Below are positions 1 to 64,000 of a stretch of 64,000 nt of DNA, piece after piece. This DNA is from Cupriavidus sp. EM10 (GTDB taxonomy: Bacteria > Pseudomonadota > Gammaproteobacteria > Burkholderiales > Burkholderiaceae). The position numbers and the translations under genes were made by a program. The stretch lies in NCBI RefSeq assembly GCF_018729255.1, contig NZ_CP076060.1:1302001-1366000 (forward strand), given 5' to 3'. Within the stretch, counting starts at the first letter, position 1. The number at the start of each line of letters is the position of its first letter. The notes under the pieces were generated by a model. That model was not told where the DNA came from. It made no database searches and was given only the letters and a program-made list of their open reading frames with translations.

Positions 1-3000
1 GTGCGCGGGAACACGCCGCCGCCGGCCGAAATCAGCGCGGTGTCGTAGTCGGCCCAGCTGGAGCGGGGCAGCTCGAACAGGCGCTGGCGCTCGGCCAGGG
101 TCTTCGCGCAGTCTGGATCGGGGTCCAGGAAGATGTGGCGATGGTCGAACGCCGCCAGCAGCTTGATATGGGGCGACAGCAGCATGCCGTTGCCGAACAC
201 GTCGCCCGACATGTCGCCGACGCCCACCACCGTGAACGGAGTGGTCTGGATATCGACGCCCATCTCGCGGAAGTGCCGCTTGACGCTTTCCCAGGCACCG
301 CGCGCCGTAATGCCCATCTTCTTGTGGTCGTAGCCGACCGAGCCGCCGGACGCAAACGCGTCGTCGAGCCAGAAGCCGTATTCGGCCGAGATCGCGTTGG
401 CGTAGTCGGAGAACGTGGCCGTGCCCTTGTCGGCCGCCACCACCAGGTAGGGGTCGTTCTCGTCATGGCGCACCACGTCGGGCGGCGGCACCAGCTGGCC
501 CGACACCAGGTTGTCGGTCAGGTCCAGCAGGCCGCGCAGGAAGGTCTGGTAGCAGGCCACGCCTTCGGCCAGGAAGGCATCGCGATCGGTGGCCGGCGGC
601 GGGCGCTTGACCACGAAACCACCCTTGGAGCCCACCGGCACGATCACCGTGTTCTTGACCATCTGGGCCTTCATCAGCCCCAGCACCTCGGTACGGAAAT
701 CCTCGCGGCGGTCCGACCAGCGCAGGCCGCCTCGCGCCACGCGGCCGCCGCGCAGGTGCACACCCTCCACGCGCGGCGAATAGACCCAGATCTCGAACAT
801 TGGGCGCGGCTCGGGCAGGCCCTGCACGAGCGCCGGGTTGAACTTGAACGACACATAGGGGCGCGATTGCCCCTGCGCGTCGCGATGGAAGTAGTTGGTG
901 CGCACCGTGGCGTTGATCACGTTCAGGAACAGCCGCAGGATGCGGTCCTCGTCCAGGTTGGGCACCTGGTCGAGCGCGGCGTCGATATCGGCCAGCCACT
1001 TGCGGGTGCGGGGGTCCTCGGTCTTTTCCGCCTGCTCGGCGGCGGCCGTGGCCACGGCGGGGGCCGGCACGGTGGCCGTGGCCGGGTCGAAGCGGGCCAG
1101 GAACAGCGACACCAGCATCGACGCGATATTGGGGTTCGCCGTCAGCGCCCGTTCGATATAGGCATTGCTGAACGTGGAGCCCACCTGGCGCAGGTACTTG
1201 GCGTAGGCGCGCAGGATGGTCACGTCGCGCGCCGCCAGCCCCGCGCGCAGCACCAGCCGGTTGAAGTCGTCGTTCTCGATCTCGCCATTCCAGGCGCGCG
1301 CGAAGGCATCCTCGAACAGCGGCTTGATCTTCTCGATATCGATGTCCAGCGGCTTGCCGTCGGGGTCGGCTGCGATCTCCAGGCCGAAGTCGTGGATCCA
1401 CACGGGCTCGCAGCCGTCGGGCTCGATCAGGTACGGGCGTTCCTCGTCCACGCGCACGCCCAGGTGTTCCAGCATCGGCAGGCTCAGCGACAGCGCGATG
1501 GGTTCGCCGGCGCGGTAGACCTTGAAGCGGAAGGCGCCCGCTGCGGCCTCGATGGGCCGGTACAGGTTCATCGCCAGCTTGCTCGGGTGCTGGCGCGCGT
1601 GTTCCATCAGCTCGATATCGCGCACGGCCGTGCGCGCGGCGTAGTCCTCGCGATAGCCGGCCGGGAACGAGTCGCCATAGCGGCGCAGCAACCGGTTGCC
1701 GTTTTCCTCGCCCCGGCTGTCGTGCAGCGCCTGCGCCAGATCGTCCTGCCAGCGGCGCGTGGCCTGGACGATTTTTTCTTCGAGCTCGCGCGTGTCGACC
1801 TCGGGCATCGTGCCGGGCTGGCCGCGCACCGTCAGCTGGATGCGTGCCAGCGGCGATTCAGACAACTGCGGCGTGAATTCGCAGCTGGTGCCGTTGAACG
1901 ACTGCACCAGCAGCTTCTGGATGCGCTGGCGCAGGTCGGTGTTGTACTTGTCGCGCGGCACGAAGACCAGGCACGAGATAAAGCGGTCGAAGCGGTCACG
2001 CCGCACGAACAGCCGCGTGCGCTGGTGTTCCTGCAGGCGCAGGATGCCCAGCGTGATGTCGAACAGCTCGTCCTCGTCGGCCTGGAACAGTTCGTCACGC
2101 GGATACTGCTCCAGGATCGTCACCAGCGACTTGTACAGGTGGCCCTTGGTCAGGAAGCCGGCGCGCTGCAGGATATTGGCGCACTTGCGGCGCACCAGCG
2201 GAATTTCGCTAGTGCTGACCATGTAGGCCGTGGACGTGTACAGCCCCACGTAGCGGCGCTCGCCGAACAGCTTGCCGTTGGCGTCGAGCAGCTTCACGCC
2301 CACATAGTCGAGGTAGCCGGGCCGATGCACGGTAGAGCGCGAATTGGCCTTGGTGATGAAGATCGGCGACGCCCCTTCGATGATGGCGCGGGCGGCGGGC
2401 GGCAGGGGCGTGAGATCGTCGGCGCCGGGGTCGCGCAGGGCCTCGCGCAGGATGCCGGTGCCCGAGCCCGCCACGCCGCGCAGGAAGAACTGGCCGTCGC
2501 GCGATACCAGTTCGTAGTCGCGCTGGCCCAGGAACGTGAAATGGTCGTCCAGCATCCACTGCAGGAACGCGCGGGCCTCTGTGGAATCCGGCGTGCCGGC
2601 ATCGGCCGAGTTGGCCATGCCGGCCACGGTTTCCTGGGCGATCTGGCGCATGCGCGGCCAGTCTTCCACGGCGGCGCGCACGTCGCCGAGCGCGGCGCCG
2701 ATGCCTACCCGCAGCGCGTCGAGCCGGCTGGCTTCGCCGGTGCGGTCCACTTCGAAATGGATGAACGATTCGAGCCGGCAGCGATCGGTGCTGGCCTCGG
2801 TGCCCCCCAGGCCGATGCTTTCGATGGCGCCGCGCGCATCGCGGCAGACGCGGAACACCGGGTGGATGGCCGAATGCAGGGTCAGGCCGTGACGGTTGAT
2901 TTCCATCGTCACGGAATCGACCAGGAACGGCATGTCGTCGTTGACGATCTCGATGATCGTGTGGTCCGAATGCCAGCCGTGCTCTTCGAGGTTCGGGTTG

Positions 3001-3275
3001 TACACGCGCAGCCGCGCGGCGCCCGACACGAACTTCTGTGCGGTCTGCCAGTGCGCCATCACGGCGCCGTAGAGGTCCGCCACGTCGCGCGCCAGCAGGT
3101 CTTCGGCATCGGCCAGGTCGTAGTAATGCCGGAACAGCGGCTCGACGATCGCGAACGTGGCGGCGGGCAGGCGCTCACGGGCGAATGCAACCAGGTCATC
3201 GAGCAATTGCGCAACCTTTTCTTCGTTCTCCGGGGCATGGCCTCTCCTCGGTGTTCTCGGTGTGTGCCGGTGCAT
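1..3275 (-). CDS. gdhB: NAD-specific glutamate dehydrogenase, large (about 180 kDa) type, 3' end beyond the window
   Basis: Oxidative deamination of glutamate to 2-oxoglutarate with NAD+; cytoplasmic. One open frame runs from ATG 3275 to the window edge (about 1,091 codons), against a usual length near 1,600 residues, so roughly the last third is missing. The N-terminus reads EEKVAQLLDDLVAFARERLP and is followed by the N-terminal block typical of this family (HSDHTIIEIVNDDMPFLVDS). The last visible residues, SWADYDTALISAGGGVFPR, match the catalytic-domain block of large NAD-GDHs. GTG 3281 is an alternative start; no strong ribosome site separates the two. The same reading frame is confirmed at both ends, so no frameshift is apparent. 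Family assignment is sure; the symbol varies between genomes. Confidence 0.93.
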   Translation of the reverse strand, partial: MHRHTPRTPRRGHAPENEEKVAQLLDDLVAFARERLPAATFAIVEPLFRHYYDLADAEDLLARDVADLYGAVMAHWQTAQKFVSGAARLRVYNPNLEEHGWHSDHTIIEIVNDDMPFLVDSVTMEINRHGLTLHSAIHPVFRVCRDARGAIESIGLGGTEASTDRCRLESFIHFEVDRTGEASRLDALRVGIGAALGDVRAAVEDWPRMRQIAQETVAGMANSADAGTPDSTEARAFLQWMLDDHFTFLGQRDYELVSRDGQFFLRGVAGSGTGILREALRDPGADDLTPLPPAARAIIEGASPIFITKANSRSTVHRPGYLDYVGVKLLDANGKLFGERRYVGLYTSTAYMVSTSEIPLVRRKCANILQRAGFLTKGHLYKSLVTILEQYPRDELFQADEDELFDITLGILRLQEHQRTRLFVRRDRFDRFISCLVFVPRDKYNTDLRQRIQKLLVQSFNGTSCEFTPQLSESPLARIQLTVRGQPGTMPEVDTRELEEKIVQATRRWQDDLAQALHDSRGEENGNRLLRRYGDSFPAGYREDYAARTAVRDIELMEHARQHPSKLAMNLYRPIEAAAGAFRFKVYRAGEPIALSLSLPMLEHLGVRVDEERPYLIEPDGCEPVWIHDFGLEIAADPDGKPLDIDIEKIKPLFEDAFARAWNGEIENDDFNRLVLRAGLAARDVTILRAYAKYLRQVGSTFSNAYIERALTANPNIASMLVSLFLARFDPATATVPAPAVATAAAEQAEKTEDPRTRKWLADIDAALDQVPNLDEDRILRLFLNVINATVRTNYFHRDAQGQSRPYVSFKFNPALVQGLPEPRPMFEIWVYSPRVEGVHLRGGRVARGGLRWSDRREDFRTEVLGLMKAQMVKNTVIVPVGSKGGFVVKRPPPATDRDAFLAEGVACYQTFLRGLLDLTDNLVSGQLVPPPDVVRHDENDPYLVVAADKGTATFSDYANAISAEYGFWLDDAFASGGSVGYDHKKMGITARGAWESVKRHFREMGVDIQTTPFTVVGVGDMSGDVFGNGMLLSPHIKLLAAFDHRHIFLDPDPDCAKTLAERQRLFELPRSSWADYDTALISAGGGVFPR

Positions 3276-3321
3276 GCTCACACTGTAGGAAAGATTTACG
3301 AGGCCGGGGTGACAAAACGAC

Positions 3322-3344
3322 GACGCCCCGCAGGGCGGGGCGTC
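3322..3344 (-). terminator. Rho-independent terminator of the MarR-like gene
   Basis: A 10-bp perfect GC-rich stem (gacgccccgc / gcggggcgtc) with a 3-nt loop, followed on the minus strand by a short T stretch (gtcgtttt). It lies about 60 nt after the stop of the minus-strand regulator and separates it from gdhB. Confidence 0.6.
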
Positions 3345-3407
3345 AGGGGACGTGAGGGGGCTTGAGCCGACGTGGGGGCCCGCGCGGAAGCCCCGGCGCG
3401 CGACGCG

Positions 3408-3929
3408 TCAGGCGGCCAGCGCGTGTTGTGCGCTGCGGCCGGCGTGCTCGGCCACCACCAGCGATAACTCGGCCGTGGTGCGGGCGGCCTGGCGGCTATG
3501 GCGTTCGGCGTGATCGTCCAGCGTGGCGGTCATGCGGTGCAGCAGGCTGGTCAGCGCGGTGCGCTCGGCCGGCGCCAGATGCGAAATCGAGACCGAATGC
3601 AGCGCGCGCACGGCCAGCGCGGCGCGTTCCAGGCGCGCGCAGGCTTCGAAGGCGATCTGCGGCGTGCCGTCGCTCGGAAACTCCAGCCAGCCATCGGCAT
3701 GGAGTTCGCGCAGCAGCCGCTCGGTCTGCGGCACGTCCAGGAAAATCGCGCCCTGGCACGGCTCGCCGCGCGTGAATTCGCCGGTGCGGATGGCGCGCAG
3801 CAGCAGCCATTTCGGATAGTTCAGCCCCGAGACGCTCAGCGTCTGTTCCAGGGCGCTTTGCCACGCGGTGACGGCGTCGACAAGCGAGAGCACGACAGGC
3901 TCGTGGATTTCGAGTGCTTTGGGCTGCAT
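3408..3929 (-). CDS. MarR-like winged-helix regulator
   Basis: A 173-residue protein starting MQPKALEIHEPVVLSLVDAV. The middle reads like a winged-helix regulator (LNYPKWLLLRAIRTGEF, then TERLLRELHADGWLEF as the likely recognition helix and wing) between flanking helices that would form a dimer interface, as in MarR proteins. A longer frame is open upstream, but ATG 3929 is preceded by a good GGGAGA ribosome site 10 nt away, and the upstream residues are not conserved-looking. It lies just upstream of gdhB on the same strand, separated by a terminator, so it may act on its own promoter or on gdhB; that link is inference. MarR membership is judged from fold-like pattern, not from a signature. 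Confidence 0.6.
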   Translation of the reverse strand: MQPKALEIHEPVVLSLVDAVTAWQSALEQTLSVSGLNYPKWLLLRAIRTGEFTRGEPCQGAIFLDVPQTERLLRELHADGWLEFPSDGTPQIAFEACARLERAALAVRALHSVSISHLAPAERTALTSLLHRMTATLDDHAERHSRQAARTTAELSLVVAEHAGRSAQHALAA

Positions 3930-4166
3930 TTGCTCAGGTCTCCCATATAAGGGTAGTTGCCGCCTGGACACTTCTTGGGCCGGTGCATTGGCCGGCCCGG
4001 GCGGCTTGGGCGCCTGCCTCTCGTTCGGGCCGGTCGCTCTCATTGAAAATCGGTAGGCGAACACTAGCAGCAATGTTGGGACATTTGCGTGACAGGTCGG
4101 GTATGTCCTAGTCAATCTTTTGGTGGAGGCGGCGAGCCTGCCGCATGGTGTTTTGCCGTGCAATTG

Positions 4167-4193
4167 AAAAGGCCCCTGCCGGGGCAGGGGCCT
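4167..4193 (-). terminator. Rho-independent terminator of the exported repeat protein
   Basis: On the minus strand a GC-rich stem (aggcccctgcc / ggcaggggcct) is followed by TTTT. It lies about 40 nt after the stop of the 12-residue-repeat protein. The rest of the gap up to the MarR-like gene (about 3930-4166) shows no convincing gene. Confidence 0.7.
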
Positions 4194-4231
4194 GGAGTCG
4201 CTGGCAGCGCGCGATGCGCTGGCCTGCGGAG

Positions 4232-4642
4232 TTATTGCTTCTTGGCGCCGTCGGTGTACGGATCGGCCTTGCCGGACTTCGCGCCGTCGAGGTACGGATC
4301 GGGCTTGCCGCTCTTCGCGCCGTCCAGGTACGGGTCGGGCTTGCCGGACTTGGCGCCGTCCAGGTACGGGTCGGGCTTGCCGGACTTGGCGCCGTCGGTG
4401 TACGGGTCGGCCTTCTTGTTCGGGGCCAGGTCCGAGCGCGTCGACTTCTTCGCGCCATCGGTGTACGGATCGAACTTGCCGGACTTGGCCGGATTCTGGT
4501 TCGGATTCGCCTTGTTCTTGGTATGGCTGCCGCTGTAGAGATCGCCGCCGTCCGTGTAGTTCTTCTGCGCGTGGGCCAGTTGCACGGCGCCCAGGGCAGT
4601 CAGGGCGGCAACGATCAGCGTCGGTACGGTCTTCTTCAGCAT
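4232..4642 (-). CDS. Exported small protein with six DPY[T/L]DGAK repeats
   Basis: 136 residues. Residues 1-25 form a signal peptide (MLKKTVPTLIVAALTALGAV, then QLAHA) with a likely cleavage after AHA. The mature part is hydrophilic and lysine-rich and contains six copies of DPY[T/L]DGAK. The last five are in strict 12-residue register (spacer SGKP or SGKA), that is, a 36-bp DNA tandem repeat at about 4235-4415. Two ATGs are adjacent (4645, 4642); an AGAGG ribosome site fits 4642 best. I do not recognise the family. The acidic Asp/Tyr/Gly repeats could bind cations or a surface polymer, but nothing in the sequence proves this. The copy number is likely to vary between strains. Confidence 0.75.
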   Translation of the reverse strand: MLKKTVPTLIVAALTALGAVQLAHAQKNYTDGGDLYSGSHTKNKANPNQNPAKSGKFDPYTDGAKKSTRSDLAPNKKADPYTDGAKSGKPDPYLDGAKSGKPDPYLDGAKSGKPDPYLDGAKSGKADPYTDGAKKQ

Positions 4643-4820
4643 CATTATCCTCTCGAGTGAGGGCCGGACAGTGGGACCGGCCAGAAACAGAAATCTGCAG
4701 AAAATGCCTGGATCGATAATGACACTGTACCGGGATTTGTGACGGCCTGCCGCCAGGAGTTGTAGTAACAATACTCGGGCGACGGGCACGTCACGTTATG
4801 GCGACGCCATCATCAGGCTG

Positions 4821-5798
4821 TCATTCGAGCGTGATGTTCTGGTCGGTCGCAATCTTCTTGCGCAGTTCCAGTTCGCGCTTGATCTGCGCGGCATATTGCT
4901 GCTGCGTATTGCCGTCGGGGTAGGCGCCGGCGTCGTGCAGGCGCTTCTTGACGTTGGGGTCCTGCAGCGCCTTGACCGCGGCATCGTGCACCTTGGTGAC
5001 GATCGCGGCCGGGGTGCCGGCCGGAGCCACCAGCCCGTACCAGGCCATGTTGTTCATGTCCTTCATGCCTTCCTCGGCGAAGGTCGGCACGTTGGGCAGG
5101 CCTTCCACGCGCTTGGGCGCCGCCACGGCCAGCGCGCGCAGCTTGTCGCTCTGGATGAACGGCATCGACGACGGCAGGTTGTCGAACTGGGCATTCACCT
5201 GGCCGGCCAACGTGTCGTTGAGCGCCGGGCCCGATCCACGGTAAGGGATATGGACCATGTCGGTCTTGGTGATGAACTTGAACAGTTCGCCGTCCAGATG
5301 CGAGATGCTGCCCTTGCCGGCCGACGCATAGCTGTACTTGCCCGGGTTCGACTTGAGCAGGGCCACGAATTCCTTGAGGTTTTTCGCCGGCACCTTCGGG
5401 TTCACGGTCAGCACGTTCGGCACGTTCACCAGGTTGGTGATCGGCGCGAAATCCTTGATCGGATCGTACGGATTCTTGGCATTCGTGGCCGGGTTGGTGG
5501 CCATCGTGCTTACGGTGGCGATGCCCAGCGTGTAGCCGTCCGGCGCCGACTTGGCCAGCGCATCGGCACCAATCGCACCGCCGCCACCGCCACGGTTTTC
5601 CACCACCACCGGCTGACCCAGCTCGCGGCCCAACGCATCGGACACGGCGCGGCCCACGATATCGGTGGTGCCGCCCGCTGCGAACGGCACGATCAGGCGG
5701 ATCGGCTTGGTCGGATACGACTGCGCCTGCGCGGCGGTTGCTACCAGACCCAATGCGGCAAGGGCGCCCGCAGCGCCCAGTTTCAGAACAGCTTTCAA
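4821..5798 (-). CDS. Bug/TctC-family periplasmic solute-binding protein
   Basis: Substrate-binding protein of the tripartite tricarboxylate transporter (TTT) superfamily, periplasmic. The signal peptide (KAVLKLGAAGALAALGLVA..AQA) is followed by the family pattern YPTKPIRLIVPFAAGG and the NRGGGGGAIGA loop; the end is a normal C-terminus. Starting at TTG 5798 gives 325 residues, the usual size. The TTG is preceded by GGGAGG at an ideal 6-7 nt, whereas the upstream ATGs in the same frame have no such site and would bury the signal peptide. No TctA/TctB membrane partners are nearby, which is normal for the expanded orphan Bug proteins of Cupriavidus and Bordetella. The ligand cannot be predicted. 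Confidence 0.9.
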   Translation of the reverse strand: MKAVLKLGAAGALAALGLVATAAQAQSYPTKPIRLIVPFAAGGTTDIVGRAVSDALGRELGQPVVVENRGGGGGAIGADALAKSAPDGYTLGIATVSTMATNPATNAKNPYDPIKDFAPITNLVNVPNVLTVNPKVPAKNLKEFVALLKSNPGKYSYASAGKGSISHLDGELFKFITKTDMVHIPYRGSGPALNDTLAGQVNAQFDNLPSSMPFIQSDKLRALAVAAPKRVEGLPNVPTFAEEGMKDMNNMAWYGLVAPAGTPAAIVTKVHDAAVKALQDPNVKKRLHDAGAYPDGNTQQQYAAQIKRELELRKKIATDQNITLE

Positions 5799-5983
5799 GA
5801 GATGCCTCCCAACATATTGCTTGTATTCCCGGTACGGATACGGGTTCCGCATTACGGAACTACGTTCCGTGATATGCGTCGGGAAGCATTCAACCGCGAA
5901 AGGCGAGGGGCGGGATATAGGGGGAACCCGTGGAAATCGGACCACCGGGGCGCTGGCCGTGGAAATGGCTGGCTGGAAAGCAA

Positions 5984-6015
5984 AAAGCCCGAAGCGGGAA
6001 GGCTTCGGGCTTTTC
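5984..6015 (-). terminator. Terminator downstream of the first tRNA-Lys
   Basis: Stem agcccgaagc / gcttcgggct with a short loop; the minus strand continues with TTTTT. It lies immediately 3' of tRNA-Lys and also faces the Bug-protein gene. The plus strand carries TTTT too, so it may work both ways. Confidence 0.7.
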
Positions 6016-6025
6016 TGGAATTCGC

Positions 6026-6101
6026 TGGTGGGGCGTGAGTGACTCGAACACTCGACCTACGGATTAAGAGTCCGCTGCTCTACCAACTGAGCTAACGCCC
6101 C
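6026..6101 (-). tRNA. tRNA-Lys (anticodon CTT), copy 1
   Basis: 76-nt cloverleaf with encoded CCA: acceptor GGGGCGT/ACGCCCC, D-arm with GGTAGAGC, anticodon stem GCGGA/TCCGT enclosing CTCTTAA (anticodon CTT, codon AAG), and T-arm GAGTG-TTCGAGT-CACTC. It is identical to the copy at 8720-8795. Confidence 0.97.
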
Positions 6102-6237
6102 AACGAAGAAAAAGATTTTAACAAGGGATTTTGTATCGCGCAAGCCCCTTCGGCGATTTTTTGAAGAATTTGCGGCGCCGTACAATGCGCGGGTCCCTAT
6201 GGGCCGGCCTGGTCCCTTCCATACTCTCTCTGTCGCC

Positions 6238-7137
6238 ATGCACGCACGTGTTCTCCGCTATCTCGACGAGGTTGTCCGCCGTGGTTCGATCCGGCGCGCG
6301 GCGGAATCCCTGCACGTGGCGCCCACGGCGATCAATCGCCAGATCCTCGACCTGGAAGCCGAGCTGGGCGCGCCGCTGTTCGATCGCATCCACAAGCGCC
6401 TGCACCTGACGCCGCTGGGCGAGGCCGTGCTCGCGCACGTCCGCCAGACGCTGCGCGAACACGAGGCGTTGCAGGCGCGGGTGGCCGAGATCAAGGGCGC
6501 GCGGCGCGGGCTGGTGACGGTGGCCACCACCTCGGGGCTGGCCGGCGCGCTGATGCCGTCGCTGGTGCATGACTTCCGTCAGCACCAGCCCGGCATCGTC
6601 GTGCGCGTGGCCGACCTGCCGGTGGGCGGCATCGTCAAGGCGGTGGAGCAGGGCGATGCCGACCTGGGCCTCGGCTACGATCTGCCGGAAGTGGCGGCCT
6701 TTCGCGTGGTGGCCAGCCGCGACTGGTCGATTGGCGCCGTGGTGGCGCCCGGGCACCCGCTGGCGGCCCAGACCTCGGCCACGCTGGCCGAATGCGCCGG
6801 CTATCCGCTGATCCTGCCGGCGCCGTCGCTTTCCATCCGCGCGCTGGTCGACGATGCCTTCGCCCGCCAGTCGATCGAGCTGACGCCGGTGGTGGAATCG
6901 ACGTCGGTGGTGTTGATTCAGCGCCTGGTGGCTACGGGGGCCGGCGTGGCGCTGCTGAACCCGCTAGATGTCATGGAGGAGCGGGCGCGCGGCGCCGTGG
7001 TGTTCGTGCCGCTGCGCGATAGCGGCCTGCATCGCCAGACGTTGCGGCTCGTGGCGCGCGGACGCAGTCCGCTGTCGCCCGCCGCAGGTCTGATGGCCGA
7101 TGCCATGGCCGACACGCTGGCGAGCCTGTTCCGATAG
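6238..7137 (+). CDS. LysR-type transcriptional regulator
   Basis: 299 residues. The N-terminal winged helix (MHARVLRYLDEVVRRGSIRR, then AAESLHVAPTAINRQI) is followed by the LysR substrate-binding domain (RRGLVTVATTSGLAGALMPSL onwards). The start at 6238 places the helix-turn-helix in its usual position; an in-frame ATG at 6199 would add 13 residues of no clear use. It sits upstream of and in the same direction as the 8-oxoguanine-deaminase-like gene, with two dyads in the 108-nt gap, so it may control that gene. The pair lies between two identical tRNA-Lys genes. The effector is unknown. Confidence 0.9.
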   Translation: MHARVLRYLDEVVRRGSIRRAAESLHVAPTAINRQILDLEAELGAPLFDRIHKRLHLTPLGEAVLAHVRQTLREHEALQARVAEIKGARRGLVTVATTSGLAGALMPSLVHDFRQHQPGIVVRVADLPVGGIVKAVEQGDADLGLGYDLPEVAAFRVVASRDWSIGAVVAPGHPLAAQTSATLAECAGYPLILPAPSLSIRALVDDAFARQSIELTPVVESTSVVLIQRLVATGAGVALLNPLDVMEERARGAVVFVPLRDSGLHRQTLRLVARGRSPLSPAAGLMADAMADTLASLFR

Positions 7138-7142
7138 CCGTC

Positions 7143-7187
7143 TGTCCACAATTTGTGGACACCCCAAGCGAAATTCTGCGCTTGGGG
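7143..7187. promoter_or_regulatory. Two adjacent inverted repeats between the LysR gene and the deaminase gene
   Basis: First a perfect 9-bp inverted repeat with a 1-nt centre (tgtccacaa-t-ttgtggaca, 7143-7161). One nucleotide later comes a second perfect 9-bp repeat (ccccaagcg / cgcttgggg, 7162-7170 and 7179-7187). Neither is followed by a T-run, so an operator or attenuator upstream of the ATG at 7246 is more likely than a terminator. This is inference from symmetry only. Confidence 0.45.
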
Positions 7188-7245
7188 CCACATGCCGACG
7201 ATGCGTAGACTCCCGGGCATGCACAACCCCCGGAGCACGACTGCC

Positions 7246-8627
7246 ATGACCCTGATCCTCCAGCACGCCGACGTACTGGTCACCATGGACGCGCAACGCC
7301 GCGAAATCGCCGATGGCGCGCTGGTGTCCAACGGCCCCGCCATCGAATGGGTAGGCGCCACCGCCGACCTGCCCGAGACCTATCTCCGCATGATCGACGA
7401 CGGCACCGCCGAGGTGGTGAACATGCGCGGCCACGTGGTGATGCCCGGCCTGGTCAACACCCACCATCACATGTACCAGAGCCTGACGCGTGCCGTGCCG
7501 GCCGCGCAGGATGCCGAGCTGTTCGGCTGGCTGACCAACCTGTACATGATCTGGTCGCACCTGACGCCCGAGATGATCCGCGTGTCGACGCAGACGGCCA
7601 TGGCCGAGCTGATGCTGTCCGGCTGCACCACCACCAGCGACCACCTCTACCTGTATCCGAACGGCTCGAAGCTCGACGATTCGATCGATGCGGCGCGCCA
7701 GATCGGCATGCGCTTCCATGCGGCGCGCGGCTCGATGAGCGTGGGCCGCAGCCAGGGCGGGCTGCCGCCCGACGTGGTGGTCGAGCGCGAGGCCGACATC
7801 CTGCGCGACAGCCAGCGGCTGGTGGAGCAGTACCACGATGCGTCGCGCCACGCGATGCTGCGCGTGGTGCTGGCGCCGTGCTCGCCGTTCTCGGTGTCGC
7901 GCGACCTGATGCGCGAATCCGCGACGATGGCGCGCCACTACGGCGTGTCGCTGCACACCCACCTGGCCGAGAACGACAACGACATCGCCTACTCGCGCGA
8001 GAAGTTCGGCATGACGCCGGCCCAGTATGCCGAGGACCTGGGCTGGGTCGGCCACGATGTCTGGCACGCGCACTGCGTCAAGCTCGACGACGAGGGCCTG
8101 GCGCTGTTCGCCCGCACAGGCACGGGCGTGGCGCATTGCCCATGCTCCAACATGCGGCTGGCGTCGGGCATCGCGCCGGTTCGCCGCATGCGCGACGCGG
8201 GCGTGCCGGTGGGGCTGGGGTGGATGGCAGTGCGTCGAACGACGGCGCGCATATGCTGGGCGAGGCGCGCCAGGCCATGCTGCTGCAGCGGGTGGGATTT
8301 GGCCCGGCGGCCATGAGTGCGCGCGAGGCGCTGGAGATTGCCACGCTGGGCGGTGCCCGGGTGCTGAACCGCGACGATATTGGCGCGCTGGTGCCGGGTA
8401 TGTCGGCGGACATCGTCTCGTTCGACATGTCGGCCGTGGGATTCGCCGGCGGCGGCCACGATCCGGTGGCGGCGCTGGTCTTCTGCACGCCGGCCAATGT
8501 CTCGACCAGCATCATCAACGGCCGCGTGGTGGTGCGCGACGGGCAGTTGCGTACGGTCGACCTGCCGAACGTGCTGGCCGATCATCGCCGGCTGGCGCGC
8601 ACGCTGTTCGAGAGCACCAGGGTTTGA
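7246..8627 (+). CDS. 8-oxoguanine deaminase-like amidohydrolase (apparent frameshift)
   Basis: Zn-dependent amidohydrolase of the AtzA/TrzN/8-oxoguanine deaminase group, expected to deaminate an oxidised or modified purine in the cytoplasm. Visible metal and active-site blocks are HHH in PGLVNTHHHMYQSL, HTHLAEND, the HC after VGHDVWHAHC, and VDGSASNDGAHML. The start MTLILQHADVLVTMDAQRRE at ATG 7246 has GGAG about 11 nt upstream. The frame breaks at 8217-8220: the sequence gives CTGGGG-TGGATGG where one more G restores GLGVDGSASNDG and the reading to the stop at 8627. I regard this as a homopolymer sequencing error. Product naming rests on family memory; a related hydroxypurine or triazine substrate is possible. 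Confidence 0.82.
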
Positions 8628-8680
8628 GGCGTTAATGAGCGGGCCGCATGGGCGGTCCGCCAGTAAAGCGCCAAAAAGCA

Positions 8681-8714
8681 AAAGGCCGGAAGCATTGCTG
8701 CTTCCGGCCTTTCT
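8681..8714. terminator. Bidirectional terminator between the deaminase gene and tRNA-Lys copy 2
   Basis: A long perfect stem (aaaggccggaagca / tgcttccggccttt) with a 4-nt loop and T-rich flanks on both strands. It serves the plus-strand amidohydrolase and the minus-strand tRNA. Confidence 0.75.
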
Positions 8715-8719
8715 TTGTC

Positions 8720-8795
8720 TGGTGGGGCGTGAGTGACTCGAACACTCGACCTACGGATTAAGAGTCCGCTGCTCTACCAACTGAGCTAACGCCCC
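8720..8795 (-). tRNA. tRNA-Lys (anticodon CTT), copy 2
   Basis: Same 76-nt sequence as the copy at 6026-6101, including the encoded CCA and anticodon CTT. The two genes point the same way, 2.69 kb apart. The following stretch 8796-9145 (350 nt) shows no convincing gene on either strand. Confidence 0.97.
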
Positions 8796-9145
8796 GACGA
8801 AGACCGAGATTCTAGCAGCATTTTGGACTTTGTCAAACGCTAAATGCGTGCCGCGAATGAATCGCCTGGCAAGCGCCCCGCGATGCGTGGGGCAAGCGGC
8901 GGCGTGATCGAAACGCGCGGCATTCCATCGGCACATCACGCTGACACACGCGCATGTCATGCTGCATGGTTGCGGTGGCTCGCCGTGCAGAACCGGCAAC
9001 GTACAGATGCCGAGGAAGGGAACTTGCCGTGCCCGCCACCGGTCATTGGGACGAATCTTATTCTGCTGCTGGCATGCAGGGGATCGAAGACGATTTCCGC
9101 AAAGCCATGTTAGGATTCTTTTCCACTTGCATATGGAGGGCTGTG

Positions 9146-9412
9146 ATGATGGAAATCAAATTCCAGGAGCAAGACCGCTACGACATCAACAACGAGGGTT
9201 TGCTGTTCCACGCGCTTGTCGATGGTGAGCAAGTGACATGCGTGGTAACACGCGAAGCACTCTGGGAAGGCTTCAGTGCCGACCAGGTGCTGTCGCTGGA
9301 AGAGGCGTTCCGCGCCGGTCGTGACACGATCGAACGCGCGGCCGTGGTGCTGATCGAGCAGGGCGTGCCCCAGCCGGTCGTGGTCAAGCGGGCGCACGTG
9401 GCGCCGGTCTGA
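9146..9412 (+). CDS. DUF1488-family small protein
   Basis: 88 residues, MMEIKFQEQDRYDINNEGLL, with the pattern I associate with DUF1488: a short beta-rich start, V.CVVTREAL in the middle, and a helical end (IERAAVVLIEQG). Tandem ATGs at 9146 and 9149 follow GGAGGG by 5 and 8 nt, so either could be used. No operon partner: it lies alone between a tRNA and the convergent sulP gene. The function is unknown in the family. Confidence 0.75.
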   Translation: MMEIKFQEQDRYDINNEGLLFHALVDGEQVTCVVTREALWEGFSADQVLSLEEAFRAGRDTIERAAVVLIEQGVPQPVVVKRAHVAPV

Positions 9413-9559
9413 AGGCCGACCGACGGTAGCAACCCTCCGCCCGCCGGCTTCGGCCCTGCTTCACCGCAGGCCGGCCGGCGCGCCAGACGCCTGAAGTTTC
9501 AGGGCGCATTTCGAGCAGTTCTCAGCAGTTTTTCAAAGTCTGGTTGTCTGCATCGCCAC

Positions 9560-11419
9560 TCAGGCAGGATGCGTCGTGTCCAGTGTTGCGCCATGCCGTG
9601 GCGCGGGCCGGTCCGTATCGTCCTGTTCCTGCTGGCTTGCCGGGCCGCCCGGCCGCTGGGCGCATTCCTCGAAAATGCGCGCCTGGCATTGCGCGCATAT
9701 TTCCGGCGACAGCTTGGCGATAATCGTGTGAAGTGCCTGCCGCTTGGTCGGGAAGATATGGTCGCTGCCGAGCTTGGCGGTGAATCCCGTCTGCTCCCAC
9801 GTTTCCAGCACCTGCGTGCGCGGCCGGTGGAAATACAGATCGCCCCCTGCGGCGCGTCGCTCGGCCAGTTCGGCCTCCCACATCTCGGCGCCGGCCAGGT
9901 CGATAAAATTCATGCTCTTGGTCATTGCCAGCAGATGCTTCTGCTCGGCATCGACGGTGCGCAGCCAGTGCAGGCGATCGGTTACGTACTGCACCGCGCC
10001 GAAGTAGATCGCGCCTTCCATGCGAAGTAGCTTCAGCTGCGGGCATTCGGGCTGCGGGCGTCGCAGTTCGTCCAAAGGCGTGAAGCGACGGCCAGGATCG
10101 TCGGCATCAGGCACCAGGCTGCGGACGGCCGGGCGCGACGTGCGATAGAGATAGGCCACCAGCGACAGGATCGTACCTAGCAATACCGCCATTTCCAGGC
10201 GGATCACAAGCGTGGCGACGAAGGTGCCCACCGCGATGGCGAATTCCGTGCGCGACAGTTGCGCGATGCGGCGCAGCCGCTGGAAATCGAACAGCCCCCA
10301 GGCCACCAGCATCAGCATGGCCGCGATGGCCGCCAGCGGAATCTGGGCCAGCAGCGGCGCGCTGACCGTGACCAGTACCACCAGCAGCAAGGCCGAGAAC
10401 ACGCTGGCCAGCGGCGTCTGCGCGCCGGCCTCGAAGTTCGGCATCGACCGGTTCAGCGAGCCGCACGAGATATAGCCCGAAAACAATCCCCCCGCGATAT
10501 TCGACAGCCCTTGGCCGATGAACTCGCGGTTGGCATCAACATGCTGCCCGGACCGCAGCGCCACCGCCTTGGCGATCGAGATCGACTGCCCCAGCGCCAC
10601 GATGGTCAGCGCGGCGGCAATGCCCAGCAGGTCGGGCACCGTACGCCAGTTGATGTCGGGCACATGGAAGGGCGGGATGGCCGACGGGATCGGTCCCACT
10701 ACGTTCACATGCTGGGCGCCGTCCCAGCCGCTATGGTTCAGCAGCATCGCCACGCTGTATCCCGCCAGCAGACCCAGCAGCATGAACGGCAGCCGCCGCG
10801 ATACGCGCTTGATGGCGATGGTGACGACCAGCGTCACGGCGCCCACGATCAACGCGCTGCCGTTGATCGTGTCGACATTCTCGAACAGGAAACGCACCAC
10901 GCCGAAGGCACTGGTACCCGTGGGCACTGCCAGGCCGAACAGGTCCTTGAGCGCGTAGAGGCCGATCAGCGTGGCCGCGCCGCACGTAAAGCCGAGCAGC
11001 ACGGACGGCGAGATGAAATTGGCCAGCGATCCCAGCCGCAGCGCGCCCACGGCCAGTTGCAGCAGACCCACCAGCATCGTCACGGCCAGCGCCAGCGCGA
11101 TATAGGCCGGACTGCCCGCAAACGCCACCGGACTCAGCATGGCAAACAGCGCCAGCGAGTTGGCATTGGTCGGCCCCGACATCACGTGCCAGCTTGACCC
11201 GAACAGGGCCGCGACGATGCACGGGATCACGGCCGTGTAGATGCCATATTGCGGCGGCAGCCCGGCCAGCGTGGCAAAGGCCACGCCCTGGGGCAGGACC
11301 AGCACCGCGCCGAGCAGGCCGGCGATCACGTCCGCGCGCAGCGTCAGCGGGGTGACGCGTCGCAGCCAGGGAAACCAGCGTTGCAGGGCCGGGGCAGGGG
11401 CGCGGGCGGCGGCGCTCAT
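9560..11419 (-). CDS. SulP-family anion permease with STAS domain
   Basis: 619 residues. Residues about 25-430 are a string of hydrophobic segments with the SulP blocks (GLLGAVLVLPQGVAFATLAG, PPQYGIYTAVIP, SGPTNANSLALF). A cytoplasmic STAS domain follows (LKLLRMEGAIYFGAV to about residue 560). Inner-membrane import of sulfate or another anion is expected. The C-terminus has an extra cysteine cluster, C-x2-C-x7-C (CAQCQARIFEEC), after the STAS domain, which is not general in the family. The start lies 4 nt after the stop of xthA on the same strand, so the two are probably co-transcribed. Confidence 0.88.
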   Translation of the reverse strand: MSAAARAPAPALQRWFPWLRRVTPLTLRADVIAGLLGAVLVLPQGVAFATLAGLPPQYGIYTAVIPCIVAALFGSSWHVMSGPTNANSLALFAMLSPVAFAGSPAYIALALAVTMLVGLLQLAVGALRLGSLANFISPSVLLGFTCGAATLIGLYALKDLFGLAVPTGTSAFGVVRFLFENVDTINGSALIVGAVTLVVTIAIKRVSRRLPFMLLGLLAGYSVAMLLNHSGWDGAQHVNVVGPIPSAIPPFHVPDINWRTVPDLLGIAAALTIVALGQSISIAKAVALRSGQHVDANREFIGQGLSNIAGGLFSGYISCGSLNRSMPNFEAGAQTPLASVFSALLLVVLVTVSAPLLAQIPLAAIAAMLMLVAWGLFDFQRLRRIAQLSRTEFAIAVGTFVATLVIRLEMAVLLGTILSLVAYLYRTSRPAVRSLVPDADDPGRRFTPLDELRRPQPECPQLKLLRMEGAIYFGAVQYVTDRLHWLRTVDAEQKHLLAMTKSMNFIDLAGAEMWEAELAERRAAGGDLYFHRPRTQVLETWEQTGFTAKLGSDHIFPTKRQALHTIIAKLSPEICAQCQARIFEECAQRPGGPASQQEQDDTDRPAPRHGATLDTTHPA

Positions 11420-11423
11420 CGGC

Positions 11424-12221
11424 TCAGCCGAGCTGGAGCGAGGCCACGACCGGCGTGTGGTCGGACGGCTGGTCCCAGCGGCGCGGTTCCTTGTCGATCA
11501 GGCAGGTCGTGCAGTGCGGCGCCAGGGCGGGCGACAGCAGGATATGGTCGATGCGCAGGCCTGCGTTGCGGCGGAAGCCCATCATGCGGTAGTCCCACCA
11601 CGAGAAAGTCTTCTCGGGCTGCTCGAACATCCGGAATGAGTCGACCATGCCCATGGCGATCAGCGCCTTGAACGCGTCGCGCTCCTGCGGCGATACCAGG
11701 TTCTGGCCTTCCCACTTGGCCGGGTCGTGCACGTCGCGGTCTTCCGGCGCGATGTTGAAATCGCCCAGCAGCGCCAGTTTTGGATATTTGACCATCTCGG
11801 CGCGCAGCCAGTCGGTCATGGCGCGCAGCCAGTCGAGCTTGTAGACGAACTTGTCCGAATCCAGCGCCTGGCCGTTCGGGAAGTACGCGCTGATCAGCCG
11901 CACATCGCCATAAGTGCCGGCCACCACGCGCTGCTGCGCGTCCTCGTAGCCGGGGATGTTGCGCACGACGTCGGTCGGCGCCGGCATGGTGCCGTCGCGC
12001 GCCACGATCGCCACGCCGTTGTACGTCTTCTGGCCCGTGAAGATGCTGTGGAAGCCGGCGGCTTCCAGTTCGGCCAGCGGGTACTTGTCGTCGGGCAGCT
12101 TCAGTTCCTGCAGGCAAAGCGCGTCGACCGGGGTGCCGGCGGCGTCCTGCGCGGCCAGCCATTGCAGCACCTGCGGCAGACGGACCTTCAGGGAGTTGAC
12201 GTTCCAGCTCGCGATTCTCAT
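11424..12221 (-). CDS. xthA: Exodeoxyribonuclease III
   Basis: AP endonuclease / 3'-phosphodiesterase of base-excision repair. 265 residues, the normal length of the bacterial Xth family, starting MRIASWNVNSLKVRLPQVLQ. Active-site blocks visible: NVNS near the start, LCLQELKLPD (catalytic Glu), LLGDFNIAPEDRD (Asp/Asn) and RIDHILLSP..SDHTPVVA at the end (catalytic His). It lies 6 nt after the upstream conserved hypothetical gene and 4 nt before sulP, an apparent operon. Confidence 0.95.
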   Translation of the reverse strand: MRIASWNVNSLKVRLPQVLQWLAAQDAAGTPVDALCLQELKLPDDKYPLAELEAAGFHSIFTGQKTYNGVAIVARDGTMPAPTDVVRNIPGYEDAQQRVVAGTYGDVRLISAYFPNGQALDSDKFVYKLDWLRAMTDWLRAEMVKYPKLALLGDFNIAPEDRDVHDPAKWEGQNLVSPQERDAFKALIAMGMVDSFRMFEQPEKTFSWWDYRMMGFRRNAGLRIDHILLSPALAPHCTTCLIDKEPRRWDQPSDHTPVVASLQLG

Positions 12222-12227
12222 ATGTCG

Positions 12228-12664
12228 TTATTCTTCGGGTTTGTCGTTTTCGCCGGACAGGCCGCGGCTGCCGCCCAGCAGGTCGCGCTGGTCCAGGATC
12301 TCGAACGCGATCTCGGGGTGGGTGTCCATGCTGCGCCGGATGGCGGCTGGAATCGCCTGCCGCGTCTTGCGGCACAGGCCCGGCTGGTCGGCCAGTTCGA
12401 TGCGGAAGCCGCGCGTGGTGCGCACCACGTTATCGCTCGGCGTAATCGTGATCGTGATGCCCAGCAGCGCGTGCATCCGTTCCTGCATCCGGACCAGTTC
12501 GGCCAGCGTGGCGATATTTCTAGTCGTTCTACGAGTTTCTTTTCTTCCTGCTGCGTCAGCTGCAGCACGCGCCGGTCGGCCTGTGGATTTTCCAGCAGCG
12601 CCTCGCGGTTGCAGACGCAGGCGCCCGGCGGACATTCCTTGCGGATCGGGAAAGGAATGTCCAT
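12228..12664 (-). CDS. Conserved hypothetical protein with CPPGACVC motif (apparent frameshift)
   Basis: About 145 residues once the frame is repaired: MDIPFPIRKECPPGACVCNR at the N-terminus (three cysteines), then helical LTQQEEKKLVERLEN, then LVRMQERMHALLGITITITP and a GLCRKTRQAIPAAIRR segment. The frame breaks at 12517-12519, where three T (A on the coding strand) should be four: this restores VERLENIATLAELVRMQ without any other change. It lies between prlC (30 nt) and xthA (6 nt) on the same strand. I recognise it only as a conserved unknown of Cupriavidus and Ralstonia. The N-terminal cysteines could bind a metal, which is a guess. Confidence 0.7.
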
Positions 12665-12694
12665 GAGCCGGGGCGCCTGGTCGGGGCCGCGCGA

Positions 12695-14800
12695 TCAGGC
12701 TACCGCTGCCGCCGTTTCGGCCATGCCGCCATGCCGCAGCAGCGCGTCGATCTGCGGGGTGCGGCCGCGGAAGGCCACGAACGATTCCATGGCCGGGCGG
12801 CTGCCGCCCACCGACAGGATCTCGCGGCGATAGCGTTCGCCGGTCGCGGCATCGAGCACGCTGCCGGACAGCTTGGCGGCTTCCTCGAACGCGGCGTACA
12901 CGTCGGCGGACAGCACTTCGGCCCACTTGTAGCTGTAGTAGCCGGCCGCGTAGCCGCCCGCGAAGATGTGGCTGAACGTGTTCGGCCAGCGCGACAGCGC
13001 CGACTGCGGCACCACGTGCTTCGAATCGTTGATCTGGCGCGACAGCTCCAGCACCGACACGGCGCCCTGCGGGTCGTAGTCGGTATGCAGGTGCATGTCG
13101 AACGACGAGTACACGATCTGGCGCAGCGTCATCATGCCGTTCTGGAAGTTCTTCGCCGCCAGCATCCGGTCGAACAGCGCGCGGGGCAGCGGGGCGCCGG
13201 TGTCGACGTGGGCCGTCATGGTCTGCAGCACCTCGTATTCCCAGCAGAAGTTCTCCATGAACTGCGACGGCAGCTCCACGGCATCCCATTCCACGCCGTT
13301 GATGCCCGACACGCCCAGGTCGCCCACCTGCGTCAGCATGTGGTGCAGGCCGTGGCCGAATTCGTGGAACAGCGTGATCACTTCGTCATGCGTGAACAGC
13401 GCGGGCTTGCCACCCACCGGCGCGGTGAAGTTGCAGGTCAGATAGGCCACCGGCGTCTGTACGGTGCCGTTGTCGCGCTCCTTGCGGCCACGGGCGTCGT
13501 CCATCCAGGCGCCGCCGCGCTTGCCCTCGCGCGCGTACAGGTCGACGTAGAACTGGGCCAGCAGCGCGCCCTGCGGCGACACCACGCGGAAGAACCGCAC
13601 GTCCTTGTGCCAGGTCTCGGCCGTGTCCGGCTGGATCTTGACCGAGAATAGCTTCTCGATCACGCCGAACAGGCCTTCCAGCACCTTCGGCTCCTGCAGG
13701 TACTGCTTGACCTCGTCGTCGGAGAACGCGTAGCGCTTCTGGCGCAGCTTTTCGGAGGCGTAGGCCACGTCCCACGGCTCGATCTTGTCCAGGCCCAGCT
13801 CGGCGGCGGCGAATTCGCGCAGTTCCTTCCAGTCGGCCTCGGCAAAGCGGCGCGCCTTCACGGCAAGTTCGTCCAGGAACTTCAGCACGTCGGATGGCGT
13901 TTCGGCCATCTTCGGCACCAGCGAGACTTCGCCGTAGTTGTTGTAGCCGAGCATCTGCGCCTCTTCCCGGCGCAGCGTCAGCTGCTCGCGCATGTTCGAC
14001 GTGTTGTCCCAGTCGGCCTGGCCGTTGTTGTATTGCGGACCGAGTTCCGAGGCGCGCGTGACGCTGGCCTCGTACATGGTCTGGCGCAGCGCGCGGTCAT
14101 CGGCATATTGCAGGACCGGGAAGTACGACGGGAAGTGCAGCGTGAACTTCCAGCCGGTCTTGCCATCCTTTTCGGCCGCCAGCCTGGCGGCTTCCTGTGC
14201 GTCGGCGGGGATGCCGGCCAGGCGCTTTTCATCGTCGACGTAGAGCGCGTAGGCATTGGTGGCGTCCAGCACGTGATCGGAGAAGGCCTTCGACAACTGG
14301 GCCTGCTGCTCCTGGATCTCGGCAAAACGCGGCTTCTTGTCCTCGGGCAGTTCGGCGCCGCCCAGGCGGAAGCCGCGCAGCTCGTTTTCGAGCAGTTGCT
14401 TGCGGGCGGGCGACAGGCCGGCGAACTCGGGGCCGGCGGCCACGGCCTTGTACTTTTCGTACAGGGCCAGGCTCTGGCCCAGCGACGACCAGAATTCGGT
14501 CATGCGCGGCAGGTTCTCGGTGTGGACCTTGCGCAGTTCGGGCGTGTCCGCCACGGCGCTCAGGTGGCCCACCACGCCCCAGGCGCGGCCCAGCGGCTCG
14601 GTGGCGGATTCCAGGGCTTCCACGGCGGTCAGCCAGGTGGCCGGCGTGGCCGGGTCTTCGGCGCGCGCGACGGCGGCCTGGGCGTCGGCCAGCAGCACGT
14701 CCAGCGCGGGGCTGATGTGCTCCGGGCGGATCTCGGCAAAGCGCGGCAGGTCCGCGAAGTCCAGCAGCGGGTTGTTGGCGCGGTCGGTGGTATCAGTCAT
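12695..14800 (-). CDS. prlC: Oligopeptidase A (M3 metallopeptidase)
   Basis: 701 residues, standard for the family. A Zn-dependent cytoplasmic oligopeptidase that degrades short peptides, including cleaved signal peptides. The zinc motif HEFGH is seen in TLFHEFGHGLHHML, followed by the conserved block GINGVEWDAVELPSQFMENF with the third metal ligand Glu. The start MTDTTDRANNPLLDFADLPR at ATG 14800 matches the usual N-terminus; the upstream in-frame ATG at 14854 adds an unlikely extension. It heads a same-strand run prlC - hypothetical - xthA - sulP. Confidence 0.95.
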   Translation of the reverse strand: MTDTTDRANNPLLDFADLPRFAEIRPEHISPALDVLLADAQAAVARAEDPATPATWLTAVEALESATEPLGRAWGVVGHLSAVADTPELRKVHTENLPRMTEFWSSLGQSLALYEKYKAVAAGPEFAGLSPARKQLLENELRGFRLGGAELPEDKKPRFAEIQEQQAQLSKAFSDHVLDATNAYALYVDDEKRLAGIPADAQEAARLAAEKDGKTGWKFTLHFPSYFPVLQYADDRALRQTMYEASVTRASELGPQYNNGQADWDNTSNMREQLTLRREEAQMLGYNNYGEVSLVPKMAETPSDVLKFLDELAVKARRFAEADWKELREFAAAELGLDKIEPWDVAYASEKLRQKRYAFSDDEVKQYLQEPKVLEGLFGVIEKLFSVKIQPDTAETWHKDVRFFRVVSPQGALLAQFYVDLYAREGKRGGAWMDDARGRKERDNGTVQTPVAYLTCNFTAPVGGKPALFTHDEVITLFHEFGHGLHHMLTQVGDLGVSGINGVEWDAVELPSQFMENFCWEYEVLQTMTAHVDTGAPLPRALFDRMLAAKNFQNGMMTLRQIVYSSFDMHLHTDYDPQGAVSVLELSRQINDSKHVVPQSALSRWPNTFSHIFAGGYAAGYYSYKWAEVLSADVYAAFEEAAKLSGSVLDAATGERYRREILSVGGSRPAMESFVAFRGRTPQIDALLRHGGMAETAAAVA

Positions 14801-14963
14801 GACAATTCCCGGTTGGCGTGCCGCCGGCCAAAGCGCCTGCGCGCGTGGCGGCACGGTTGCCTGTGCAAGATGAGGCCTTTGCGGCCAAATATCCAGTACG
14901 ACTTTGCTATCAGGGCGATTGAGGCGCGGCTGTCGCGCCGTCAGGCCCCCATCCTTACCTTCG

Positions 14964-15821
14964 TCAGGCCAGCCCGGCTACGCGCTCGGCGGCTTCCAGC
15001 GTGTTGATCAGCAGCATGGTGATCGTCATCGGGCCCACGCCGCCCGGCACCGGCGTGATATGGCCGGCCACCTCGCGCACGCCGGCAAAGTCGACGTCGC
15101 CGCACAGCTTGCCGGCATCGTCGCGGTTCATGCCCACGTCGATGACCACCGCGCCCGGCTTGACCATGTCGGCCGTGATGATGTTGCGGCGGCCCACGGC
15201 GGCCACGATGACGTCGGCGTCACGGGTATGGGCGGCCAGGTCGCGCGTCTTGCTATTGCAGATCGTCACAGTTGCACCGGCCTGCAACAGCAGCATCGCC
15301 ATCGGCTTGCCCACGATGTTCGAGGCGCCCACCACCACGGCGCGGGCGCCGCGCAGCGGGTACTGGATCGATTCCAGCATCTTCATGCAGCCGTAGGGGG
15401 TGCAGGGGCGGAACAGCGGGGCGCCGGTCATCAGGGCGCCGGCGTTGGCCACGTGGAAGCCGTCGACGTCCTTTTCGGGGGCGATGGCTTCGAGCACCTT
15501 GTGGCTGTCGATATGCTTGGGCAGCGGCAGCTGCACCAGGATGCCGTGGATCTTCGGGTCGTTGTTCAGCGCGTCGATGCGGGCCAGCAGATCGGCTTCG
15601 GACAGGTCGGCCGGATAGCGGTCCAGCGACGAGTGGAAACCGTTGTCCTCGCAGGCCTTGACCTTGTTGCGCACATAGACCTGGCTGGCGGGATCCTCGC
15701 CCACCAGCACCACGGCCAGTCCCGGCTGGTGGCCGGCGGCGGTCAGGCGGGCGGCGCGCTGGGCGGCTTCGGCACGGATTTGTTTGGCTAGGGCGTTACC
15801 GTCGATCAGTTGGGCGGACAT
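14964..15821 (-). CDS. folD: Bifunctional methylenetetrahydrofolate dehydrogenase / cyclohydrolase
   Basis: 285 residues, complete. It interconverts 5,10-methylene-, methenyl- and 10-formyl-tetrahydrofolate in one-carbon metabolism. Family blocks: [20 protein letters not shown] near residue 40 with the catalytic Lys, [46 protein letters not shown] (NADP binding) and a [15 protein letters not shown] end. It is transcribed in the same direction as prlC, 163 nt upstream. Confidence 0.96.
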
Positions 15822-15976
15822 GGGCGTACGTGACTGGAAAGGCTGGAAGGATGAGGCAGCACGCCGCGCGGATAGCGGACGCGTGCAAAACCCGGATTAT
15901 AAAGGCTTGGCGGGATTCCGAGCCGCCTTGACCGGATGCAAGCGGCGATGCGCCGCCGGCTGCTAGCATCCGGCCG

Positions 15977-16675
15977 ATGGACATCGACGAATCTTCAATT
16001 CCTGAGCTGCTGGCGACCTGGCCGCTGCCCACCCTGGCGGTGGCCGTACTGGCCTGGGCGATCTCCCAGCGGCCGTGGCGGGTGCTGCGCAGCGAGCCGA
16101 TCCAGCACGCCTGGCTCGGCTCGCTGGTATTCCTGGCGCTGCTCTGGACGGCCCGTGCCACGCTGGGCGGCGGGGTGGTGATCCAGCTGATGGGCGCCAC
16201 CCTGGCCGTGACGATGTTCGGACTGCCGCTGGCGCTGGTGTCGCTGGCCATCGCCAATGTGATGTCGCTGTTCGGGCTGGCCTACCTGTCCGGGCAGGTG
16301 TGGCAGGACATTCACTGGGTGTCGCTGGCGCCGCGCTTCATCTGGATGGCCGCCGTGCCGGCGCTGATCACGGCCGGACTGCAGGCCACGCTGCGGCGCT
16401 GGCTGCCCCGGCACCTGTTCATCTTCATCCTGGGCCACGGCTACTTTGCCGCGCTGCTGGCGGCCATCGTGGCGGGCGTCCTGCGGCTGGCCTGGCTGAC
16501 AAAGGCCGGGCTGACCGGCGATGCGGGACTGACCGTGGGCGACACGCTGACCGGCGTGGTCATCATCGCGTTCGGCGAGGCATTCCTGACCGGCATGCTG
16601 GTGGCCATCTTCGTCATCTACCGCCCGCAATGGGTGGTGACGTTCGCCGACGCTGACTATATAGAAGGGAAGTAG
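15977..16675 (+). CDS. CbiM-like energy-coupling-factor membrane protein
   Basis: 232 residues, strongly hydrophobic with about six membrane segments (for example LPTLAVAVLAWAI, LGSLVFLALLWTA, FGLPLALVSLAIANVMSLFG). The end, GEAFLTGMLVAIFVIYRPQW, resembles the CbiM/energy-coupling-factor permease group seen as single genes in beta-proteobacteria. No T or A components of an ECF transporter are adjacent, so transport function is unproven. It stands alone between divergent folD and the convergent response-regulator gene. Confidence 0.65.
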   Translation: MDIDESSIPELLATWPLPTLAVAVLAWAISQRPWRVLRSEPIQHAWLGSLVFLALLWTARATLGGGVVIQLMGATLAVTMFGLPLALVSLAIANVMSLFGLAYLSGQVWQDIHWVSLAPRFIWMAAVPALITAGLQATLRRWLPRHLFIFILGHGYFAALLAAIVAGVLRLAWLTKAGLTGDAGLTVGDTLTGVVIIAFGEAFLTGMLVAIFVIYRPQWVVTFADADYIEGK

Positions 16676-16726
16676 GGTGCGGACAGCCGGCGCGGACCGC
16701 AAGGCCCGCGCCGGCTGTCCCGGGGC

Positions 16727-17359
16727 TCAGCTGTTGCGCGACAGCGCCAGGCGCAGCAGGTCGGCCACGGTATTGACGTTGAGCTTTTCCATGATGTTGG
16801 CGCGGTGCGCTTCCACCGTCTTGATGGAGATGCCCAGGTCGTCGGCGATCTGCTTGTTCAGGCGGCCCGCCACGATGCGCTCCAGCACCTGCTGCTCGCG
16901 CGTGGTCAGCTTGGACAGCAGGTCCTTGGCGGCGCGCTGCTCGCGGGCGGCGGAATGGTCGGTGCGGGCCTTCTGCAGCATCCGTTCCACCAGCGCGCGC
17001 AGTTCGGACTCGTCGAACGGCTTCTCGATGAAATCGATGGCGCCTTTCTTCATCGTCGACACCGCCATCGGCACGTCGCCATGGCCGGTGATGAAGACGA
17101 TCGGGATATCGATGTTCTCGGCGATCATGCGCTCCTGCAGCTCCGGGCCGCTCATGCCCGGCATGCGCACGTCGAGGATCAGGCAGGCCACCGAACCGGT
17201 GTCGTAGGCGGACAGGAACTGCTCGGCGCTGTTGAAGCTGCGCACCTGGTAGCCGTTGCCCTCTAGCAGCCAGGTCAGCGAGTCGCGCATCGCTTCATCG
17301 TCGTCGACGATAAAGACGGTCTCGCCACGATGCGGCGTTGGGCTGGGCGTTGCGGTCAT
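16727..17359 (-). CDS. FixJ-family response regulator
   Basis: 210 residues. A receiver domain (TVFIVDDDEAMRDSLTWLLE; phospho-acceptor Asp in CLILDVRMPGMSG; conserved Thr in FITGHGD; Lys in IEKPF) and a LuxR-type helix-turn-helix (LTTREQQVLERIVAGRLNKQ, then IADDLGISIKTVEAHRANIM). ATG 17359 has AGGAG at 6 nt, so the longer upstream frame is rejected. It follows the sensor kinase gene by 141 nt on the same strand and is its probable partner. Being divergent from aceE, the pair may respond to redox or carbon state; that is inference. Confidence 0.92.
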   Translation of the reverse strand: MTATPSPTPHRGETVFIVDDDEAMRDSLTWLLEGNGYQVRSFNSAEQFLSAYDTGSVACLILDVRMPGMSGPELQERMIAENIDIPIVFITGHGDVPMAVSTMKKGAIDFIEKPFDESELRALVERMLQKARTDHSAAREQRAAKDLLSKLTTREQQVLERIVAGRLNKQIADDLGISIKTVEAHRANIMEKLNVNTVADLLRLALSRNS

Positions 17360-17500
17360 GAAGTCTCCTGGGGCAAAGTCGTTTGCAACGAAGTGTAACT
17401 GCATGCGGCGGCGCGCAACACCCCCAGGCAAATCGTCCGGACGGCCTCCCGATGCCCCGCGGCAGAGGGTCGTCCGGCATGCCCCGGGGTGCTCCCGAGC

Positions 17501-20148
17501 TTATTGCTCGGGTAGCGCGGGCTGCAGCGGCAGGGTGATTTTAAACGTACAACCGATGCCGTCCACATTGTTTTCCACCCACAGACGGCCCTGGTGGGAT
17601 TCGATGATCGAGCGGCAGATATTCAGGCCCATGCCCATGCCGTCCGATTTGGTGCTGAAGAACGGCTCGAACAGGCGCTCCTTGGTGGCTTCGTCCACGC
17701 CCGGCCCCTGGTCGATCACGTCGATGCAGACCGATTGACCGAACTCGACGTTTTCGACCCGCGCATGCAGCCGGACCACGCCGGCCGCACGCATCGCCGG
17801 CAGGCCGGCCATGGCTTCCACGGCGTTCTTGAGCAGGTTGACCAGCACCTGTTCGATCAGCACCGGGTCCACGTAGAGCATCATCGGCGGCGCCGGCAGG
17901 CGCGTCAGGATGGTCACCCGGCGGCGCGTGGCCTCCAGGTCGGCCAGGCCCACGGCGTCGGCCACGATGTCGTGCAGGGCGGCCTCGCGCCGCTGGGGCT
18001 GGCTGCGTTTCACGAAGCCCCGGATGCGGCTGATGATGGTACCGGCCCGCACGGCCTGGGCCGAGGTCTTTTCCAGCACCGGGATCAGGTCTTCCGGCGT
18101 GCTGCGGCCAGAGTGCAGGCGCGCCACGGCACCCATGCAGTAGTTGTTGATGGCCGCCAGCGGCTGGTTCAGCTCGTGCGCCAGCGACGACGCCATCTCG
18201 CCCATGGTGGTCAGGCGGCTGGTGAACTGCAGGCGTTCCTCGTGCTGGCGCGCCATTTCCTCGGCGGCCTTGCGCACCGTGATGTCGGTGGCAATCTGCA
18301 TCTGCGCCAGGTGGCCGTCCACCCACTGGATATAGCGGCGGCGCACTTCGAACCATTTCTGCATGTCCGGTACGAAGACTTCGCGGGCGTCGGACGCGTA
18401 CGGCATCAGTTCCGAGGCGGGCAGGCCGGCATAGGCGTCGACGAAGTCGGTGTTGTCACTCGACATCTGCTCCTTGTCGAAGTCGTCGCCGGCCAGCTTC
18501 AGGTGGCCCTCGGCCTCCCAGCCGAACAGCTGCCGGTAATAGCGGTTGGCGAACAGCAGCTCGGCCTTGTCGGTGGCCAGCACCGACACCGCCGCGTCCA
18601 GGCTTTCCAGCACCGTGGTGAAGCGGTCGTGCGCGGCGGCCAGTTCCTCGCGGGCGCGCTTGGGCTCGGTGATGTCCGTCATCGAGCTCATCCAGCCCGT
18701 ATGGCGGCCCCGGCTGTCGACCAGCGGCGACACGTACATGCGGGCGAAGAAGCTGCTGCCGTCGCGGCGCATCACGCGCATTTCATAGCCGGTGGCCGGC
18801 GACTTGCCCTGCAGCGTCAGGTCGATCTGCTTCTGCATTTCCTGCTGGTCGTTGGGCGGCCAGTAGGGAAGGGTGGAATGCGGCCCACCAGTTCGGACTC
18901 GGACCATCCCGTCATGCGGCAGAACGCCGGGTTGACATAGGTGATGCGGCCATTCAGGTCCAACGCCCGCAGGCCGATCAGCATGGAGTTTTCCATGGCC
19001 CGCCGGAATGACGTCTCGGCCAGCAGCGCGCGCTGCGCCTCGGAGCGGCGACTGGTGTGCCGCCACATGCTCCACAGGCTCCAGAGCAGGAAGCACGACA
19101 GCCCCACCACCAGCCACAGCAGCATGTTGTTGGGCAGGTTCGATGGCGGCGGATAGGCGTCGGCGCGCAGCGACAGCGAATGGCCCGGCGGGTCCAGCAG
19201 CACCTCGTAGGACAGCGCGTTGCCCGGCACCGGCCGCACCGACGTGCTGGCGCGCGTCTGGTTGTTCTTGTCGATCAGCGAGAAACGGTAACGCTCGGTC
19301 AGTTCGGGCGGCAGCAGGTGGGTCAGGATGCCGTTGATCGAATAGAGCGCCCCGAGCGTGCCAAGAAATTCGTTGTCGCGCACGATCGGCACTTCCATCA
19401 GCATGAAGCTGTCGCCGCGATCGTTGGTCAGCGGGCGGGAATAGACCACGCGCTGGGTCTCGCGGGCGGCGTCGAAGGTGTCCAGTACCTCGGGTTCCAG
19501 CGGCTGGTCGACCGTTTCACGTAGCCGTCCAGCGAATTCGGACGTCGATGGCAGCGACCAGCGGCCGCGCTTGGTGGCGTCCAACCAGTTGATGAAGACG
19601 ATCTCGGGGTTCTCGCGCAGGATTTCCTGGGCGGCGGTGCGGTAGGCGCCCTGGTCCAGCTGCGCGGCGGCGATGTCGCGCGCCAGCGAGGCCATCTGGT
19701 CCTGGTTGCTCAGCAGGGACAGCCGCACGCGCTGCTGGGCCCAGGCGGCGTCGCGGTATAGCGAATCGCGCTGCTGCTGGCGCTCGGTCTCGTGCAGCGA
19801 CCACAGGATGACGCCCATCGCCACGGTGAACAGCACGATGGCCACCAGCGGGATGAACATGAACCAGCTGGTTGCCACCAGGTTGCGCCAGCGCATGATC
19901 CACAGGCGGCGCGGGGGCGCGGCAAGGGGCTCCATCACATCGACGTGATCGCTGTGGTCGCCATGGTCGCCATGGTCGCCATGGTCGGGGTGGTCGTCGT
20001 GACCGTCGTGCCCCGCATGCGGATCGCCATGGGCGGTGCGCGCCATGCCGGGCGGCACGCCCTGGCTGGACTCGCTGACGGAACCGGCGGAATTCGGTGG
20101 CAGGATGGCCATTCGCAGGCCGGAGAGGATTCGGTTGAAGAACTGCAT
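17501..20148 (-). CDS. FixL-like membrane sensor histidine kinase with His-rich N-terminus (apparent frameshift)
   Basis: Order after the repaired frame: a cytoplasmic N-terminus with a His/Asp-rich run (HAGHDGHDDHPDHGDHGDHG), a membrane segment (WFMFIPLVAIVLFTVAMGVI), a periplasmic sensor region of about 200 residues, a second membrane segment (NNMLLWLVVGLSCFLLWSLW), a PAS domain (MENSMLIGLRALDLNGRITY), further PAS regions (HDRFTTVLESLDAAVSVLAT; a PAC-like segment before TDITVRKAAEEMAR), a HisKA box (SSLAHELNQPLAAINNY, phospho-acceptor His) and an HATPase (GPGVDEATKERLFEPFFSTK, GMGMGLNICRSI). The frame breaks at 18866-18868: GGG should be GGGG to join ELVGRIPPFPYWPPNDQQEM. Start ATG 20148 is a moderate choice; an upstream ATG at 20292 is possible. 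Confidence 0.85.
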
Positions 20149-20336
20149 AAGGGATTGACGGTCGACCGGCCAGTGTATCGGCTTTATTGCGGTGCGTCGC
20201 TTGGGGAAAGCGCCTATCCGGCCCAGGGAATCCGGCAACTCCGGCAGGCCGGTTTCCGGCGTCGCCATGCGCTTTCTGGTGCACCGCCGCAATATTTCAC
20301 ATTATAAGAAATGACTTCGTAATCTGAAAATTTAGC

Positions 20337-20366
20337 TTGTCAGCCGTGACTGTGCTTCCATAGAAT
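20337..20366 (+). promoter_or_regulatory. Sigma-70 promoter of the pyruvate dehydrogenase operon
   Basis: A -35 box TTGTCA (20337-20342, 5/6) and a -10 box TAGAAT (20361-20366, 5/6) are spaced 18 nt apart, with an AT-rich stretch upstream (20290-20335). Transcription would start near 20373 and leave a leader of about 205 nt before the aceE ATG. The rest of the 430-nt gap to the sensor kinase shows no gene. Confidence 0.6.
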
Positions 20367-20579
20367 CGCTTCGACCGAACAATGCGGGCGGAGCCATGCG
20401 CTTGCCGTCGAGGATCCGGGCGCTGCGACCCGATGCGAAAGATCCCGGCCCTGGCCATTGAACCGATGCCAGGGCTCACCGGCAAGGCTACCGCCGCGAC
20501 GTCACAACCGTCAGACCGGCCAACCGAGATCCGCCATACCGGGCGGGCGCCGGGGCAGGAATTTACCCAGGAGACAGTC

Positions 20580-23267
20580 ATGTCCGCTGTACCAGAGCAG
20601 ATCCTCGGCGCCAGCAGCGCCAACGACGCCGATCCCCAGGAAACGCACGAATGGCTGGATGCCCTGCAGGGCGTCCTGAATGCGGAAGGCGCCGAACGCG
20701 CGGCCTTCCTGATCGACAAGCAGATCCAGTACGCCCGCGTGAACGGCGTGACGCAGCCGTTCCACGCCGAGACGCCGTACATCAACACCATTCCGGTGGA
20801 GCAGCAGGCACGCATTCCGGGCGACCAGGATATCGAGCACCGCATCCGCTCGTACACGCGCTGGAACGCGATGGCCATGGTGCTGCGCGCCAACAAGAAC
20901 ACCAACGTCGGCGGCCATATCTCGTCGTTTGCCTCGGCGGCCACGCTCTATGACGTGGGCTACAACCACTTCTGGCGCGCCCCGTCGGAACAGAGCGGCG
21001 GCGACCTGGTCTTCGTGCAGGGCCACTCGGCGCCGGGCGTGTACTCGCGCGCCTTCCTGCTGGGCCGCCTGACCGTGGAACAGCTGGACAACTTCCGCCA
21101 GGAAGTGGACGGCAAGGGCATCTCGTCGTACCCGCACCCGTGGCTGATGCCGGATTTCTGGCAGTTCCCGACCGTGTCGATGGGCCTGGGCCCGATCATG
21201 GCCATCTACCAGGCCCGCTTCATGAAGTACCTGGGCAGCCGCGGCCTGGTGAACGCCGAAGGCCGCAAGGTCTGGGCCTTCCTGGGCGACGGCGAGACCG
21301 ACGAGCCGGAATCGCTGGGCGCGATCGGCATGGCCGGCCGCGAGAAGCTGGACAACCTGGTCTTCGTGATCAACTGCAACCTGCAGCGCCTGGACGGCCC
21401 GGTGCGCGGCAACGGCAAGATCATCCAGGAACTGGAATCGGAATTCCGCGGATCGGGCTGGAACGTGATCAAGGTGGTGTGGGGCAGCCGCTGGGACCAG
21501 CTGCTGGCACGCGACACCAAGGGCCTGCTGATGAAGCGCATGATGGAATGCGTGGACGGCGAGTACCAGACCTTCAAGGCCAAGGACGGCGCCTACGTGC
21601 GCGAGCACTTCTTCAACACGCCGGAACTGAAGGCCATGGTGGCCGACTGGTCCGACGACGACATCTGGCGCCTGAACCGTGGCGGCCATGATCCGCACAA
21701 GGTCTACGCGGCCTACAAGGCGGCCAGCGAGCACAAGGGCCAGCCGACGCTGATCCTGGCCAAGACCATCAAGGGCTATGGCATGGGCGATGCCGGCCAG
21801 GCCATGAACGTGGCCCACCAGCAGAAGAAGATGCCGGTGGACGCTATCCGCGCGTTCCGCGACCAGTTCAACATCCCGGTGCCGGACGACAAGCTGGAGG
21901 AAGTTCCGTACCTGACCTTCGACGAAGGCTCGAAGGAACTGGAATACATGCGCCAGGCGCGCATGAACCTGGGCGGCTACCTGCCGGCCCGCCGCCAGAA
22001 GGCCGACGCGCTGAAGGTGCCCGAGCTGTCGGCGTTCGACGCGCTGCTCAAGGCCACCGGCGAAGGCCGCGAAGTGTCGACGACCATGGCCTTCGTGCGG
22101 ATCCTGAACACGCTGCTGAAGGACAAGCAGATCGGCAAGCACGTGGTGCCCATCGTGCCGGACGAATCGCGCACGTTCGGCATGGAAGGCCTGTTCCGCC
22201 AGGTAGGCATCTGGAACCAGGAAGGCCAGAAGTACGTGCCGGAAGACCATGACCAGCTGATGTTCTACAAGGAATCGCAGACGGGTCAGGTGCTGCAGGA
22301 AGGCATCAACGAAGCCGGCGCCATGTGCGACTGGATCGCCGCCGCCACGTCGTATTCGACGCACGGCGTGCAGATGATCCCGTTCTACATCTATTACTCG
22401 ATGTTCGGCATCCAGCGGATCGGCGACCTGTGCTGGGCCGCCGCCGACATGCGCTCGCGCGGCTTCCTGCTGGGCGGCACGTCGGGCCGCACCACGCTGA
22501 ACGGCGAAGGCCTGCAGCACGAGGACGGCCACTCGCACGTGTTCCACGCGGTGATCCCGAACTGCATCTCGTACGACCCGACGTTCCAGTACGAACTGGC
22601 CGTGATCATGCAGGACGGCCTGCGCCGCATGTACGCCGAACAGGAAGACGTGTACTACTACCTGACGGTGATGAACGAGAACTACGAACATCCGGAAATG
22701 CCGGCTGGCGTGGAGAAGGACATCGTCAAGGGCATGTACCAGTTCCGCAAGGGCGTGGAAAACAGCAATGCGCCGCGCGTGCAGCTGCTGGGCTCGGGCA
22801 CGATCTTCCGCGAGGTGATCGCCGCCGCCGACATGCTCAAGAAGGACTGGGGCGTGGAATCGGACATCTGGAGCTGCCCGAGCTTCACCGAACTGGCCCG
22901 CGAAGGCCAGGCCGTGGACCGCCACAACCTGCTGCACCCGACGGAAGCGCCGCGCGAGTCGTTCGTGGCCCAGAAGCTCAAGGGCGTGCGGGGTCCGGTC
23001 ATTGCCTCGACCGACTACATCCGCGCGTTCGCCGAGCAGATCCGTCCGTTCGTGCCGCGCCGCTACGTGGTGCTGGGCACCGACGGCTTCGGCCGCTCGG
23101 ATACCCGCGAGAAGCTGCGCCACTTCTTCGAAGTGGATCGCAACTGGGTGACGGTGGCCGCGCTGAAGGCGCTGGCCGACGAAGGCGCAATCGGTCGTGA
23201 AAAGGTGGCGGAAGCCATCAAGAAGTACAACCTCGACCCGAGCAAGCCGAACCCGATGTCGGTCTGA
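20580..23267 (+). CDS. aceE: Pyruvate dehydrogenase E1 component, homodimeric type
   Basis: 895 residues. Thiamine-diphosphate-dependent decarboxylation of pyruvate and acetylation of the E2 lipoyl groups. The TPP motif runs from GDGETDEPESLGAIGM to VFVINCNLQ (GDG to NCN). Other family blocks are GGHISSFASAATLYDVGYNH and TSGRTTLNGEGLQHEDGHSH. ATG 20580 follows AGGAG (ccaggagacagtc), which rules out the longer open frame. First gene of aceE-aceF-(proteasome homologue)-lpdA. Codon use is very biased to C/G-ending codons, fitting high expression. Confidence 0.97.
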   Translation: MSAVPEQILGASSANDADPQETHEWLDALQGVLNAEGAERAAFLIDKQIQYARVNGVTQPFHAETPYINTIPVEQQARIPGDQDIEHRIRSYTRWNAMAMVLRANKNTNVGGHISSFASAATLYDVGYNHFWRAPSEQSGGDLVFVQGHSAPGVYSRAFLLGRLTVEQLDNFRQEVDGKGISSYPHPWLMPDFWQFPTVSMGLGPIMAIYQARFMKYLGSRGLVNAEGRKVWAFLGDGETDEPESLGAIGMAGREKLDNLVFVINCNLQRLDGPVRGNGKIIQELESEFRGSGWNVIKVVWGSRWDQLLARDTKGLLMKRMMECVDGEYQTFKAKDGAYVREHFFNTPELKAMVADWSDDDIWRLNRGGHDPHKVYAAYKAASEHKGQPTLILAKTIKGYGMGDAGQAMNVAHQQKKMPVDAIRAFRDQFNIPVPDDKLEEVPYLTFDEGSKELEYMRQARMNLGGYLPARRQKADALKVPELSAFDALLKATGEGREVSTTMAFVRILNTLLKDKQIGKHVVPIVPDESRTFGMEGLFRQVGIWNQEGQKYVPEDHDQLMFYKESQTGQVLQEGINEAGAMCDWIAAATSYSTHGVQMIPFYIYYSMFGIQRIGDLCWAAADMRSRGFLLGGTSGRTTLNGEGLQHEDGHSHVFHAVIPNCISYDPTFQYELAVIMQDGLRRMYAEQEDVYYYLTVMNENYEHPEMPAGVEKDIVKGMYQFRKGVENSNAPRVQLLGSGTIFREVIAAADMLKKDWGVESDIWSCPSFTELAREGQAVDRHNLLHPTEAPRESFVAQKLKGVRGPVIASTDYIRAFAEQIRPFVPRRYVVLGTDGFGRSDTREKLRHFFEVDRNWVTVAALKALADEGAIGREKVAEAIKKYNLDPSKPNPMSV

Positions 23268-23468
23268 TTCCCCGGACTTGCACGACTGAACCCCCGCAGC
23301 GCGGTACCCCGCCGCGCCGCGGGCGCCCCCGGCTGGCCCGGCGGTGCCCTGCGGCGCAGGTGATGCGCGGCAGCGTGACAGATGCGTGCGGCGAGAGTAA
23401 CCTCGCCGAGGCGTTTGTCGTGTTGAGCGTAACGAACCAGGGTGCCGGCTGCCCAGGAGAGACACTGA

Positions 23469-25144
23469 ATGAGTCAAGCGATTGAAATCAAGGTGCCGGA
23501 CATCGGCGACTACGACGCCGTTCCCGTCATCGAAGTGCATGTGAAGCCGGGCGACCAGATCAACGCGGAAGACGCGCTGGTCACGCTGGAATCGGACAAG
23601 GCCACGATGGACGTGCCGTCGCCGCAGGCCGGCACGGTCAAGGAAGTCAAGATCAAGGTGGGCGACAACGTGGCCGAGGGCACCGTCCTGGTCATGCTGG
23701 AACCGGCCGGCGGCGCTGCTGCGGCCCCGGCCCCGGCTGCCGCCGCGCCCGCACCGGCCCCTGCAGCCGCTGCCCCGGCGCCTGCTCCGGCTGCCCCGGC
23801 GCCGGCGCCCGCAGCCGCCCCGCTGGCGGTGGCGGTGGCGGCACGGTGGAAGTCAAGGTGCCGGACATCGGCGACTACGACGCCGTGCCGGTCATCGAAG
23901 TCCACGTGAAGCCGGGCGACCAGATCAACGCGGAAGACGCGCTGGTCACGCTGGAATCGGACAAGGCCACGATGGACGTGCCGGCCCCGCAAGGTGGCAT
24001 CGTCAAGGAAGTCAAGGTCAAGGTTGGCGACAATGTGGCCGAAGGCACGTTGATCCTGATCCTGGAAGCCGCCGGTGGCGCCGCTGCCGCCCCGGCCGCC
24101 CCGGCTGCGGCTGCGGCACCTGCTGCTGCCCCGGCTCCGGCCGCTGCTGCCCCGGCACCCGCGCCGGCTGCGGCCGCGCCGGCCCCGGCTGCCGCCGCCG
24201 CGCCTGTCCAGGGCGTAACCGGCAAGGCCGCCCACGCCAGCCCGTCCGTGCGCAAGTTCGCCCGTGAACTGGGCGTGGACGTGACGCGCGTGCCGGGTTC
24301 CGGTCCGAAGGGCCGCATCACCCAGCAGGACGTGCAGAACTTCGTCAAGGGCGTGATGTCGGGCCAGACCGCAGCGCCGGCCGCCGCCGCAGCGGGTGGT
24401 TCGGGCGTCGGCCTGGACCTGCTGCCGTGGCCGAAGGTCGATTTCACGCGCTTTGGCGAAGTGGAGTCGAAGCCGCTGTCGCGCATCAAGAAGATCTCGG
24501 GCGCCAACCTGCACCGCAACTGGGTGATGATCCCGCACGTCACGAACTGCGACGAGGCCGATATCACCGACCTGGAAGCGTTCCGCGTGCAGCTGAACAA
24601 GGAAAACGAGAAGGCCGGCATCAAGGTCACGATGCTCGCGTTCATGATCAAGGCCACGGTGGCGGCGCTGAAGAAGTTCCCGAACTTCAACGCGTCGCTG
24701 GACGGCGACAACCTGGTGCTGAAGAAATACTTCAACATCGGCTTCGCCGCCGACACGCCCAACGGCCTGGTCGTGCCGGTGATCAAGGACGCCGACAAGA
24801 AGGGCGTGATCGAGATCAGCCAGGAAATGGGCGAGCTGGCCAAGCTGGCGCGCGACGGCAAGCTGAAGCCGGACCAGATGCAGGGCGGCTGCTTCTCGAT
24901 CTCGTCGCTGGGTGGCATTGGCGGCACGTACTTCACGCCGATCATCAACGCGCCGGAAGTGGCCATCATGGGCGTGTGCAAGTCGTACATGAAGCCGGTC
25001 TGGGACGGCAAGCAGTTCGCGCCGCGCCTGACGCTGCCGCTGTCGCTGTCGTGGGATCACCGCGTGATCGACGGCGCCGAGGCCGCACGTTTCAATACGT
25101 ACTTTGCAGCGCTGCTGGCAGACTTCCGCCGCATTCTGCTGTAG
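23469..25144 (+). CDS. aceF: Pyruvate dehydrogenase E2, dihydrolipoyl acetyltransferase, two lipoyl domains (apparent frameshift)
   Basis: Core enzyme of the pyruvate dehydrogenase complex. Order: lipoyl domain 1 ([19 protein letters not shown], lipoyl Lys in [11 protein letters not shown]), an Ala/Pro linker, lipoyl domain 2 with nearly the same sequence, a second Ala/Pro linker, the peripheral-subunit-binding domain ([20 protein letters not shown]), and the catalytic domain ending with [16 protein letters not shown] (catalytic His and Asp). The frame breaks at 23818-23821 in the first linker: CCCC should be CCCCC, giving a Gly-rich AGGGGG spacer into [12 protein letters not shown]. Since aceF should be needed in a free-living aerobe and the rest is intact, this is most likely a sequencing error. 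Confidence 0.93.
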
Positions 25145-25153
25145 CGGTCGCTT

Positions 25154-25244
25154 AAAGATGATTCTGGCGTCGTTGCGCGGCCTTGCCGTACCACTTGTAC
25201 TGTCCGCGGCCGCGCGCCTAGCCAGAACCGCTTCGCTTCATCTT
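25154..25244. repeat. 91-nt nested inverted repeat between aceF and the proteasome-homologue gene
   Basis: Arms pair in nested order: aagatga/tcatctt (25155-25161 with 25238-25244), ttctggc/gccagaa (25162-25168 with 25221-25227), gcgcggcc with ggccgcgc further in, and gtac/gtac at the centre. There is no T-run, so it is not a simple terminator. It may be a REP-like or MITE-like dispersed element or a processing/attenuation structure. Copies elsewhere in the genome would decide. Confidence 0.55.
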
Positions 25245-25259
25245 GAAGCAACCGCAACG

Positions 25260-25280
25260 CACACCGGCTGTGCCGGTGTG
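25260..25280. repeat. Perfect 9-bp hairpin upstream of the proteasome-homologue gene
   Basis: cacaccggc / gccggtgtg with a 3-nt loop, ending about 27 nt before the ATG at 25307. With the larger dyad just upstream it could stabilise or attenuate the operon mRNA between aceF and the next gene. Confidence 0.4.
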
Positions 25281-25306
25281 CGAACTGCCGAGTAAGGGGG
25301 CGAGCC

Positions 25307-25938
25307 ATGACTACCTGCGTTGTCGTACGCAAGGGTGACGAGGTGGCGATCGCGGCCGATGCGCTGGTGACGTTCGGCGATACGCGGCTGTCGCGCGCCT
25401 ACGAGCGCAACCAGAAGGTGATTCCCGTGGGCGAGAGCTTCGTCGCGCTGGCGGGCACCACCGCGCATTTCCCGGTCATGCGTGCGTTGTTGACGGACAT
25501 GGGCGACGAATGCCGCCTGATGACCCGCGACGATGTGTTCCGGACCTTCCTCAAGGTGCATGAAAGGCTCAAGAACGAGTATTTCATCAACACCAAGGAA
25601 GACGAGGACGACCCATACGAGTCATCGCAGATCGTGTGCCTGATCGCCAATCCGGGCGGCATCTTTGGCGTCTATTCCTACCGCGAGGTGTTTTCGTTCG
25701 ACCGTTTCTGGGGCATCGGCTCGGGCCGCAACTATGCGCTCGGGCCATGCACGCGGTGTACGACCTGCCCGGCATGGGCGCGGGCGACATCGCGCGGATC
25801 GGGGTCGACGCGGGAATCGAATTCGACAAGAGCTCGGCGGGCCCGATCGACGTGCATACGGTGAAGATTCTTGCGGCACCCCATGAGACGCCCCAGCAGC
25901 CCGGCGGCGCGGATACCAACAAAGACGGCGCGGCCTGA
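25307..25938 (+). CDS. Proteasome-type Ntn hydrolase resembling the betaproteobacterial proteasome homologue BPH (apparent frameshift)
   Basis: About 210 residues. After Met removal the protein begins Thr-Thr (MTTCVVVRKGDEVAIAADAL), the HslV/20S-beta pattern in which an N-terminal Thr is the nucleophile. The Asp in AIAADALVTFGD, a Lys in NQKVIPV at about residue 33 and SGRNYALGAMHAVY fit the proteasome fold. The acidic insertion INTKEDEDDPYESSQ and the C-terminal tail are unlike HslV. No HslU or other ATPase is adjacent. The frame breaks at 25742-25744 (one G missing after CTC), restoring YALGAMHAVYDLPGMGAGDI to the stop at 25938. It lies inside the pyruvate dehydrogenase operon, between aceF and lpdA. 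The assignment to the BPH family is from memory of that group. Confidence 0.78.
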
Positions 25939-25977
25939 GCCCGGAGCGGGCAGGGCGCGCATCCCAGGAGGAAAAGC

Positions 25978-27761
25978 ATGAGTGTGATCGAAGTCAAGGT
26001 GCCGGATATCGGCGATTTCGACGCGGTTGAAGTGATCGAGGTGCTGGTCAAGGCCGGCGACGCGGTCGAGGAAGAGCAGTCGCTGATCGTGCTGGAAAGC
26101 GACAAGGCCAGCATGGAAGTGCCGTCATCGGCCGCTGGCAAGGTGGTGGACGTCAAGGTCAAAGTGGGCGACAAGGTGGCCAAGGGCACCGTGATCTGCA
26201 CGGTGGAAGGCGGCGCGGCCGCAGCCCCTGCACCCGCCGCGGCACCTGCACCCGCACCGGCGGCAGCGCCGGCTCCGGCTCCGGCTCCGGCAGCAGCCCC
26301 CACGGCGGCCAGGCACGGTGGCAGCGCCGACATCCAGTGCGACATGCTCGTGCTGGGCGCGGGCCCCGGCGGCTACTCCGCCGCGTTCCGTTCGGCCGAC
26401 CTGGGCATGAACACGGTGCTGGTGGAACGCTACGGCTCGCTGGGTGGCGTCTGCCTGAACGTGGGCTGCATCCCTTCGAAGGCGCTGCTGCACAACGCGG
26501 CCGTGATCGACGAAGCCAAGGCCCTGGCTGCGCACGGCATCCTGTTCGGCGAAGCCAAGATCGACCTGGACGGCCTGCGCCACTACAAGGAATCGGTGGT
26601 CAGCAAGCTGACCGGCGGCCTGGCCGGCATGGCCCGCGCCCGCAAGGTGCAGGTGGTGCGCGGCATCGGCACGTTCCTGGACCCGAATCACCTGGAAGTG
26701 CAGGAAACCGAGGGTGACGCCAAGGCCACGACGGGCAAGAAGACCGTGATCCGCTTCGAGAAGGCGATCATCGCGGCCGGCAGCCAGGCCGTGAAGCTGC
26801 CGTTCATCCCCGAAGACCCGCGTATCTTCGATTCGACCGGCGCGCTGGAACTGCGCGATATCCCGAACAAGATGCTGGTGATCGGCGGCGGCATCATCGG
26901 CCTGGAAATGGCCACGGTGTACAGCACGCTGGGCGCGCGCATCGACGTGGTGGAAATGCTCGACGGGCTGATGCAGGGCGCCGACCGCGACCTGGTCAAG
27001 GTCTGGGACAAGATGAACAAGCATCGCTTCGACAACGTGATGCTGAAGACCAAGACGGTTGGCGTGGAAGCCAAGCCGGACGGCATCTACGTCAAGTTCG
27101 AAGGCGAGGGCGCCCCGGCCGAGCCGGTTCGCTACGACGCCTTGCTGGTGTCGGTGGGCCGTACGCCGAACGGCAAGAAGATTGGCGCCGAGAAGGCCGG
27201 CGTGGCCGTGACCGACCGCGGTTTCATCGACGTCGACAAGCAACTGCGCACCAACGTGCCGCATATCTTTGCGATCGGCGACATCGTCGGCCAGCCGATG
27301 CTGGCGCACAAGGCCGTGCACGAGGCGCACGTGGCTGCCGAGGCAGCCCATGGCGAGAAGGCGTACTTCGACGTCAAGCAGATTCCGTCGGTGGCCTACA
27401 CCGATCCGGAAGTGGCCTGGGCCGGCCTGACCGAAGACCAGTGCAAGGCGCAGGGCATCAAGTACGGCAAGGGCGTGTTCCTTGGGCCGCTTCGGGCCGC
27501 GCCATCGCCAATGGCCGCGACGAAGGCTTCACCAAGCTGATCTTCGACGAGGAAACGCACCGCATCATCGGTGGCGGCATCGTCGGCACCCATGCGGGCG
27601 ACCTGATCAGCGAAGTCTGCCTGGCCATCGAGATGGGCGCCGATGCCGTGGATATCGGCAAGACGATCCACCCGCACCCGACGCTGGGCGAGTCGATCGG
27701 CATGGCCGCCGAAATCTACGAAGGTGTCTGCACGGACGTGCCGCCGCCGCGCAAGCGCTGA
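25978..27761 (+). CDS. lpdA: Dihydrolipoamide dehydrogenase with N-terminal lipoyl domain (apparent frameshift)
   Basis: E3 of the pyruvate dehydrogenase complex; reoxidises dihydrolipoamide with NAD+. A lipoyl domain ([20 protein letters not shown], lipoyl Lys in [11 protein letters not shown]) and an Ala/Pro linker precede the FAD domain ([20 protein letters not shown]), the redox disulfide ([16 protein letters not shown]), the NAD domain ([15 protein letters not shown]) and the interface domain ending in [20 protein letters not shown] (catalytic His/Glu). The frame breaks at 27480-27481, where one more C gives [23 protein letters not shown] 25978 follows AGGAGG. A lipoyl-bearing E3 is known from Neisseria and Cupriavidus. 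Confidence 0.95.
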
Positions 27762-27783
27762 TCGATATCCGTCCCGCTGAAGA

Positions 27784-27812
27784 GAAGCCCGCCACCCGGC
27801 GGGTTTCTTTTT
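27784..27812 (+). terminator. Terminator of the pyruvate dehydrogenase operon
   Basis: Stem aagcccgcc / ggcgggttt with a 4-nt loop followed by TTTCTTTTT, 22 nt after the lpdA stop. Confidence 0.85.
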
Positions 27813-27863
27813 GGCTACGATTATTCAATTAACCGCCAAGCATTCCGGCCAACTTTTGGCGGG

Positions 27864-27902
27864 CGAAAAAAAGCCCGGCAACCTGCGTGCAGGGCCGGGT
27901 TG
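27864..27902 (-). terminator. Terminator of the phasin gene
   Basis: Read on the minus strand: a stem of cccggc / gccggg around a 13-15 nt loop followed by seven T. It lies about 150 nt after the phasin stop and faces the lpdA terminator. Nothing else is evident in 27903-28053. Confidence 0.7.
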
Positions 27903-28053
27903 GAATCGATACCTTTTGGAATCGGTACCGAGGAGACATCGGTACAGGGCGATCACATCGCTTCCGTTGGCAAAACACCCGAATCCGCCAGTCTGGCGAG
28001 GATGCTTTGCCAACGAACCGGCCGGAGCCGGTACGCTGGAGCGCTGCAGTGCC

Positions 28054-28632
28054 TTAGACGGCGGTCGCCGGCTTCTTGGCGGCGGTGCGAGCCGTGGCGC
28101 TAGCTTGCTGGGCAGCCTTCGTGGCGGCCGTGGCGGCAGCCTGGAAGTTGCTTTCGGCCATTTCAACAGCCTGCTTGGTGGCCTTCTGGACCGACTCGTA
28201 GGCGTTGTTGGCAGCCGAGATGGCCGACTTCACGATGGCAACGGTCGATTCCGAACCGGCCGGCGCGTTCTTGGCGAAGTTGTCGACCAGGGCTTGCACG
28301 TTCTTCGTGCCTTCAGCCAGCTGGGCTTCGGCAACCTTCGTGAACTCGCTTTGGGTTTCCGAAGCGATTTCGTACAGGTGACGGGTGTATGCCAGGGTCT
28401 TTTCGGCAACCGGTTGCACCAGCGAAGCCTGGATGGCCAGCAGTTCCTGGGCATCCTTGGCGCCGAGGGCCTTCTTGGCGTTGTCGACGTTCTCGGCGAA
28501 CGTGGCCTTGACCACTTGCAGGTTCAGCTCGACGAGCTTCTCGACGCCTTCGAAGGCCTTCGAGGTCAGACCGAACAGGGTCTCGAGGTTGGCTTTTTGT
28601 GCAGCTGCAACTTGTTCCGGGGTCAGGATCAT
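28054..28632 (-). CDS. phaP1: Major phasin PhaP1
   Basis: 192 residues, almost the sequence I remember for Cupriavidus necator PhaP1: [20 protein letters not shown] at the start, [20 protein letters not shown] and [20 protein letters not shown] in the middle, and an Ala/Thr/Lys-rich tail ([12 protein letters not shown]). Amphipathic helices coat polyhydroxybutyrate granules and set their number and size. ATG 28632 follows GGAGA at 9 nt. The gene has its own strong promoter about 165 nt upstream and its own terminator. In the relative, the repressor PhaR controls it; phaR is not in this window. Confidence 0.96.
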
Positions 28633-28795
28633 TGCTGGTCTCCAGTGGTGAACTTCAAGGTCTAGCAAAAGTGAAATTAAGCCGCCCAGATGTCAGAGCC
28701 ATGACTTCAGTGTCTGGCCAGCCCGAGCGTACCTTCGTGCGTCTGTCGGCGTTTTCCGAGATCGACTCGTTCTTTGATGCGCCGCAACAATTCCA

Positions 28796-28823
28796 ATTCT
28801 AAGTAAAGCAGATTGGGTGTCAA
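28796..28823 (-). promoter_or_regulatory. Sigma-70 promoter of phaP1
   Basis: On the minus strand a consensus -35 TTGACA (28823-28818), 16 nt of spacer and -10 TAGAAT (28801-28796, 5/6). The start would be near 28789, giving a leader of about 157 nt. The region 28824-29097 up to the HDAC-like gene shows no further gene. Confidence 0.72.
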
Positions 28824-29097
28824 GCGGTTTTTGTGCGTCGCACCAAAATAACGGAGGAGTGCAGTCTGGAGGGGCATTGCGGGCCACTATCCCGCCATGG
28901 ATAAGGGTTTATCCGGATCTGGCGGTGCATCAAAAAGGCGCTGCGACGCGAGAAAAACGCGCGTTTCAGGCGCGTTGTGGCTTCGCTCCCGTTTCCGGCG
29001 TCGGTCCAGCCGCGCGCGCGGTGCTACCATCGCTGACTGTCCGGTCGGTGAATGACGATCCCGCGTCACTTGCTGGCCCGAATCCCACGCGCCCCCG

Positions 29098-30044
29098 ATG
29101 CTAGCCTTCTACGCCGATCACTTCGTCCTGCCGTTACCGCCTGGGCATCGCTTCCCGATGCGCAAGTACAGCATGCTGCGCGATGCCGTGGTTCGCGAGG
29201 TGCCGGCGCTCGAACTGCACGAGGCACCGCGCGCTGGCGACGATGCACTGGCCCTGGCGCACTCTGCCGACTATATCGCCGACGTCTCGGCGGGGCGCCT
29301 TGACGCGGCGCGGCAGCGCGAGATCGGCTTCCCGTGGTCGCATGAGATGGTGGAACGTTCGCGGCGCTCGGCCGGCGCCACGATCGCAGCCTGCCGTGCT
29401 GCGGTGACGCAGGGCATCGCGGTCAACCTGGCGGGCGGCACCCACCACGCCTACGCCGACAAGGGGGTGGCTTCTGCGTGTTTAACGACGCCGCCATCGC
29501 CGCGCGCCAGTTGCAGCGCGATGGGCAAGTGAGACGGGTGGCCGTGATCGACCTCGATGTCCATCAGGGCAACGGCTCGGCGTCGATCCTGCGTGACGAC
29601 CCTTCGGTGTTCACACTCTCGCTGCACGGCCAGAAGAACTATCCGTTCCGCAAGGAAGCCAGCGATCTCGATGTCGGGCTACCCGATGGCTGCGACGACG
29701 ACACCTACGCCGCCGCGCTGGCCGGCGCGCTGCAAACACTGCAGGCGCGCTTCGCCCCGGACCTGCTGATCTATCTGGCCGGAGCCGATCCCCACGAGGA
29801 CGACCGCCTGGGTCGCCTGCGCCTGACCATGGCAGGCCTGGCCCGGCGCGACACGATGGTGTTCGACTTCGCGCTGTCCCAGCGTCTGCCAATTGCCGTC
29901 GCGATGGCCGGCGGCTACGGCAACCAGATCGAGAACACGGTGGCGGTGCACACGCAAACCGTCGCGCTGGCAGCCGCCTGTCACACCCGGTTTAGCGCGC
30001 TCGATGTAGCGCTGTCGTCGTCCGTCGCGGCAACGGCAGCATGA
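29098..30044 (+). CDS. Histone deacetylase-like (HDAC/AcuC superfamily, class IV-like) deacylase (apparent frameshift)
   Basis: Zn-dependent deacetylase or deacylase of lysine or small amines; bacterial substrate unknown. About 315 residues. Family blocks: PMRKYSMLRDAVV, NLAGGTHHAYADKGGGFCVF (tandem His of the active site; NDAAIAARQL follows), RVAVIDLDVHQGNGSA (zinc ligands Asp, His) and LLIYLAGADPHEDDRLGRL (third ligand Asp). The frame breaks at 29463-29467: five G should be six, which joins YADKGGGFCVFNDAA. ATG 29098 is the family start. The thioesterase and nitroreductase genes follow 128 nt later. Confidence 0.87.
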
Positions 30045-30172
30045 TGCGCTTCGATGCATCGTAAAACTTGGAACCTTGTGGCGCGCTGCACGCTCATACG
30101 GTCCTCCCGTGTGGCTTCGGCGACGCTGACCGTGTCTTCACCCGATGTTGTCCTGACCCGATTCCAAATTCG

Positions 30173-30616
30173 ATGAAGCCTGAACCCGATCGCCGTAGTG
30201 CGTATGCGCACTTCCAGCCCATCACGACGCGTTGGATGGATAACGATGTGTATGGCCACGTGAACAACGTTGTCTACTACAGTTATTTTGATACGGTCGT
30301 GAATGCGTACCTGATCCGGGAGGGCGTGTTGGACATCGAGGCCGGCGCCACCATCGGGCTGGTCATCGAGACGCAGTGCAATTATTTCTCGTCGCTGAGC
30401 TTCCCCGACACGGTCATGGCGGGCCTGCGCGTGGCAAAGCTGGGCAACTCCAGCGTGCGCTACGAAGTGGGTTTGTTCCGCAATGACGAGGACGTGGCGG
30501 CGGCGCAGGGACATTTCGTCCACGTGTACGTGGATCGCGAATCGCGCAGGCCGGTGACGTTGCCGCCGGCGTTGCGCACGGCATTGCAGGCGCTGGTCGT
30601 TGGCCAGCCGGAATGA
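30173..30616 (+). CDS. Hot-dog-fold acyl-CoA thioesterase
   Basis: 147 residues. 4-hydroxybenzoyl-CoA thioesterase/YbgC-like pattern: [20 protein letters not shown] with the catalytic-loop Asp and the HVNN motif at residues about 20-35, then [16 protein letters not shown]. Hydrolysis of an acyl-CoA in the cytoplasm; the acyl group is unknown. Start [20 protein letters not shown] at ATG 30173. The nitroreductase gene begins 26 nt after its stop, so they probably share an mRNA. Confidence 0.88.
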
Positions 30617-30641
30617 ACAAGATTTGAGGAGACCCCAGAGC

Positions 30642-31337
30642 ATGTCGCACCCAGATGACGCCGCGATCGTCGATCGCGCCATCACGACACGCCGTTCGGT
30701 TCGCGCGTTCCTGGACACGCCAGTGCCGCGCGAAACCATCGAGGACATTCTTGCCGTCGCCAGCCGGGCGCCGTCGGGCACGAATACGCAGCCCTGGAAG
30801 GTCTACGTGCTGGCTGGCGATGCCAAGGCGCGCTTCTGTGCCGATGTGCTGGCCGCCTACGACGACCCCGAGCGCGACGCCAAGTACCGCGAGGAATATC
30901 CGTACTACCCGCGCGAGTGGGTCGATCCGTACCTGTCGCGCCGCCGCAAGGTGGGCTGGGACCTGTACAGCCTGCTGGAGATCAAGCGTGAGGACAAGGC
31001 GCGGATGCACGAGCAGCACGCCCGCAATTTCCGGTTCTTCGATGCGCCGGTCGGCCTGATCTTCACGATCGACCGGATCATGGAGCAGGGCAGCTGGCTC
31101 GACTACGGCATGTTCCTGCAAAGCATCATGGTGGCGGCGCGGGCGCGCGGCCTGGATACCTGTCCGCAAGCGGCTTTCACCCAGTTCCACGAGATCATCA
31201 AGCAGCACCTGCTGCTCACCGAGGAGGAAATGGTGGTGTGCGGCATGTCGCTGGGTTACGCAGACCGGAGCGCGACCGCCAATCAATTGACGACCGAACG
31301 TGAACCAGTAAGCGGGTTCGTGCGTTTCCTCTCCTGA
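30642..31337 (+). CDS. Nitroreductase-family FMN oxidoreductase
   Basis: 231 residues. FMN-binding blocks: AITTRRSVRAFLDTPVPRET, SRAPSGTNTQPWKVYVL, a central dimer helix and EMVVCGMSLGYAD near the end. It reduces nitro-, quinone- or other electrophilic substrates with NAD(P)H; the physiological substrate is unknown. ATG 30642 has GAGGAG upstream at a slightly long spacing. Second gene of the thioesterase-nitroreductase pair. Confidence 0.9.
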   Translation: MSHPDDAAIVDRAITTRRSVRAFLDTPVPRETIEDILAVASRAPSGTNTQPWKVYVLAGDAKARFCADVLAAYDDPERDAKYREEYPYYPREWVDPYLSRRRKVGWDLYSLLEIKREDKARMHEQHARNFRFFDAPVGLIFTIDRIMEQGSWLDYGMFLQSIMVAARARGLDTCPQAAFTQFHEIIKQHLLLTEEEMVVCGMSLGYADRSATANQLTTEREPVSGFVRFLS

Positions 31338-31571
31338 CTTGCCCTGAAAGATATCAGGATTTCGCCATGCCAACCGTTATCGACTGCAACCACGGCGCCA
31401 TCAAGCAGCACGCGGCCTGCCGCCGACGACGATGAGGTGTGACGTCTGATGCCTGCGGAGCAGCAAACTGTTGTATTTGCGTTAGCGATGATGTGACTTA
31501 TTTGACTCTTTTCCCGCAATGCGGAAATGTTTGCAAATCAAACTTTAATGAGCCGCTGTAAGTCATTAATC

Positions 31572-31600
31572 TTGCTAAGAATTTCTTAATTTCCTACACT
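31572..31600 (+). promoter_or_regulatory. Candidate sigma-70 promoter of the penicillin-binding endopeptidase gene
   Basis: TTGCTA (31572-31577) and TACACT (31595-31600), each 4/6 to consensus, with a 17-nt AT-rich spacer. The transcript would start about 25 nt before the ATG at 31632. The 294-nt gap from 31338 is unusually AT-rich in its second half and holds no other gene that I can support. Confidence 0.45.
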
Positions 31601-31631
31601 AGCGCCATTCCGTATCCGCGCTGAACAGATC

Positions 31632-32816
31632 ATGTTCCGGACCGATTCCTTCATGTCCCGACTCTTTGGCCTTCCTCAACTGACCGCAATCGCAACTTCT
31701 GCGCTTGTGTCGGTTGCCCTGCTGGCCGCGCCAGCCACGTACGCAGCGACGAAGTCGACCGCGACGAAATCTTCGGCGAAAAAAGGCGAAAAATCCCCTA
31801 AATCCGCCAAAAAGGTGGCTTCTGCGAAAGCGGAGGCAAGCCCCCGCAAGGTGATTGTCGTGAAGAACGGCAAGCGCACCGTGGTGGCCAGCCGCGCCGC
31901 ACCGGTGCGCGCCGCCTTCGTCCCGGCCAAGCCGTCGCTGGGCGAGGCCATGGGCCTGCGCGATACCGAGGATGCGCTGTCGCTGCGTTCGTCGGTGGCG
32001 CTGGTCATGGACCAGAACACCAACGAGGTGCTGTTCCAGAAGAATCCGACGGCCGTGCTGCCGATCGCATCGATCACCAAGCTGATGACCGCGCTGGTGG
32101 TGATGGATTCGCACCTGCCGATGGACGAAATGCTGACGGTGAGCGAAGACGACCGCGACACCGAGAAGCACAGCAGCTCGCGCCTGCGCTTCGGCACGAC
32201 GCTGACGCGTCATGAAATGCTGCTGCTGGCGCTGATGTCGTCGGAAAACCGTGCCGCGTCGGTGCTGGGCCGCAGCTATCCGGGCGGTCTGCCGGCGTTT
32301 GTCGGTGCGATGAACAAGAAGGCGCGCGAGCTGGGCATGAACGACAGCCACTTCGTCGATTCGAGCGGCCTGTCGAGCAGCAATGTGTCGAGCGCCATGG
32401 ACCTGGCCCGCCTGGTCAACGCCGCCTACCGCAATCCGACCATCCGCGAATTCTCCACGCAGCCGGAACATGAGGTCAGCGTGTCGGGCCGCACGATGCA
32501 CTACGTCAGCACCAATCGCCTCGTGCGCGGCGGCAGCTGGGATATCGGCCTGCAGAAGACTGGCTATATCTCGGAGGCTGGCCAGTGCCTGGTCATGCAG
32601 ACCCGCGTGAACGATCGCAACGTGGTGATGGTGTTCCTGGACTCGGTGGGCAAGCTCTCGCGCTTTGCCGATGCCACGCGTGTCCGTAGCTGGCTCGAGC
32701 ATCAAGCACCGTCGGCAGGGGGCCAGCCGCGCCCTTTTCCTTCGACACCCAATCTTACGCAGGGTCCTAGGTCCCCTGCGGCGGTCCTGGTATCGCAGCA
32801 GTCGCGTGGCACCTGA
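31632..32816 (+). CDS. pbpG: D-alanyl-D-alanine endopeptidase (PBP7-like)
   Basis: 394 residues, exported. Signal segment (LTAIATSALVSVALLAAPAT), then a Lys/Ser/Ala-rich linker (TKSTATKSSAKKGEKSPKSA), then the S11 peptidase domain with all three motifs: SITK (catalytic Ser and Lys, in LPIASITKLMTAL), SEN (LMSSENRAA) and KTG (GLQKTGYISEAG). It cleaves peptidoglycan cross-links in the periplasm. ATG 31632 fits the promoter; a second ATG at 31653 would also keep the signal peptide. A Pro-rich tail follows the domain. Confidence 0.93.
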   Translation: MFRTDSFMSRLFGLPQLTAIATSALVSVALLAAPATYAATKSTATKSSAKKGEKSPKSAKKVASAKAEASPRKVIVVKNGKRTVVASRAAPVRAAFVPAKPSLGEAMGLRDTEDALSLRSSVALVMDQNTNEVLFQKNPTAVLPIASITKLMTALVVMDSHLPMDEMLTVSEDDRDTEKHSSSRLRFGTTLTRHEMLLLALMSSENRAASVLGRSYPGGLPAFVGAMNKKARELGMNDSHFVDSSGLSSSNVSSAMDLARLVNAAYRNPTIREFSTQPEHEVSVSGRTMHYVSTNRLVRGGSWDIGLQKTGYISEAGQCLVMQTRVNDRNVVMVFLDSVGKLSRFADATRVRSWLEHQAPSAGGQPRPFPSTPNLTQGPRSPAAVLVSQQSRGT

Positions 32817-32836
32817 GCTGTAGCCATCGCGCATGG

Positions 32837-32880
32837 AAAACGCGCCGTGGGGCTTCTGGCCCCCGGCGCGTTCTTTTTTG
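32837..32880 (+). terminator. Terminator of pbpG
   Basis: Stem aacgcgccg / ggcgcgtt with an inner gggg/cccc pairing, followed by TCTTTTTTG; about 20 nt after the stop. Confidence 0.85.
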
Positions 32881-32921
32881 TCCGGCTGATGGTGCTGCCG
32901 GGTGGACGATGCTGGCGTGGA

Positions 32922-33707
32922 TCAGGCGGTGGGCTCGGCCACGTAGCCCATGCCGCGCGAAATCTGCAGTGCCGTTTCCTTGAGATTCTGCAGCCAGCTG
33001 TCCTGCAGGCGGTCGGCCGGGGCCGATAGCGACAGGCCAGCCACCAGCCGGCGGGAATCGTCATAGATGCCCGCGGCGATGCAGCGCACGCCCAGTTCCA
33101 GTTCCTCGTTGTCGCGCGCATAGCCGTTCGAGCGCACCCAGCTCAGTTCGCGTTCGAGCTTGGCCAGGTCGGTGATCGATGTGCGCGTATGGCCGGCCAG
33201 CCCGGTGCGCGTGGCGTAGGTGCGCACGCGCGTGGCTTCGTCCGCCGCCAGGAACAGCTTGCCGACCGAAGTCAGGTGCAGCGGGGCGCGGCCGCCGATG
33301 GCGCGCACGACCTGCATGCCCGAGCGTTCGCTGTAGGCGCGCTCGATGTAGACGATCTCGTCGCCCTGGCGCACCGACAGGTTCACGGTCTGTCCCGTCA
33401 CGCGATGCAGGGCGCGCATCGGCGCCAGCGCGGCGTCGCGTACCGAAAGGCGCGCCTTGACCAGGTTGCCCAGTTCCAGCAGGCGCATGCCCAGCCGGTA
33501 GCTGCCGGGGTCGGAGCGGTCGACAAAGCGGCAGGCCACCATGTCGTTCAGGATGCGGTGCGCGGTGGACGGGTGCAGGCCGGTGGCCTGCGACAGCTCT
33601 TTCAGGCTGACGGGATCCGCGTGCTGGGCCAGCGCGTCCAGCAGCGTCATCATGCGCTCGATCACCTGGATCGAGGTCTTGCCGGGTGACTTGTCAGCTT
33701 CTGCCAT
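32922..33707 (-). CDS. IclR-family transcriptional regulator
   Basis: 261 residues. N-terminal winged helix (VIERMMTLLDALAQHADPVS, then LKELSQATGLHPSTAHRIL) and the IclR effector domain (QGDEIVYIERAYSERSGMQV, TSVGKLFLAADEATRVRTYA). It diverges from lutA with a 248-nt gap containing a 6-bp inverted repeat, so regulation of lutAB is a reasonable inference. ATG 33707 gives the usual length. Confidence 0.92.
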   Translation of the reverse strand: MAEADKSPGKTSIQVIERMMTLLDALAQHADPVSLKELSQATGLHPSTAHRILNDMVACRFVDRSDPGSYRLGMRLLELGNLVKARLSVRDAALAPMRALHRVTGQTVNLSVRQGDEIVYIERAYSERSGMQVVRAIGGRAPLHLTSVGKLFLAADEATRVRTYATRTGLAGHTRTSITDLAKLERELSWVRSNGYARDNEELELGVRCIAAGIYDDSRRLVAGLSLSAPADRLQDSWLQNLKETALQISRGMGYVAEPTA

Positions 33708-33727
33708 TTTTTGCGATGTGAAAAATG

Positions 33728-33741
33728 TTGCCGTGCGGCAA
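33728..33741. promoter_or_regulatory. Candidate IclR operator
   Basis: Perfect inverted repeat TTGCCG-tg-CGGCAA located 20 nt upstream of the IclR start, in the gap shared with lutA. Two related strings, gcgatgtgaaaaat and gcatcgtgaaaatt, flank it at 33713 and 33768. The assignment rests on position and symmetry. Confidence 0.4.
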
Positions 33742-33955
33742 ATTAAGCGTTTGCCTGATTCTATCTCGCATCGTGAAAATTTCAACAGATGAAACGTGAT
33801 TTTCGAGATTTCCTTCCACGGATGGCGCGCGGGGCAAGGCATGTCATGAGCCACTTTGCGCCGCCAGATGAACAGGATTGCGGCGCTCGATGCCCGCAGC
33901 GGCAGGGCGAAGGGGCATAATTGCGAGGTTTCTGGGTCTGGATAAAGAAAAAGCC

Positions 33956-34681
33956 ATGCGAATCGGACTGTTCGCCACCTGTCTGGTGGACCTCATGCGC
34001 CCGGAAATCGGGTTTTCGGTGCTCAAGTTGCTGGAATCCGCGGGCTATGAAGTAATGGTGCCCGAGGCACAGACCTGCTGCGGACAGCCGGCGTACAACT
34101 CGGGCGAGCGCGCCGTGTCGCGCGACCTGGCCGAGAAATTCCTGCGCGAATTCGAGATGTTCGATTACGTGGTGGTGCCGTCTGGGTCCTGTGGCGGCAT
34201 GATCCGCCACCACTATCACGACCTGCTGCGCGACGATCCCGAGCTGAATGGCCGGTACGAGCGGCTGCGCGAACGGGTGTTCGAACTGACCGAATTCCTG
34301 ACGAGCGTGGCGAAAATCGACAAGCTCGACTCCAGCTTCGCGGGCCACATCACCTATCACGATTCGTGTTCGGGCCTGCGCGAGCTGGGCGTCAAGCAGC
34401 AGCCGCGCGCGCTGCTGGGCAAGCTGCCCAACGTGCAGCTGACCGAAATGAAGGACTGCGAGGCCTGTTGCGGCTTCGGGGGTACGTTCTCGCTCAAGTA
34501 CGGCAATATTTCCACCGCGATCGTCGACGAGAAGTGCGCCAATATCAAGGCCAGCGGCGCCGATGCCGTGGTATTGGGCGACCTGGGCTGCATGCTCAAT
34601 ATCGAAGGCCGGCTGCGCCGCTCCGGCGATTCGCAGACGCGCGTGCTCCATATCGCGCAGGTGCTGGCCGGCGACGCCTGA
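33956..34681 (+). CDS. lutA: L-lactate utilisation protein LutA (CCG-domain Fe-S protein)
   Basis: 241 residues with two cysteine-rich CCG domains (QTCCGQPAYNSGER and KDCEACCGFGGTFSLKYGNI, with VPSGSCGGMIRHH and HDSCSGLRELGV completing the sites). A component of the LutABC L-lactate oxidation complex that feeds electrons to the respiratory chain. ATG 33956 gives the family N-terminus MRIGLFATCLVDLMRPEIGF. lutB follows 27 nt downstream. Confidence 0.93.
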   Translation: MRIGLFATCLVDLMRPEIGFSVLKLLESAGYEVMVPEAQTCCGQPAYNSGERAVSRDLAEKFLREFEMFDYVVVPSGSCGGMIRHHYHDLLRDDPELNGRYERLRERVFELTEFLTSVAKIDKLDSSFAGHITYHDSCSGLRELGVKQQPRALLGKLPNVQLTEMKDCEACCGFGGTFSLKYGNISTAIVDEKCANIKASGADAVVLGDLGCMLNIEGRLRRSGDSQTRVLHIAQVLAGDA

Positions 34682-34708
34682 CGCGCGAACCACAAGAGAG
34701 CCCCCACG

Positions 34709-36121
34709 ATGCAAGTGCACAGCATGGAATTCAAGGCGCGCGCCGGGCAGAAGCTGGCCGATCAGCGCCTGCAGCAGAACCTCAAGAAGCTGTCGACGAA
34801 GTTCGTCACGGCCCGCGCCGACGCCATCCGCGACATCGACTTCGACGCCACCCGCGCCGCGCTGAAAGAGCGCCGCAACCGCGCGCTGGAGAATCTCGAC
34901 GTCTGGCTGGCCACGTTTGAAGAAAATGCGACGAAACGTGGCGCCACGGTGCTGTTCGCCGAGACCACGGCCGATGCCGCCCGGCTGGTTGCCGAGATTG
35001 CGCAGAAGCATGGCGTGAAGAAGGTCATCAAGAGCAAGTCGATGGTGACCGAGGAAATGCGCCTGAACCAGGTGCTGGGCGAGATGGGCGTGCAGAGCAT
35101 CGAGACCGACCTGGGCGAGTACATCCTGCAGATCAACGATGCCGAGCCGCCGTCGCACATCATTGCGCCGGTGATCCACAAGGACAAGGACGAGATTGCC
35201 GACCTGTTCGCCAAGGTCCACAACAAGCCGCGCCTGACCGATATCCCCGAGATGACACGCGAGGCGCGCGAAGTGCTGCGCCCCGAATTCCTTTCGGCGG
35301 ACATGGGCGTGACGGGCGGCAATTTCATCATCGCCGAGACCGGATCGGTGGCCGTGGTCACCAACGAAGGCAACGAGGGCATGTGCACGATCATGCCGCG
35401 CGTGCACGTGGCCGTGACGGGCATCGAGAAGGTACTGCCGACGCTGGAAGACCTGGCCACGGTGATGCGGCTGCTGCCGCGCTCGGCCACCGGGCAGGCC
35501 ATCTCGAACTACTTCTCGATCCTGACCGGGCCGCGCGCCGAAGGCGAGCGCGATGGCCCCGAGCATATGTACTTCGTGCTGGTCGATGGTGGCCGTAGCG
35601 GACTGATCGGCGGCGAATTCCAGGAGATGCTGCGCTGTATCCGTTGCGGCGCGTGCATGAACCACTGCCCGGTGTACCAGAAGATCGGCGGCCACGCGTA
35701 TGGCTGGGTCTATCCCGGCCCGATGGGCAGCGTGCTGACGCCGAGCTATGTCGGGCTGGCCAATGCGGTCGATCTGCCGCAGGCGGCCACGCTTTGCGGC
35801 GAGTGCAACAGAGTGTGTCCGGCATCGATCCCGCTATCCGACCTGCTGCGCAAGCTGCGCGAAAAGCAGATGGAGCGCCACCTGCGCCCATGGCAGGAGC
35901 GTGTGGCGTTGCAGGTGTGGGGGTATGTGGCACGGCGCCCCGATCTGTATGCCTTTGTCACGCGGATGGGCGCGCGTATCCTGTTCCGCATGGGTGGCCG
36001 CAGCAAGCTGATTGCGAGCCTGCCGATGGCGGGCAAGGGCTGGACTGACACACGCGACATGCCGGCCCCGAGCGGCCGCACGTTCCGCGAGCTATACAAG
36101 GAAAGGAGGGCGCGTTCATGA
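34709..36121 (+). CDS. lutB: L-lactate utilisation protein LutB (LUD domain plus two 4Fe-4S)
   Basis: 470 residues: LUD domain in the N-terminal two thirds (KKVIKSKSMVTEEMRLNQVL, ADMGVTGGNFIIAETGSVAV), a ferredoxin domain with CIRCGACMNHCPVY and CGECNRVCPASIPL, and a C-terminal helical tail. Fe-S subunit of the lactate oxidation complex. The stop overlaps the start of the next small gene (ATGA at 36118). The usual third gene, lutC, is not next to it. Confidence 0.94.
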   Translation: MQVHSMEFKARAGQKLADQRLQQNLKKLSTKFVTARADAIRDIDFDATRAALKERRNRALENLDVWLATFEENATKRGATVLFAETTADAARLVAEIAQKHGVKKVIKSKSMVTEEMRLNQVLGEMGVQSIETDLGEYILQINDAEPPSHIIAPVIHKDKDEIADLFAKVHNKPRLTDIPEMTREAREVLRPEFLSADMGVTGGNFIIAETGSVAVVTNEGNEGMCTIMPRVHVAVTGIEKVLPTLEDLATVMRLLPRSATGQAISNYFSILTGPRAEGERDGPEHMYFVLVDGGRSGLIGGEFQEMLRCIRCGACMNHCPVYQKIGGHAYGWVYPGPMGSVLTPSYVGLANAVDLPQAATLCGECNRVCPASIPLSDLLRKLREKQMERHLRPWQERVALQVWGYVARRPDLYAFVTRMGARILFRMGGRSKLIASLPMAGKGWTDTRDMPAPSGRTFRELYKERRARS

Positions 36122-36384
36122 GCGCCAATCAGGAAACGCTGGCCGTCATGCGCCAGGCTCTGGAAGCCCATCTGGCCGGGACGCTGCCGGCCGGGGAACT
36201 GATCGCGCGGTGGCGCGCCGCGGCACCGGCGTTGACGCTGCCGCCGGTGTTCGGTCAGGCAATGGAGGAATTACTACGCCGCATGGAGATGGCGGCGGTG
36301 TTCGCGCAGGACAGCTGCTCGTTTTCGAGCACGGCGGTGACAGACCAGCTCCAGCGCTGGCTGGACAAGGCGGCCACGGTTTAA
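36118..36384 (+). CDS. Small hypothetical protein coupled to lutB
   Basis: 88 residues, MSANQETLAVMRQALEAHLA; mostly helical, no membrane segment or signal. It overlaps the lutB stop by ATGA, so it is translationally coupled to the lactate operon, at the place where lutC would be expected. It is far too short for LutC (over 200 residues) and has no LUD motif. Function unknown. Confidence 0.7.
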   Translation: MSANQETLAVMRQALEAHLAGTLPAGELIARWRAAAPALTLPPVFGQAMEELLRRMEMAAVFAQDSCSFSSTAVTDQLQRWLDKAATV

Positions 36385-36392
36385 TGGCTTGA

Positions 36393-36437
36393 GGAGTATC
36401 CCCTCTCCCGCCAGGCGGGAGAGGGGAGCCATACTCC
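36393..36437. terminator. Long dyad between the convergent lut and ABC-transporter operons
   Basis: An outer 7-bp stem ggagtat/atactcc (36393-36399 with 36431-36437) encloses an 11-bp inner stem cccctctcccg/cgggagagggg. It ends 2 nt before the stop of the ATPase gene and 9 nt after the stop of the small gene, so it can serve both strands, although T-runs are weak. Confidence 0.55.
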
Positions 36438-36439
36438 AA

Positions 36440-37233
36440 TCAGCTCAGGAGCAGCGCATCGTCGTCCAGCTGCTCGTGCCGGGTCTGCTCGAACATCTTG
36501 AGCAGGTCGGGCACGTCCAGGCCCTTGCGCTGGTCGCCCGAGACATCAAGCACAACCTGGCCCTGGTGCAGCATCACGGTGCGCTGGCCGTAGTCCAGCG
36601 CCTGGCGCATCGAATGCGTCACCATCATCGTCGTCAGCTTGCTTTCCTCGACGATGCGCGCGGTCAGTTCCAGCACGAACGCGGCCGTCTTCGGGTCCAG
36701 CGCGGCCGTATGCTCGTCAAGCAGCAGGATGCGCGACGGCTGCAGCGATGCCATCAACAGGCTCACCGCCTGGCGCTGGCCGCCGGAGAGCAGGCCGATA
36801 CGGTCGGTCAGCCGGTTTTCCAGACCCAGGTTCAGCAGCCGCAGCTTGTCGCGGAACAGTCCGCGCGACGGCTTGTTCAGTGCCGGACGGAAGCCGCGGC
36901 GCGACCCGCGCGCCATGGCCAGCGCCATGTTTTCCTCGATCGTCAGGGCCTCGCAGGTGCCGGCCATCGGGTCCTGGAACACGCGTGCCACCAGATGCGC
37001 GCGATCCCAGGCAGGCTGGCGCGTGACATCGGTGTCGTCGATCATGATGCGGCCGCTGTCGACCATCGTGTCGCCGCTGACGGCGTTCAGGAAGGTCGAC
37101 TTGCCGGCGCCGTTGGAGCCGATCACGGCCACGAACTGGCCGGCCGGGATTTCCAGGCTCAGGCCGCGCAGGGCGCGGTTTTCGATCGGCGTGCCCGGAT
37201 TGAAGGTGAGCTTCAGGTTTCAGCGCGCAGCAT
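36440..37233 (-). CDS. ABC transporter ATP-binding protein, TrpZ-like (apparent frameshift)
   Basis: About 264 residues. Walker A GSNGAGKST, signature LLSGGQRQAVSLLM, Walker B SRILLLDEHTAALDP and the H-loop VTHSMRQAL are all present. Starting at ATG 37233 (4 nt beyond the permease stop, same strand) the frame hits a stop after seven codons. One more base at 37216-37217 (GG should be GGG on the plus strand) gives AETLKLTFNPGTPIENRALR and continuous reading, so this is an apparent sequencing error. Third gene of the binding protein-permease-ATPase operon. Confidence 0.88.
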
Positions 37234-37234
37234 C

Positions 37235-38131
37235 TCAGGCACCTCCGTTCTTGCGGGCGAACAGCTTCTTGCGTGTGGCGGGCAGCACCAGCGCCAGCGT
37301 CACCAGCGCCGCGGTCACCAGGTTCAGATCCTGCGCCTTGAGGCCGATGAACTCCGAGTTCAGCGCCAGCGCGATAAAGAACCGGTACAGGATGGCGCCG
37401 ACTACCACCGCCAGCGTCACATACACCAGGCGGCGTGCGGGGATGATGGTCTCGCCAATGATCACGGCGGCCAGGCCGATCACGATCGTGCCGATACCCA
37501 TCGAGATATCCGAGCCGCCTTGCGTCTGCGCGAACAACGCGCCGGCCAGGGCCACCAGCGCATTCGACAGCGCCATGCCGGCCAGCGTGGCGCGGCCGGT
37601 GGGCACGCCCTGGGCGCGCGCCATGCGCGGATTGGCGCCGGTTGCGCGCATCGCCAGGCCAAGCTGCGACGAGAAGAACCAGTCCAGCGCCAGCTTGGCA
37701 AGGATCACCACCACGAACAGCACCAGCGGGCGCAGCACGTAGTCGGGCATCCATTCAGGCTGCAGGATCGTGAAGATCGTTGGTTCGGTGATCAGCGGCA
37801 CATTGGGACGGCCCATGATGCGCAGGTTGACCGAGTACAGCGCGATCATCATCAGGATACTGGCCAGCAGATCCATGATCTTCAGGCGCACGTTGAGCCA
37901 GCCTGTGATCCAGCCGGCGATGGCGCCGGCCACGATGGCAACCAGCGTGGCGATGAACGGGTCCTGTCCGGCCGAGATCAGCGTGGCGGCAACAGCGCCA
38001 CCCAGCGGAAAGCTGCCGTCAACGGTCAGGTCGGGGAAATTGAGGATGCGGAACGAAATCAGCACCCCGAGCGCCACGAGGCTGAAGATCAGGCCGATCT
38101 CCAGGGCGCCCAGCAGGGAAAAGAGAGACAT
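37235..38131 (-). CDS. ABC transporter permease, TrpY-like
   Basis: 298 residues with about eight to nine hydrophobic segments; blocks FSLVALGVLISFRILNFPDL and VDGSFPLGGAVAATL match the permease family (BPD_transp_2 type) that partners ABC_sub_bind proteins. Inner membrane. The stop abuts the ATPase start. The ligand is probably an aromatic amino acid or related compound, by analogy with TrpXYZ; not shown by this sequence. Confidence 0.87.
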   Translation of the reverse strand: MSLFSLLGALEIGLIFSLVALGVLISFRILNFPDLTVDGSFPLGGAVAATLISAGQDPFIATLVAIVAGAIAGWITGWLNVRLKIMDLLASILMMIALYSVNLRIMGRPNVPLITEPTIFTILQPEWMPDYVLRPLVLFVVVILAKLALDWFFSSQLGLAMRATGANPRMARAQGVPTGRATLAGMALSNALVALAGALFAQTQGGSDISMGIGTIVIGLAAVIIGETIIPARRLVYVTLAVVVGAILYRFFIALALNSEFIGLKAQDLNLVTAALVTLALVLPATRKKLFARKNGGA

Positions 38132-38231
38132 GGGGAAATCCTTTGCAGGCCATCCGGCCGGCCCGGATAGGGCCTTCTGGGGGCGCTTCGGGCCGCGCGC
38201 CGCAGGGTAGGGCGCGCGGCATCCAGCAGTA

Positions 38232-39212
38232 TTACTTGATGACGGTCTTGGCTTCCTTGACCAGGTCCGGCGACAGCGTCACGCCTTGCTTCTCGGCGGC
38301 GCCGGTGTTCACGAACAGTTCAAGGTTATCAGACGTCTGCGAGGCAATCGCGCCCGGCTTCTCGCCCTTCAGGATGCGCACCACGACGCGGCCGGTCTGG
38401 TGGCCCAGGTCGCCGTAGTTGATGCCCAGCGCGGCGATGGCGCCACGCTTGACGCTGTCGGTGTCGGCGGCGATCAGCGGAATCTTCGATTCATTGGCCA
38501 CCTTGACCAGCGATTCGTAGGCCGACACCACGTTGTTGTCGGTGTTCGTGTAGATCACGTCGACCTTGCCGATCAGGCTCTTGGCAGCCGGGCCGATGTC
38601 CACGGTACGCGGCGCGGCGGCTTCCTTCAGCGACATGCCCTGCTTGGCCAGCATTTCCTTCAGTTCCTTGACCACCACCACCGAGTTGGCTTCACCGGGG
38701 TTGTAGACCATGCCGACGGTCTTGGCCTTGGGCACCACGCGCTTGATCAGGGACACCTGCTTGTCCAGCGGCAGCTTGTCCGACACGCCGGTCACGTTGG
38801 TGCCGGTTGCGCCCCAGCCCTTCACCAGCTGTGCCGCCACCGGATCGGTCACGCCCGAGTACACCACGGGCACCGTCTTGGTGGCAGCCACCACGGCCTG
38901 GGCCGACGGCGTGGCGATGGCCACGATCGCGCTCGGCTGGTCGCCCACGAACTTGCGCGCGATCTGGGCAGCGGTGCCCGGGTTGCCCTGGGCGCTCTGG
39001 TATTCCCACTTCAGGTTCTTGTCGGCATCGTAGCCGGCGGTCTTCAGCTCGTCGCGCACGCCATCGCGGATGGCGTCGAGCGCCGGGTGGTCCACGATCG
39101 ACAGGACCTTCACGGTGGCGGTCTGGGCCTGCACGGCGCCGCCGTAGAGCAGGGCCAGCGCTACCGCGCTGCCAAGGATGGACTGGGTGGTGGATGCCTT
39201 GAGACGCAGCAT
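38232..39212 (-). CDS. ABC transporter periplasmic binding protein, TrpX-like (ABC_sub_bind family)
   Basis: 326 residues. Signal peptide MLRLKASTTQSILGSAVALA followed by LLYGGAVQAQ; mature start VKVLSIVDHPALDAIRDGVR. The blocks VPVVYSGVTDPVAAQLVKGW and VDVIYTNTDNNVVSAYESLV are typical of the ABC_sub_bind family. First gene of the importer operon. The 373-nt stretch upstream (39213-39585) towards pyrD shows no gene and no promoter that I can call. Confidence 0.9.
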   Translation of the reverse strand: MLRLKASTTQSILGSAVALALLYGGAVQAQTATVKVLSIVDHPALDAIRDGVRDELKTAGYDADKNLKWEYQSAQGNPGTAAQIARKFVGDQPSAIVAIATPSAQAVVAATKTVPVVYSGVTDPVAAQLVKGWGATGTNVTGVSDKLPLDKQVSLIKRVVPKAKTVGMVYNPGEANSVVVVKELKEMLAKQGMSLKEAAAPRTVDIGPAAKSLIGKVDVIYTNTDNNVVSAYESLVKVANESKIPLIAADTDSVKRGAIAALGINYGDLGHQTGRVVVRILKGEKPGAIASQTSDNLELFVNTGAAEKQGVTLSPDLVKEAKTVIK

Positions 39213-39585
39213 GTAATTGTTCTCCCCGAGGGTTCGGTGCTTTTCAGTCAGTCAGCCGCAAACGGTACGACAGCCGTCCTGACGGGCGCCGGCAGGCCGC
39301 GGGGGCGTGCTGGGGCGGCCCGGCGGTCCGTTTGCGGCGCAGCGCGCCCGGCGGCAGGTGCGGGCACGCGCGTGGTCACATTGGATACGACGGCGCGAAG
39401 CCTGCGAGCATACCATTTCCGGCCCCGGCTGGGATCGCTTTTGGTGCTGCATCGCGCCATATCCTGCTGTAAAACACCTCCCGAAGAAGGGTGTGCCGCA
39501 AGAAATTGCGCGAGATTGTCGTTTTTGGTGGGAATGCGCCCGATGGCCGACACGGGGTGGCGGCCCCGGCGGCATCGTCGAAATG

Positions 39586-40620
39586 CTAGGTGCGCAGCGC
39601 GGCGGCGCAGTCGCGCACCAGCGTGGGGCCCCGGTAAATCAAGCCACTGTAGACCTGCACCAGCTGCGCGCCGGCGTCGATTTTGGCGCGCGCGCCAGCG
39701 CCGTCGAAGATGCCGCCCACGCCAATAATTGGCAGATCATTGCCAACGACGCGGCGCAGTTCACGTACCACGCGGGTCGATGCCTCGAAGACGGGCCGGC
39801 CCGACAGGCCGCCGGCTTCCTCGGCATGCGGCAGCCCCTTGACCGCGTCGCGCGAGATGGTGGTGTTGGTGGCGATCACGCCGTCGATGCCGTGGCGGAC
39901 CAGCGCGTCGCCGATATTGCGGATCTGGTCGTCGTCGAGGTCCGGGGCGATCTTGAGCGCCACCGGCACGTAGCGCTTGTGCTGGTCGGCCAGCCGCTGC
40001 TGGGCGGTCTTCAGCGTGGACAGCAGGCTGTCCAGTTCGCTGGCGCCCTGCAGCTGGCGCAGGTTCTTGGTGTTCGGCGACGAGATGTTGACCGTCACGT
40101 AGCTGGCGTGCGGATAGACGCGCTCCAGGCAGTACAGGTAGTCATCGGCCGCACGCTCGATCGGCGTATCGGCGTTCTTGCCGATGTTCAGGCCCAGGAC
40201 GCCGCCCTCGGCCTTCCAGCGCGACGCCTGCACGTTGCGGATGAATGCATCGACGCCGCCGTTGTTGAACCCCATGCGATTGATCAGCGCATCTGCCTGG
40301 GGCAGGCGGAACATGCGCGGACGCGGGTTGCCGGGCTGGGCGCGCGGCGTGACGGTGCCCACTTCGATAAAGCCAAAGCCGAACGCGGCCAGTCCGTCGA
40401 TGTACGCGCCGTCCTTGTCCAGGCCGGCGGCCAGGCCCACGGGGTTGGGAAACCGGATGCCCATCACGGTACGCGGATCGTCGGCCACGCGGTTGCCAAG
40501 GCATCCGGCCAGGCCCATGCGCTGGGCGCGCATCAGGTTGTTCAGCGTGAAATGATGGGCGTCCTCCGCGTCCATGGAGAACAGGGCGGGGCGAAACAGG
40601 GGATAGAGCGCGTTGAGCAC
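39586..40620 (-). CDS. pyrD: Dihydroorotate dehydrogenase (quinone), class 2
   Basis: Membrane-associated flavoenzyme of pyrimidine synthesis. About 344 residues from GTG 40620, where the usual N-terminus ([20 protein letters not shown]) begins; an in-frame ATG at 40668 would add 16 residues and is an alternative. FMN and substrate blocks: [35 protein letters not shown] (catalytic Ser in the segment), [12 protein letters not shown] and [16 protein letters not shown]. Complete at the 3' end. Confidence 0.94.
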
Positions 40621-40773
40621 GGAATGGGCGCGGCCGGAGCCGGCGAGGAGTCGGAACCAGGGCGGCATTGTAGCCGTTCAGGGCACGCTTGCCGCCATGT
40701 CGGCACCGTATTGCGCCGTTTTGTCCGATAGCGCTCCGTTTCGCCCCGTTGCGCTGTCTTGCGCCGGCCGTGC

Positions 40774-41571
40774 CTATTCCTGGGCCGGCCCCGGATTGCC
40801 CTGGGGCTGCGGCTCGGGCGCGGCGGGCATGCTCTCGAAGGCGTGCCACTGGTTGCCCGTCAGAACCTGCAGCGGCTGGAAGCGCGCCTTGTAGGCCATC
40901 TTGCGGCTGTCGGCAATCCAGTAGCCCAGGTACAGGTGCGGCAAGCCCAGTTCGCGCGTCTGGTTGATCTGCCAGAGGATGTTGTAGGTGCCGTAGCTCG
41001 TTCCCGTGGCAAGGGGGTCGTAGAACGTGTACACGGACGACAGCCCATCGTCGAGCACGTCGATCATGCTCACCATGCGCAGCCTGCCGGCCTCGGGCGC
41101 CCCCGCGGGCTCGCGGAATTCCACCAGCCGGGAATTGACCCGGCTTTGCAGCAGGAACTGCTCGTACTGGTCGCGGCTGTCCTGGTCCATGCCGCCGCCG
41201 GCGTGGCGCATCGACTGGTAGAGCAGGTACAGCGCGTAGTGCTCCTCGACATACGTCAGCGGCGCCACCAGCGCCTGCAGGCCCTGGTGCTGTTTCCAGG
41301 CACGGCGCTGGCTGCGGTCGGGTTCGAACTGGTCCACCAGCACCCGGCAAGGCGTGCAGGCGCGGCATTCGTCGCAATAGGGTCGGTACGTGAAGATGCC
41401 GCTGCGGCGGAACCCGGCCCGCACCAGCCGCGAGTAGACGTCGGCGTTGATCAGGTGGGCCGGGGTGGCCACCTGCGAGCGGGCCATGCGGCCTTCCAGA
41501 TAGCTGCAGGCGTACGGCGCCGTCGCATAAAACTGCAGCGCGGAGAGCGGTAGTTCCTTCAGCTTGCTCAT
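40774..41571 (-). CDS. bpt: Aspartate/glutamate leucyltransferase (Bpt)
   Basis: 265 residues. It transfers Leu from Leu-tRNA to N-terminal Asp or Glu of proteins, making an N-degron for ClpS/ClpAP. N-terminal block [20 protein letters not shown] and the cysteine pair region [20 protein letters not shown] are typical; the GNAT-like half has [20 protein letters not shown]. It is near aat, the other bacterial N-end-rule transferase, on the same strand but separated by an opposite-strand gene. Confidence 0.94.
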
Positions 41572-41756
41572 GACGTCGAATGAGGGGGCGGCGCGTCGGA
41601 CGCCAGCATTGCGGGTCTGATTGGCAGTCTATCAGAGGCCATTGGGGCACGTCTGCAAGCCGCATCGGCACGGCGGATCGCATTTTGAGATTCCTCGTAT
41701 TGTTTTTGGCCCGGCGGCTTTCTACGATGGGCTCTCTGATACTTCTGGAGCACATC

Positions 41757-42212
41757 ATGGCATCGCTTCCGTTCGAGGACGATCTGCAAAAGAGAGGGTC
41801 CGGCGCGAACCTGGCCGACGGCTATCACGTCGCGCGGTGGACCCGCTATGCCGACATGGCCGCCGTGGCCGGCGTGGGGTTCGGGCTGCTCGCCGCGGTG
41901 TTCGGCATACTGGATTACCAGCGCCGCAGCTTTGGCGACATGATCGCACCCATTGCCGTGTCCATCGCGGAAATGGACAAGCGGCTGAGTGGCGAAATCC
42001 AGGCGTTGGACAAGCGGCTGAGCGGCGAGATGCGGTCGATGGATGAGCGCCTGAGCGGCGAGATGAAGGGGCTGGAAATGCGCCTCGGCGACAAGATCGA
42101 TGCCACGAACCGTCGCCTGGACGAGACCAATGAGCGCCTCACTGGCGTCGAAAAGGAGGTGGGAGGCATCAACGTCCGCCTGGGCCGGCTGGAAGGGAAG
42201 GTCGGCAAATGA
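41757..42212 (+). CDS. Membrane-anchored protein with an 11-residue (hendecad) repeat coiled coil
   Basis: 151 residues. One membrane segment (MAAVAGVGFGLLAAVFGIL, residues about 34-52) is followed by a long helix in which 11-residue units repeat in register to the C-terminus: DKRLSGEIQAL, DKRLSGEMRSM, DERLSGEMKGL, EMRLGDKIDAT, NRRLDETNERL and two weaker ones. Hendecad spacing predicts a nearly straight or right-handed coiled coil, not a heptad one. ATG 41757 follows GGAG at 8 nt. It sits on the plus strand between minus-strand bpt and aat. Function unknown. Confidence 0.72.
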   Translation: MASLPFEDDLQKRGSGANLADGYHVARWTRYADMAAVAGVGFGLLAAVFGILDYQRRSFGDMIAPIAVSIAEMDKRLSGEIQALDKRLSGEMRSMDERLSGEMKGLEMRLGDKIDATNRRLDETNERLTGVEKEVGGINVRLGRLEGKVGK

Positions 42213-42216
42213 CGGC

Positions 42217-42972
42217 TCAGACTGCGCCGTCGTTGCCGTTTGCGCCGGTCCAGCGGCGCAGTTCGCCCTTGTCGAAATTCCAGGGCTCGATGGCGGGCGA
42301 CGATGCGGCGGCACGCACGTGCGCGATGAAGTCGGGGCGCGGAATCGGTGCCGCGCCCAGCGACGCCAGGTGGTCGGTCTCCTGCTGGCAGTCGATCATC
42401 GTGACGCCGTGGCGTTCCAGGAACCCGCAGAGCGCCGCCAGCGCGATCTTCGAGGCATCGGTGCGATGGGCGAACATCGATTCTCCGTAGAACATGCGTC
42501 CCAGCGCCACCCCGTACAGGCCGCCAACGCGCTCGCCCTGGTACCAGGCTTCGACGGAGTGCGCCAGGTCCAGCCGGTGCAGGGCGCCGTAGGCGGCGAC
42601 GATCTCGCTGGTGATCCAGGTGCCGAGCTGGCCGTCGCGCGGCGTCATGGCGCAGGCGCGCATGACCGCCGGGAAGTCGTCGTCGACGCGGATTTCCCAG
42701 TCGGGGTCGCGCAGCACGCGCCGCAAGGTCTTGCGGAAGGATGGCGACACCTTGAGGGCGGCGGGCGCCAGCACCATGCGCGGATCGGTGCTCCACCACA
42801 GCACGGGCTGGCCTTCGGAGTACCACGGGAAGATGCCCTGGCGATACGCCAGCAGCAGGCGTTGTGGCGTCAGGTCGCGGCTGGCCGCGAGAAGGCCGGG
42901 CGCGTCGCTGGCGGGGCCGAGCGCGCGCTCGACCGGCGGAAACGGATCCTGCGGGTCGAGCCAGGTAATCAT
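42217..42972 (-). CDS. aat: Leucyl/phenylalanyl-tRNA-protein transferase
   Basis: 251 residues. Adds Leu or Phe to N-terminal Lys or Arg of proteins. Blocks [48 protein letters not shown] and [20 protein letters not shown] define the family. Complete; the stop is 4 nt from the convergent stop of the hendecad protein. Confidence 0.96.
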
Positions 42973-43004
42973 GCCGGGAAGATGGGCGGTGCCGCCTGGA
43001 TCGG

Positions 43005-43589
43005 TTACGGGGTGACGGTGGCGCGACTGGTGAGCGGCCGCATCGGCTTGTCGATGTCGAGCGTGTGCAGGCGGAAATCGCCGGCGGCGATGCGGCCTGC
43101 GGCGCGGTCGGCAAAGAAGCAGCGCAGCGTATGGATCACGGTCGGGAAGGCCAGGTCGTCCCAGGGCACGTCGGCCTCGTCGACCAGCTTGACCTCCAGG
43201 CTTTCTTCGCCGGGCGCGATGTCCAGGTCGTTAAGCTTGGCCAGATAGAACAGATGTACCTGATGCACGTGCGGCACGTTGAGCATCGAGAACAGCTCGC
43301 CAACCTCCACGCGGGCGCCGGCTTCCTCCAGCGTTTCGCGCGACGCGGCCTGGGCCGTGGTTTCGCCAATTTCCATGAAGCCGGCCGGCAGCGTCCAGAA
43401 CCCGTAGCGGGGCTCGATGGCGCGCTTGCAGATCAGGATCTTGTCTTCCCAGACCGGAATCGTGCCGACGACGTTGCGCGGATTGACGTAGTGGATGGTG
43501 CCGCAGTTGTCGCACATGCTGCGCGGGCGGTTGTCGCCTTCTGGCACGCGCAGAACGACCGCATGGCCACAGTTCGAGCAGAATTTCAT
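43005..43589 (-). CDS. Zn-ribbon NUDIX hydrolase (NudC/ADP-ribose pyrophosphatase-like)
   Basis: 194 residues. An N-terminal zinc ribbon ([20 protein letters not shown], then C-x2-C in [10 protein letters not shown]) precedes the NUDIX box [22 protein letters not shown] (G-x5-E-x7-RE-x2-EE). It probably hydrolyses a nucleoside-diphosphate derivative such as NADH or ADP-ribose. It lies 32 nt upstream of aat on the same strand. Confidence 0.9.
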
Positions 43590-43724
43590 GGGAGGCGTCC
43601 GGGAAGAATGGGGGCAAGTGTATCACCGCGCCGGACACTCGCTTTGCCGCCCGCGTGATGTCGCGCACGGAGCGCGGTGATGGTGCGCGCCGACAGACTT
43701 TGCGGCATGCATGAGCCCGAAGAA

Positions 43725-43768
43725 CGAACACCGGCGCATGCAGACCCGAACACCGGCGCATGCAGACC
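43725..43768. repeat. Perfect 22-bp tandem duplication
   Basis: Two exact head-to-tail copies (43725-43746 and 43747-43768) of a unit beginning cgaacaccggcgcatgc. It lies in the gap between the NUDIX gene and the tRNA-fMet remnant, just outside the integrated element. There is no coding content in 43590-43788. Confidence 0.75.
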
Positions 43769-43788
43769 GGCAGGCAGGCACAAAACAA

Positions 43789-43815
43789 AAACCCGCCGTT
43801 GGGCGGGTTTGCTGT
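43789..43815 (-). terminator. Original terminator of tRNA-fMet, stranded at the left end of the element
   Basis: On the minus strand the stem aacccgcc / ggcgggtt is followed by TTTTTGTTTT. It lies 40 nt past the 3' end of the tRNA remnant, so it was probably the native terminator of tRNA-fMet before the element separated the tRNA from it by 10 kb. Confidence 0.65.
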
Positions 43816-43851
43816 GTACTTCCGGACGGGCCGATCGACGATGTTGATCGG

Positions 43852-43902
<51 letters not shown>

Positions 43903-43999
43903 ATCTACTTGTTTCTACTAGTTGGCCGATGTTGGTAGTTGTCGGAGAATCAAAGACTTAGAGCTATGGTGGTGGTTTGTTGTTGGTGGCGGTTTTCTG

Positions 44000-44025
44000 C
44001 CGCCAGCGCCCAAGAACCGCCCAAA
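44000..44025. promoter_or_regulatory. Candidate integrase arm-type site, left
   Basis: A 26-nt string that includes ccagcgccca and ends cgcccaaa matches 21 of 26 positions at 54150-54175 near the other end. It lies between attL and the integrase start, where arm-type sites of tyrosine integrases occur. Confidence 0.45.
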
Positions 44026-44036
44026 CCGGAGTTTCT

Positions 44037-45350
44037 ATGTCGAAAAACAAGGTCAATATCACCCGCGAGTTCCTGCGCGGCCTTACAGCCACCGGCAAGT
44101 TTCAGGAGTACGCCGACGCGGACCTGACCGGCTTCAAGGTGCGCGTGCTGCCAAGCGGCAGCATCACCTTTACCGTGCGTTACTACAAGCCGGACGGCAG
44201 CGAAGGCCGCAGGGCCATCGGCAAGTACCCCGCCATGAGCGCAAGCGACGCCCGCGAAGCCGCTCGCCGCGAACTGGAGCAGACGCCGACCAAGCAGGAC
44301 ACGCCCGCCGTGGTCGAGGAAAAGAAGCGCCGCCGCGCCGAGAGTGTGCGTCGCGCGCATGGCGTGCCGAGCCTGCGCACATTCCTTGACGGCGATTACA
44401 CCGACTACCTCGAAGCCAACGGCATCGCCACGGCGAACGCCAGCCTGATCCGTTCGTCATTTCCTGACCTGCTCGACCGGGGCCTCGATGAACTCAGCGC
44501 ATGGGTGATCGAAGGCTGGAAATCGAAGGCAGCGAAGACCGGCATCAAGGCGAAAACCATCGCGAACAAGCTGCACGCGTTGCAGGGGCTGCTGCGGGTG
44601 GCGGTGAAGGCGGGTCACATCACGGACAACCCGGCAAAAGATGTCGAGCGCAATGGCAAGGCTGATGTCGTCGTGCGCTATTTGGGAAAGAACGACCCGC
44701 TTGAGCGCGAGCGCCTATACGCGGCGATGGAAGCCCGCGAGGAAGCGAACCGTGACGCCCGCCACCGCACGATCGCCCATCGACGGATGCGCAAGCAGCC
44801 CGCGCCGCCCTCGCTGCGCAACGTGCGCTTCACCGATCACCTGCAGCCGTTGGTGGTGACCGCGCTGCATACCGGGATGCGCAAGGGCGAACTGCTGGCG
44901 CTCGAATGGGAGGATGTCGATCTCGATCTGCGCACGATCCACGTGCGCCGTGCCGTGGCCAAGTCAGACAAGCGGCGCGACATTCCGATCAGCGACGAAC
45001 TGCTCGATGTGCTCACGGTATGGAGGCCGCTCGCGCACAAGGTGTACGTGTTCGGCAACGCGGAAACGGACGCACCGCTAACGGACTTCAGCGCCGCATG
45101 GGAGGCACTTCTCGAAGCCGCGCAGATCACGAACTTCCGCTTCCATGATACGAGGCACGACTTCGCAACCCGCCTCGTCGCGCAAGGCGTCGATCTCTAC
45201 AAGGTCAAGGCACTCCTCGGGCATAGCAGCTATGCGATGGTCGAGCGGTACGCGCATATCGATCCCGAACATCTTCACGCCGCGATCAACACCGCGTTCA
45301 ACGCGCCGCGCAAGGCCGCGAAGAAGGCTCGTCGTGCGGTGGCAGCATGA
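44037..45350 (+). CDS. int: Tyrosine integrase of the integrated element
   Basis: 437 residues, P4-integrase-like layout: N-terminal DUF4102-like arm-binding region (LTGFKVRVLPSGSITFTVRY), SAM-like core-binding domain (about 110-205), catalytic domain with R282 (HTGMRKGELLALEWEDVDLD), H370-x2-R373 (FRFHDTRHDFATRL), H396 (LLGHSSYAMVERYAHI) and nucleophile Y405. ATG 44037 is the first sensible start after attL. Its stop overlaps the next ATG (45347, ATGA). All catalytic residues are intact, so it may be active. Confidence 0.95.
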   Translation: MSKNKVNITREFLRGLTATGKFQEYADADLTGFKVRVLPSGSITFTVRYYKPDGSEGRRAIGKYPAMSASDAREAARRELEQTPTKQDTPAVVEEKKRRRAESVRRAHGVPSLRTFLDGDYTDYLEANGIATANASLIRSSFPDLLDRGLDELSAWVIEGWKSKAAKTGIKAKTIANKLHALQGLLRVAVKAGHITDNPAKDVERNGKADVVVRYLGKNDPLERERLYAAMEAREEANRDARHRTIAHRRMRKQPAPPSLRNVRFTDHLQPLVVTALHTGMRKGELLALEWEDVDLDLRTIHVRRAVAKSDKRRDIPISDELLDVLTVWRPLAHKVYVFGNAETDAPLTDFSAAWEALLEAAQITNFRFHDTRHDFATRLVAQGVDLYKVKALLGHSSYAMVERYAHIDPEHLHAAINTAFNAPRKAAKKARRAVAA

Positions 45351-45817
45351 GCGGGAAGCGTTCGACGCTCAAGGCGCGCTATCTGCAGATCGTGGCCGAG
45401 GTTGACGGCACCCCTGTCCCGCCGCGCCGTGCGCCCCGCATCGTGACGGTCGGCGAGGCTCGCCTGATCGTCGACGACCTGTTTGATGAAAACGACCCCG
45501 AGACCGCGCGCGCAGAAATTGCTGGCCTGCTGGCGCGCTCGCTTTCGGGCGAGGCCATGTATCACCACCTCGTGCGCACCCACGCGCGCAATCTCCCTGA
45601 GAAGCGCAAGGGCAGCAAGCCGAGGACCAACATCACCCCGGCCATCCGTGATGCCATCGTTCGTGCCGACCGCGACCTGCAACGTGCCGGGAAGAGTGTC
45701 AAGAAAGATCGCAACGCTGAACTCGCAAAGCGGTTCGGCATCCCGGTCGACACCATCCGCAAGGTCACACCACAATTGGGAAGGGGACGACCGAGGAAAA
45801 CGCAGGACAAACCCTGA
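45347..45817 (+). CDS. Hypothetical protein coupled to the integrase, C-terminal HTH-like
   Basis: 156 residues, basic. The start overlaps the integrase stop (ATGA), so the two are coupled. The C-terminal part has a helix-turn-helix-like string (NAELAKRFGIPVDTIRKVTP) followed by a basic end (GRGRPRKTQ, AT-hook-like). It could be a recombination directionality or regulatory protein. No known family recognised. Confidence 0.65.
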   Translation: MSGKRSTLKARYLQIVAEVDGTPVPPRRAPRIVTVGEARLIVDDLFDENDPETARAEIAGLLARSLSGEAMYHHLVRTHARNLPEKRKGSKPRTNITPAIRDAIVRADRDLQRAGKSVKKDRNAELAKRFGIPVDTIRKVTPQLGRGRPRKTQDKP

Positions 45818-45842
45818 CGACCCGGCAACACAAAAAATATTT

Positions 45843-45870
45843 AATGGCGTGCTTTGGTGCGCCATTTTTC
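45843..45870 (+). terminator. Terminator after the integrase operon
   Basis: Stem aatggcg / cgccatt with an 10-nt loop and TTTTTC; about 25 nt after the stop of the coupled gene. Confidence 0.7.
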
Positions 45871-45913
45871 TTCTGCCATCCTGTCGTTACCCACCCAACC
45901 GCGAGAGGCAAAC

Positions 45914-46150
45914 ATGGGCAACGAGGAAAGCCAGCAAGCCGCGCCCTTCGGTGCGATGACCGTCAATCAGTTTTGCGAGGCGATGCAGATCGACCGCTCT
46001 ACCTTGTGGAAGCTGCGCCAGCGCGGCGAGGCTCCAGAGATTCTGTTCGTGGGCCGCAAGGTGCTGATCACCTACGCCGCCGCTCGCGAGTGGGAACAGC
46101 GCATGATCGAGCGCAGCCGTGCAGCGAAGGCCGACGAGCAGCCCGCATAG
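45914..46150 (+). CDS. AlpA/excisionase-like HTH protein
   Basis: 78 residues. MTVNQFCEAMQIDRSTLWKL, then RQRGEAPEILFVGRKVLITY, is the MerR/excisionase-type winged helix of AlpA and phage Xis proteins. AGAGG lies 6 nt before ATG 45914. Probable excision or transcription control of the element. Confidence 0.75.
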   Translation: MGNEESQQAAPFGAMTVNQFCEAMQIDRSTLWKLRQRGEAPEILFVGRKVLITYAAAREWEQRMIERSRAAKADEQPA

Positions 46151-46289
46151 CGCAGGGCAGCACCCGCAGCACCGAAGGTCGCATCAGTCGGCCTCGTGAA
46201 AACATAGCTTCGTGCCGAAGTAAGCGTCGAGGGCTTCCATTTAACGCGTGCGCCAGTTCGAGCGCGCGCAAACAACATGGGAGTCTTAA

Positions 46290-46412
46290 ATGATCCACCG
46301 CAGAAAAAAGAATGCCCGCGTCGAGGGTGCGGGCGAGAAGGTGTGCGCATCTGCAAGGCACGCCGATCGTAGCCCTAACGATCTTCGCGCGCAAGCGCAG
46401 CGGAGGCCGTGA
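46290..46412 (+). CDS. 40-residue basic small protein, coupled to the Topo VI-A-like gene
   Basis: ATG 46290 after GGGAG; sequence MIHRRKKNARVEGAGEKVCA and 20 more residues, rich in Arg/Lys. The stop (46410-46412) overlaps the ATG of the next gene by one base (TGATG), suggesting coupling, so it may be a leader peptide. It is too short for a family call. The rest of the gap 46151-46289 has no gene I can support. Confidence 0.45.
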   Translation: MIHRRKKNARVEGAGEKVCASARHADRSPNDLRAQAQRRP

Positions 46413-47284
46413 TGGGACGCGGAATGCATGAGGTATCGAAGATCATCATCAATGCGGCCATCGATGTCCTGGCCGAAATCAGGCCGACCACGGTGCGTTC
46501 GGTCTGCTACCAGCTTTTCACGCGCGGCCTGATCGCGAACATGAGCAAGAACGAGACGGCGAAGGTATCGCGCCTCCTGACGGGTGCGCGCGAACGCGGT
46601 GAGATTCCGTGGCACTGGATCGTAGACGAGACTCGCGGGGTCGAGCAGGCGGCGCAGTGGCGCGACGGTGTGTCGTTCATTGATTCGGTCATGAGCCAGT
46701 ACCGCAAGGACTACTGGCGCGAGCAGCCGTATCACGTTGAAGTTCTCAGCGAGAAGGGCACCGTGCGCGGCGTGTTGGCCAGCGTCCTCGATGAGTATGG
46801 CGTGGCGTTTCGCGTCATGCACGGTTTCGGAAGTGCGACCGTACTCAACGACATGGCCGGCGCGATTGCGAGCCGCGACAAGCCGACAGTGCTGCTGTAT
46901 GTCGGTGACTGGGACCCGAGCGGCCTGTACATGAGCCAGGAGGACATGTTCGATCGCCTGATTGCATATGGGGCGATTGACTTCACTCTCCAGCGAATCG
47001 CGCTCACCGAAGCCGATGTGAAGCGCGGGGACCTTCCATATTTCGAAGCCACCACGAAAACGGGAGACGCCCGGTATCAGTGGTTCGTGCAGCGCTATGG
47101 CGACCGCTGCTGGGAACTCGACGCGATGAACCCGAACGATCTTCGCCAGCGTCTTGACGATTCGATCCTCGAATACCTCGATGTCGATGCCTGGAATCAC
47201 ATGATCGAGATCGAGCGCGCCGAGCGCGAATCGATGGAGGGCTTCATGGGGCAATGGAAGCGCACCTTTGGAGCCTCGTCATGA
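46412..47284 (+). CDS. Stand-alone Topo VI-A/Spo11-like protein (Topo Mini-A-like)
   Basis: 290 residues. The N-terminal winged helix carries RPTTVRSVCYQLFTRGLI, which resembles the catalytic-Tyr region (R-x-I-Y-Y) of topoisomerase VI subunit A and Spo11; the Tyr is residue 33. The C-terminal part has a Toprim pattern: Glu in HVEVLSEKGTVRGVL, then VLLYVGDWDPSGLYM (D-x-D-x-x-G). There is no subunit B (GHKL ATPase) gene in the element. ATG 46412 follows GGAGG at 5 nt. Such B-less A-subunit homologues are known in mobile elements under the name Topo Mini-A, as I recall; DNA cleavage in replication, recombination or defence is possible. Alternative: a Toprim protein of unrelated function. Confidence 0.55.
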   Translation: MGRGMHEVSKIIINAAIDVLAEIRPTTVRSVCYQLFTRGLIANMSKNETAKVSRLLTGARERGEIPWHWIVDETRGVEQAAQWRDGVSFIDSVMSQYRKDYWREQPYHVEVLSEKGTVRGVLASVLDEYGVAFRVMHGFGSATVLNDMAGAIASRDKPTVLLYVGDWDPSGLYMSQEDMFDRLIAYGAIDFTLQRIALTEADVKRGDLPYFEATTKTGDARYQWFVQRYGDRCWELDAMNPNDLRQRLDDSILEYLDVDAWNHMIEIERAERESMEGFMGQWKRTFGASS

Positions 47285-47336
47285 GCCAGCGATTCTATTT
47301 TGCACCTTGGTCGAAAATAGGAAACGGGAGACCGTC

Positions 47337-48446
47337 ATGAGCGCCGGTCGACCAGTGAACAAGGACAACCTGAGTGCCCGCGAGGAAGCCGTGCGCGAAC
47401 TTGAACGCTATCCGTTCCCCGACAAGCGGCAAGCCGTCGCGTTCGCTCTCGTGCGCTTCATTGCGAACGACACCCGCATGGTGTGGGCGTCCGCACTGCG
47501 CATCGCGCATCGCGCGGGCGTGAGCGAGGACACCGCGCAGCGAGTGCTCGAAGAGTTCGACCGCACCGGCTTGACCGTTCGCGTCGATGACTTCGAGTGT
47601 CCCCGCGAAGCCGACGAGGACAGGCGCGGTGGCAGCGTCGCCCGCCGCATCGATATCGATCGACTGTCGGAACTTTACCCCGGCAACGTGGAGTGGACCG
47701 AGCATCGAACACGGCGTCGTGCGACGCACAAAAGCCGCGCGCAAAGGAAGCAAGTTGCCGCACGGTGCGGTGACTTCGACGCGCCGACCGGCAGCGAAGT
47801 TGCCGCACCTTGCGGTAACTCAGAAGGGAGTGCGACGCGTGCCCCACGCGTGGATGACGCGTCGAAGTTGCCGCAAATGGGCGTCGAAGTTGCCGCAAAC
47901 GACGATCGAAGTTGCCGCAAATCAGGTGCGAAGTTGCCGCAAATGGAGTGCGAAGTTGCCGCTGGGTGCGGTACGAGGGTTTTAGAGGGTTTTGAGGGTT
48001 TAAAGCAGGGGACAGTCAGGGGCCCTCATGGCCGGGCGGGCCTAGTCGACTTCGCTGCGCGAAGCTCGACCTGTGTGCGTCCCGCAAACGGCGCGCATGG
48101 CACTGCACAAAATTCGCTGGCGATGATCCGCACGCATCCGGTCACGCGTTCCCTCGACGAGGTACTTCGTCTACGGGCCGACGATCTGCTTCAGGTGCTC
48201 GCCAGCTATCACGAGTTGCCGACCAATGCGACGGCGCTCAAACGCGTCGCCTGCGCGCTGGCCAACCTGGCTGTCGCGCGTTGCACCACCGCGCAGATGC
48301 GATCGGCTTGCATTCGCGTGCACGAACGTGGCAGCACCGGCTGTTCGAAAGCCCTCACGGAAGCGAAGCGCGCGATGAAGCCTCGCGCCGATGATGAAGA
48401 CATACCGTTCGCGGTCGCCTACCCACCACCGGGAGTGCTGCAATGA
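47337..48446 (+). CDS. Replication-initiator-like protein with embedded iteron origin
   Basis: 369 residues. N-terminal winged helix (KRQAVAFALVRFIANDTRMV, then RIAHRAGVSEDTAQRVLEEF DR-TGL), as in phage O-type initiators. The middle (about residues 135-225) is low-complexity because it is encoded by repeated DNA. The C-terminal 100 residues are helical (LRADDLLQVLASYHELPTNA). ATG 47337 has GGGAG at 7 nt. ssb follows, overlapping by ATGA. Placing the origin within the initiator gene is the lambda O arrangement. No sequence signature proves initiator function; the inference rests on the iterons and on the coupled ssb. Confidence 0.6.
   Translation: MSAGRPVNKDNLSAREEAVRELERYPFPDKRQAVAFALVRFIANDTRMVWASALRIAHRAGVSEDTAQRVLEEFDRTGLTVRVDDFECPREADEDRRGGSVARRIDIDRLSELYPGNVEWTEHRTRRRATHKSRAQRKQVAARCGDFDAPTGSEVAAPCGNSEGSATRAPRVDDASKLPQMGVEVAANDDRSCRKSGAKLPQMECEVAAGCGTRVLEGFEGLKQGTVRGPHGRAGLVDFAARSSTCVRPANGAHGTAQNSLAMIRTHPVTRSLDEVLRLRADDLLQVLASYHELPTNATALKRVACALANLAVARCTTAQMRSACIRVHERGSTGCSKALTEAKRAMKPRADDEDIPFAVAYPPPGVLQ
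47752..47974 (+). repeat. Iteron array AAGTTGCCGCA, 22-bp spacing
   Basis: Seven copies of AAGTTGCCGCA start at 47752, 47797, 47865, 47887, 47909, 47931 and 47953; the last has T in the final place. The last five are exactly 22 bp apart, two helical turns. Since 22 is not a multiple of 3, the copies are read in different frames (KLPQ, EVAA, SCRK), so the DNA, not the protein, is under constraint. Confidence 0.88.
47975..48004 (+). other. Candidate DNA-unwinding element
   Basis: Three copies of GAGGGTTT(T) at 47975, 47985 and 47994 directly after the last iteron, ending in TTTAAA. T-rich direct repeats next to iterons are the usual plan of phage and plasmid origins. No DnaA box is evident. 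Confidence 0.6.
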
Positions 48447-48838
48447 TCGACGCACTCGTAAGCGGCAAGCTCTACGGCAAGCCCGTCTGCAAGACCGGCC
48501 AGAGCGGACGCTCCTTCGTGACGGCGAAGGTGCGCGCGGCGACCGGCGGCGACGAGGCGGTGTTCGTCAACGTGATCGCGTTCAGCGACACGGCGAAGGA
48601 CGCGCTGCTCGAACTTGATGATGGCGACAACGTGGCGCTGGCGGGCACGCTCACACCGAAGGCGTGGCTGGATAAGCACGGCGATGCCAAGCCCGCGCTC
48701 GACCTCGTGGCTCACGCGGTGCTGACGGCTTACCACGTGAAGCGCAAGCGCGCTGCTGTGCAGGCTGACGGCAATGGCAGGGCGCAGCGTCAGGGCGCGC
48801 CTGCGTTCGCTGACGACCCGCTCGATGAACCGTTCTGA
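48443..48838 (+). CDS. ssb: Single-stranded DNA-binding protein (SSB)
   Basis: 131 residues. OB-fold pattern (MIDALVSGKLYGKPVCKTGQ, FVTAKVRAATGGDEAVFVNV, GDNVALAGTLTPKAWL) and an acidic tip DDPLDEPF like the SSB C-terminus that recruits replication proteins. The start overlaps the initiator-like stop by ATGA, so initiator and SSB are made together. Shorter and divergent from chromosomal SSB. Confidence 0.82.
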   Translation: MIDALVSGKLYGKPVCKTGQSGRSFVTAKVRAATGGDEAVFVNVIAFSDTAKDALLELDDGDNVALAGTLTPKAWLDKHGDAKPALDLVAHAVLTAYHVKRKRAAVQADGNGRAQRQGAPAFADDPLDEPF

Positions 48839-48848
48839 GGAGCCGCGC

Positions 48849-49118
48849 ATGGACGACGACGAATTCGAACGGCGCATCCGTGCCACCGCGATCGCAATCC
48901 GAGAATGGTGCGGGCGCAACGACGTCGCGATTGCAGGCGACGACTCGGTTTGCGAGAGCGCGGCATCGCGGATTCTTGGCTACCGCTCGGGTGATGCGCT
49001 CCGCAAGCAGGCCGCACAGGGACGCAACCAGATTCCTTTCAGGCTGCGCGGCAACGTGCGCTTCTATCGCGTGGTCGACCTGAGCCGCACCATCGAAACA
49101 AGCTGGAACGGTGAATAG
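48849..49118 (+). CDS. Small hypothetical protein
   Basis: 89 residues, MDDDEFERRIRATAIAIREW; a helical, possibly HTH-like protein (SAASRILGYRSGDALRKQAA) ending in a short basic beta region (RLRGNVRFYRVVDLSR), reminiscent of small phage DNA-binding proteins. AGGAG at 7 nt before ATG 48849. Ten nucleotides after ssb. No family recognised. Confidence 0.6.
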   Translation: MDDDEFERRIRATAIAIREWCGRNDVAIAGDDSVCESAASRILGYRSGDALRKQAAQGRNQIPFRLRGNVRFYRVVDLSRTIETSWNGE

Positions 49119-49221
49119 CAGGGCAACTGGCGACGAACGCGGAAATATCGGCATCGCTTTTTTGCTGATCACGGACGATCATGCAAGGCAGTCCGAACCA
49201 ACATCACAGCGGAGGCAGACC

Positions 49222-50214
49222 ATGATCGTCGGCAACACCTACGTCAAGTTCCTGAAGTGCATGGCGAAGGCGGGTGGTGACCCGCTTGCCGCTGCCGAGA
49301 TTCACCGCAAGGACTACGGCGACGGCCCTGCGCTCGGCCTGATCCAGAAAGCGATCATCACCACCGGCAACCTCGGTGGCGACGCTGCATATCAGGCGGC
49401 GGTCAATGACTTCGTGCTCGGTGTGCAGACCTATGACGTGATGGCCCGCATCAATGCCCTCTCACCGCTGCACTCCATCCCGGTGCGCACGCGCGTGCTG
49501 GTCGAGAGCGAGGAGCCGGTCGCGCAGTGGATCGGTGAAGGCGAGATCAAGGTCGCCTCCGGCGCATCGTTCGAGGAACTGACCATCCAGCCGGAAAAGG
49601 CAGCGGGGCTGATCGTTGTGACGAAGGAGGTCGTGCAGCTCGCGACCGACGCTGCGGAAAAGTCGCTCACGCGCAGCCTGCAACGCGCGGTCGCCAAGAT
49701 CACCTCGGCGGCTGCGTTCGCTTCGCCGTCTGTTGCGGGTGCGCCCGCGTCGCTGCTCGACGGTGCCACCGAGATCGCGGCAACGGGCGATGTGCAGGCG
49801 GACATGAGCGCGCTGGTCGCTGCCTTCGCGGGCGATATCGAGCGCGCCGTGCTCGTCATGAGCAGCAACACGGCCATGACGCTCGCGCTGCAGGTGGCGA
49901 TGGTCGGCGGCGCGGGCACGCTCGGCGTGAGGGGCGGCACGTTCTGCGGCCTGCCGACCGTGGCCTCGGCGGACGTGCCCGACTCGATCGTGGCGCTGGT
50001 CGATGCCAGTGGCGTGACCTATGGCGATGACGGCGTCCGGCTCGACACGGCAACGCAGGCAACCGTGACGATCGACGATGTGCAGCACAGTTTGTGGCAG
50101 GAAAACCTGATCGGCTTTCTGGCCGAACGCTTCGTGTCGTGGTTGCCTGCGCCCGGTGCCGTCGCGTATCTGAGCGGCGTTTCGTGGACGTCAGGTCTGG
50201 GAGGCACGCAATGA
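49222..50214 (+). CDS. HK97-fold phage major capsid-like protein
   Basis: 330 residues. The core block matches the HK97 capsid family: SIPVRTRVLVESEEPVAQWI, then GEGEIKVASGASFEELTIQP, then EKAAGLIVVTKEVVQLATDA, and the C-terminal A-domain with LGVRGGTFCGLPTVASADVP. No long delta/scaffold region is present at the N-terminus. GGAGG stands 6-7 nt before ATG 49222. There is no protease, portal, terminase or tail gene in the element, so alone it cannot make a packaged virion. It may form satellite capsids or alter those of a helper. Confidence 0.78.
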   Translation: MIVGNTYVKFLKCMAKAGGDPLAAAEIHRKDYGDGPALGLIQKAIITTGNLGGDAAYQAAVNDFVLGVQTYDVMARINALSPLHSIPVRTRVLVESEEPVAQWIGEGEIKVASGASFEELTIQPEKAAGLIVVTKEVVQLATDAAEKSLTRSLQRAVAKITSAAAFASPSVAGAPASLLDGATEIAATGDVQADMSALVAAFAGDIERAVLVMSSNTAMTLALQVAMVGGAGTLGVRGGTFCGLPTVASADVPDSIVALVDASGVTYGDDGVRLDTATQATVTIDDVQHSLWQENLIGFLAERFVSWLPAPGAVAYLSGVSWTSGLGGTQ

Positions 50215-50537
50215 GCGATACGCAGCCCGAAGTGATCCAGCGTTTTGCCGATGAACTCGCGTACAACATCGTCGGTTCGCTGCAGCGGCTGAACCTCGAC
50301 CTGTCCTCGCAGCGCGGATATGGCAGCACGCGCGAGGAACGTGCGGGCCTGTTCGAGTTCACGCAGCAGCGCATCAACGAGAGCATCGCGCAGCAGCGCA
50401 AGACCCTCGCGCCCGTGCAGTCGGTCGAACTGGCACCATGTCCGAACAGCAGCGAGAAGGGGATGCTGTCGATCCGCCTCACGGACGGCACCCGGCACCG
50501 CTATGTCCTGCGCGCCTGCGCCACGCTCATCGATTGA
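50211..50537 (+). CDS. Hypothetical protein coupled to the capsid gene
   Basis: 108 residues, MSDTQPEVIQRFADELAYNI; starts at ATGA overlapping the capsid stop. Helical first half, beta-rich end (GMLSIRLTDGTRHRYVLRAC). Probably part of the capsid operon; role unknown. Confidence 0.65.
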   Translation: MSDTQPEVIQRFADELAYNIVGSLQRLNLDLSSQRGYGSTREERAGLFEFTQQRINESIAQQRKTLAPVQSVELAPCPNSSEKGMLSIRLTDGTRHRYVLRACATLID

Positions 50538-50549
50538 TGGAGGACCGTG

Positions 50550-50861
50550 ATGGCCGAACAAAAATGGGTGCTTGAGCACGAGATGGACCGCGAAGCCGTG
50601 GTCGATCTCATGGGCAGCTACCTGAAGTCCGAGGACGAAGCCGAGCAATGGGCCGCGTCGATGCTGACCGAAGACGAGGTGCTGCTCGCTTCTCGCGGGC
50701 TGGCGTTACGACTCGTGCGTAATGCGGTGGGCAACGGCCATCAGGTAACGCGCCTGTTCTCGCTCGTGCCGAATGGCTGGAAGCGAGGCGATCCGATGCG
50801 TGTCGGCATCGAACTGGCTGACGGCACCACCGTCATCTTTCCCGATCGCGGGAGCAAATGA
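50550..50861 (+). CDS. Hypothetical protein of the capsid operon
   Basis: 103 residues, MAEQKWVLEHEMDREAVVDL; acidic helical N-terminus, then VTRLFSLVPNGWKRGDPMRV and a beta end. ATG 50550 follows GGAGG. It overlaps the next gene by ATGA (50858). No family recognised. Confidence 0.62.
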   Translation: MAEQKWVLEHEMDREAVVDLMGSYLKSEDEAEQWAASMLTEDEVLLASRGLALRLVRNAVGNGHQVTRLFSLVPNGWKRGDPMRVGIELADGTTVIFPDRGSK

Positions 50862-51100
50862 CCATGACGAACGTCCAGCCGATCTTTGTTCCTCGCGACC
50901 TGCAACGCGTGCTGCGCACCGAGCGCGACGCCGCGATGATCGTGGGCAACGACCTCGCCGCCGACCTGATGCGTCTGCTTGCCGTGGCAGGCGAGCATCA
51001 GCAGGACGTCTACATTGCCGTGCTCGATGACGGACGAGGCAAGCCGTCGCTCGTCGCGCGGGTCGCAGGCAGCGCAGGTGATTGGACGCGCGTGTGCTGA
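50858..51100 (+). CDS. Small hypothetical protein of the capsid operon
   Basis: 80 residues, MTMTNVQPIFVPRDLQRVLR; translationally coupled to the preceding gene. Last member of the run that begins at the replication genes. The 278-nt stretch 51101-51378 downstream shows no convincing gene. Confidence 0.6.
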   Translation: MTMTNVQPIFVPRDLQRVLRTERDAAMIVGNDLAADLMRLLAVAGEHQQDVYIAVLDDGRGKPSLVARVAGSAGDWTRVC

Positions 51101-51378
51101 CGCAAGTGGAAGCGGCGCAAGAGAGGCGCGGCGAGGCTTGGCGGGGGCCGAGTGCAGCACAGGTCGATCGGATGCGTCATCGCAAGCCCTCCTCAATTCT
51201 CAAAACGCGAGATCTCGAACCGGGGTCGTCCCCGGCTTGCCCCGTCCCGCAAGGGTGTGTGATGCGCAGCGATGTCCGGGTTGTCCGGCGCGCGCGGCGG
51301 ACCCAAATATCCGCGCGCAGTGCTCCCGATGTGAAAATTGGCCGTGCGTGGCGAGGTGCCCGCACGGCATTCTTTGCC

Positions 51379-51771
51379 CTACGCGTTGACGTGAACCCTG
51401 TCCCGCCCGATCAGGCCGAGGGCCATCAACCTCGGTGCGAGCAGCTGCTTTGCGTGCGCGTAGTCGGCCTGCTGGCTGTTCGGCCAGCGCGGATTCGTCC
51501 ACACGCTCGCGCCCGCCGCGAAGTTCTTCACCGCCACGTTGATCGCCACGCGCTCGCGCAACGGCAGCGCCATGATGAGCGGGTCGATCGCCCGCGCATT
51601 GCGCTCTCGCAGGTCGCGGTCGATCGCGTCATCGATATCTTCCGGCGTGGCCCACTGGTTGGTGCTGTGATACGCAGTGGCGAACGCAGCATCGCGCGGA
51701 TAACCCGCTACGGGTTGCCAGCCGCAGCCCCATGCGTGCCAGTCGGTGAGCAGACGATCGATCGCATCCAT
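51379..51771 (-). CDS. Small phage-type protein, possibly Q-like antiterminator or regulator
   Basis: 130 residues on the opposite strand: MDAIDRLLTDWHAWGCGWQP, DDAIDRDLRERNARAIDPLI and MALPLRERVAINVAVKNFAA. The order (small W-rich start, D-R-[ED] helix, PL-x-R-x-A helix) resembles short antitermination/regulatory proteins of Burkholderia and Ralstonia phages. GAGG at 6 nt before ATG 51771. The similarity is from memory and weak. The plus-strand open frame here is its antisense shadow. Confidence 0.5.
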   Translation of the reverse strand: MDAIDRLLTDWHAWGCGWQPVAGYPRDAAFATAYHSTNQWATPEDIDDAIDRDLRERNARAIDPLIMALPLRERVAINVAVKNFAAGASVWTNPRWPNSQQADYAHAKQLLAPRLMALGLIGRDRVHVNA

Positions 51772-51835
51772 GACGGGCCTCGGGATAGTGTTGGCAAACG
51801 CCTGCGATTATCACGCGCATCAGGAGGCAACCGCC

Positions 51836-52243
51836 ATGTGGAAGCGCCGTTACACCCATGATCGCGATGCCGCCACCCTGCCGCGCCACAACGGTGGCAT
51901 CACGCGGGCGATGCTCGCGGGCGTGCCGCTCACACCGAAGCCCGGTCACAAGCCGCGCGGTGGGTATCACGTTGAACGGCAGTTCGCGCAGCCGTCGAAG
52001 CCAACGCGCATCCGCAAAAACAGCGAGCGTGACGTGGTGCCGCCCGTTGAACCGCTGCCCGCACCGCGAGCGCCAGCATCGCCGCCGCCCGGCATCGCAG
52101 TGTTCGATGCGATCGCTCGCGGCCTAACGGACGACTCCGTGTCGCTCTGGTCGAGCCGCAGGGACATGGAGGCACGACGCCGCCGCTCGGACACGGCCAT
52201 GCGCCGCCTCACGATCATCGAACGGCCTGCGCCGCCGTGCTGA
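51836..52243 (+). CDS. Basic hypothetical protein
   Basis: 135 residues, MWKRRYTHDRDAATLPRHNG; Arg/Pro-rich and mostly disordered in the middle (PPVEPLPAPRAPASPPPG). GGAGG 7 nt before ATG 51836 supports translation. Divergent from the preceding minus-strand gene with 64 nt between, so a shared promoter region is likely. No family recognised. Confidence 0.58.
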   Translation: MWKRRYTHDRDAATLPRHNGGITRAMLAGVPLTPKPGHKPRGGYHVERQFAQPSKPTRIRKNSERDVVPPVEPLPAPRAPASPPPGIAVFDAIARGLTDDSVSLWSSRRDMEARRRRSDTAMRRLTIIERPAPPC

Positions 52244-52282
52244 TCTGCGCAACTGCGACAGACTCACTACGCATCGGGAAGG

Positions 52283-52663
52283 TTATGCAGCGTTGAGGGT
52301 TGTCCGCCGCGCATGCTCGAATACGCGGGCGCGCTCGCTTTCAACCAGCGCACGCTGTCGCTTGATGGAGACCCGGTACATGTTCACGCCGATCGCCGCC
52401 GCGTATTCGTCAGGCCGCGTATGCCGGAAACGTTCGAAGAACTCGTCCGCTGGCATCCCGTTGTCACGCGCCAGCAGCACGCCGTAATCGATGCATCTTG
52501 CATCGTCGATAAGCCGCACTGCCTCCGCGAGCGCGACGTACCGCTCGGGCAGACGGATATCCTTGGGGAACAGCGCGTGGAACTTCTGGTAGGGAATCAA
52601 CGCGCGTTTGCGCGCCGCACGCTGGAGTGCATCCGCAACGAGTTGCACGGTCTCGGGTTTCAA
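52283..52663 (-). CDS. Hypothetical helical protein, TTG start
   Basis: About 126 residues from TTG 52663, which has GGAGG at 5 nt; the open frame continues upstream to 52891 but without a comparable ribosome site. Helical throughout, with a possible HTH near the end (AAAIGVNMYRVSIKRQRALV). Function unknown. Region 52664-52903 is the divergent promoter region with the next gene; I cannot call promoters in it with confidence. Confidence 0.5.
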   Translation of the reverse strand: MKPETVQLVADALQRAARKRALIPYQKFHALFPKDIRLPERYVALAEAVRLIDDARCIDYGVLLARDNGMPADEFFERFRHTRPDEYAAAIGVNMYRVSIKRQRALVESERARVFEHARRTTLNAA

Positions 52664-52903
52664 GCTCGCCTCCGTCAGAACACCGCCGATGAAATGAGGG
52701 TGGGGCTTTACGTTCGTCTTACGATAAACAAAGCTAGCAAACGAAAGGTGTGCTTTCAAGTGCTCTTGTGCAAACCGTTTAAAACATGAGCGGTCGTTCA
52801 GTGTAGTCACGCAGGAGCGCTTCCGGCCCTTTCGAGAGGTCGCGCCGCGCTGATCGGTATCGCCTGTAGAATTCCCGCGCAGCCTCACCACCGGGAGAAC
52901 AAG

Positions 52904-53392
52904 ATGGAACAGGCGTATGCAGCGATCGGACGCGCGGTGATCGCAATGCAGATGTTCGAGGCGTGCTTCGTATCAGTCCACGAGGGCTTCAGGATGATCA
53001 CCGACGAAGCCTATCGCGAGGCGACGGGCGGCATGATCGACGAGAAGAAATACAAGACCGCGACGGCAAACGTGGTGAAGGCCCTTTCCAGTCGAGAGCA
53101 GATCGCCGCCGATCTGGAGGACCGGCTGAACGTCCTGATCGAGCGCCGCAACGAACTCGTGCACCGCTGGTTCATGCAGCACGGCTGGCCGTGGCCTGAT
53201 ACAAACAACGCCGCCGACTATGCGCCCGTCGTGGAACTCGCCGAGTGGGTCAGGACAGAAGCAAACGCGATCACGCACATGATGGCGGGCTATATGGTGA
53301 AGCACGCGCATCCCGAAGCCGCCGAGAAAGATCCCAAGGCATATCGGCAGGCGATGGCTGAGTTGTTCCACAAGCTCCATGTGCAGGAGTAG
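52904..53392 (+). CDS. Hypothetical protein with RN-x3-H motif (HEPN-like)
   Basis: 162 residues, MEQAYAAIGRAVIAMQMFEA; all-helical. The segment LEDRLNVLIERRNELVHRWF contains R82-N83-x3-H87, the R-x4-H motif of HEPN domains (ribonucleases or nucleotide-binding partners in toxin and defence systems). Preceded by GGGAGAACAAG. The next gene begins 9 nt downstream and carries a similar motif. No nucleotidyltransferase partner is nearby. HEPN membership is inferred from motif and helicity only. Confidence 0.5.
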   Translation: MEQAYAAIGRAVIAMQMFEACFVSVHEGFRMITDEAYREATGGMIDEKKYKTATANVVKALSSREQIAADLEDRLNVLIERRNELVHRWFMQHGWPWPDTNNAADYAPVVELAEWVRTEANAITHMMAGYMVKHAHPEAAEKDPKAYRQAMAELFHKLHVQE

Positions 53393-53400
53393 AGACGCCC

Positions 53401-53976
53401 ATGCTCGTGACGAAAACCGATGCCGCGCGTCGGCAACTCGTAACTGCCATTCGCCTGTTCTTCGACGGCGGCGACCGCGTGTCCATCTACTCGCTGGCCT
53501 CGAACGCATGGGAGGTGATCGACGTGCTCTGCACAAGCGCAGGCGTCGATAGCTTCTCCAAGCAGGCGCGCGAGAACCTGCCAGCCGGACACACGCTCAA
53601 GCACTACATCAACGAGCCGTGCCGGAACTTTTTCAAGCACGCCGAACGAGACCCGGACCCGGATAGCTCGGTCGAACTCAACGAGGCCAACGTCGCCGCC
53701 ATCCTGTTTCTGGCAGTGGAGGACTACATGCGGCTTCGCCAAGGCGGGCCTGTCGAGGCGCAGGTCTTTCAGGCGTGGTTCATTGCCGTCTTTCCCGAGA
53801 AGGTCAGCGAGGACGACCCGGTGGCGCAATCGAAACTCGACAGCGCCAAACTCGCCTTTCCCGGCATTGCCACGGCAACGCAGGCCCAACAGGTGGAGAT
53901 GGGGCGGCGGGTGCTGGAGGACGCGCGCCAAGATGCCGACCTTGCGGCGGACCCGAAGACCGAGCCGAGCATGTGA
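53401..53976 (+). CDS. Hypothetical protein with RNFFKH motif
   Basis: 191 residues, MLVTKTDAARRQLVTAIRLF; helical. CRNFFKHAERDPDPDS contains R75-N76-x3-H80, as in HEPN proteins, and NFFKHAERDP itself is a string I recognise from a widespread family of unknown proteins. It probably forms an operon with the preceding gene and is the last gene before attR, a common place for cargo. Function unknown; a defence or toxin role is speculative. Confidence 0.55.
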   Translation: MLVTKTDAARRQLVTAIRLFFDGGDRVSIYSLASNAWEVIDVLCTSAGVDSFSKQARENLPAGHTLKHYINEPCRNFFKHAERDPDPDSSVELNEANVAAILFLAVEDYMRLRQGGPVEAQVFQAWFIAVFPEKVSEDDPVAQSKLDSAKLAFPGIATATQAQQVEMGRRVLEDARQDADLAADPKTEPSM

Positions 53977-54087
53977 CGCGCGCTGGCGAAGCGGGGCCGG
54001 AATGCGGGCCGTGGCGGGCCTGCTGCTAGCCGGGAGGTAGGAAGGGGTGTTCGAAAGGGCCGGGGCCGTTAGAGGCCCGGAAAGCAC

Positions 54088-54111
54088 AAAGCCCGCTCGA
54101 AGGCGGGCCTT
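54088..54111 (-). terminator. Element-borne terminator downstream of tRNA-fMet
   Basis: Stem gcccgc / gcgggc with a 6-nt loop, TTTG on the minus strand and CTT on the plus. It lies about 120 nt past the 3' end of tRNA-fMet and could replace the native terminator that was carried off to the left end; it may also end the plus-strand cargo operon. Confidence 0.45.
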
Positions 54112-54149
54112 GGTTCGCTGGCTTGGGCGCTACTTTTGGCCGTTTTTGG

Positions 54150-54175
54150 CGGCCAGCGCCCATATAGCGCCCAAA
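54150..54175. promoter_or_regulatory. Candidate integrase arm-type site, right
   Basis: Matches 21 of 26 positions of 44000-44025 in direct orientation. It also pairs with an inverted ttgggcgcta at 54123-54132, so several copies of a cgcccaa unit lie near attR. Confidence 0.45.
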
Positions 54176-54233
54176 TTCGAAGAAAATCCTGTTCCTGAAA
54201 ATGGGCTAAATCGCGGAAAGCCTTACTGGGCTT

Positions 54234-54310
<77 letters not shown>

Positions 54311-54441
54311 TCCGTCGAAGCTGTGATTATAGGCGGGTCGTTGGCGCATTGCAACAGAAACTGAATAATTCTGTGATGGGCCTCGAAAAGGGCATGCGCG
54401 CGCGGTGCCTGAACTATTGGAGCCCTTTCGTGGCGGGTCGT

Positions 54442-55206
54442 TCAGGTCTGCGACGGACTTTCGCTTGTGCGGCGCGGCAGCGGTTGCCATGCGGCGCTTT
54501 CGAACTCGAAGCTGTCGCGCTGTCGAAGGTCATCGCGCTGCCAGATCACGCGGTCGTGGCGCACGGTGAGCATCCAGGTGGTGGTCGCCAGCGGTTGCGG
54601 CGGATCGAATGCGCGCGGCGTCAGCACGGCCACGCAGATGCCGGGTTCCGGGTCGCGCACCGAGGTGTAGCGGATCAGGCCGACGCCGGCTTCCCGGGCG
54701 ATGCTTGCGAACGCCTGGCAGGCGCTGTAGTCGTCGGGGTTGGTCCACTGCGCCACGTCCTCCGTAAAAGGTGGGGCGTCCAATGCCACGCCGTCGCTGC
54801 GCACGCCCACCTGGAACAGGGTCTGCGCGCGAGCATCGATGCGGGGCAGGGCCGGGCTGTCCATCAGGAAGCGCCAACGCCAGTAGCCCAGTTCGGCGCA
54901 GGCGGTACGAATCGATTCCGCGCCATAGAACACGCCAGGGTCCTGGCCGCCGCGAAAGCGCGAGCCCCATTCGGTGGCCGGATAGCGAAATGGCGTAAAT
55001 ATGAGGTAGTGCAGCGCGCGGGCGTCGGGCGGGACGACGGGTTTGCCGGCATCGAGCACGGCTTCCAGCACGGCCTGTTCTTCGAGGGTGTCGACCAGGG
55101 GCATGGTCGAGACGACATGCTGGGCCTCCACGGCCCGCCAGAGTGTGAGCGCGAACGGCTTGCGCTCAGATGCGACCGCGGGTGGCGTCCAGGTAGTGAA
55201 CGACAC
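54442..55206 (-). CDS. RES-domain toxin of a RES-Xre toxin-antitoxin pair
   Basis: 254 residues. RES pattern: LTLWRAVEAQHVVSTMPLVD near the N-terminus, then RFRGGQDPGVFYGAESIRTA with the conserved Arg/Glu of the active site, and a late Ser region. RES toxins degrade NAD+. It overlaps the 3' end of the upstream antitoxin gene (starts at 55206, antitoxin stop at 55166), the usual order for this family. It is outside the element, next to attR. Confidence 0.85.
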   Translation of the reverse strand: MSFTTWTPPAVASERKPFALTLWRAVEAQHVVSTMPLVDTLEEQAVLEAVLDAGKPVVPPDARALHYLIFTPFRYPATEWGSRFRGGQDPGVFYGAESIRTACAELGYWRWRFLMDSPALPRIDARAQTLFQVGVRSDGVALDAPPFTEDVAQWTNPDDYSACQAFASIAREAGVGLIRYTSVRDPEPGICVAVLTPRAFDPPQPLATTTWMLTVRHDRVIWQRDDLRQRDSFEFESAAWQPLPRRTSESPSQT

Positions 55207-55585
55207 GAACGAGGCCCTCGGTGGTGCGGATCAGTTCCAGCGGCTTGCCGCCAAGCGAGATGTTGTCGTGGGTCAGCCAGAGGCGAGCCTGCTCGTCGTG
55301 GCCAAGAATGGCGTCCAGCGACCGGAACAGGCGGACGAACAGAACGGCGAACTCCCATTCCTTGCGATGCGTATCGAGCACATAGCCACCCGATGCCATG
55401 CGGGATACCGAAGCAGTGCTGATGCCCAGCACGCTGGCGACGATGGCCTGGCTGATACCCAGGAAGCCGGCCGCCCGCATGACTGCCTTGGTCAGCGTCA
55501 CGCCGGCGTCAGGGCTGCCGGCGGGCGCAGTCTCCGGAATCTGCCTCGATTGCATCGCCTGGGTCTCCTGTTTCTTGAGAAACAT
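55166..55585 (-). CDS. Xre/MbcA/ParS-type antitoxin
   Basis: 139 residues. An Xre-like HTH (FLGISQAIVASVLGISTASV) followed by the DUF2384 toxin-binding domain (AVLFVRLFRSLDAILGHDEQ, ARLWLTHDNISLGGKPLELI). It neutralises the RES toxin and represses the operon. ATG 55585 or 55555 may be used. Confidence 0.87.
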   Translation of the reverse strand: MFLKKQETQAMQSRQIPETAPAGSPDAGVTLTKAVMRAAGFLGISQAIVASVLGISTASVSRMASGGYVLDTHRKEWEFAVLFVRLFRSLDAILGHDEQARLWLTHDNISLGGKPLELIRTTEGLVRVVHYLDATRGRI

Positions 55586-55671
55586 TATAGGCGGCAGGTT
55601 TCACTTGGGAAGTTGCAAATCAAGGCACTTTCGTACTTTCTCCAACCCTTCTCGATCCATCAATACTCCGC

Positions 55672-56919
55672 TCAATAGGTCTCGATGTGCAGCCGCCCTT
55701 CCGCGCGCAGGCGCGACTCGACATCGGCCCATGACAAGCCGGCGCCGCTGCACACTTCGTCAAACGCTTCCAGCACCCCGTCCTCCATGCCCTTGAGCCC
55801 ACAGATATAGATATGGCCATGCGGATCGCCAAGCATCATGGCAACGCCTGCGGCAGCCTCGCGTATCGCATCCTGCACATAGCGGCGTGGCACTCCGGGG
55901 TCGCGGGAGAAGGCAAAGTGAATATCGAGGAAGTCTTTCGGCAGCCTGAGCAGCGGGCCGAAGTAGGGCAGTTCGCGCCGGTTGCGGGCGCCGAAGAACA
56001 GCAGCCGGCGTCCGCTGAAGTCGGCCATATTGCGCCGCATCCGCTCGGTCATGGCGCGCATCGGCGCCGATCCGGTGCCCGTGCAGATCATCATCACGCT
56101 GGCTTCGCGGTGGTTGGGCATCAGGAAGGTGTTGCCGAAGGGGCCCACCACCTGCACCGTGTCGCCCTTGTTCAGGTCGCACAGGAAATTCGAGGCCACG
56201 CCGCGCACCGGATTGCCGTCGTGGTCGGTGTCCACGCGTTTCACGGTCAGCGCCAGGTTGTTGTAGCCGGGGCGCTCGCCATCGCGAGGGCTGGCCACCG
56301 AATACATGCGGATATAGTGCGGCTTGCCCGACGCATCGGTGCCAGGCGGCACGATGCCGATGGCCTGGCCTTCCAGCACCGGGAAGAACTGGTTGCCGAA
56401 GTCCAGCACGATATGGTGGATGTCGCTCGACGCATCGGCCTCGGTGAGCCGGTAGTTGCCGGCCACCGTGGCGGTCAACGGCTCCCGGACGCCGTGCAGG
56501 TTCACGTACGGGTGCGCAGCCGACCACGGGGCCCTGGACGATGTATGACGGCTGGTTTCCACCGCCTGCACCGTCGCCGGCTGGCTCGATGCGGCTGCGT
56601 CGCCAATGGCCTGGCCGGCTTCTGCCGCGGCGTCGATGACCGCTTCGGTCAGCGGTACCTCGGCGGGCAGCTCGTCCCAGCCCAGTTGCGCCTCGATGGG
56701 GTAGGCCTGTCCCTTGAACATCGTGCGCCAGTTGTCGATGGCGCCCGTGGGGCAGGGCGACAGACACGCGCCGCAGCCGTTGCAGACGTCGGCCTTGACC
56801 ACGTAGTTGCGGTCGTCGTGGGTAATGGCATCGATCGGGCAGGTGTCTTCGCAGGTGTTGCAGCGAATGCAGATTTCCGGATCGATCAGATGCTGCTTGA
56901 TGATGTCGGCGGCGCCCAT
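55672..56919 (-). CDS. boxA: Benzoyl-CoA 2,3-epoxidase subunit A (BoxA)
   Basis: 415 residues. Two 4Fe-4S motifs ([28 protein letters not shown]) at residues 17-60, then a ferredoxin-reductase module with FAD and NADPH binding ([40 protein letters not shown]). It passes electrons from NADPH to BoxB. Complete. Last gene of boxC-boxB-boxA. Confidence 0.96.
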
Positions 56920-56941
56920 GATCGTGGTTCCCCCCGGAAGG

Positions 56942-58365
<1,424 letters not shown>

Positions 58366-58416
58366 CGCGGGTCTCCTTTTATCGTTGTCCGGGTGACGGG
58401 GCTGGGCGGGTGGCGG

Positions 58417-60099
58417 TCAGACGCGGTCCCAGTCGAAGCGGGCCTTGTTACCGGTGCCGAAGACCTTGAGCGCCCCGTGCTCGCCCACGGCGTTGGGACG
58501 GTTGAAGATCCAGTTCTGCCACGCCGTCAGCCGGCCGAAGATGCGCGTTTCCATGGTTTCGTGGCCGCCGAAGCGCAGGTTGGCTTCCAGCCCGGTCAGC
58601 GCGTCGGGGGACAGGCTGGCGCGCTCCTCGATGGCGATGCGGATCTCGTCTTCCCAGTCGATATCGTCCAGCGCGGCGGTTATCAGGCCGAGCGCTTCGG
58701 CCGTTGCGCCATCGAGCGGCTTGCCGGCCTGCTCGCGGGCGGCGGCCAGGGCGTCGGACTCTTCGTAGAAGCGCGCGGCGATGCGGGTCAGCTCGTTCGG
58801 CATCGGATAACGGCCAAAATTGGCGGCGTCAACGTGGAGATGCGGGGCCTCTTTGGGCGTGTCCGGCGTGTGCAGCATGTAGCTGCGATCGGCGGCCAGC
58901 GCCAGTTCCAGCAGCGTGCCGGCAAAGCACGAGCCCGGTTCCACCAGGGCGAAGAGGCTGCGCGAAGACACATCGAGCCTGGCCAGCGTCCGGCGCAGCA
59001 TGCCGATGGTCTCGCGGACGAACCAGTGGCTGGCGTGGGCGTCCATCAGGGCGTCGGTGGCCAGCACCTGCGCCGCATCGCCGTGGGTCTTCAGGACCCA
59101 CATGCCGATGTCCAGGTGGTTCGCGCGCAGGGTCAGGATGGCGTCGTCCAGTTCGCGCGCCATTTTCAGCGGCCACCACTGAGCGCCGGCGGCAACGATG
59201 CCGGCCAGGTCCTTCGGCTGGTCGCTGGTGGGGGCGGAAACGGTAATGGTGGCGTGGCGCGCATCGCGGTCGATGTCGACGCGTACCGTGTCGTAGACAT
59301 AGCCGCTGTCGCTGGCCTGGCGCGCCAGCGGGGTCAGCCTGATGCCTGTCTCGCCGGCTTCGACACCCGGCCGGTCGCTTTGCGCCGCCAGCGCCTGGGC
59401 GCGTTCGCGCACATGTTCGGCGAAGCGGGCCGGTTTGATCACATCGTCGACCAGCCGCCAGTCGCGGGCGCGTTGGCCGCGCACGCCTTCGGTGGTCAGG
59501 CAGAAGATGTCGGCGTGGTCGCGGCGCACGCGGCGCTTGTCGGTGACGCGCGTCAGGCCGCCGGTGCCCGGCAGCACGCCCAGCAGCGGCACTTCGGGCA
59601 GGCTCACCGCCGACGACCGGTCATCGATCAGCACGATTTCGTCGCAAGCCAGCGCCAGCTCGTAGCCGCCGCCGGCGGTGGTGCCGTTGCAGGCGGCAAT
59701 GAACTTGATGCCGGAGTGGCGGCTGGCATCCTCGATGCCGTTGCGCGTTTCGTTGGTGAACTTGCAGAAGTTCACCTTCCAGGCATGGCTGGACTTGCCC
59801 AGCATGAAGATATTGGCGCCAGAGCAGAAGATGCGGTCCTTCATGCTGGTGAGCACGACCGCGCGCACCTCGGGATGTTCGAAACGGATGCGCTGCAGTG
59901 CATCGTGCAGCTCGATATCAACGCCCAGATCGTAGGAATTAAGCTTCAGCGTGTACCCGGGACGCAGGCCGCCTTCCTCGTCGACGTCCATGGCCAGCGT
60001 GGCAACCGGGCCGTCGAACGTGAGTTTCCAGTGGCGGTACTGGTCGGGGTGGCGCTCGAACGTCACCGGGGCGGCGAGCGTGGCGGTATCCGTCGACAT
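58417..60099 (-). CDS. boxC: 2,3-epoxybenzoyl-CoA dihydrolase (BoxC)
   Basis: 560 residues, the normal length. Enoyl-CoA-hydratase-like fold: AVVLTSMKDRIFCSGANIFM, FIAACNGTTAGGGYELALAC and SLPEVPLLGVLPGTGGLTRV form the CoA site and oxyanion hole. Opens the epoxide ring of 2,3-epoxybenzoyl-CoA. ATG 60099 has AGGAG 10 nt before it; the longer upstream frame is rejected. First gene of boxCBA, downstream of a TATAGTGCAT-bearing region. Confidence 0.95.
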   Translation of the reverse strand: MSTDTATLAAPVTFERHPDQYRHWKLTFDGPVATLAMDVDEEGGLRPGYTLKLNSYDLGVDIELHDALQRIRFEHPEVRAVVLTSMKDRIFCSGANIFMLGKSSHAWKVNFCKFTNETRNGIEDASRHSGIKFIAACNGTTAGGGYELALACDEIVLIDDRSSAVSLPEVPLLGVLPGTGGLTRVTDKRRVRRDHADIFCLTTEGVRGQRARDWRLVDDVIKPARFAEHVRERAQALAAQSDRPGVEAGETGIRLTPLARQASDSGYVYDTVRVDIDRDARHATITVSAPTSDQPKDLAGIVAAGAQWWPLKMARELDDAILTLRANHLDIGMWVLKTHGDAAQVLATDALMDAHASHWFVRETIGMLRRTLARLDVSSRSLFALVEPGSCFAGTLLELALAADRSYMLHTPDTPKEAPHLHVDAANFGRYPMPNELTRIAARFYEESDALAAAREQAGKPLDGATAEALGLITAALDDIDWEDEIRIAIEERASLSPDALTGLEANLRFGGHETMETRIFGRLTAWQNWIFNRPNAVGEHGALKVFGTGNKARFDWDRV

Positions 60100-60114
60100 G
60101 GGGGCGTCTCCTTG

Positions 60115-60157
60115 ATGCACTATAGTGCCGTATCGTTTGCGATGAAATATAGTGCAT
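60115..60157. promoter_or_regulatory. Box regulatory region 1: inverted TATAGTGCAT sites before boxC
   Basis: ATGCACTATA at 60115-60124 and TATAGTGCAT at 60148-60157, exact inverted copies 23 nt apart. TATAGT on the minus strand could be the -10 box. TGCA-containing sites are the known recognition elements of BzdR/BoxR-type regulators, so these are likely BoxR operators. Confidence 0.6.
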
Positions 60158-60225
60158 GGAGACGGGCGATGCAAGCCCCGGAGCGCGAGCCTTGCGCGAA
60201 GCCGATGGAACGACTGCGTGGGGGC

Positions 60226-61182
60226 TTAGTGCGGGATCTGGCGCAGTTGCGCCTGGAGCATCTGCAGCGACGAGGCGGCGTCCTGGCCGCTGGTGTCGAT
60301 CGACACGTCGGCGCGCGAATAGAGCGGGGTGCGGGCCTGCAGGATGCGGCGCAGGTCGGTCATGGCCTCGCGGTTGCCTTCCATCGGACGCATGTCGCCC
60401 TGGGCCACCACGCGGGCCATGTGTTCCTCTGGCGACGTCCGCACCCACACGGTCAGGCAGCGCGACAGCAGCAGGTTGAAGGTGGCCGGCTCCGACACCA
60501 GGCTGCCCGGCGTGGCCAGCACCATCGTGTCGTGCTCGCGCAGCACGCGTTCGAGGGCGCGCATTTCATAGCGGCGGTAGGCGGCCTGGCCATAGAGCGA
60601 GTGGATTTCCGACAGGCTGGCGCCGGCTTCCTGTTCGATTGCCGCATTCAGCTCGACAAACGGCATGCCGGCGGCGGCCGCCAGCGCCCGGCCCAGCGTG
60701 GATTTTCCGGCGCCGCGCAGGCCAATCAGCGCGATGCGGCGATGCCGCGCGTCGCGCGATTCCGCGGGCGACAGCGCGTGCTGGGCCGCCTCGCGCACAC
60801 GTGCCAGATCGCTGGCGGGCAGCTGTGCCAGCCATTGCACCAGCTGAGAAAACTCGGCGGCCCGGGGATTCCCGTGTCCGGCCGCATGGCCGTCGACCTC
60901 GGCCAGCACCACGGGCAGCGGCACGTCCAGCGCCCCGGCCACCTGACGCAGCAGCAGCACCGACGCATTGCCTGTGCCCGTTTCCAGATTGGCCAGGTAG
61001 CGCTCCGACACATCGGCGCCACGCGCCAGATCCTTGCGCGACATGCCGCGCGCCGCGCGCAGCGAACGGATGCGTTCGCCAAGCTGCGTCAGAAAGGGAT
61101 CGCGCTCGCCGGCGGCACGGGGCTCCGCGCGCTGGTCGGCGCGGCTGTCGGCAGTCAGAAGCGGATCGGGGTCGCGACGCAT
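60226..61182 (-). CDS. boxR: BoxR, XRE regulator fused to a shikimate-kinase-like domain
   Basis: 318 residues. An XRE helix-turn-helix (LGERIRSLRAARGMSRKDLA, then RGADVSERYLANLETGTGNA) is joined to a shikimate-kinase-like effector domain with Walker A GLRGAGKST. Benzoyl-CoA binding by this domain controls repression of the box genes in relatives. ATG 61182 gives the usual size. It lies upstream of boxC, same strand, and diverges from the ligase gene. Confidence 0.93.
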   Translation of the reverse strand: MRRDPDPLLTADSRADQRAEPRAAGERDPFLTQLGERIRSLRAARGMSRKDLARGADVSERYLANLETGTGNASVLLLRQVAGALDVPLPVVLAEVDGHAAGHGNPRAAEFSQLVQWLAQLPASDLARVREAAQHALSPAESRDARHRRIALIGLRGAGKSTLGRALAAAAGMPFVELNAAIEQEAGASLSEIHSLYGQAAYRRYEMRALERVLREHDTMVLATPGSLVSEPATFNLLLSRCLTVWVRTSPEEHMARVVAQGDMRPMEGNREAMTDLRRILQARTPLYSRADVSIDTSGQDAASSLQMLQAQLRQIPH

Positions 61183-61286
61183 GCTGGTATCTGGAAAAGG
61201 GGTCCCTCGGGTCGGGCGTCGCATTATACGTACCGCGCGTCCACGAATGGTCGGCGATGCGCCGCAGTACATGCGACGTACGGTTT

Positions 61287-61336
61287 TATAGTGCATACCC
61301 TTGCTTGCATAATAGTCGATATGAAATAAAATGCAT
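61287..61336. promoter_or_regulatory. Box regulatory region 2: TGCA sites between boxR and the ligase gene
   Basis: TATAGTGCAT at 61287-61296 (third exact copy), further TGCA at 61306-61309 and 61332-61335 in AT-rich DNA (aataaaatgcat). It is in the divergent gap between boxR and the ligase, so it could control both. Confidence 0.58.
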
Positions 61337-61448
61337 CGACATCACGGCAGCGCTGTGTGTGGCTGTCGGTACAAGAAGACAAACTGCTGGAAGCCCACCG
61401 GTTCGCGCAGCGGCTGGCGACGATCCGGGTGGCCCGAGGAGTGGAGAC

Positions 61449-63149
61449 ATGACGCCCCCGATCCAAAGCACCGCGGCTGCCGGCACGGCAGGGCAGGCGG
61501 TGTCCCCGGCTGTATCTATCGCAACGTCTTCCGTGCCGGCTGGCGAGGCGCCTGCCCCGGAAACCGTCGCCGTGACCGTGCTTCCCGCCCGCTACAACGC
61601 CGCCGAGGATTTGCTGGCGCGGCACCTGGACGCCGGGCGCGGCGGCAAGCTTGCCTATATCGACGACACCGCGACGCTGACTTTTTCCGAACTGGACGAT
61701 CGCTGCCGCCGCTTTGCCGGCGCGCTGCACCGGGCCGGATTCCGGCGCGAGGAGCGCGTGCTGCTGTGCGCGCTCGACACGATCGACTTTCCCACGGTAT
61801 TCCTGGGTTGCTTGCTGGCTGGCGTGGTGCCGGTGGCCGTCAACACGCTGCTGACCGTGGACGACTACGCGTACATGCTGGAGCACAGCGGCGCGCGGGC
61901 CGTGTTGGTGTCGGCGCCGTTGCTGGGCACGATGCAGGCCGCCATCGACAAGGCAGGGCTGGCGCCGGACGTGATCGTGGCCGCGCCCGGGGCGCAGCCG
62001 ATGGCCGGCATGCCGGGGGCCTCGGTCGCCAGCATGGTCGCCGACGCCGATCCGGCCGCCAAAGCAGCGGCCACCGGACCGGACGACATGGCGTTCTGGC
62101 TATATTCGTCGGGCTCGACGGGCCGTCCCAAGGGCACGGTCCACACGCACGGCAACCTTTTCCACACGGCCGACCTGTACGCGCGCCGCGTGCTGGACAT
62201 CCGCGAAGACGACGTGGTGTTCTCGGCCGCCAAGCTGTTTTTTGCCTACGGACTGGGCAATGCGCTGACGTTTCCGCTGTCGGTCGGCGCCACCACGGTG
62301 CTGATGGCCGAGCGGCCGACGCCCCAGGCAGTGTTCCAGCGCCTGACCCGGCATCGGCCGACCGTCTTCTGCGGCGTGCCGACGCTGTTCGCCGGCATGC
62401 TGGCGGCCGCCGACCTGCCGCCGCGTGCCGATGTGGCCATGAGGGTGTGCACGTCGGCCGGCGAGGCGCTGCCGCGCGATATCGGCGACCGCTTCCTGGC
62501 GCATTTTGGCTGCGACATCCTCGACGGCATCGGCTCCACCGAGATGCTGCATATCTTTCTGTCGAACCGGCCCGGCGAGGTGCGCTATGGCACCACGGGC
62601 CGTCCGGTGCCCGGGTACGAGCTGAAGCTGCTGGACGAGCAGGGCGAACCGTGCCCGGCCGGCGAAATCGGCGACCTCTATATCAAGGGACCATCGGCCG
62701 CGCTGATGTACTGGTGCAATCGCGACAAGAGCCGCGACACCTTCGTGGGCGCCTGGACGCGCAGCGGCGACAAGTACGTCCGCGATGCCGACGGCTACTA
62801 CACCTATGCAGGCCGCAGCGACGACATGCTCAAGGTGGGCGGCATCTATGTGTCGCCGTTCGAGGTGGAGGCGGCGCTGGCCCGGCATCCGGCCGTGCTG
62901 GAGGCCGCGGTGATCGGCGTGGCCGATGCCGATGACCTGATCAAGCCCAAGGCGTTCGTGGTGCTGCGCCCGGGCCAGCACTGGCACGACGGCATGGCGG
63001 CCGAGCTGCAGGCGTTCGTCAAGGCGAAACTGGCGCCGTACAAGTATCCACGGCAGATCGAATGCGTGGAGGAATTGCCAAAGACGGCCACCGGCAAGAT
63101 ACAGCGGTTCCGGCTGCGCCAGCGTGAGGAAGCCGCGCGGCTGTCGTGA
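61449..63149 (+). CDS. bclA: Benzoate-CoA ligase
   Basis: 566 residues. Adenylate-forming enzyme that makes benzoyl-CoA from benzoate, ATP and CoA. AMP motif YSSGSTGRPKGTVHTH, A5-like GIGSTEMLHIFLSN, A8 hinge (YTYAGRSDDMLKVGGIYVSP) and A10 Lys in PKTATGKIQRFRLR. ATG 61449 follows AGGAG at 7 nt; a Ser/Ala/Pro-rich N-terminal extension of about 45 residues precedes the family start. Entry enzyme for the box pathway. Confidence 0.94.
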   Translation: MTPPIQSTAAAGTAGQAVSPAVSIATSSVPAGEAPAPETVAVTVLPARYNAAEDLLARHLDAGRGGKLAYIDDTATLTFSELDDRCRRFAGALHRAGFRREERVLLCALDTIDFPTVFLGCLLAGVVPVAVNTLLTVDDYAYMLEHSGARAVLVSAPLLGTMQAAIDKAGLAPDVIVAAPGAQPMAGMPGASVASMVADADPAAKAAATGPDDMAFWLYSSGSTGRPKGTVHTHGNLFHTADLYARRVLDIREDDVVFSAAKLFFAYGLGNALTFPLSVGATTVLMAERPTPQAVFQRLTRHRPTVFCGVPTLFAGMLAAADLPPRADVAMRVCTSAGEALPRDIGDRFLAHFGCDILDGIGSTEMLHIFLSNRPGEVRYGTTGRPVPGYELKLLDEQGEPCPAGEIGDLYIKGPSAALMYWCNRDKSRDTFVGAWTRSGDKYVRDADGYYTYAGRSDDMLKVGGIYVSPFEVEAALARHPAVLEAAVIGVADADDLIKPKAFVVLRPGQHWHDGMAAELQAFVKAKLAPYKYPRQIECVEELPKTATGKIQRFRLRQREEAARLS

Positions 63150-63176
63150 CGGCTGGTTCGAAAGGCAGGCACCGAC

Positions 63177-64000
63177 ATGGGCAGGGATGGTGACATGGGC
63201 AGCGAACTGGTTCGGATTCCGTTCGATGGGCGGCAGATCGACATCGAGTATCAATGGCTGCGACCCGGACGCGAGCGGCGCCCGCTGGTGGTATTCCTGC
63301 ACGAGGGCCTGGGCTCGATCAGCATGTGGCGCGATTTCCCGCGCCAGTTCTGCGAGGCCGGCGATTTCCGGGGCCTGGTCTTCTCGCGCTATGGCTACGG
63401 GCGCTCCACGCCCCGGCCGCACGACGAGAAATGGGGCGTCGATTTCATGCATCGGCAGGCCCGCGAGGCGCTGCCCGCGCTGTTCGAGGCGCTGGGCATT
63501 GGCCCCGGCCGGCCGCACGGCACGCCCTGGCTGATGGGCCATAGCGACGGCGGATCGATCGCACTGATCTACGCGGCAAGCTTTCCCGATGCGCTGGACG
63601 GCCTGACCGTGCTGGCGCCGCATATCGTCGTCGAAGACCTGTCGGTGCGCAGCATTGCCGCCACGCGCGAGACGTACCTGCACACCGACCTGCGCGCGCG
63701 CCTGGCGCGCCACCACGGCGACGTGGATTCGGCCTTCTGGGGCTGGAACGATATCTGGCTCGACCCGGCATTTCGCCAGTTCGACCTGCGTCCGCTGCTG
63801 GACGGCATCCGCTGCCCGGTGCTGGCCGCGCAGGGCGAGGACGACGAATACGGCACGATGGCCCAGATCGAGGGTATCCAGCGATATGCCCCGCAAACCG
63901 TACTGCTTAAACTCGCGCGCTGTGGGCATTCGCCGCACCGCGACCAGGCGGGCGCATTGACGGCTGCGACCGCGGCGTTTATAACTGCAAATACTTCAAT
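63177..64000 (+). CDS. Alpha/beta hydrolase, 3' end beyond the window
   Basis: At least 274 residues in an open frame to the right edge. Oxyanion block PLVVFLHEGLGSISMW, nucleophile elbow GHSDGGSIAL, acid-His region near the end (LLKLARCGHSPHRDQ). ATG 63177 or 63195. It starts 27 nt after the ligase stop and is probably co-transcribed; it may be a thioesterase-like or ester hydrolase for benzoate intermediates, which is inference. Confidence 0.87.
   Translation, partial: MGRDGDMGSELVRIPFDGRQIDIEYQWLRPGRERRPLVVFLHEGLGSISMWRDFPRQFCEAGDFRGLVFSRYGYGRSTPRPHDEKWGVDFMHRQAREALPALFEALGIGPGRPHGTPWLMGHSDGGSIALIYAASFPDALDGLTVLAPHIVVEDLSVRSIAATRETYLHTDLRARLARHHGDVDSAFWGWNDIWLDPAFRQFDLRPLLDGIRCPVLAAQGEDDEYGTMAQIEGIQRYAPQTVLLKLARCGHSPHRDQAGALTAATAAFITANTS

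Follow-up and report, generated by a model that had tools for sequence, protein, structure and literature searches.

Where does a virus-like 10-kb element integrated in a Cupriavidus chromosome start its own replication? Analysis of a 64,000-nucleotide stretch of the genome of Cupriavidus sp. EM10 (hereafter the window) leads us to propose, as the most likely answer, that the element carries its replication start site inside the gene of the protein that recognises that site.

The element spans 10.4 kb (43852-54283) between two 51-bp repeats (96% identical) at tRNA-Met and encodes its own single-strand binding protein (SSB), in agreement with the first-pass annotation, which had described a small integrated element with an SSB. 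Small and integrated, with an integrase, a capsid gene and an incomplete phage gene set, it shares these features with cfPICI-like satellites, and its gene content suggests a satellite-like island with a capsid gene. Searches of 16 element ORFs against Pfam and PHROGs recognised no terminase, portal, helicase, primase or loader, and a second copy of the capsid gene is absent from the element's own genome. The phrog_6247 protein had no Pfam or PDB match, and tblastn against 13 loci gave no relative. A scan with the DnaA-box consensus, allowing up to one mismatch, found five DnaA-box-like sites in the window and none in the element. Just outside the attL-like repeat lies an exact 22-bp tandem duplication (43725-43768).

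Features of the integrated element and of its candidate origin (window coordinates)
Feature	Position	Strand	Basis or remark
attL-like copy of tRNA-Met 3' part, 51 bp	43852..43902	.	96% to attR
Tyrosine integrase ORF	43977..45350	+	PF00589 E 1.3e-28; putative start
Excisionase-like helix-turn-helix protein	45854..46150	+	phrog_66 E 4.7e-6
phrog_6247 protein ('DNA topoisomerase')	46409..47284	+	E 8.4e-57; adjoins initiator gene
Initiator-like protein	47337..48446	+	winged helix, linker, helical C-terminal domain
Dyad 1 of iteron half-sites	47752..47776	.	half-site matches
Dyad 2 of iteron half-sites	47797..47821	.	half-site matches
Five iterons, 22 bp apart, then inverted TGCGGT	47865..47963	+	spacing, shuffles
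Putative unwinding element, GAGGGTTT x3 + TTTAAA	47970..48004	.	computed stability, repeats
Conserved post-unwinding block GGGGCCCTCATGGCC...TAGTC	48019..48047	.	alignment, pattern search
Imperfect palindrome after block	48045..48070	.	weak evidence
Single-strand binding protein	48443..48838	+	PF00436, 26.3 bits vs cut-off 26
HK97-type major capsid ORF	49111..50214	+	PF05065 E 2.4e-11, phrog_10 E 4.5e-25; putative start
attR-like copy	54233..54283	.	overlaps tRNA-Met gene 54234-54310 (-)

The winged helix of the initiator-like protein occupies about residues 26-113 and is followed by a low-confidence linker (residues 140-257, pLDDT below 50 in the model), in whose coding DNA the putative origin sits, and then by the helical domain. 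The protein falls below every Pfam cut-off and matches phrog_270 only among PHROGs (E 0.027). Among its homologues, P0006 matches phrog_270 at E 1.9e-6, L021 matches phrog_391 at E 5.9e-8, and the distantly related L025, which shares the plan, belongs to phrog_678, 'replication initiation O-like' (E 9.5e-47). The whole model gave 11 viral structural matches at E <= 0.001, with low TM-scores. Most are to unnamed proteins or helix-turn-helix proteins of phages, and a putative replication protein O stands at rank 10. Three protein searches, in each of which the best 7,994-7,996 candidates by shared words were scored, yielded at least 11 proteins, seven from Paraburkholderia (P0005 being from P. 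youngii and P0009 from P. saeva) and one from Cupriavidus metallidurans (P0001), with P0009-P0011 covering at most 12% of the query. Genome searches gave matches, many of them weak and limited to the winged helix, in 13 of 144 genomes of one genus and in 17 of 398 in a family sample, a figure to which the element's own genome and some genomes of the same genus contribute. With narrower queries the counts were 3 of 299 and 1 of 298. Relatives of the initiator were found in Paraburkholderia and Cupriavidus.

Within this gene, the 11-mer AAGTTGCCGCA occurs exactly at 47752, 47797, 47865, 47887, 47909 and 47931, six of its nine exact copies in the 6.66-Mb genome. Seven copies had originally been counted; the seventh, AAGTTGCCGCT at 47953, carries one mismatch, a T at its end. 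Copies 3-7 (starts 47865, 47887, 47909, 47931 and 47953) are exactly 22 bp apart, and three GAGGGTTT repeats (47975, 47985 and 47994) and TTTAAA (47999-48004) follow directly, all as first described. The same description placed the iterons on one helical face: they are phased, and a 22-bp step keeps them nearly, not exactly, on one face. Every iteron, the GAGGGTTT repeats and TTTAAA lie in one ORF, the first site and the end of the unwinding region bounding codons 139-223, so that the array sits in the interdomain linker of the initiator gene, as in origins of the lambda-O type. Inverted half-sites, unmentioned in the first reading, pair with copies 1 and 2 to form dyads (minus-strand matches with two mismatches at 47766 and 47811); copy 7 has a shorter inverted partner after it, TGCGGT, and copies 3-6 have no evident partner. 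By eye, dyad 1 has counterparts in L031, L006 and L019. The two upstream dyads may be regulatory. Between the dyads and the array, ACGCGT occurs three times at 11-bp steps (47835-47862), a triplet that, by eye, is also present in L006 and absent from L031 and L002.

The first-pass annotation had suggested asking at the DNA level whether homologues keep the 22-bp phase. We therefore scanned 28 initiator-like genes (those of the window, of L006 and of 26 loci from the searches; many joined by the winged helix only) and scored an array wherever at least three 10-mers followed one another at a period between 12 and 45, with no more than one mismatch. A phased array lies just after the winged helix in 19 of the 28, compared with 2 of 101 control ORFs, and its period is 21-22 bp in 17, compared with none of the controls; the Fisher p of 3e-14 for this period overstates the case because several of the genes are close relatives and the rows are not phylogenetically independent. 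As controls we took stop-to-stop ORFs of 250-550 codons that do not overlap one another, from the window, L006 and L031-L037, leaving out initiator regions. Most of the weak homologues came from matches to the winged helix (profile positions about 20-105), so the arrays are not what selected them. Off-period arrays occur in L022 (17 bp) and L023 (36 bp). Nine genes have no array by this measure: L042, L043, L045 and L047 hold two AAAGGGTGCAA copies 21 bp apart, L021, a closer relative, has irregular iteron copies, and none was seen in L028, L039, L050 or L051.

At least six different iteron sequences are found among the homologues, including AAGTTGCCGCA, CAWTTACCKCA, GAACTTGCCCG, ACGCTCCCTCA, AAAGGGTGCAA and CGGGGTGTCA, and an easily melted region often follows the array; the layout is kept, whereas the iterons and a large part of the protein sequence differ. 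Related short peptides (LPQ or LPH; VTA, VAA or FTA; YRK, CRK, YRI or YRT) recur in shifted register in P0002, P0003, P0005 and P0006. In the C. metallidurans protein, whose winged helix differs, a peptide pattern recurs in steps of 7-7-8-7 residues; read by eye, it would correspond to a 22-bp array of another sequence.

The computed least stable 35-mer of the initiator-like gene starts at 47970, and 55 of 10,397 windows across the element are less stable. An easily melted region thus directly follows the iterons, again as in lambda-O type origins, with a moderate A-T content (18 of 31 bases at 47976-48006). We extended this calculation to 18 genes, comprising 17 with at least three copies at 20-24 bp, among them L019 as a DNA stretch with an interrupted frame, and lambda O, whose array end was set from its annotation. 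In 11 of the 18, against 1.1 expected, the least stable 35-mer starts between -5 and +60 nt relative to where the array ends; in the remaining seven (L020, L024, L025, L026, L040, L048 and L006) it lies upstream of the array end, and in each of them a downstream window ranks within the first 29. This position of the least stable DNA, shared with lambda, argues against a reading in which the repeats are operators, the protein is a repressor or autoregulator of its own gene and replication starts elsewhere. The sites are also some 415-640 nt into the coding sequence, relatives of the protein fall in 'replication initiation O-like' families, and we consider operators improbable.

A partition, packaging or helper-recognition site could also use phased repeats without being an origin. 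Phased repeats also act as plasmid centromeres, and the element has a capsid gene; however, neither ParA/ParB nor a terminase was recognised in the 16 ORFs tested (Pfam, PHROGs), and the site lies in an O-like gene beside an SSB gene, with the least stable DNA of its gene coming after it. We rate such a function as marginally less probable still than operators.

Further, the array is neither chance nor driven by the protein. Against the five copies observed at period 22, none of 300 codon shuffles had more than two, and synonymous shuffles that keep the protein had no more than three (in 2 of 500); AAGTTGCCGC is counted seven times, and at most three times in 500 such synonymous shuffles. Conservation of the iteron DNA itself, which the first-pass annotation had deduced from the three frames in which the repeats are read (KLPQ, EVAA and SCRK, as the translation confirms), is evident in L031, the nearest relative with DNA: iteron cores are identical at 55 of 55 positions and spacers at 33 of 55. 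At residues identical between the two, codons are changed in 35 of 90 cases over residues 1-135 compared with 7 of 48 in the iteron-unwinding region (Fisher p 0.003); the corresponding comparison with L006 (26 of 78 versus 1 of 13 in the post-unwinding block) is not significant (p 0.10). A repeated peptide as the cause of the DNA repeat is scarcely credible and contradicted by the frame argument: the region does lie within an open frame, and coding repeats with periods divisible by 3 exist (36 bp from window position 4241 on, and in some of the viral contigs L009-L013), but 22 is not a multiple of 3 and therefore the same peptide does not recur from unit to unit, the synonymous shuffles lose the array, and identity is complete in the cores and not in the spacers.

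We favour, with a probability of roughly 0.86, the reading that 47752-48070 is the element's replication origin, set within its own initiator gene where the linker is encoded, and that there the winged helix would bind, GAGGGTTT would open and the host helicase would be loaded. In this model, the winged helix would bind the AAGTTGCCGCA sites in the two upstream dyads and the five phased iterons; the phased complex would bend or strain the DNA so that the adjacent GAGGGTTT repeats open; and the host replicative helicase would be loaded next, aided by the C-terminal domain of the initiator and the element's SSB. Because no counterpart of lambda P was recognised, helicase recruitment would be left to the C-terminal domain or to host factors. 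A DnaA-independent, lambda-like route would fit, since the element has no DnaA-box-like sites, and the origin would presumably be used after excision.

How does this arrangement compare with known origins? The lambda O gene has iterons and an A-T-rich tract mid-gene, with O dimers on inverted-repeat iterons, and, like the window, lambda O/oriLambda and the lambdoid Stx phages carry their iterons in the middle of the initiator gene, according to passages in two reports (PMC5043065, PMC7466680). The lambda record, fetched as a control, shows the same order in O, with the least stable DNA of the gene directly after the iterons. By contrast, the spacing is strictly 22 bp in the window and 20, 24 and 23 in lambda, the iteron sequence differs, and the protein is recognised as O at best at E 0.027. 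In the window the iterons are chiefly direct half-sites, the dyads standing apart upstream of them, and the unwinding repeats are G/T-rich AGGGTTTT. The gene after the initiator encodes an SSB in the window and P in lambda; no P-type helicase loader was recognised there or elsewhere in the 16 ORFs. By anatomy the window can be assigned to the lambda O/ori type, an assignment that stops short of established membership of the O family at sequence level. Because the lambda O plan is already known, this is a new initiator/iteron family of a known, lambda-O type of origin, not a new mechanism. The first-pass proposal of a lambda O plan is supported by the anatomy and by the phased arrays of homologues; the kind of origin is a known one, and binding and replication are steps that we infer. 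In L019, the iterons (reverse strand, 1984-2060) have the CTCCCTCANNNYGAGGG form in three of four copies, which resembles the lambda iteron TCCCTCAAAACGAGGGA; by eye, three of the four look like full dyads.

Two other groups share parts of this layout. The phrog_678 'O-like' genes of Burkholderiaceae (L025 was tested; L024, L026, L027 and L040-L048 share its iteron) have, like the window, a winged helix and then 21-22 bp iterons within the gene, with a repeated melting region after the iterons in several members, but they carry AAAGGGTGCAA and AACCATC-type repeats instead of AAGTTGCCGCA and GAGGGTTT. Iterons at 21-22 bp in the O-like genes L024-L027 and L040-L048 are AAAGGGTGCAA or AAAGGGTGCA-like, and in several a dyad accompanies the AACCATC-type repeats after the iterons. 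RepA, RepE and pi iteron plasmids also have direct, helically phased iterons beside a melting region, as passages in PMC5043065 describe. Unlike RepA-type origins, with iterons outside the rep gene and DnaA boxes, the candidate origin of the window lies inside, not beside, the initiator gene, in an element without a DnaA-box-like site.

Downstream of the unwinding region, the block GGGGCSCTCATNGCCGSGCNGGCTAGTC can be aligned over seven genes, the window included, with partial departures in L006, L020 and L021 and one extra base in the window. The codon offset of the C of its CTCA is 1 in the window, L006 and L021, 0 in L031, L002 and L019 (for L019, in the open piece that holds iterons and block) and 2 in L020, which places the block in three reading frames over the seven genes. 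When 144 genomes of one genus were searched with the pattern CTCATNGCCGSGCNGGCTAGTC, built from L002, L019 and L031, 3 of them contained it, solely at those three genes; it is absent from the viral contigs searched. The palindrome after the block shows unusual folding in some genes only, and its covariation is no higher than in shuffles.

The sibling element L006 (Paraburkholderia sp. Tr-20389) measures 10.47 kb between 50-bp repeats at tRNA-Met; its integrase is 90%, its capsid 86% and its initiator 49% identical (residues 1-264) to those of the window, its initiator gene keeps the layout with different iterons, and neither the window SSB nor the phrog_6247 protein has a tblastn relative in it. 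The replication module therefore varies among otherwise similar elements. End repeats were also found in L035 (9.64 kb, tRNA-Met) and L032 (9.75 kb, tRNA-Thr), and none in L031, L033 or L034; tblastn detected relatives of the capsid gene in L006, L031, L032 and L034 and not in L033 or L035. Together with L006, L031, L032, L034 and L035, the element at 43852-54283 makes up a set of related elements, each about 10 kb long.

More tentatively, and with the odds against it, such satellites might share an origin-in-initiator cassette that can be exchanged, its winged helix and iterons varying jointly and its phase, melting repeats and block being retained; the block (CTCATNGCCGSGCNGGCTAGTC and palindrome), kept as DNA in all three frames, might then be a new origin part, perhaps for loading host helicase or primase without DnaA or a phage loader. 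The literature searched yielded no paper on the replication of capsid-bearing satellite-like elements of this group, for which an origin is now proposed. The family would offer a series, made by nature, in which each DNA-binding domain comes with its matching sites, and initiator specificity, the need for the 22-bp phase and loader-free helicase recruitment are therefore directly testable. Out-of-frame phasing would here let a single stretch of DNA keep both a protein message and an origin message. Elsewhere in the window, a 36-bp repeat occurs five times at 4241-4396 within the stop-to-stop ORF 3411-4790 and, because its period is divisible by three, is probably a peptide repeat.
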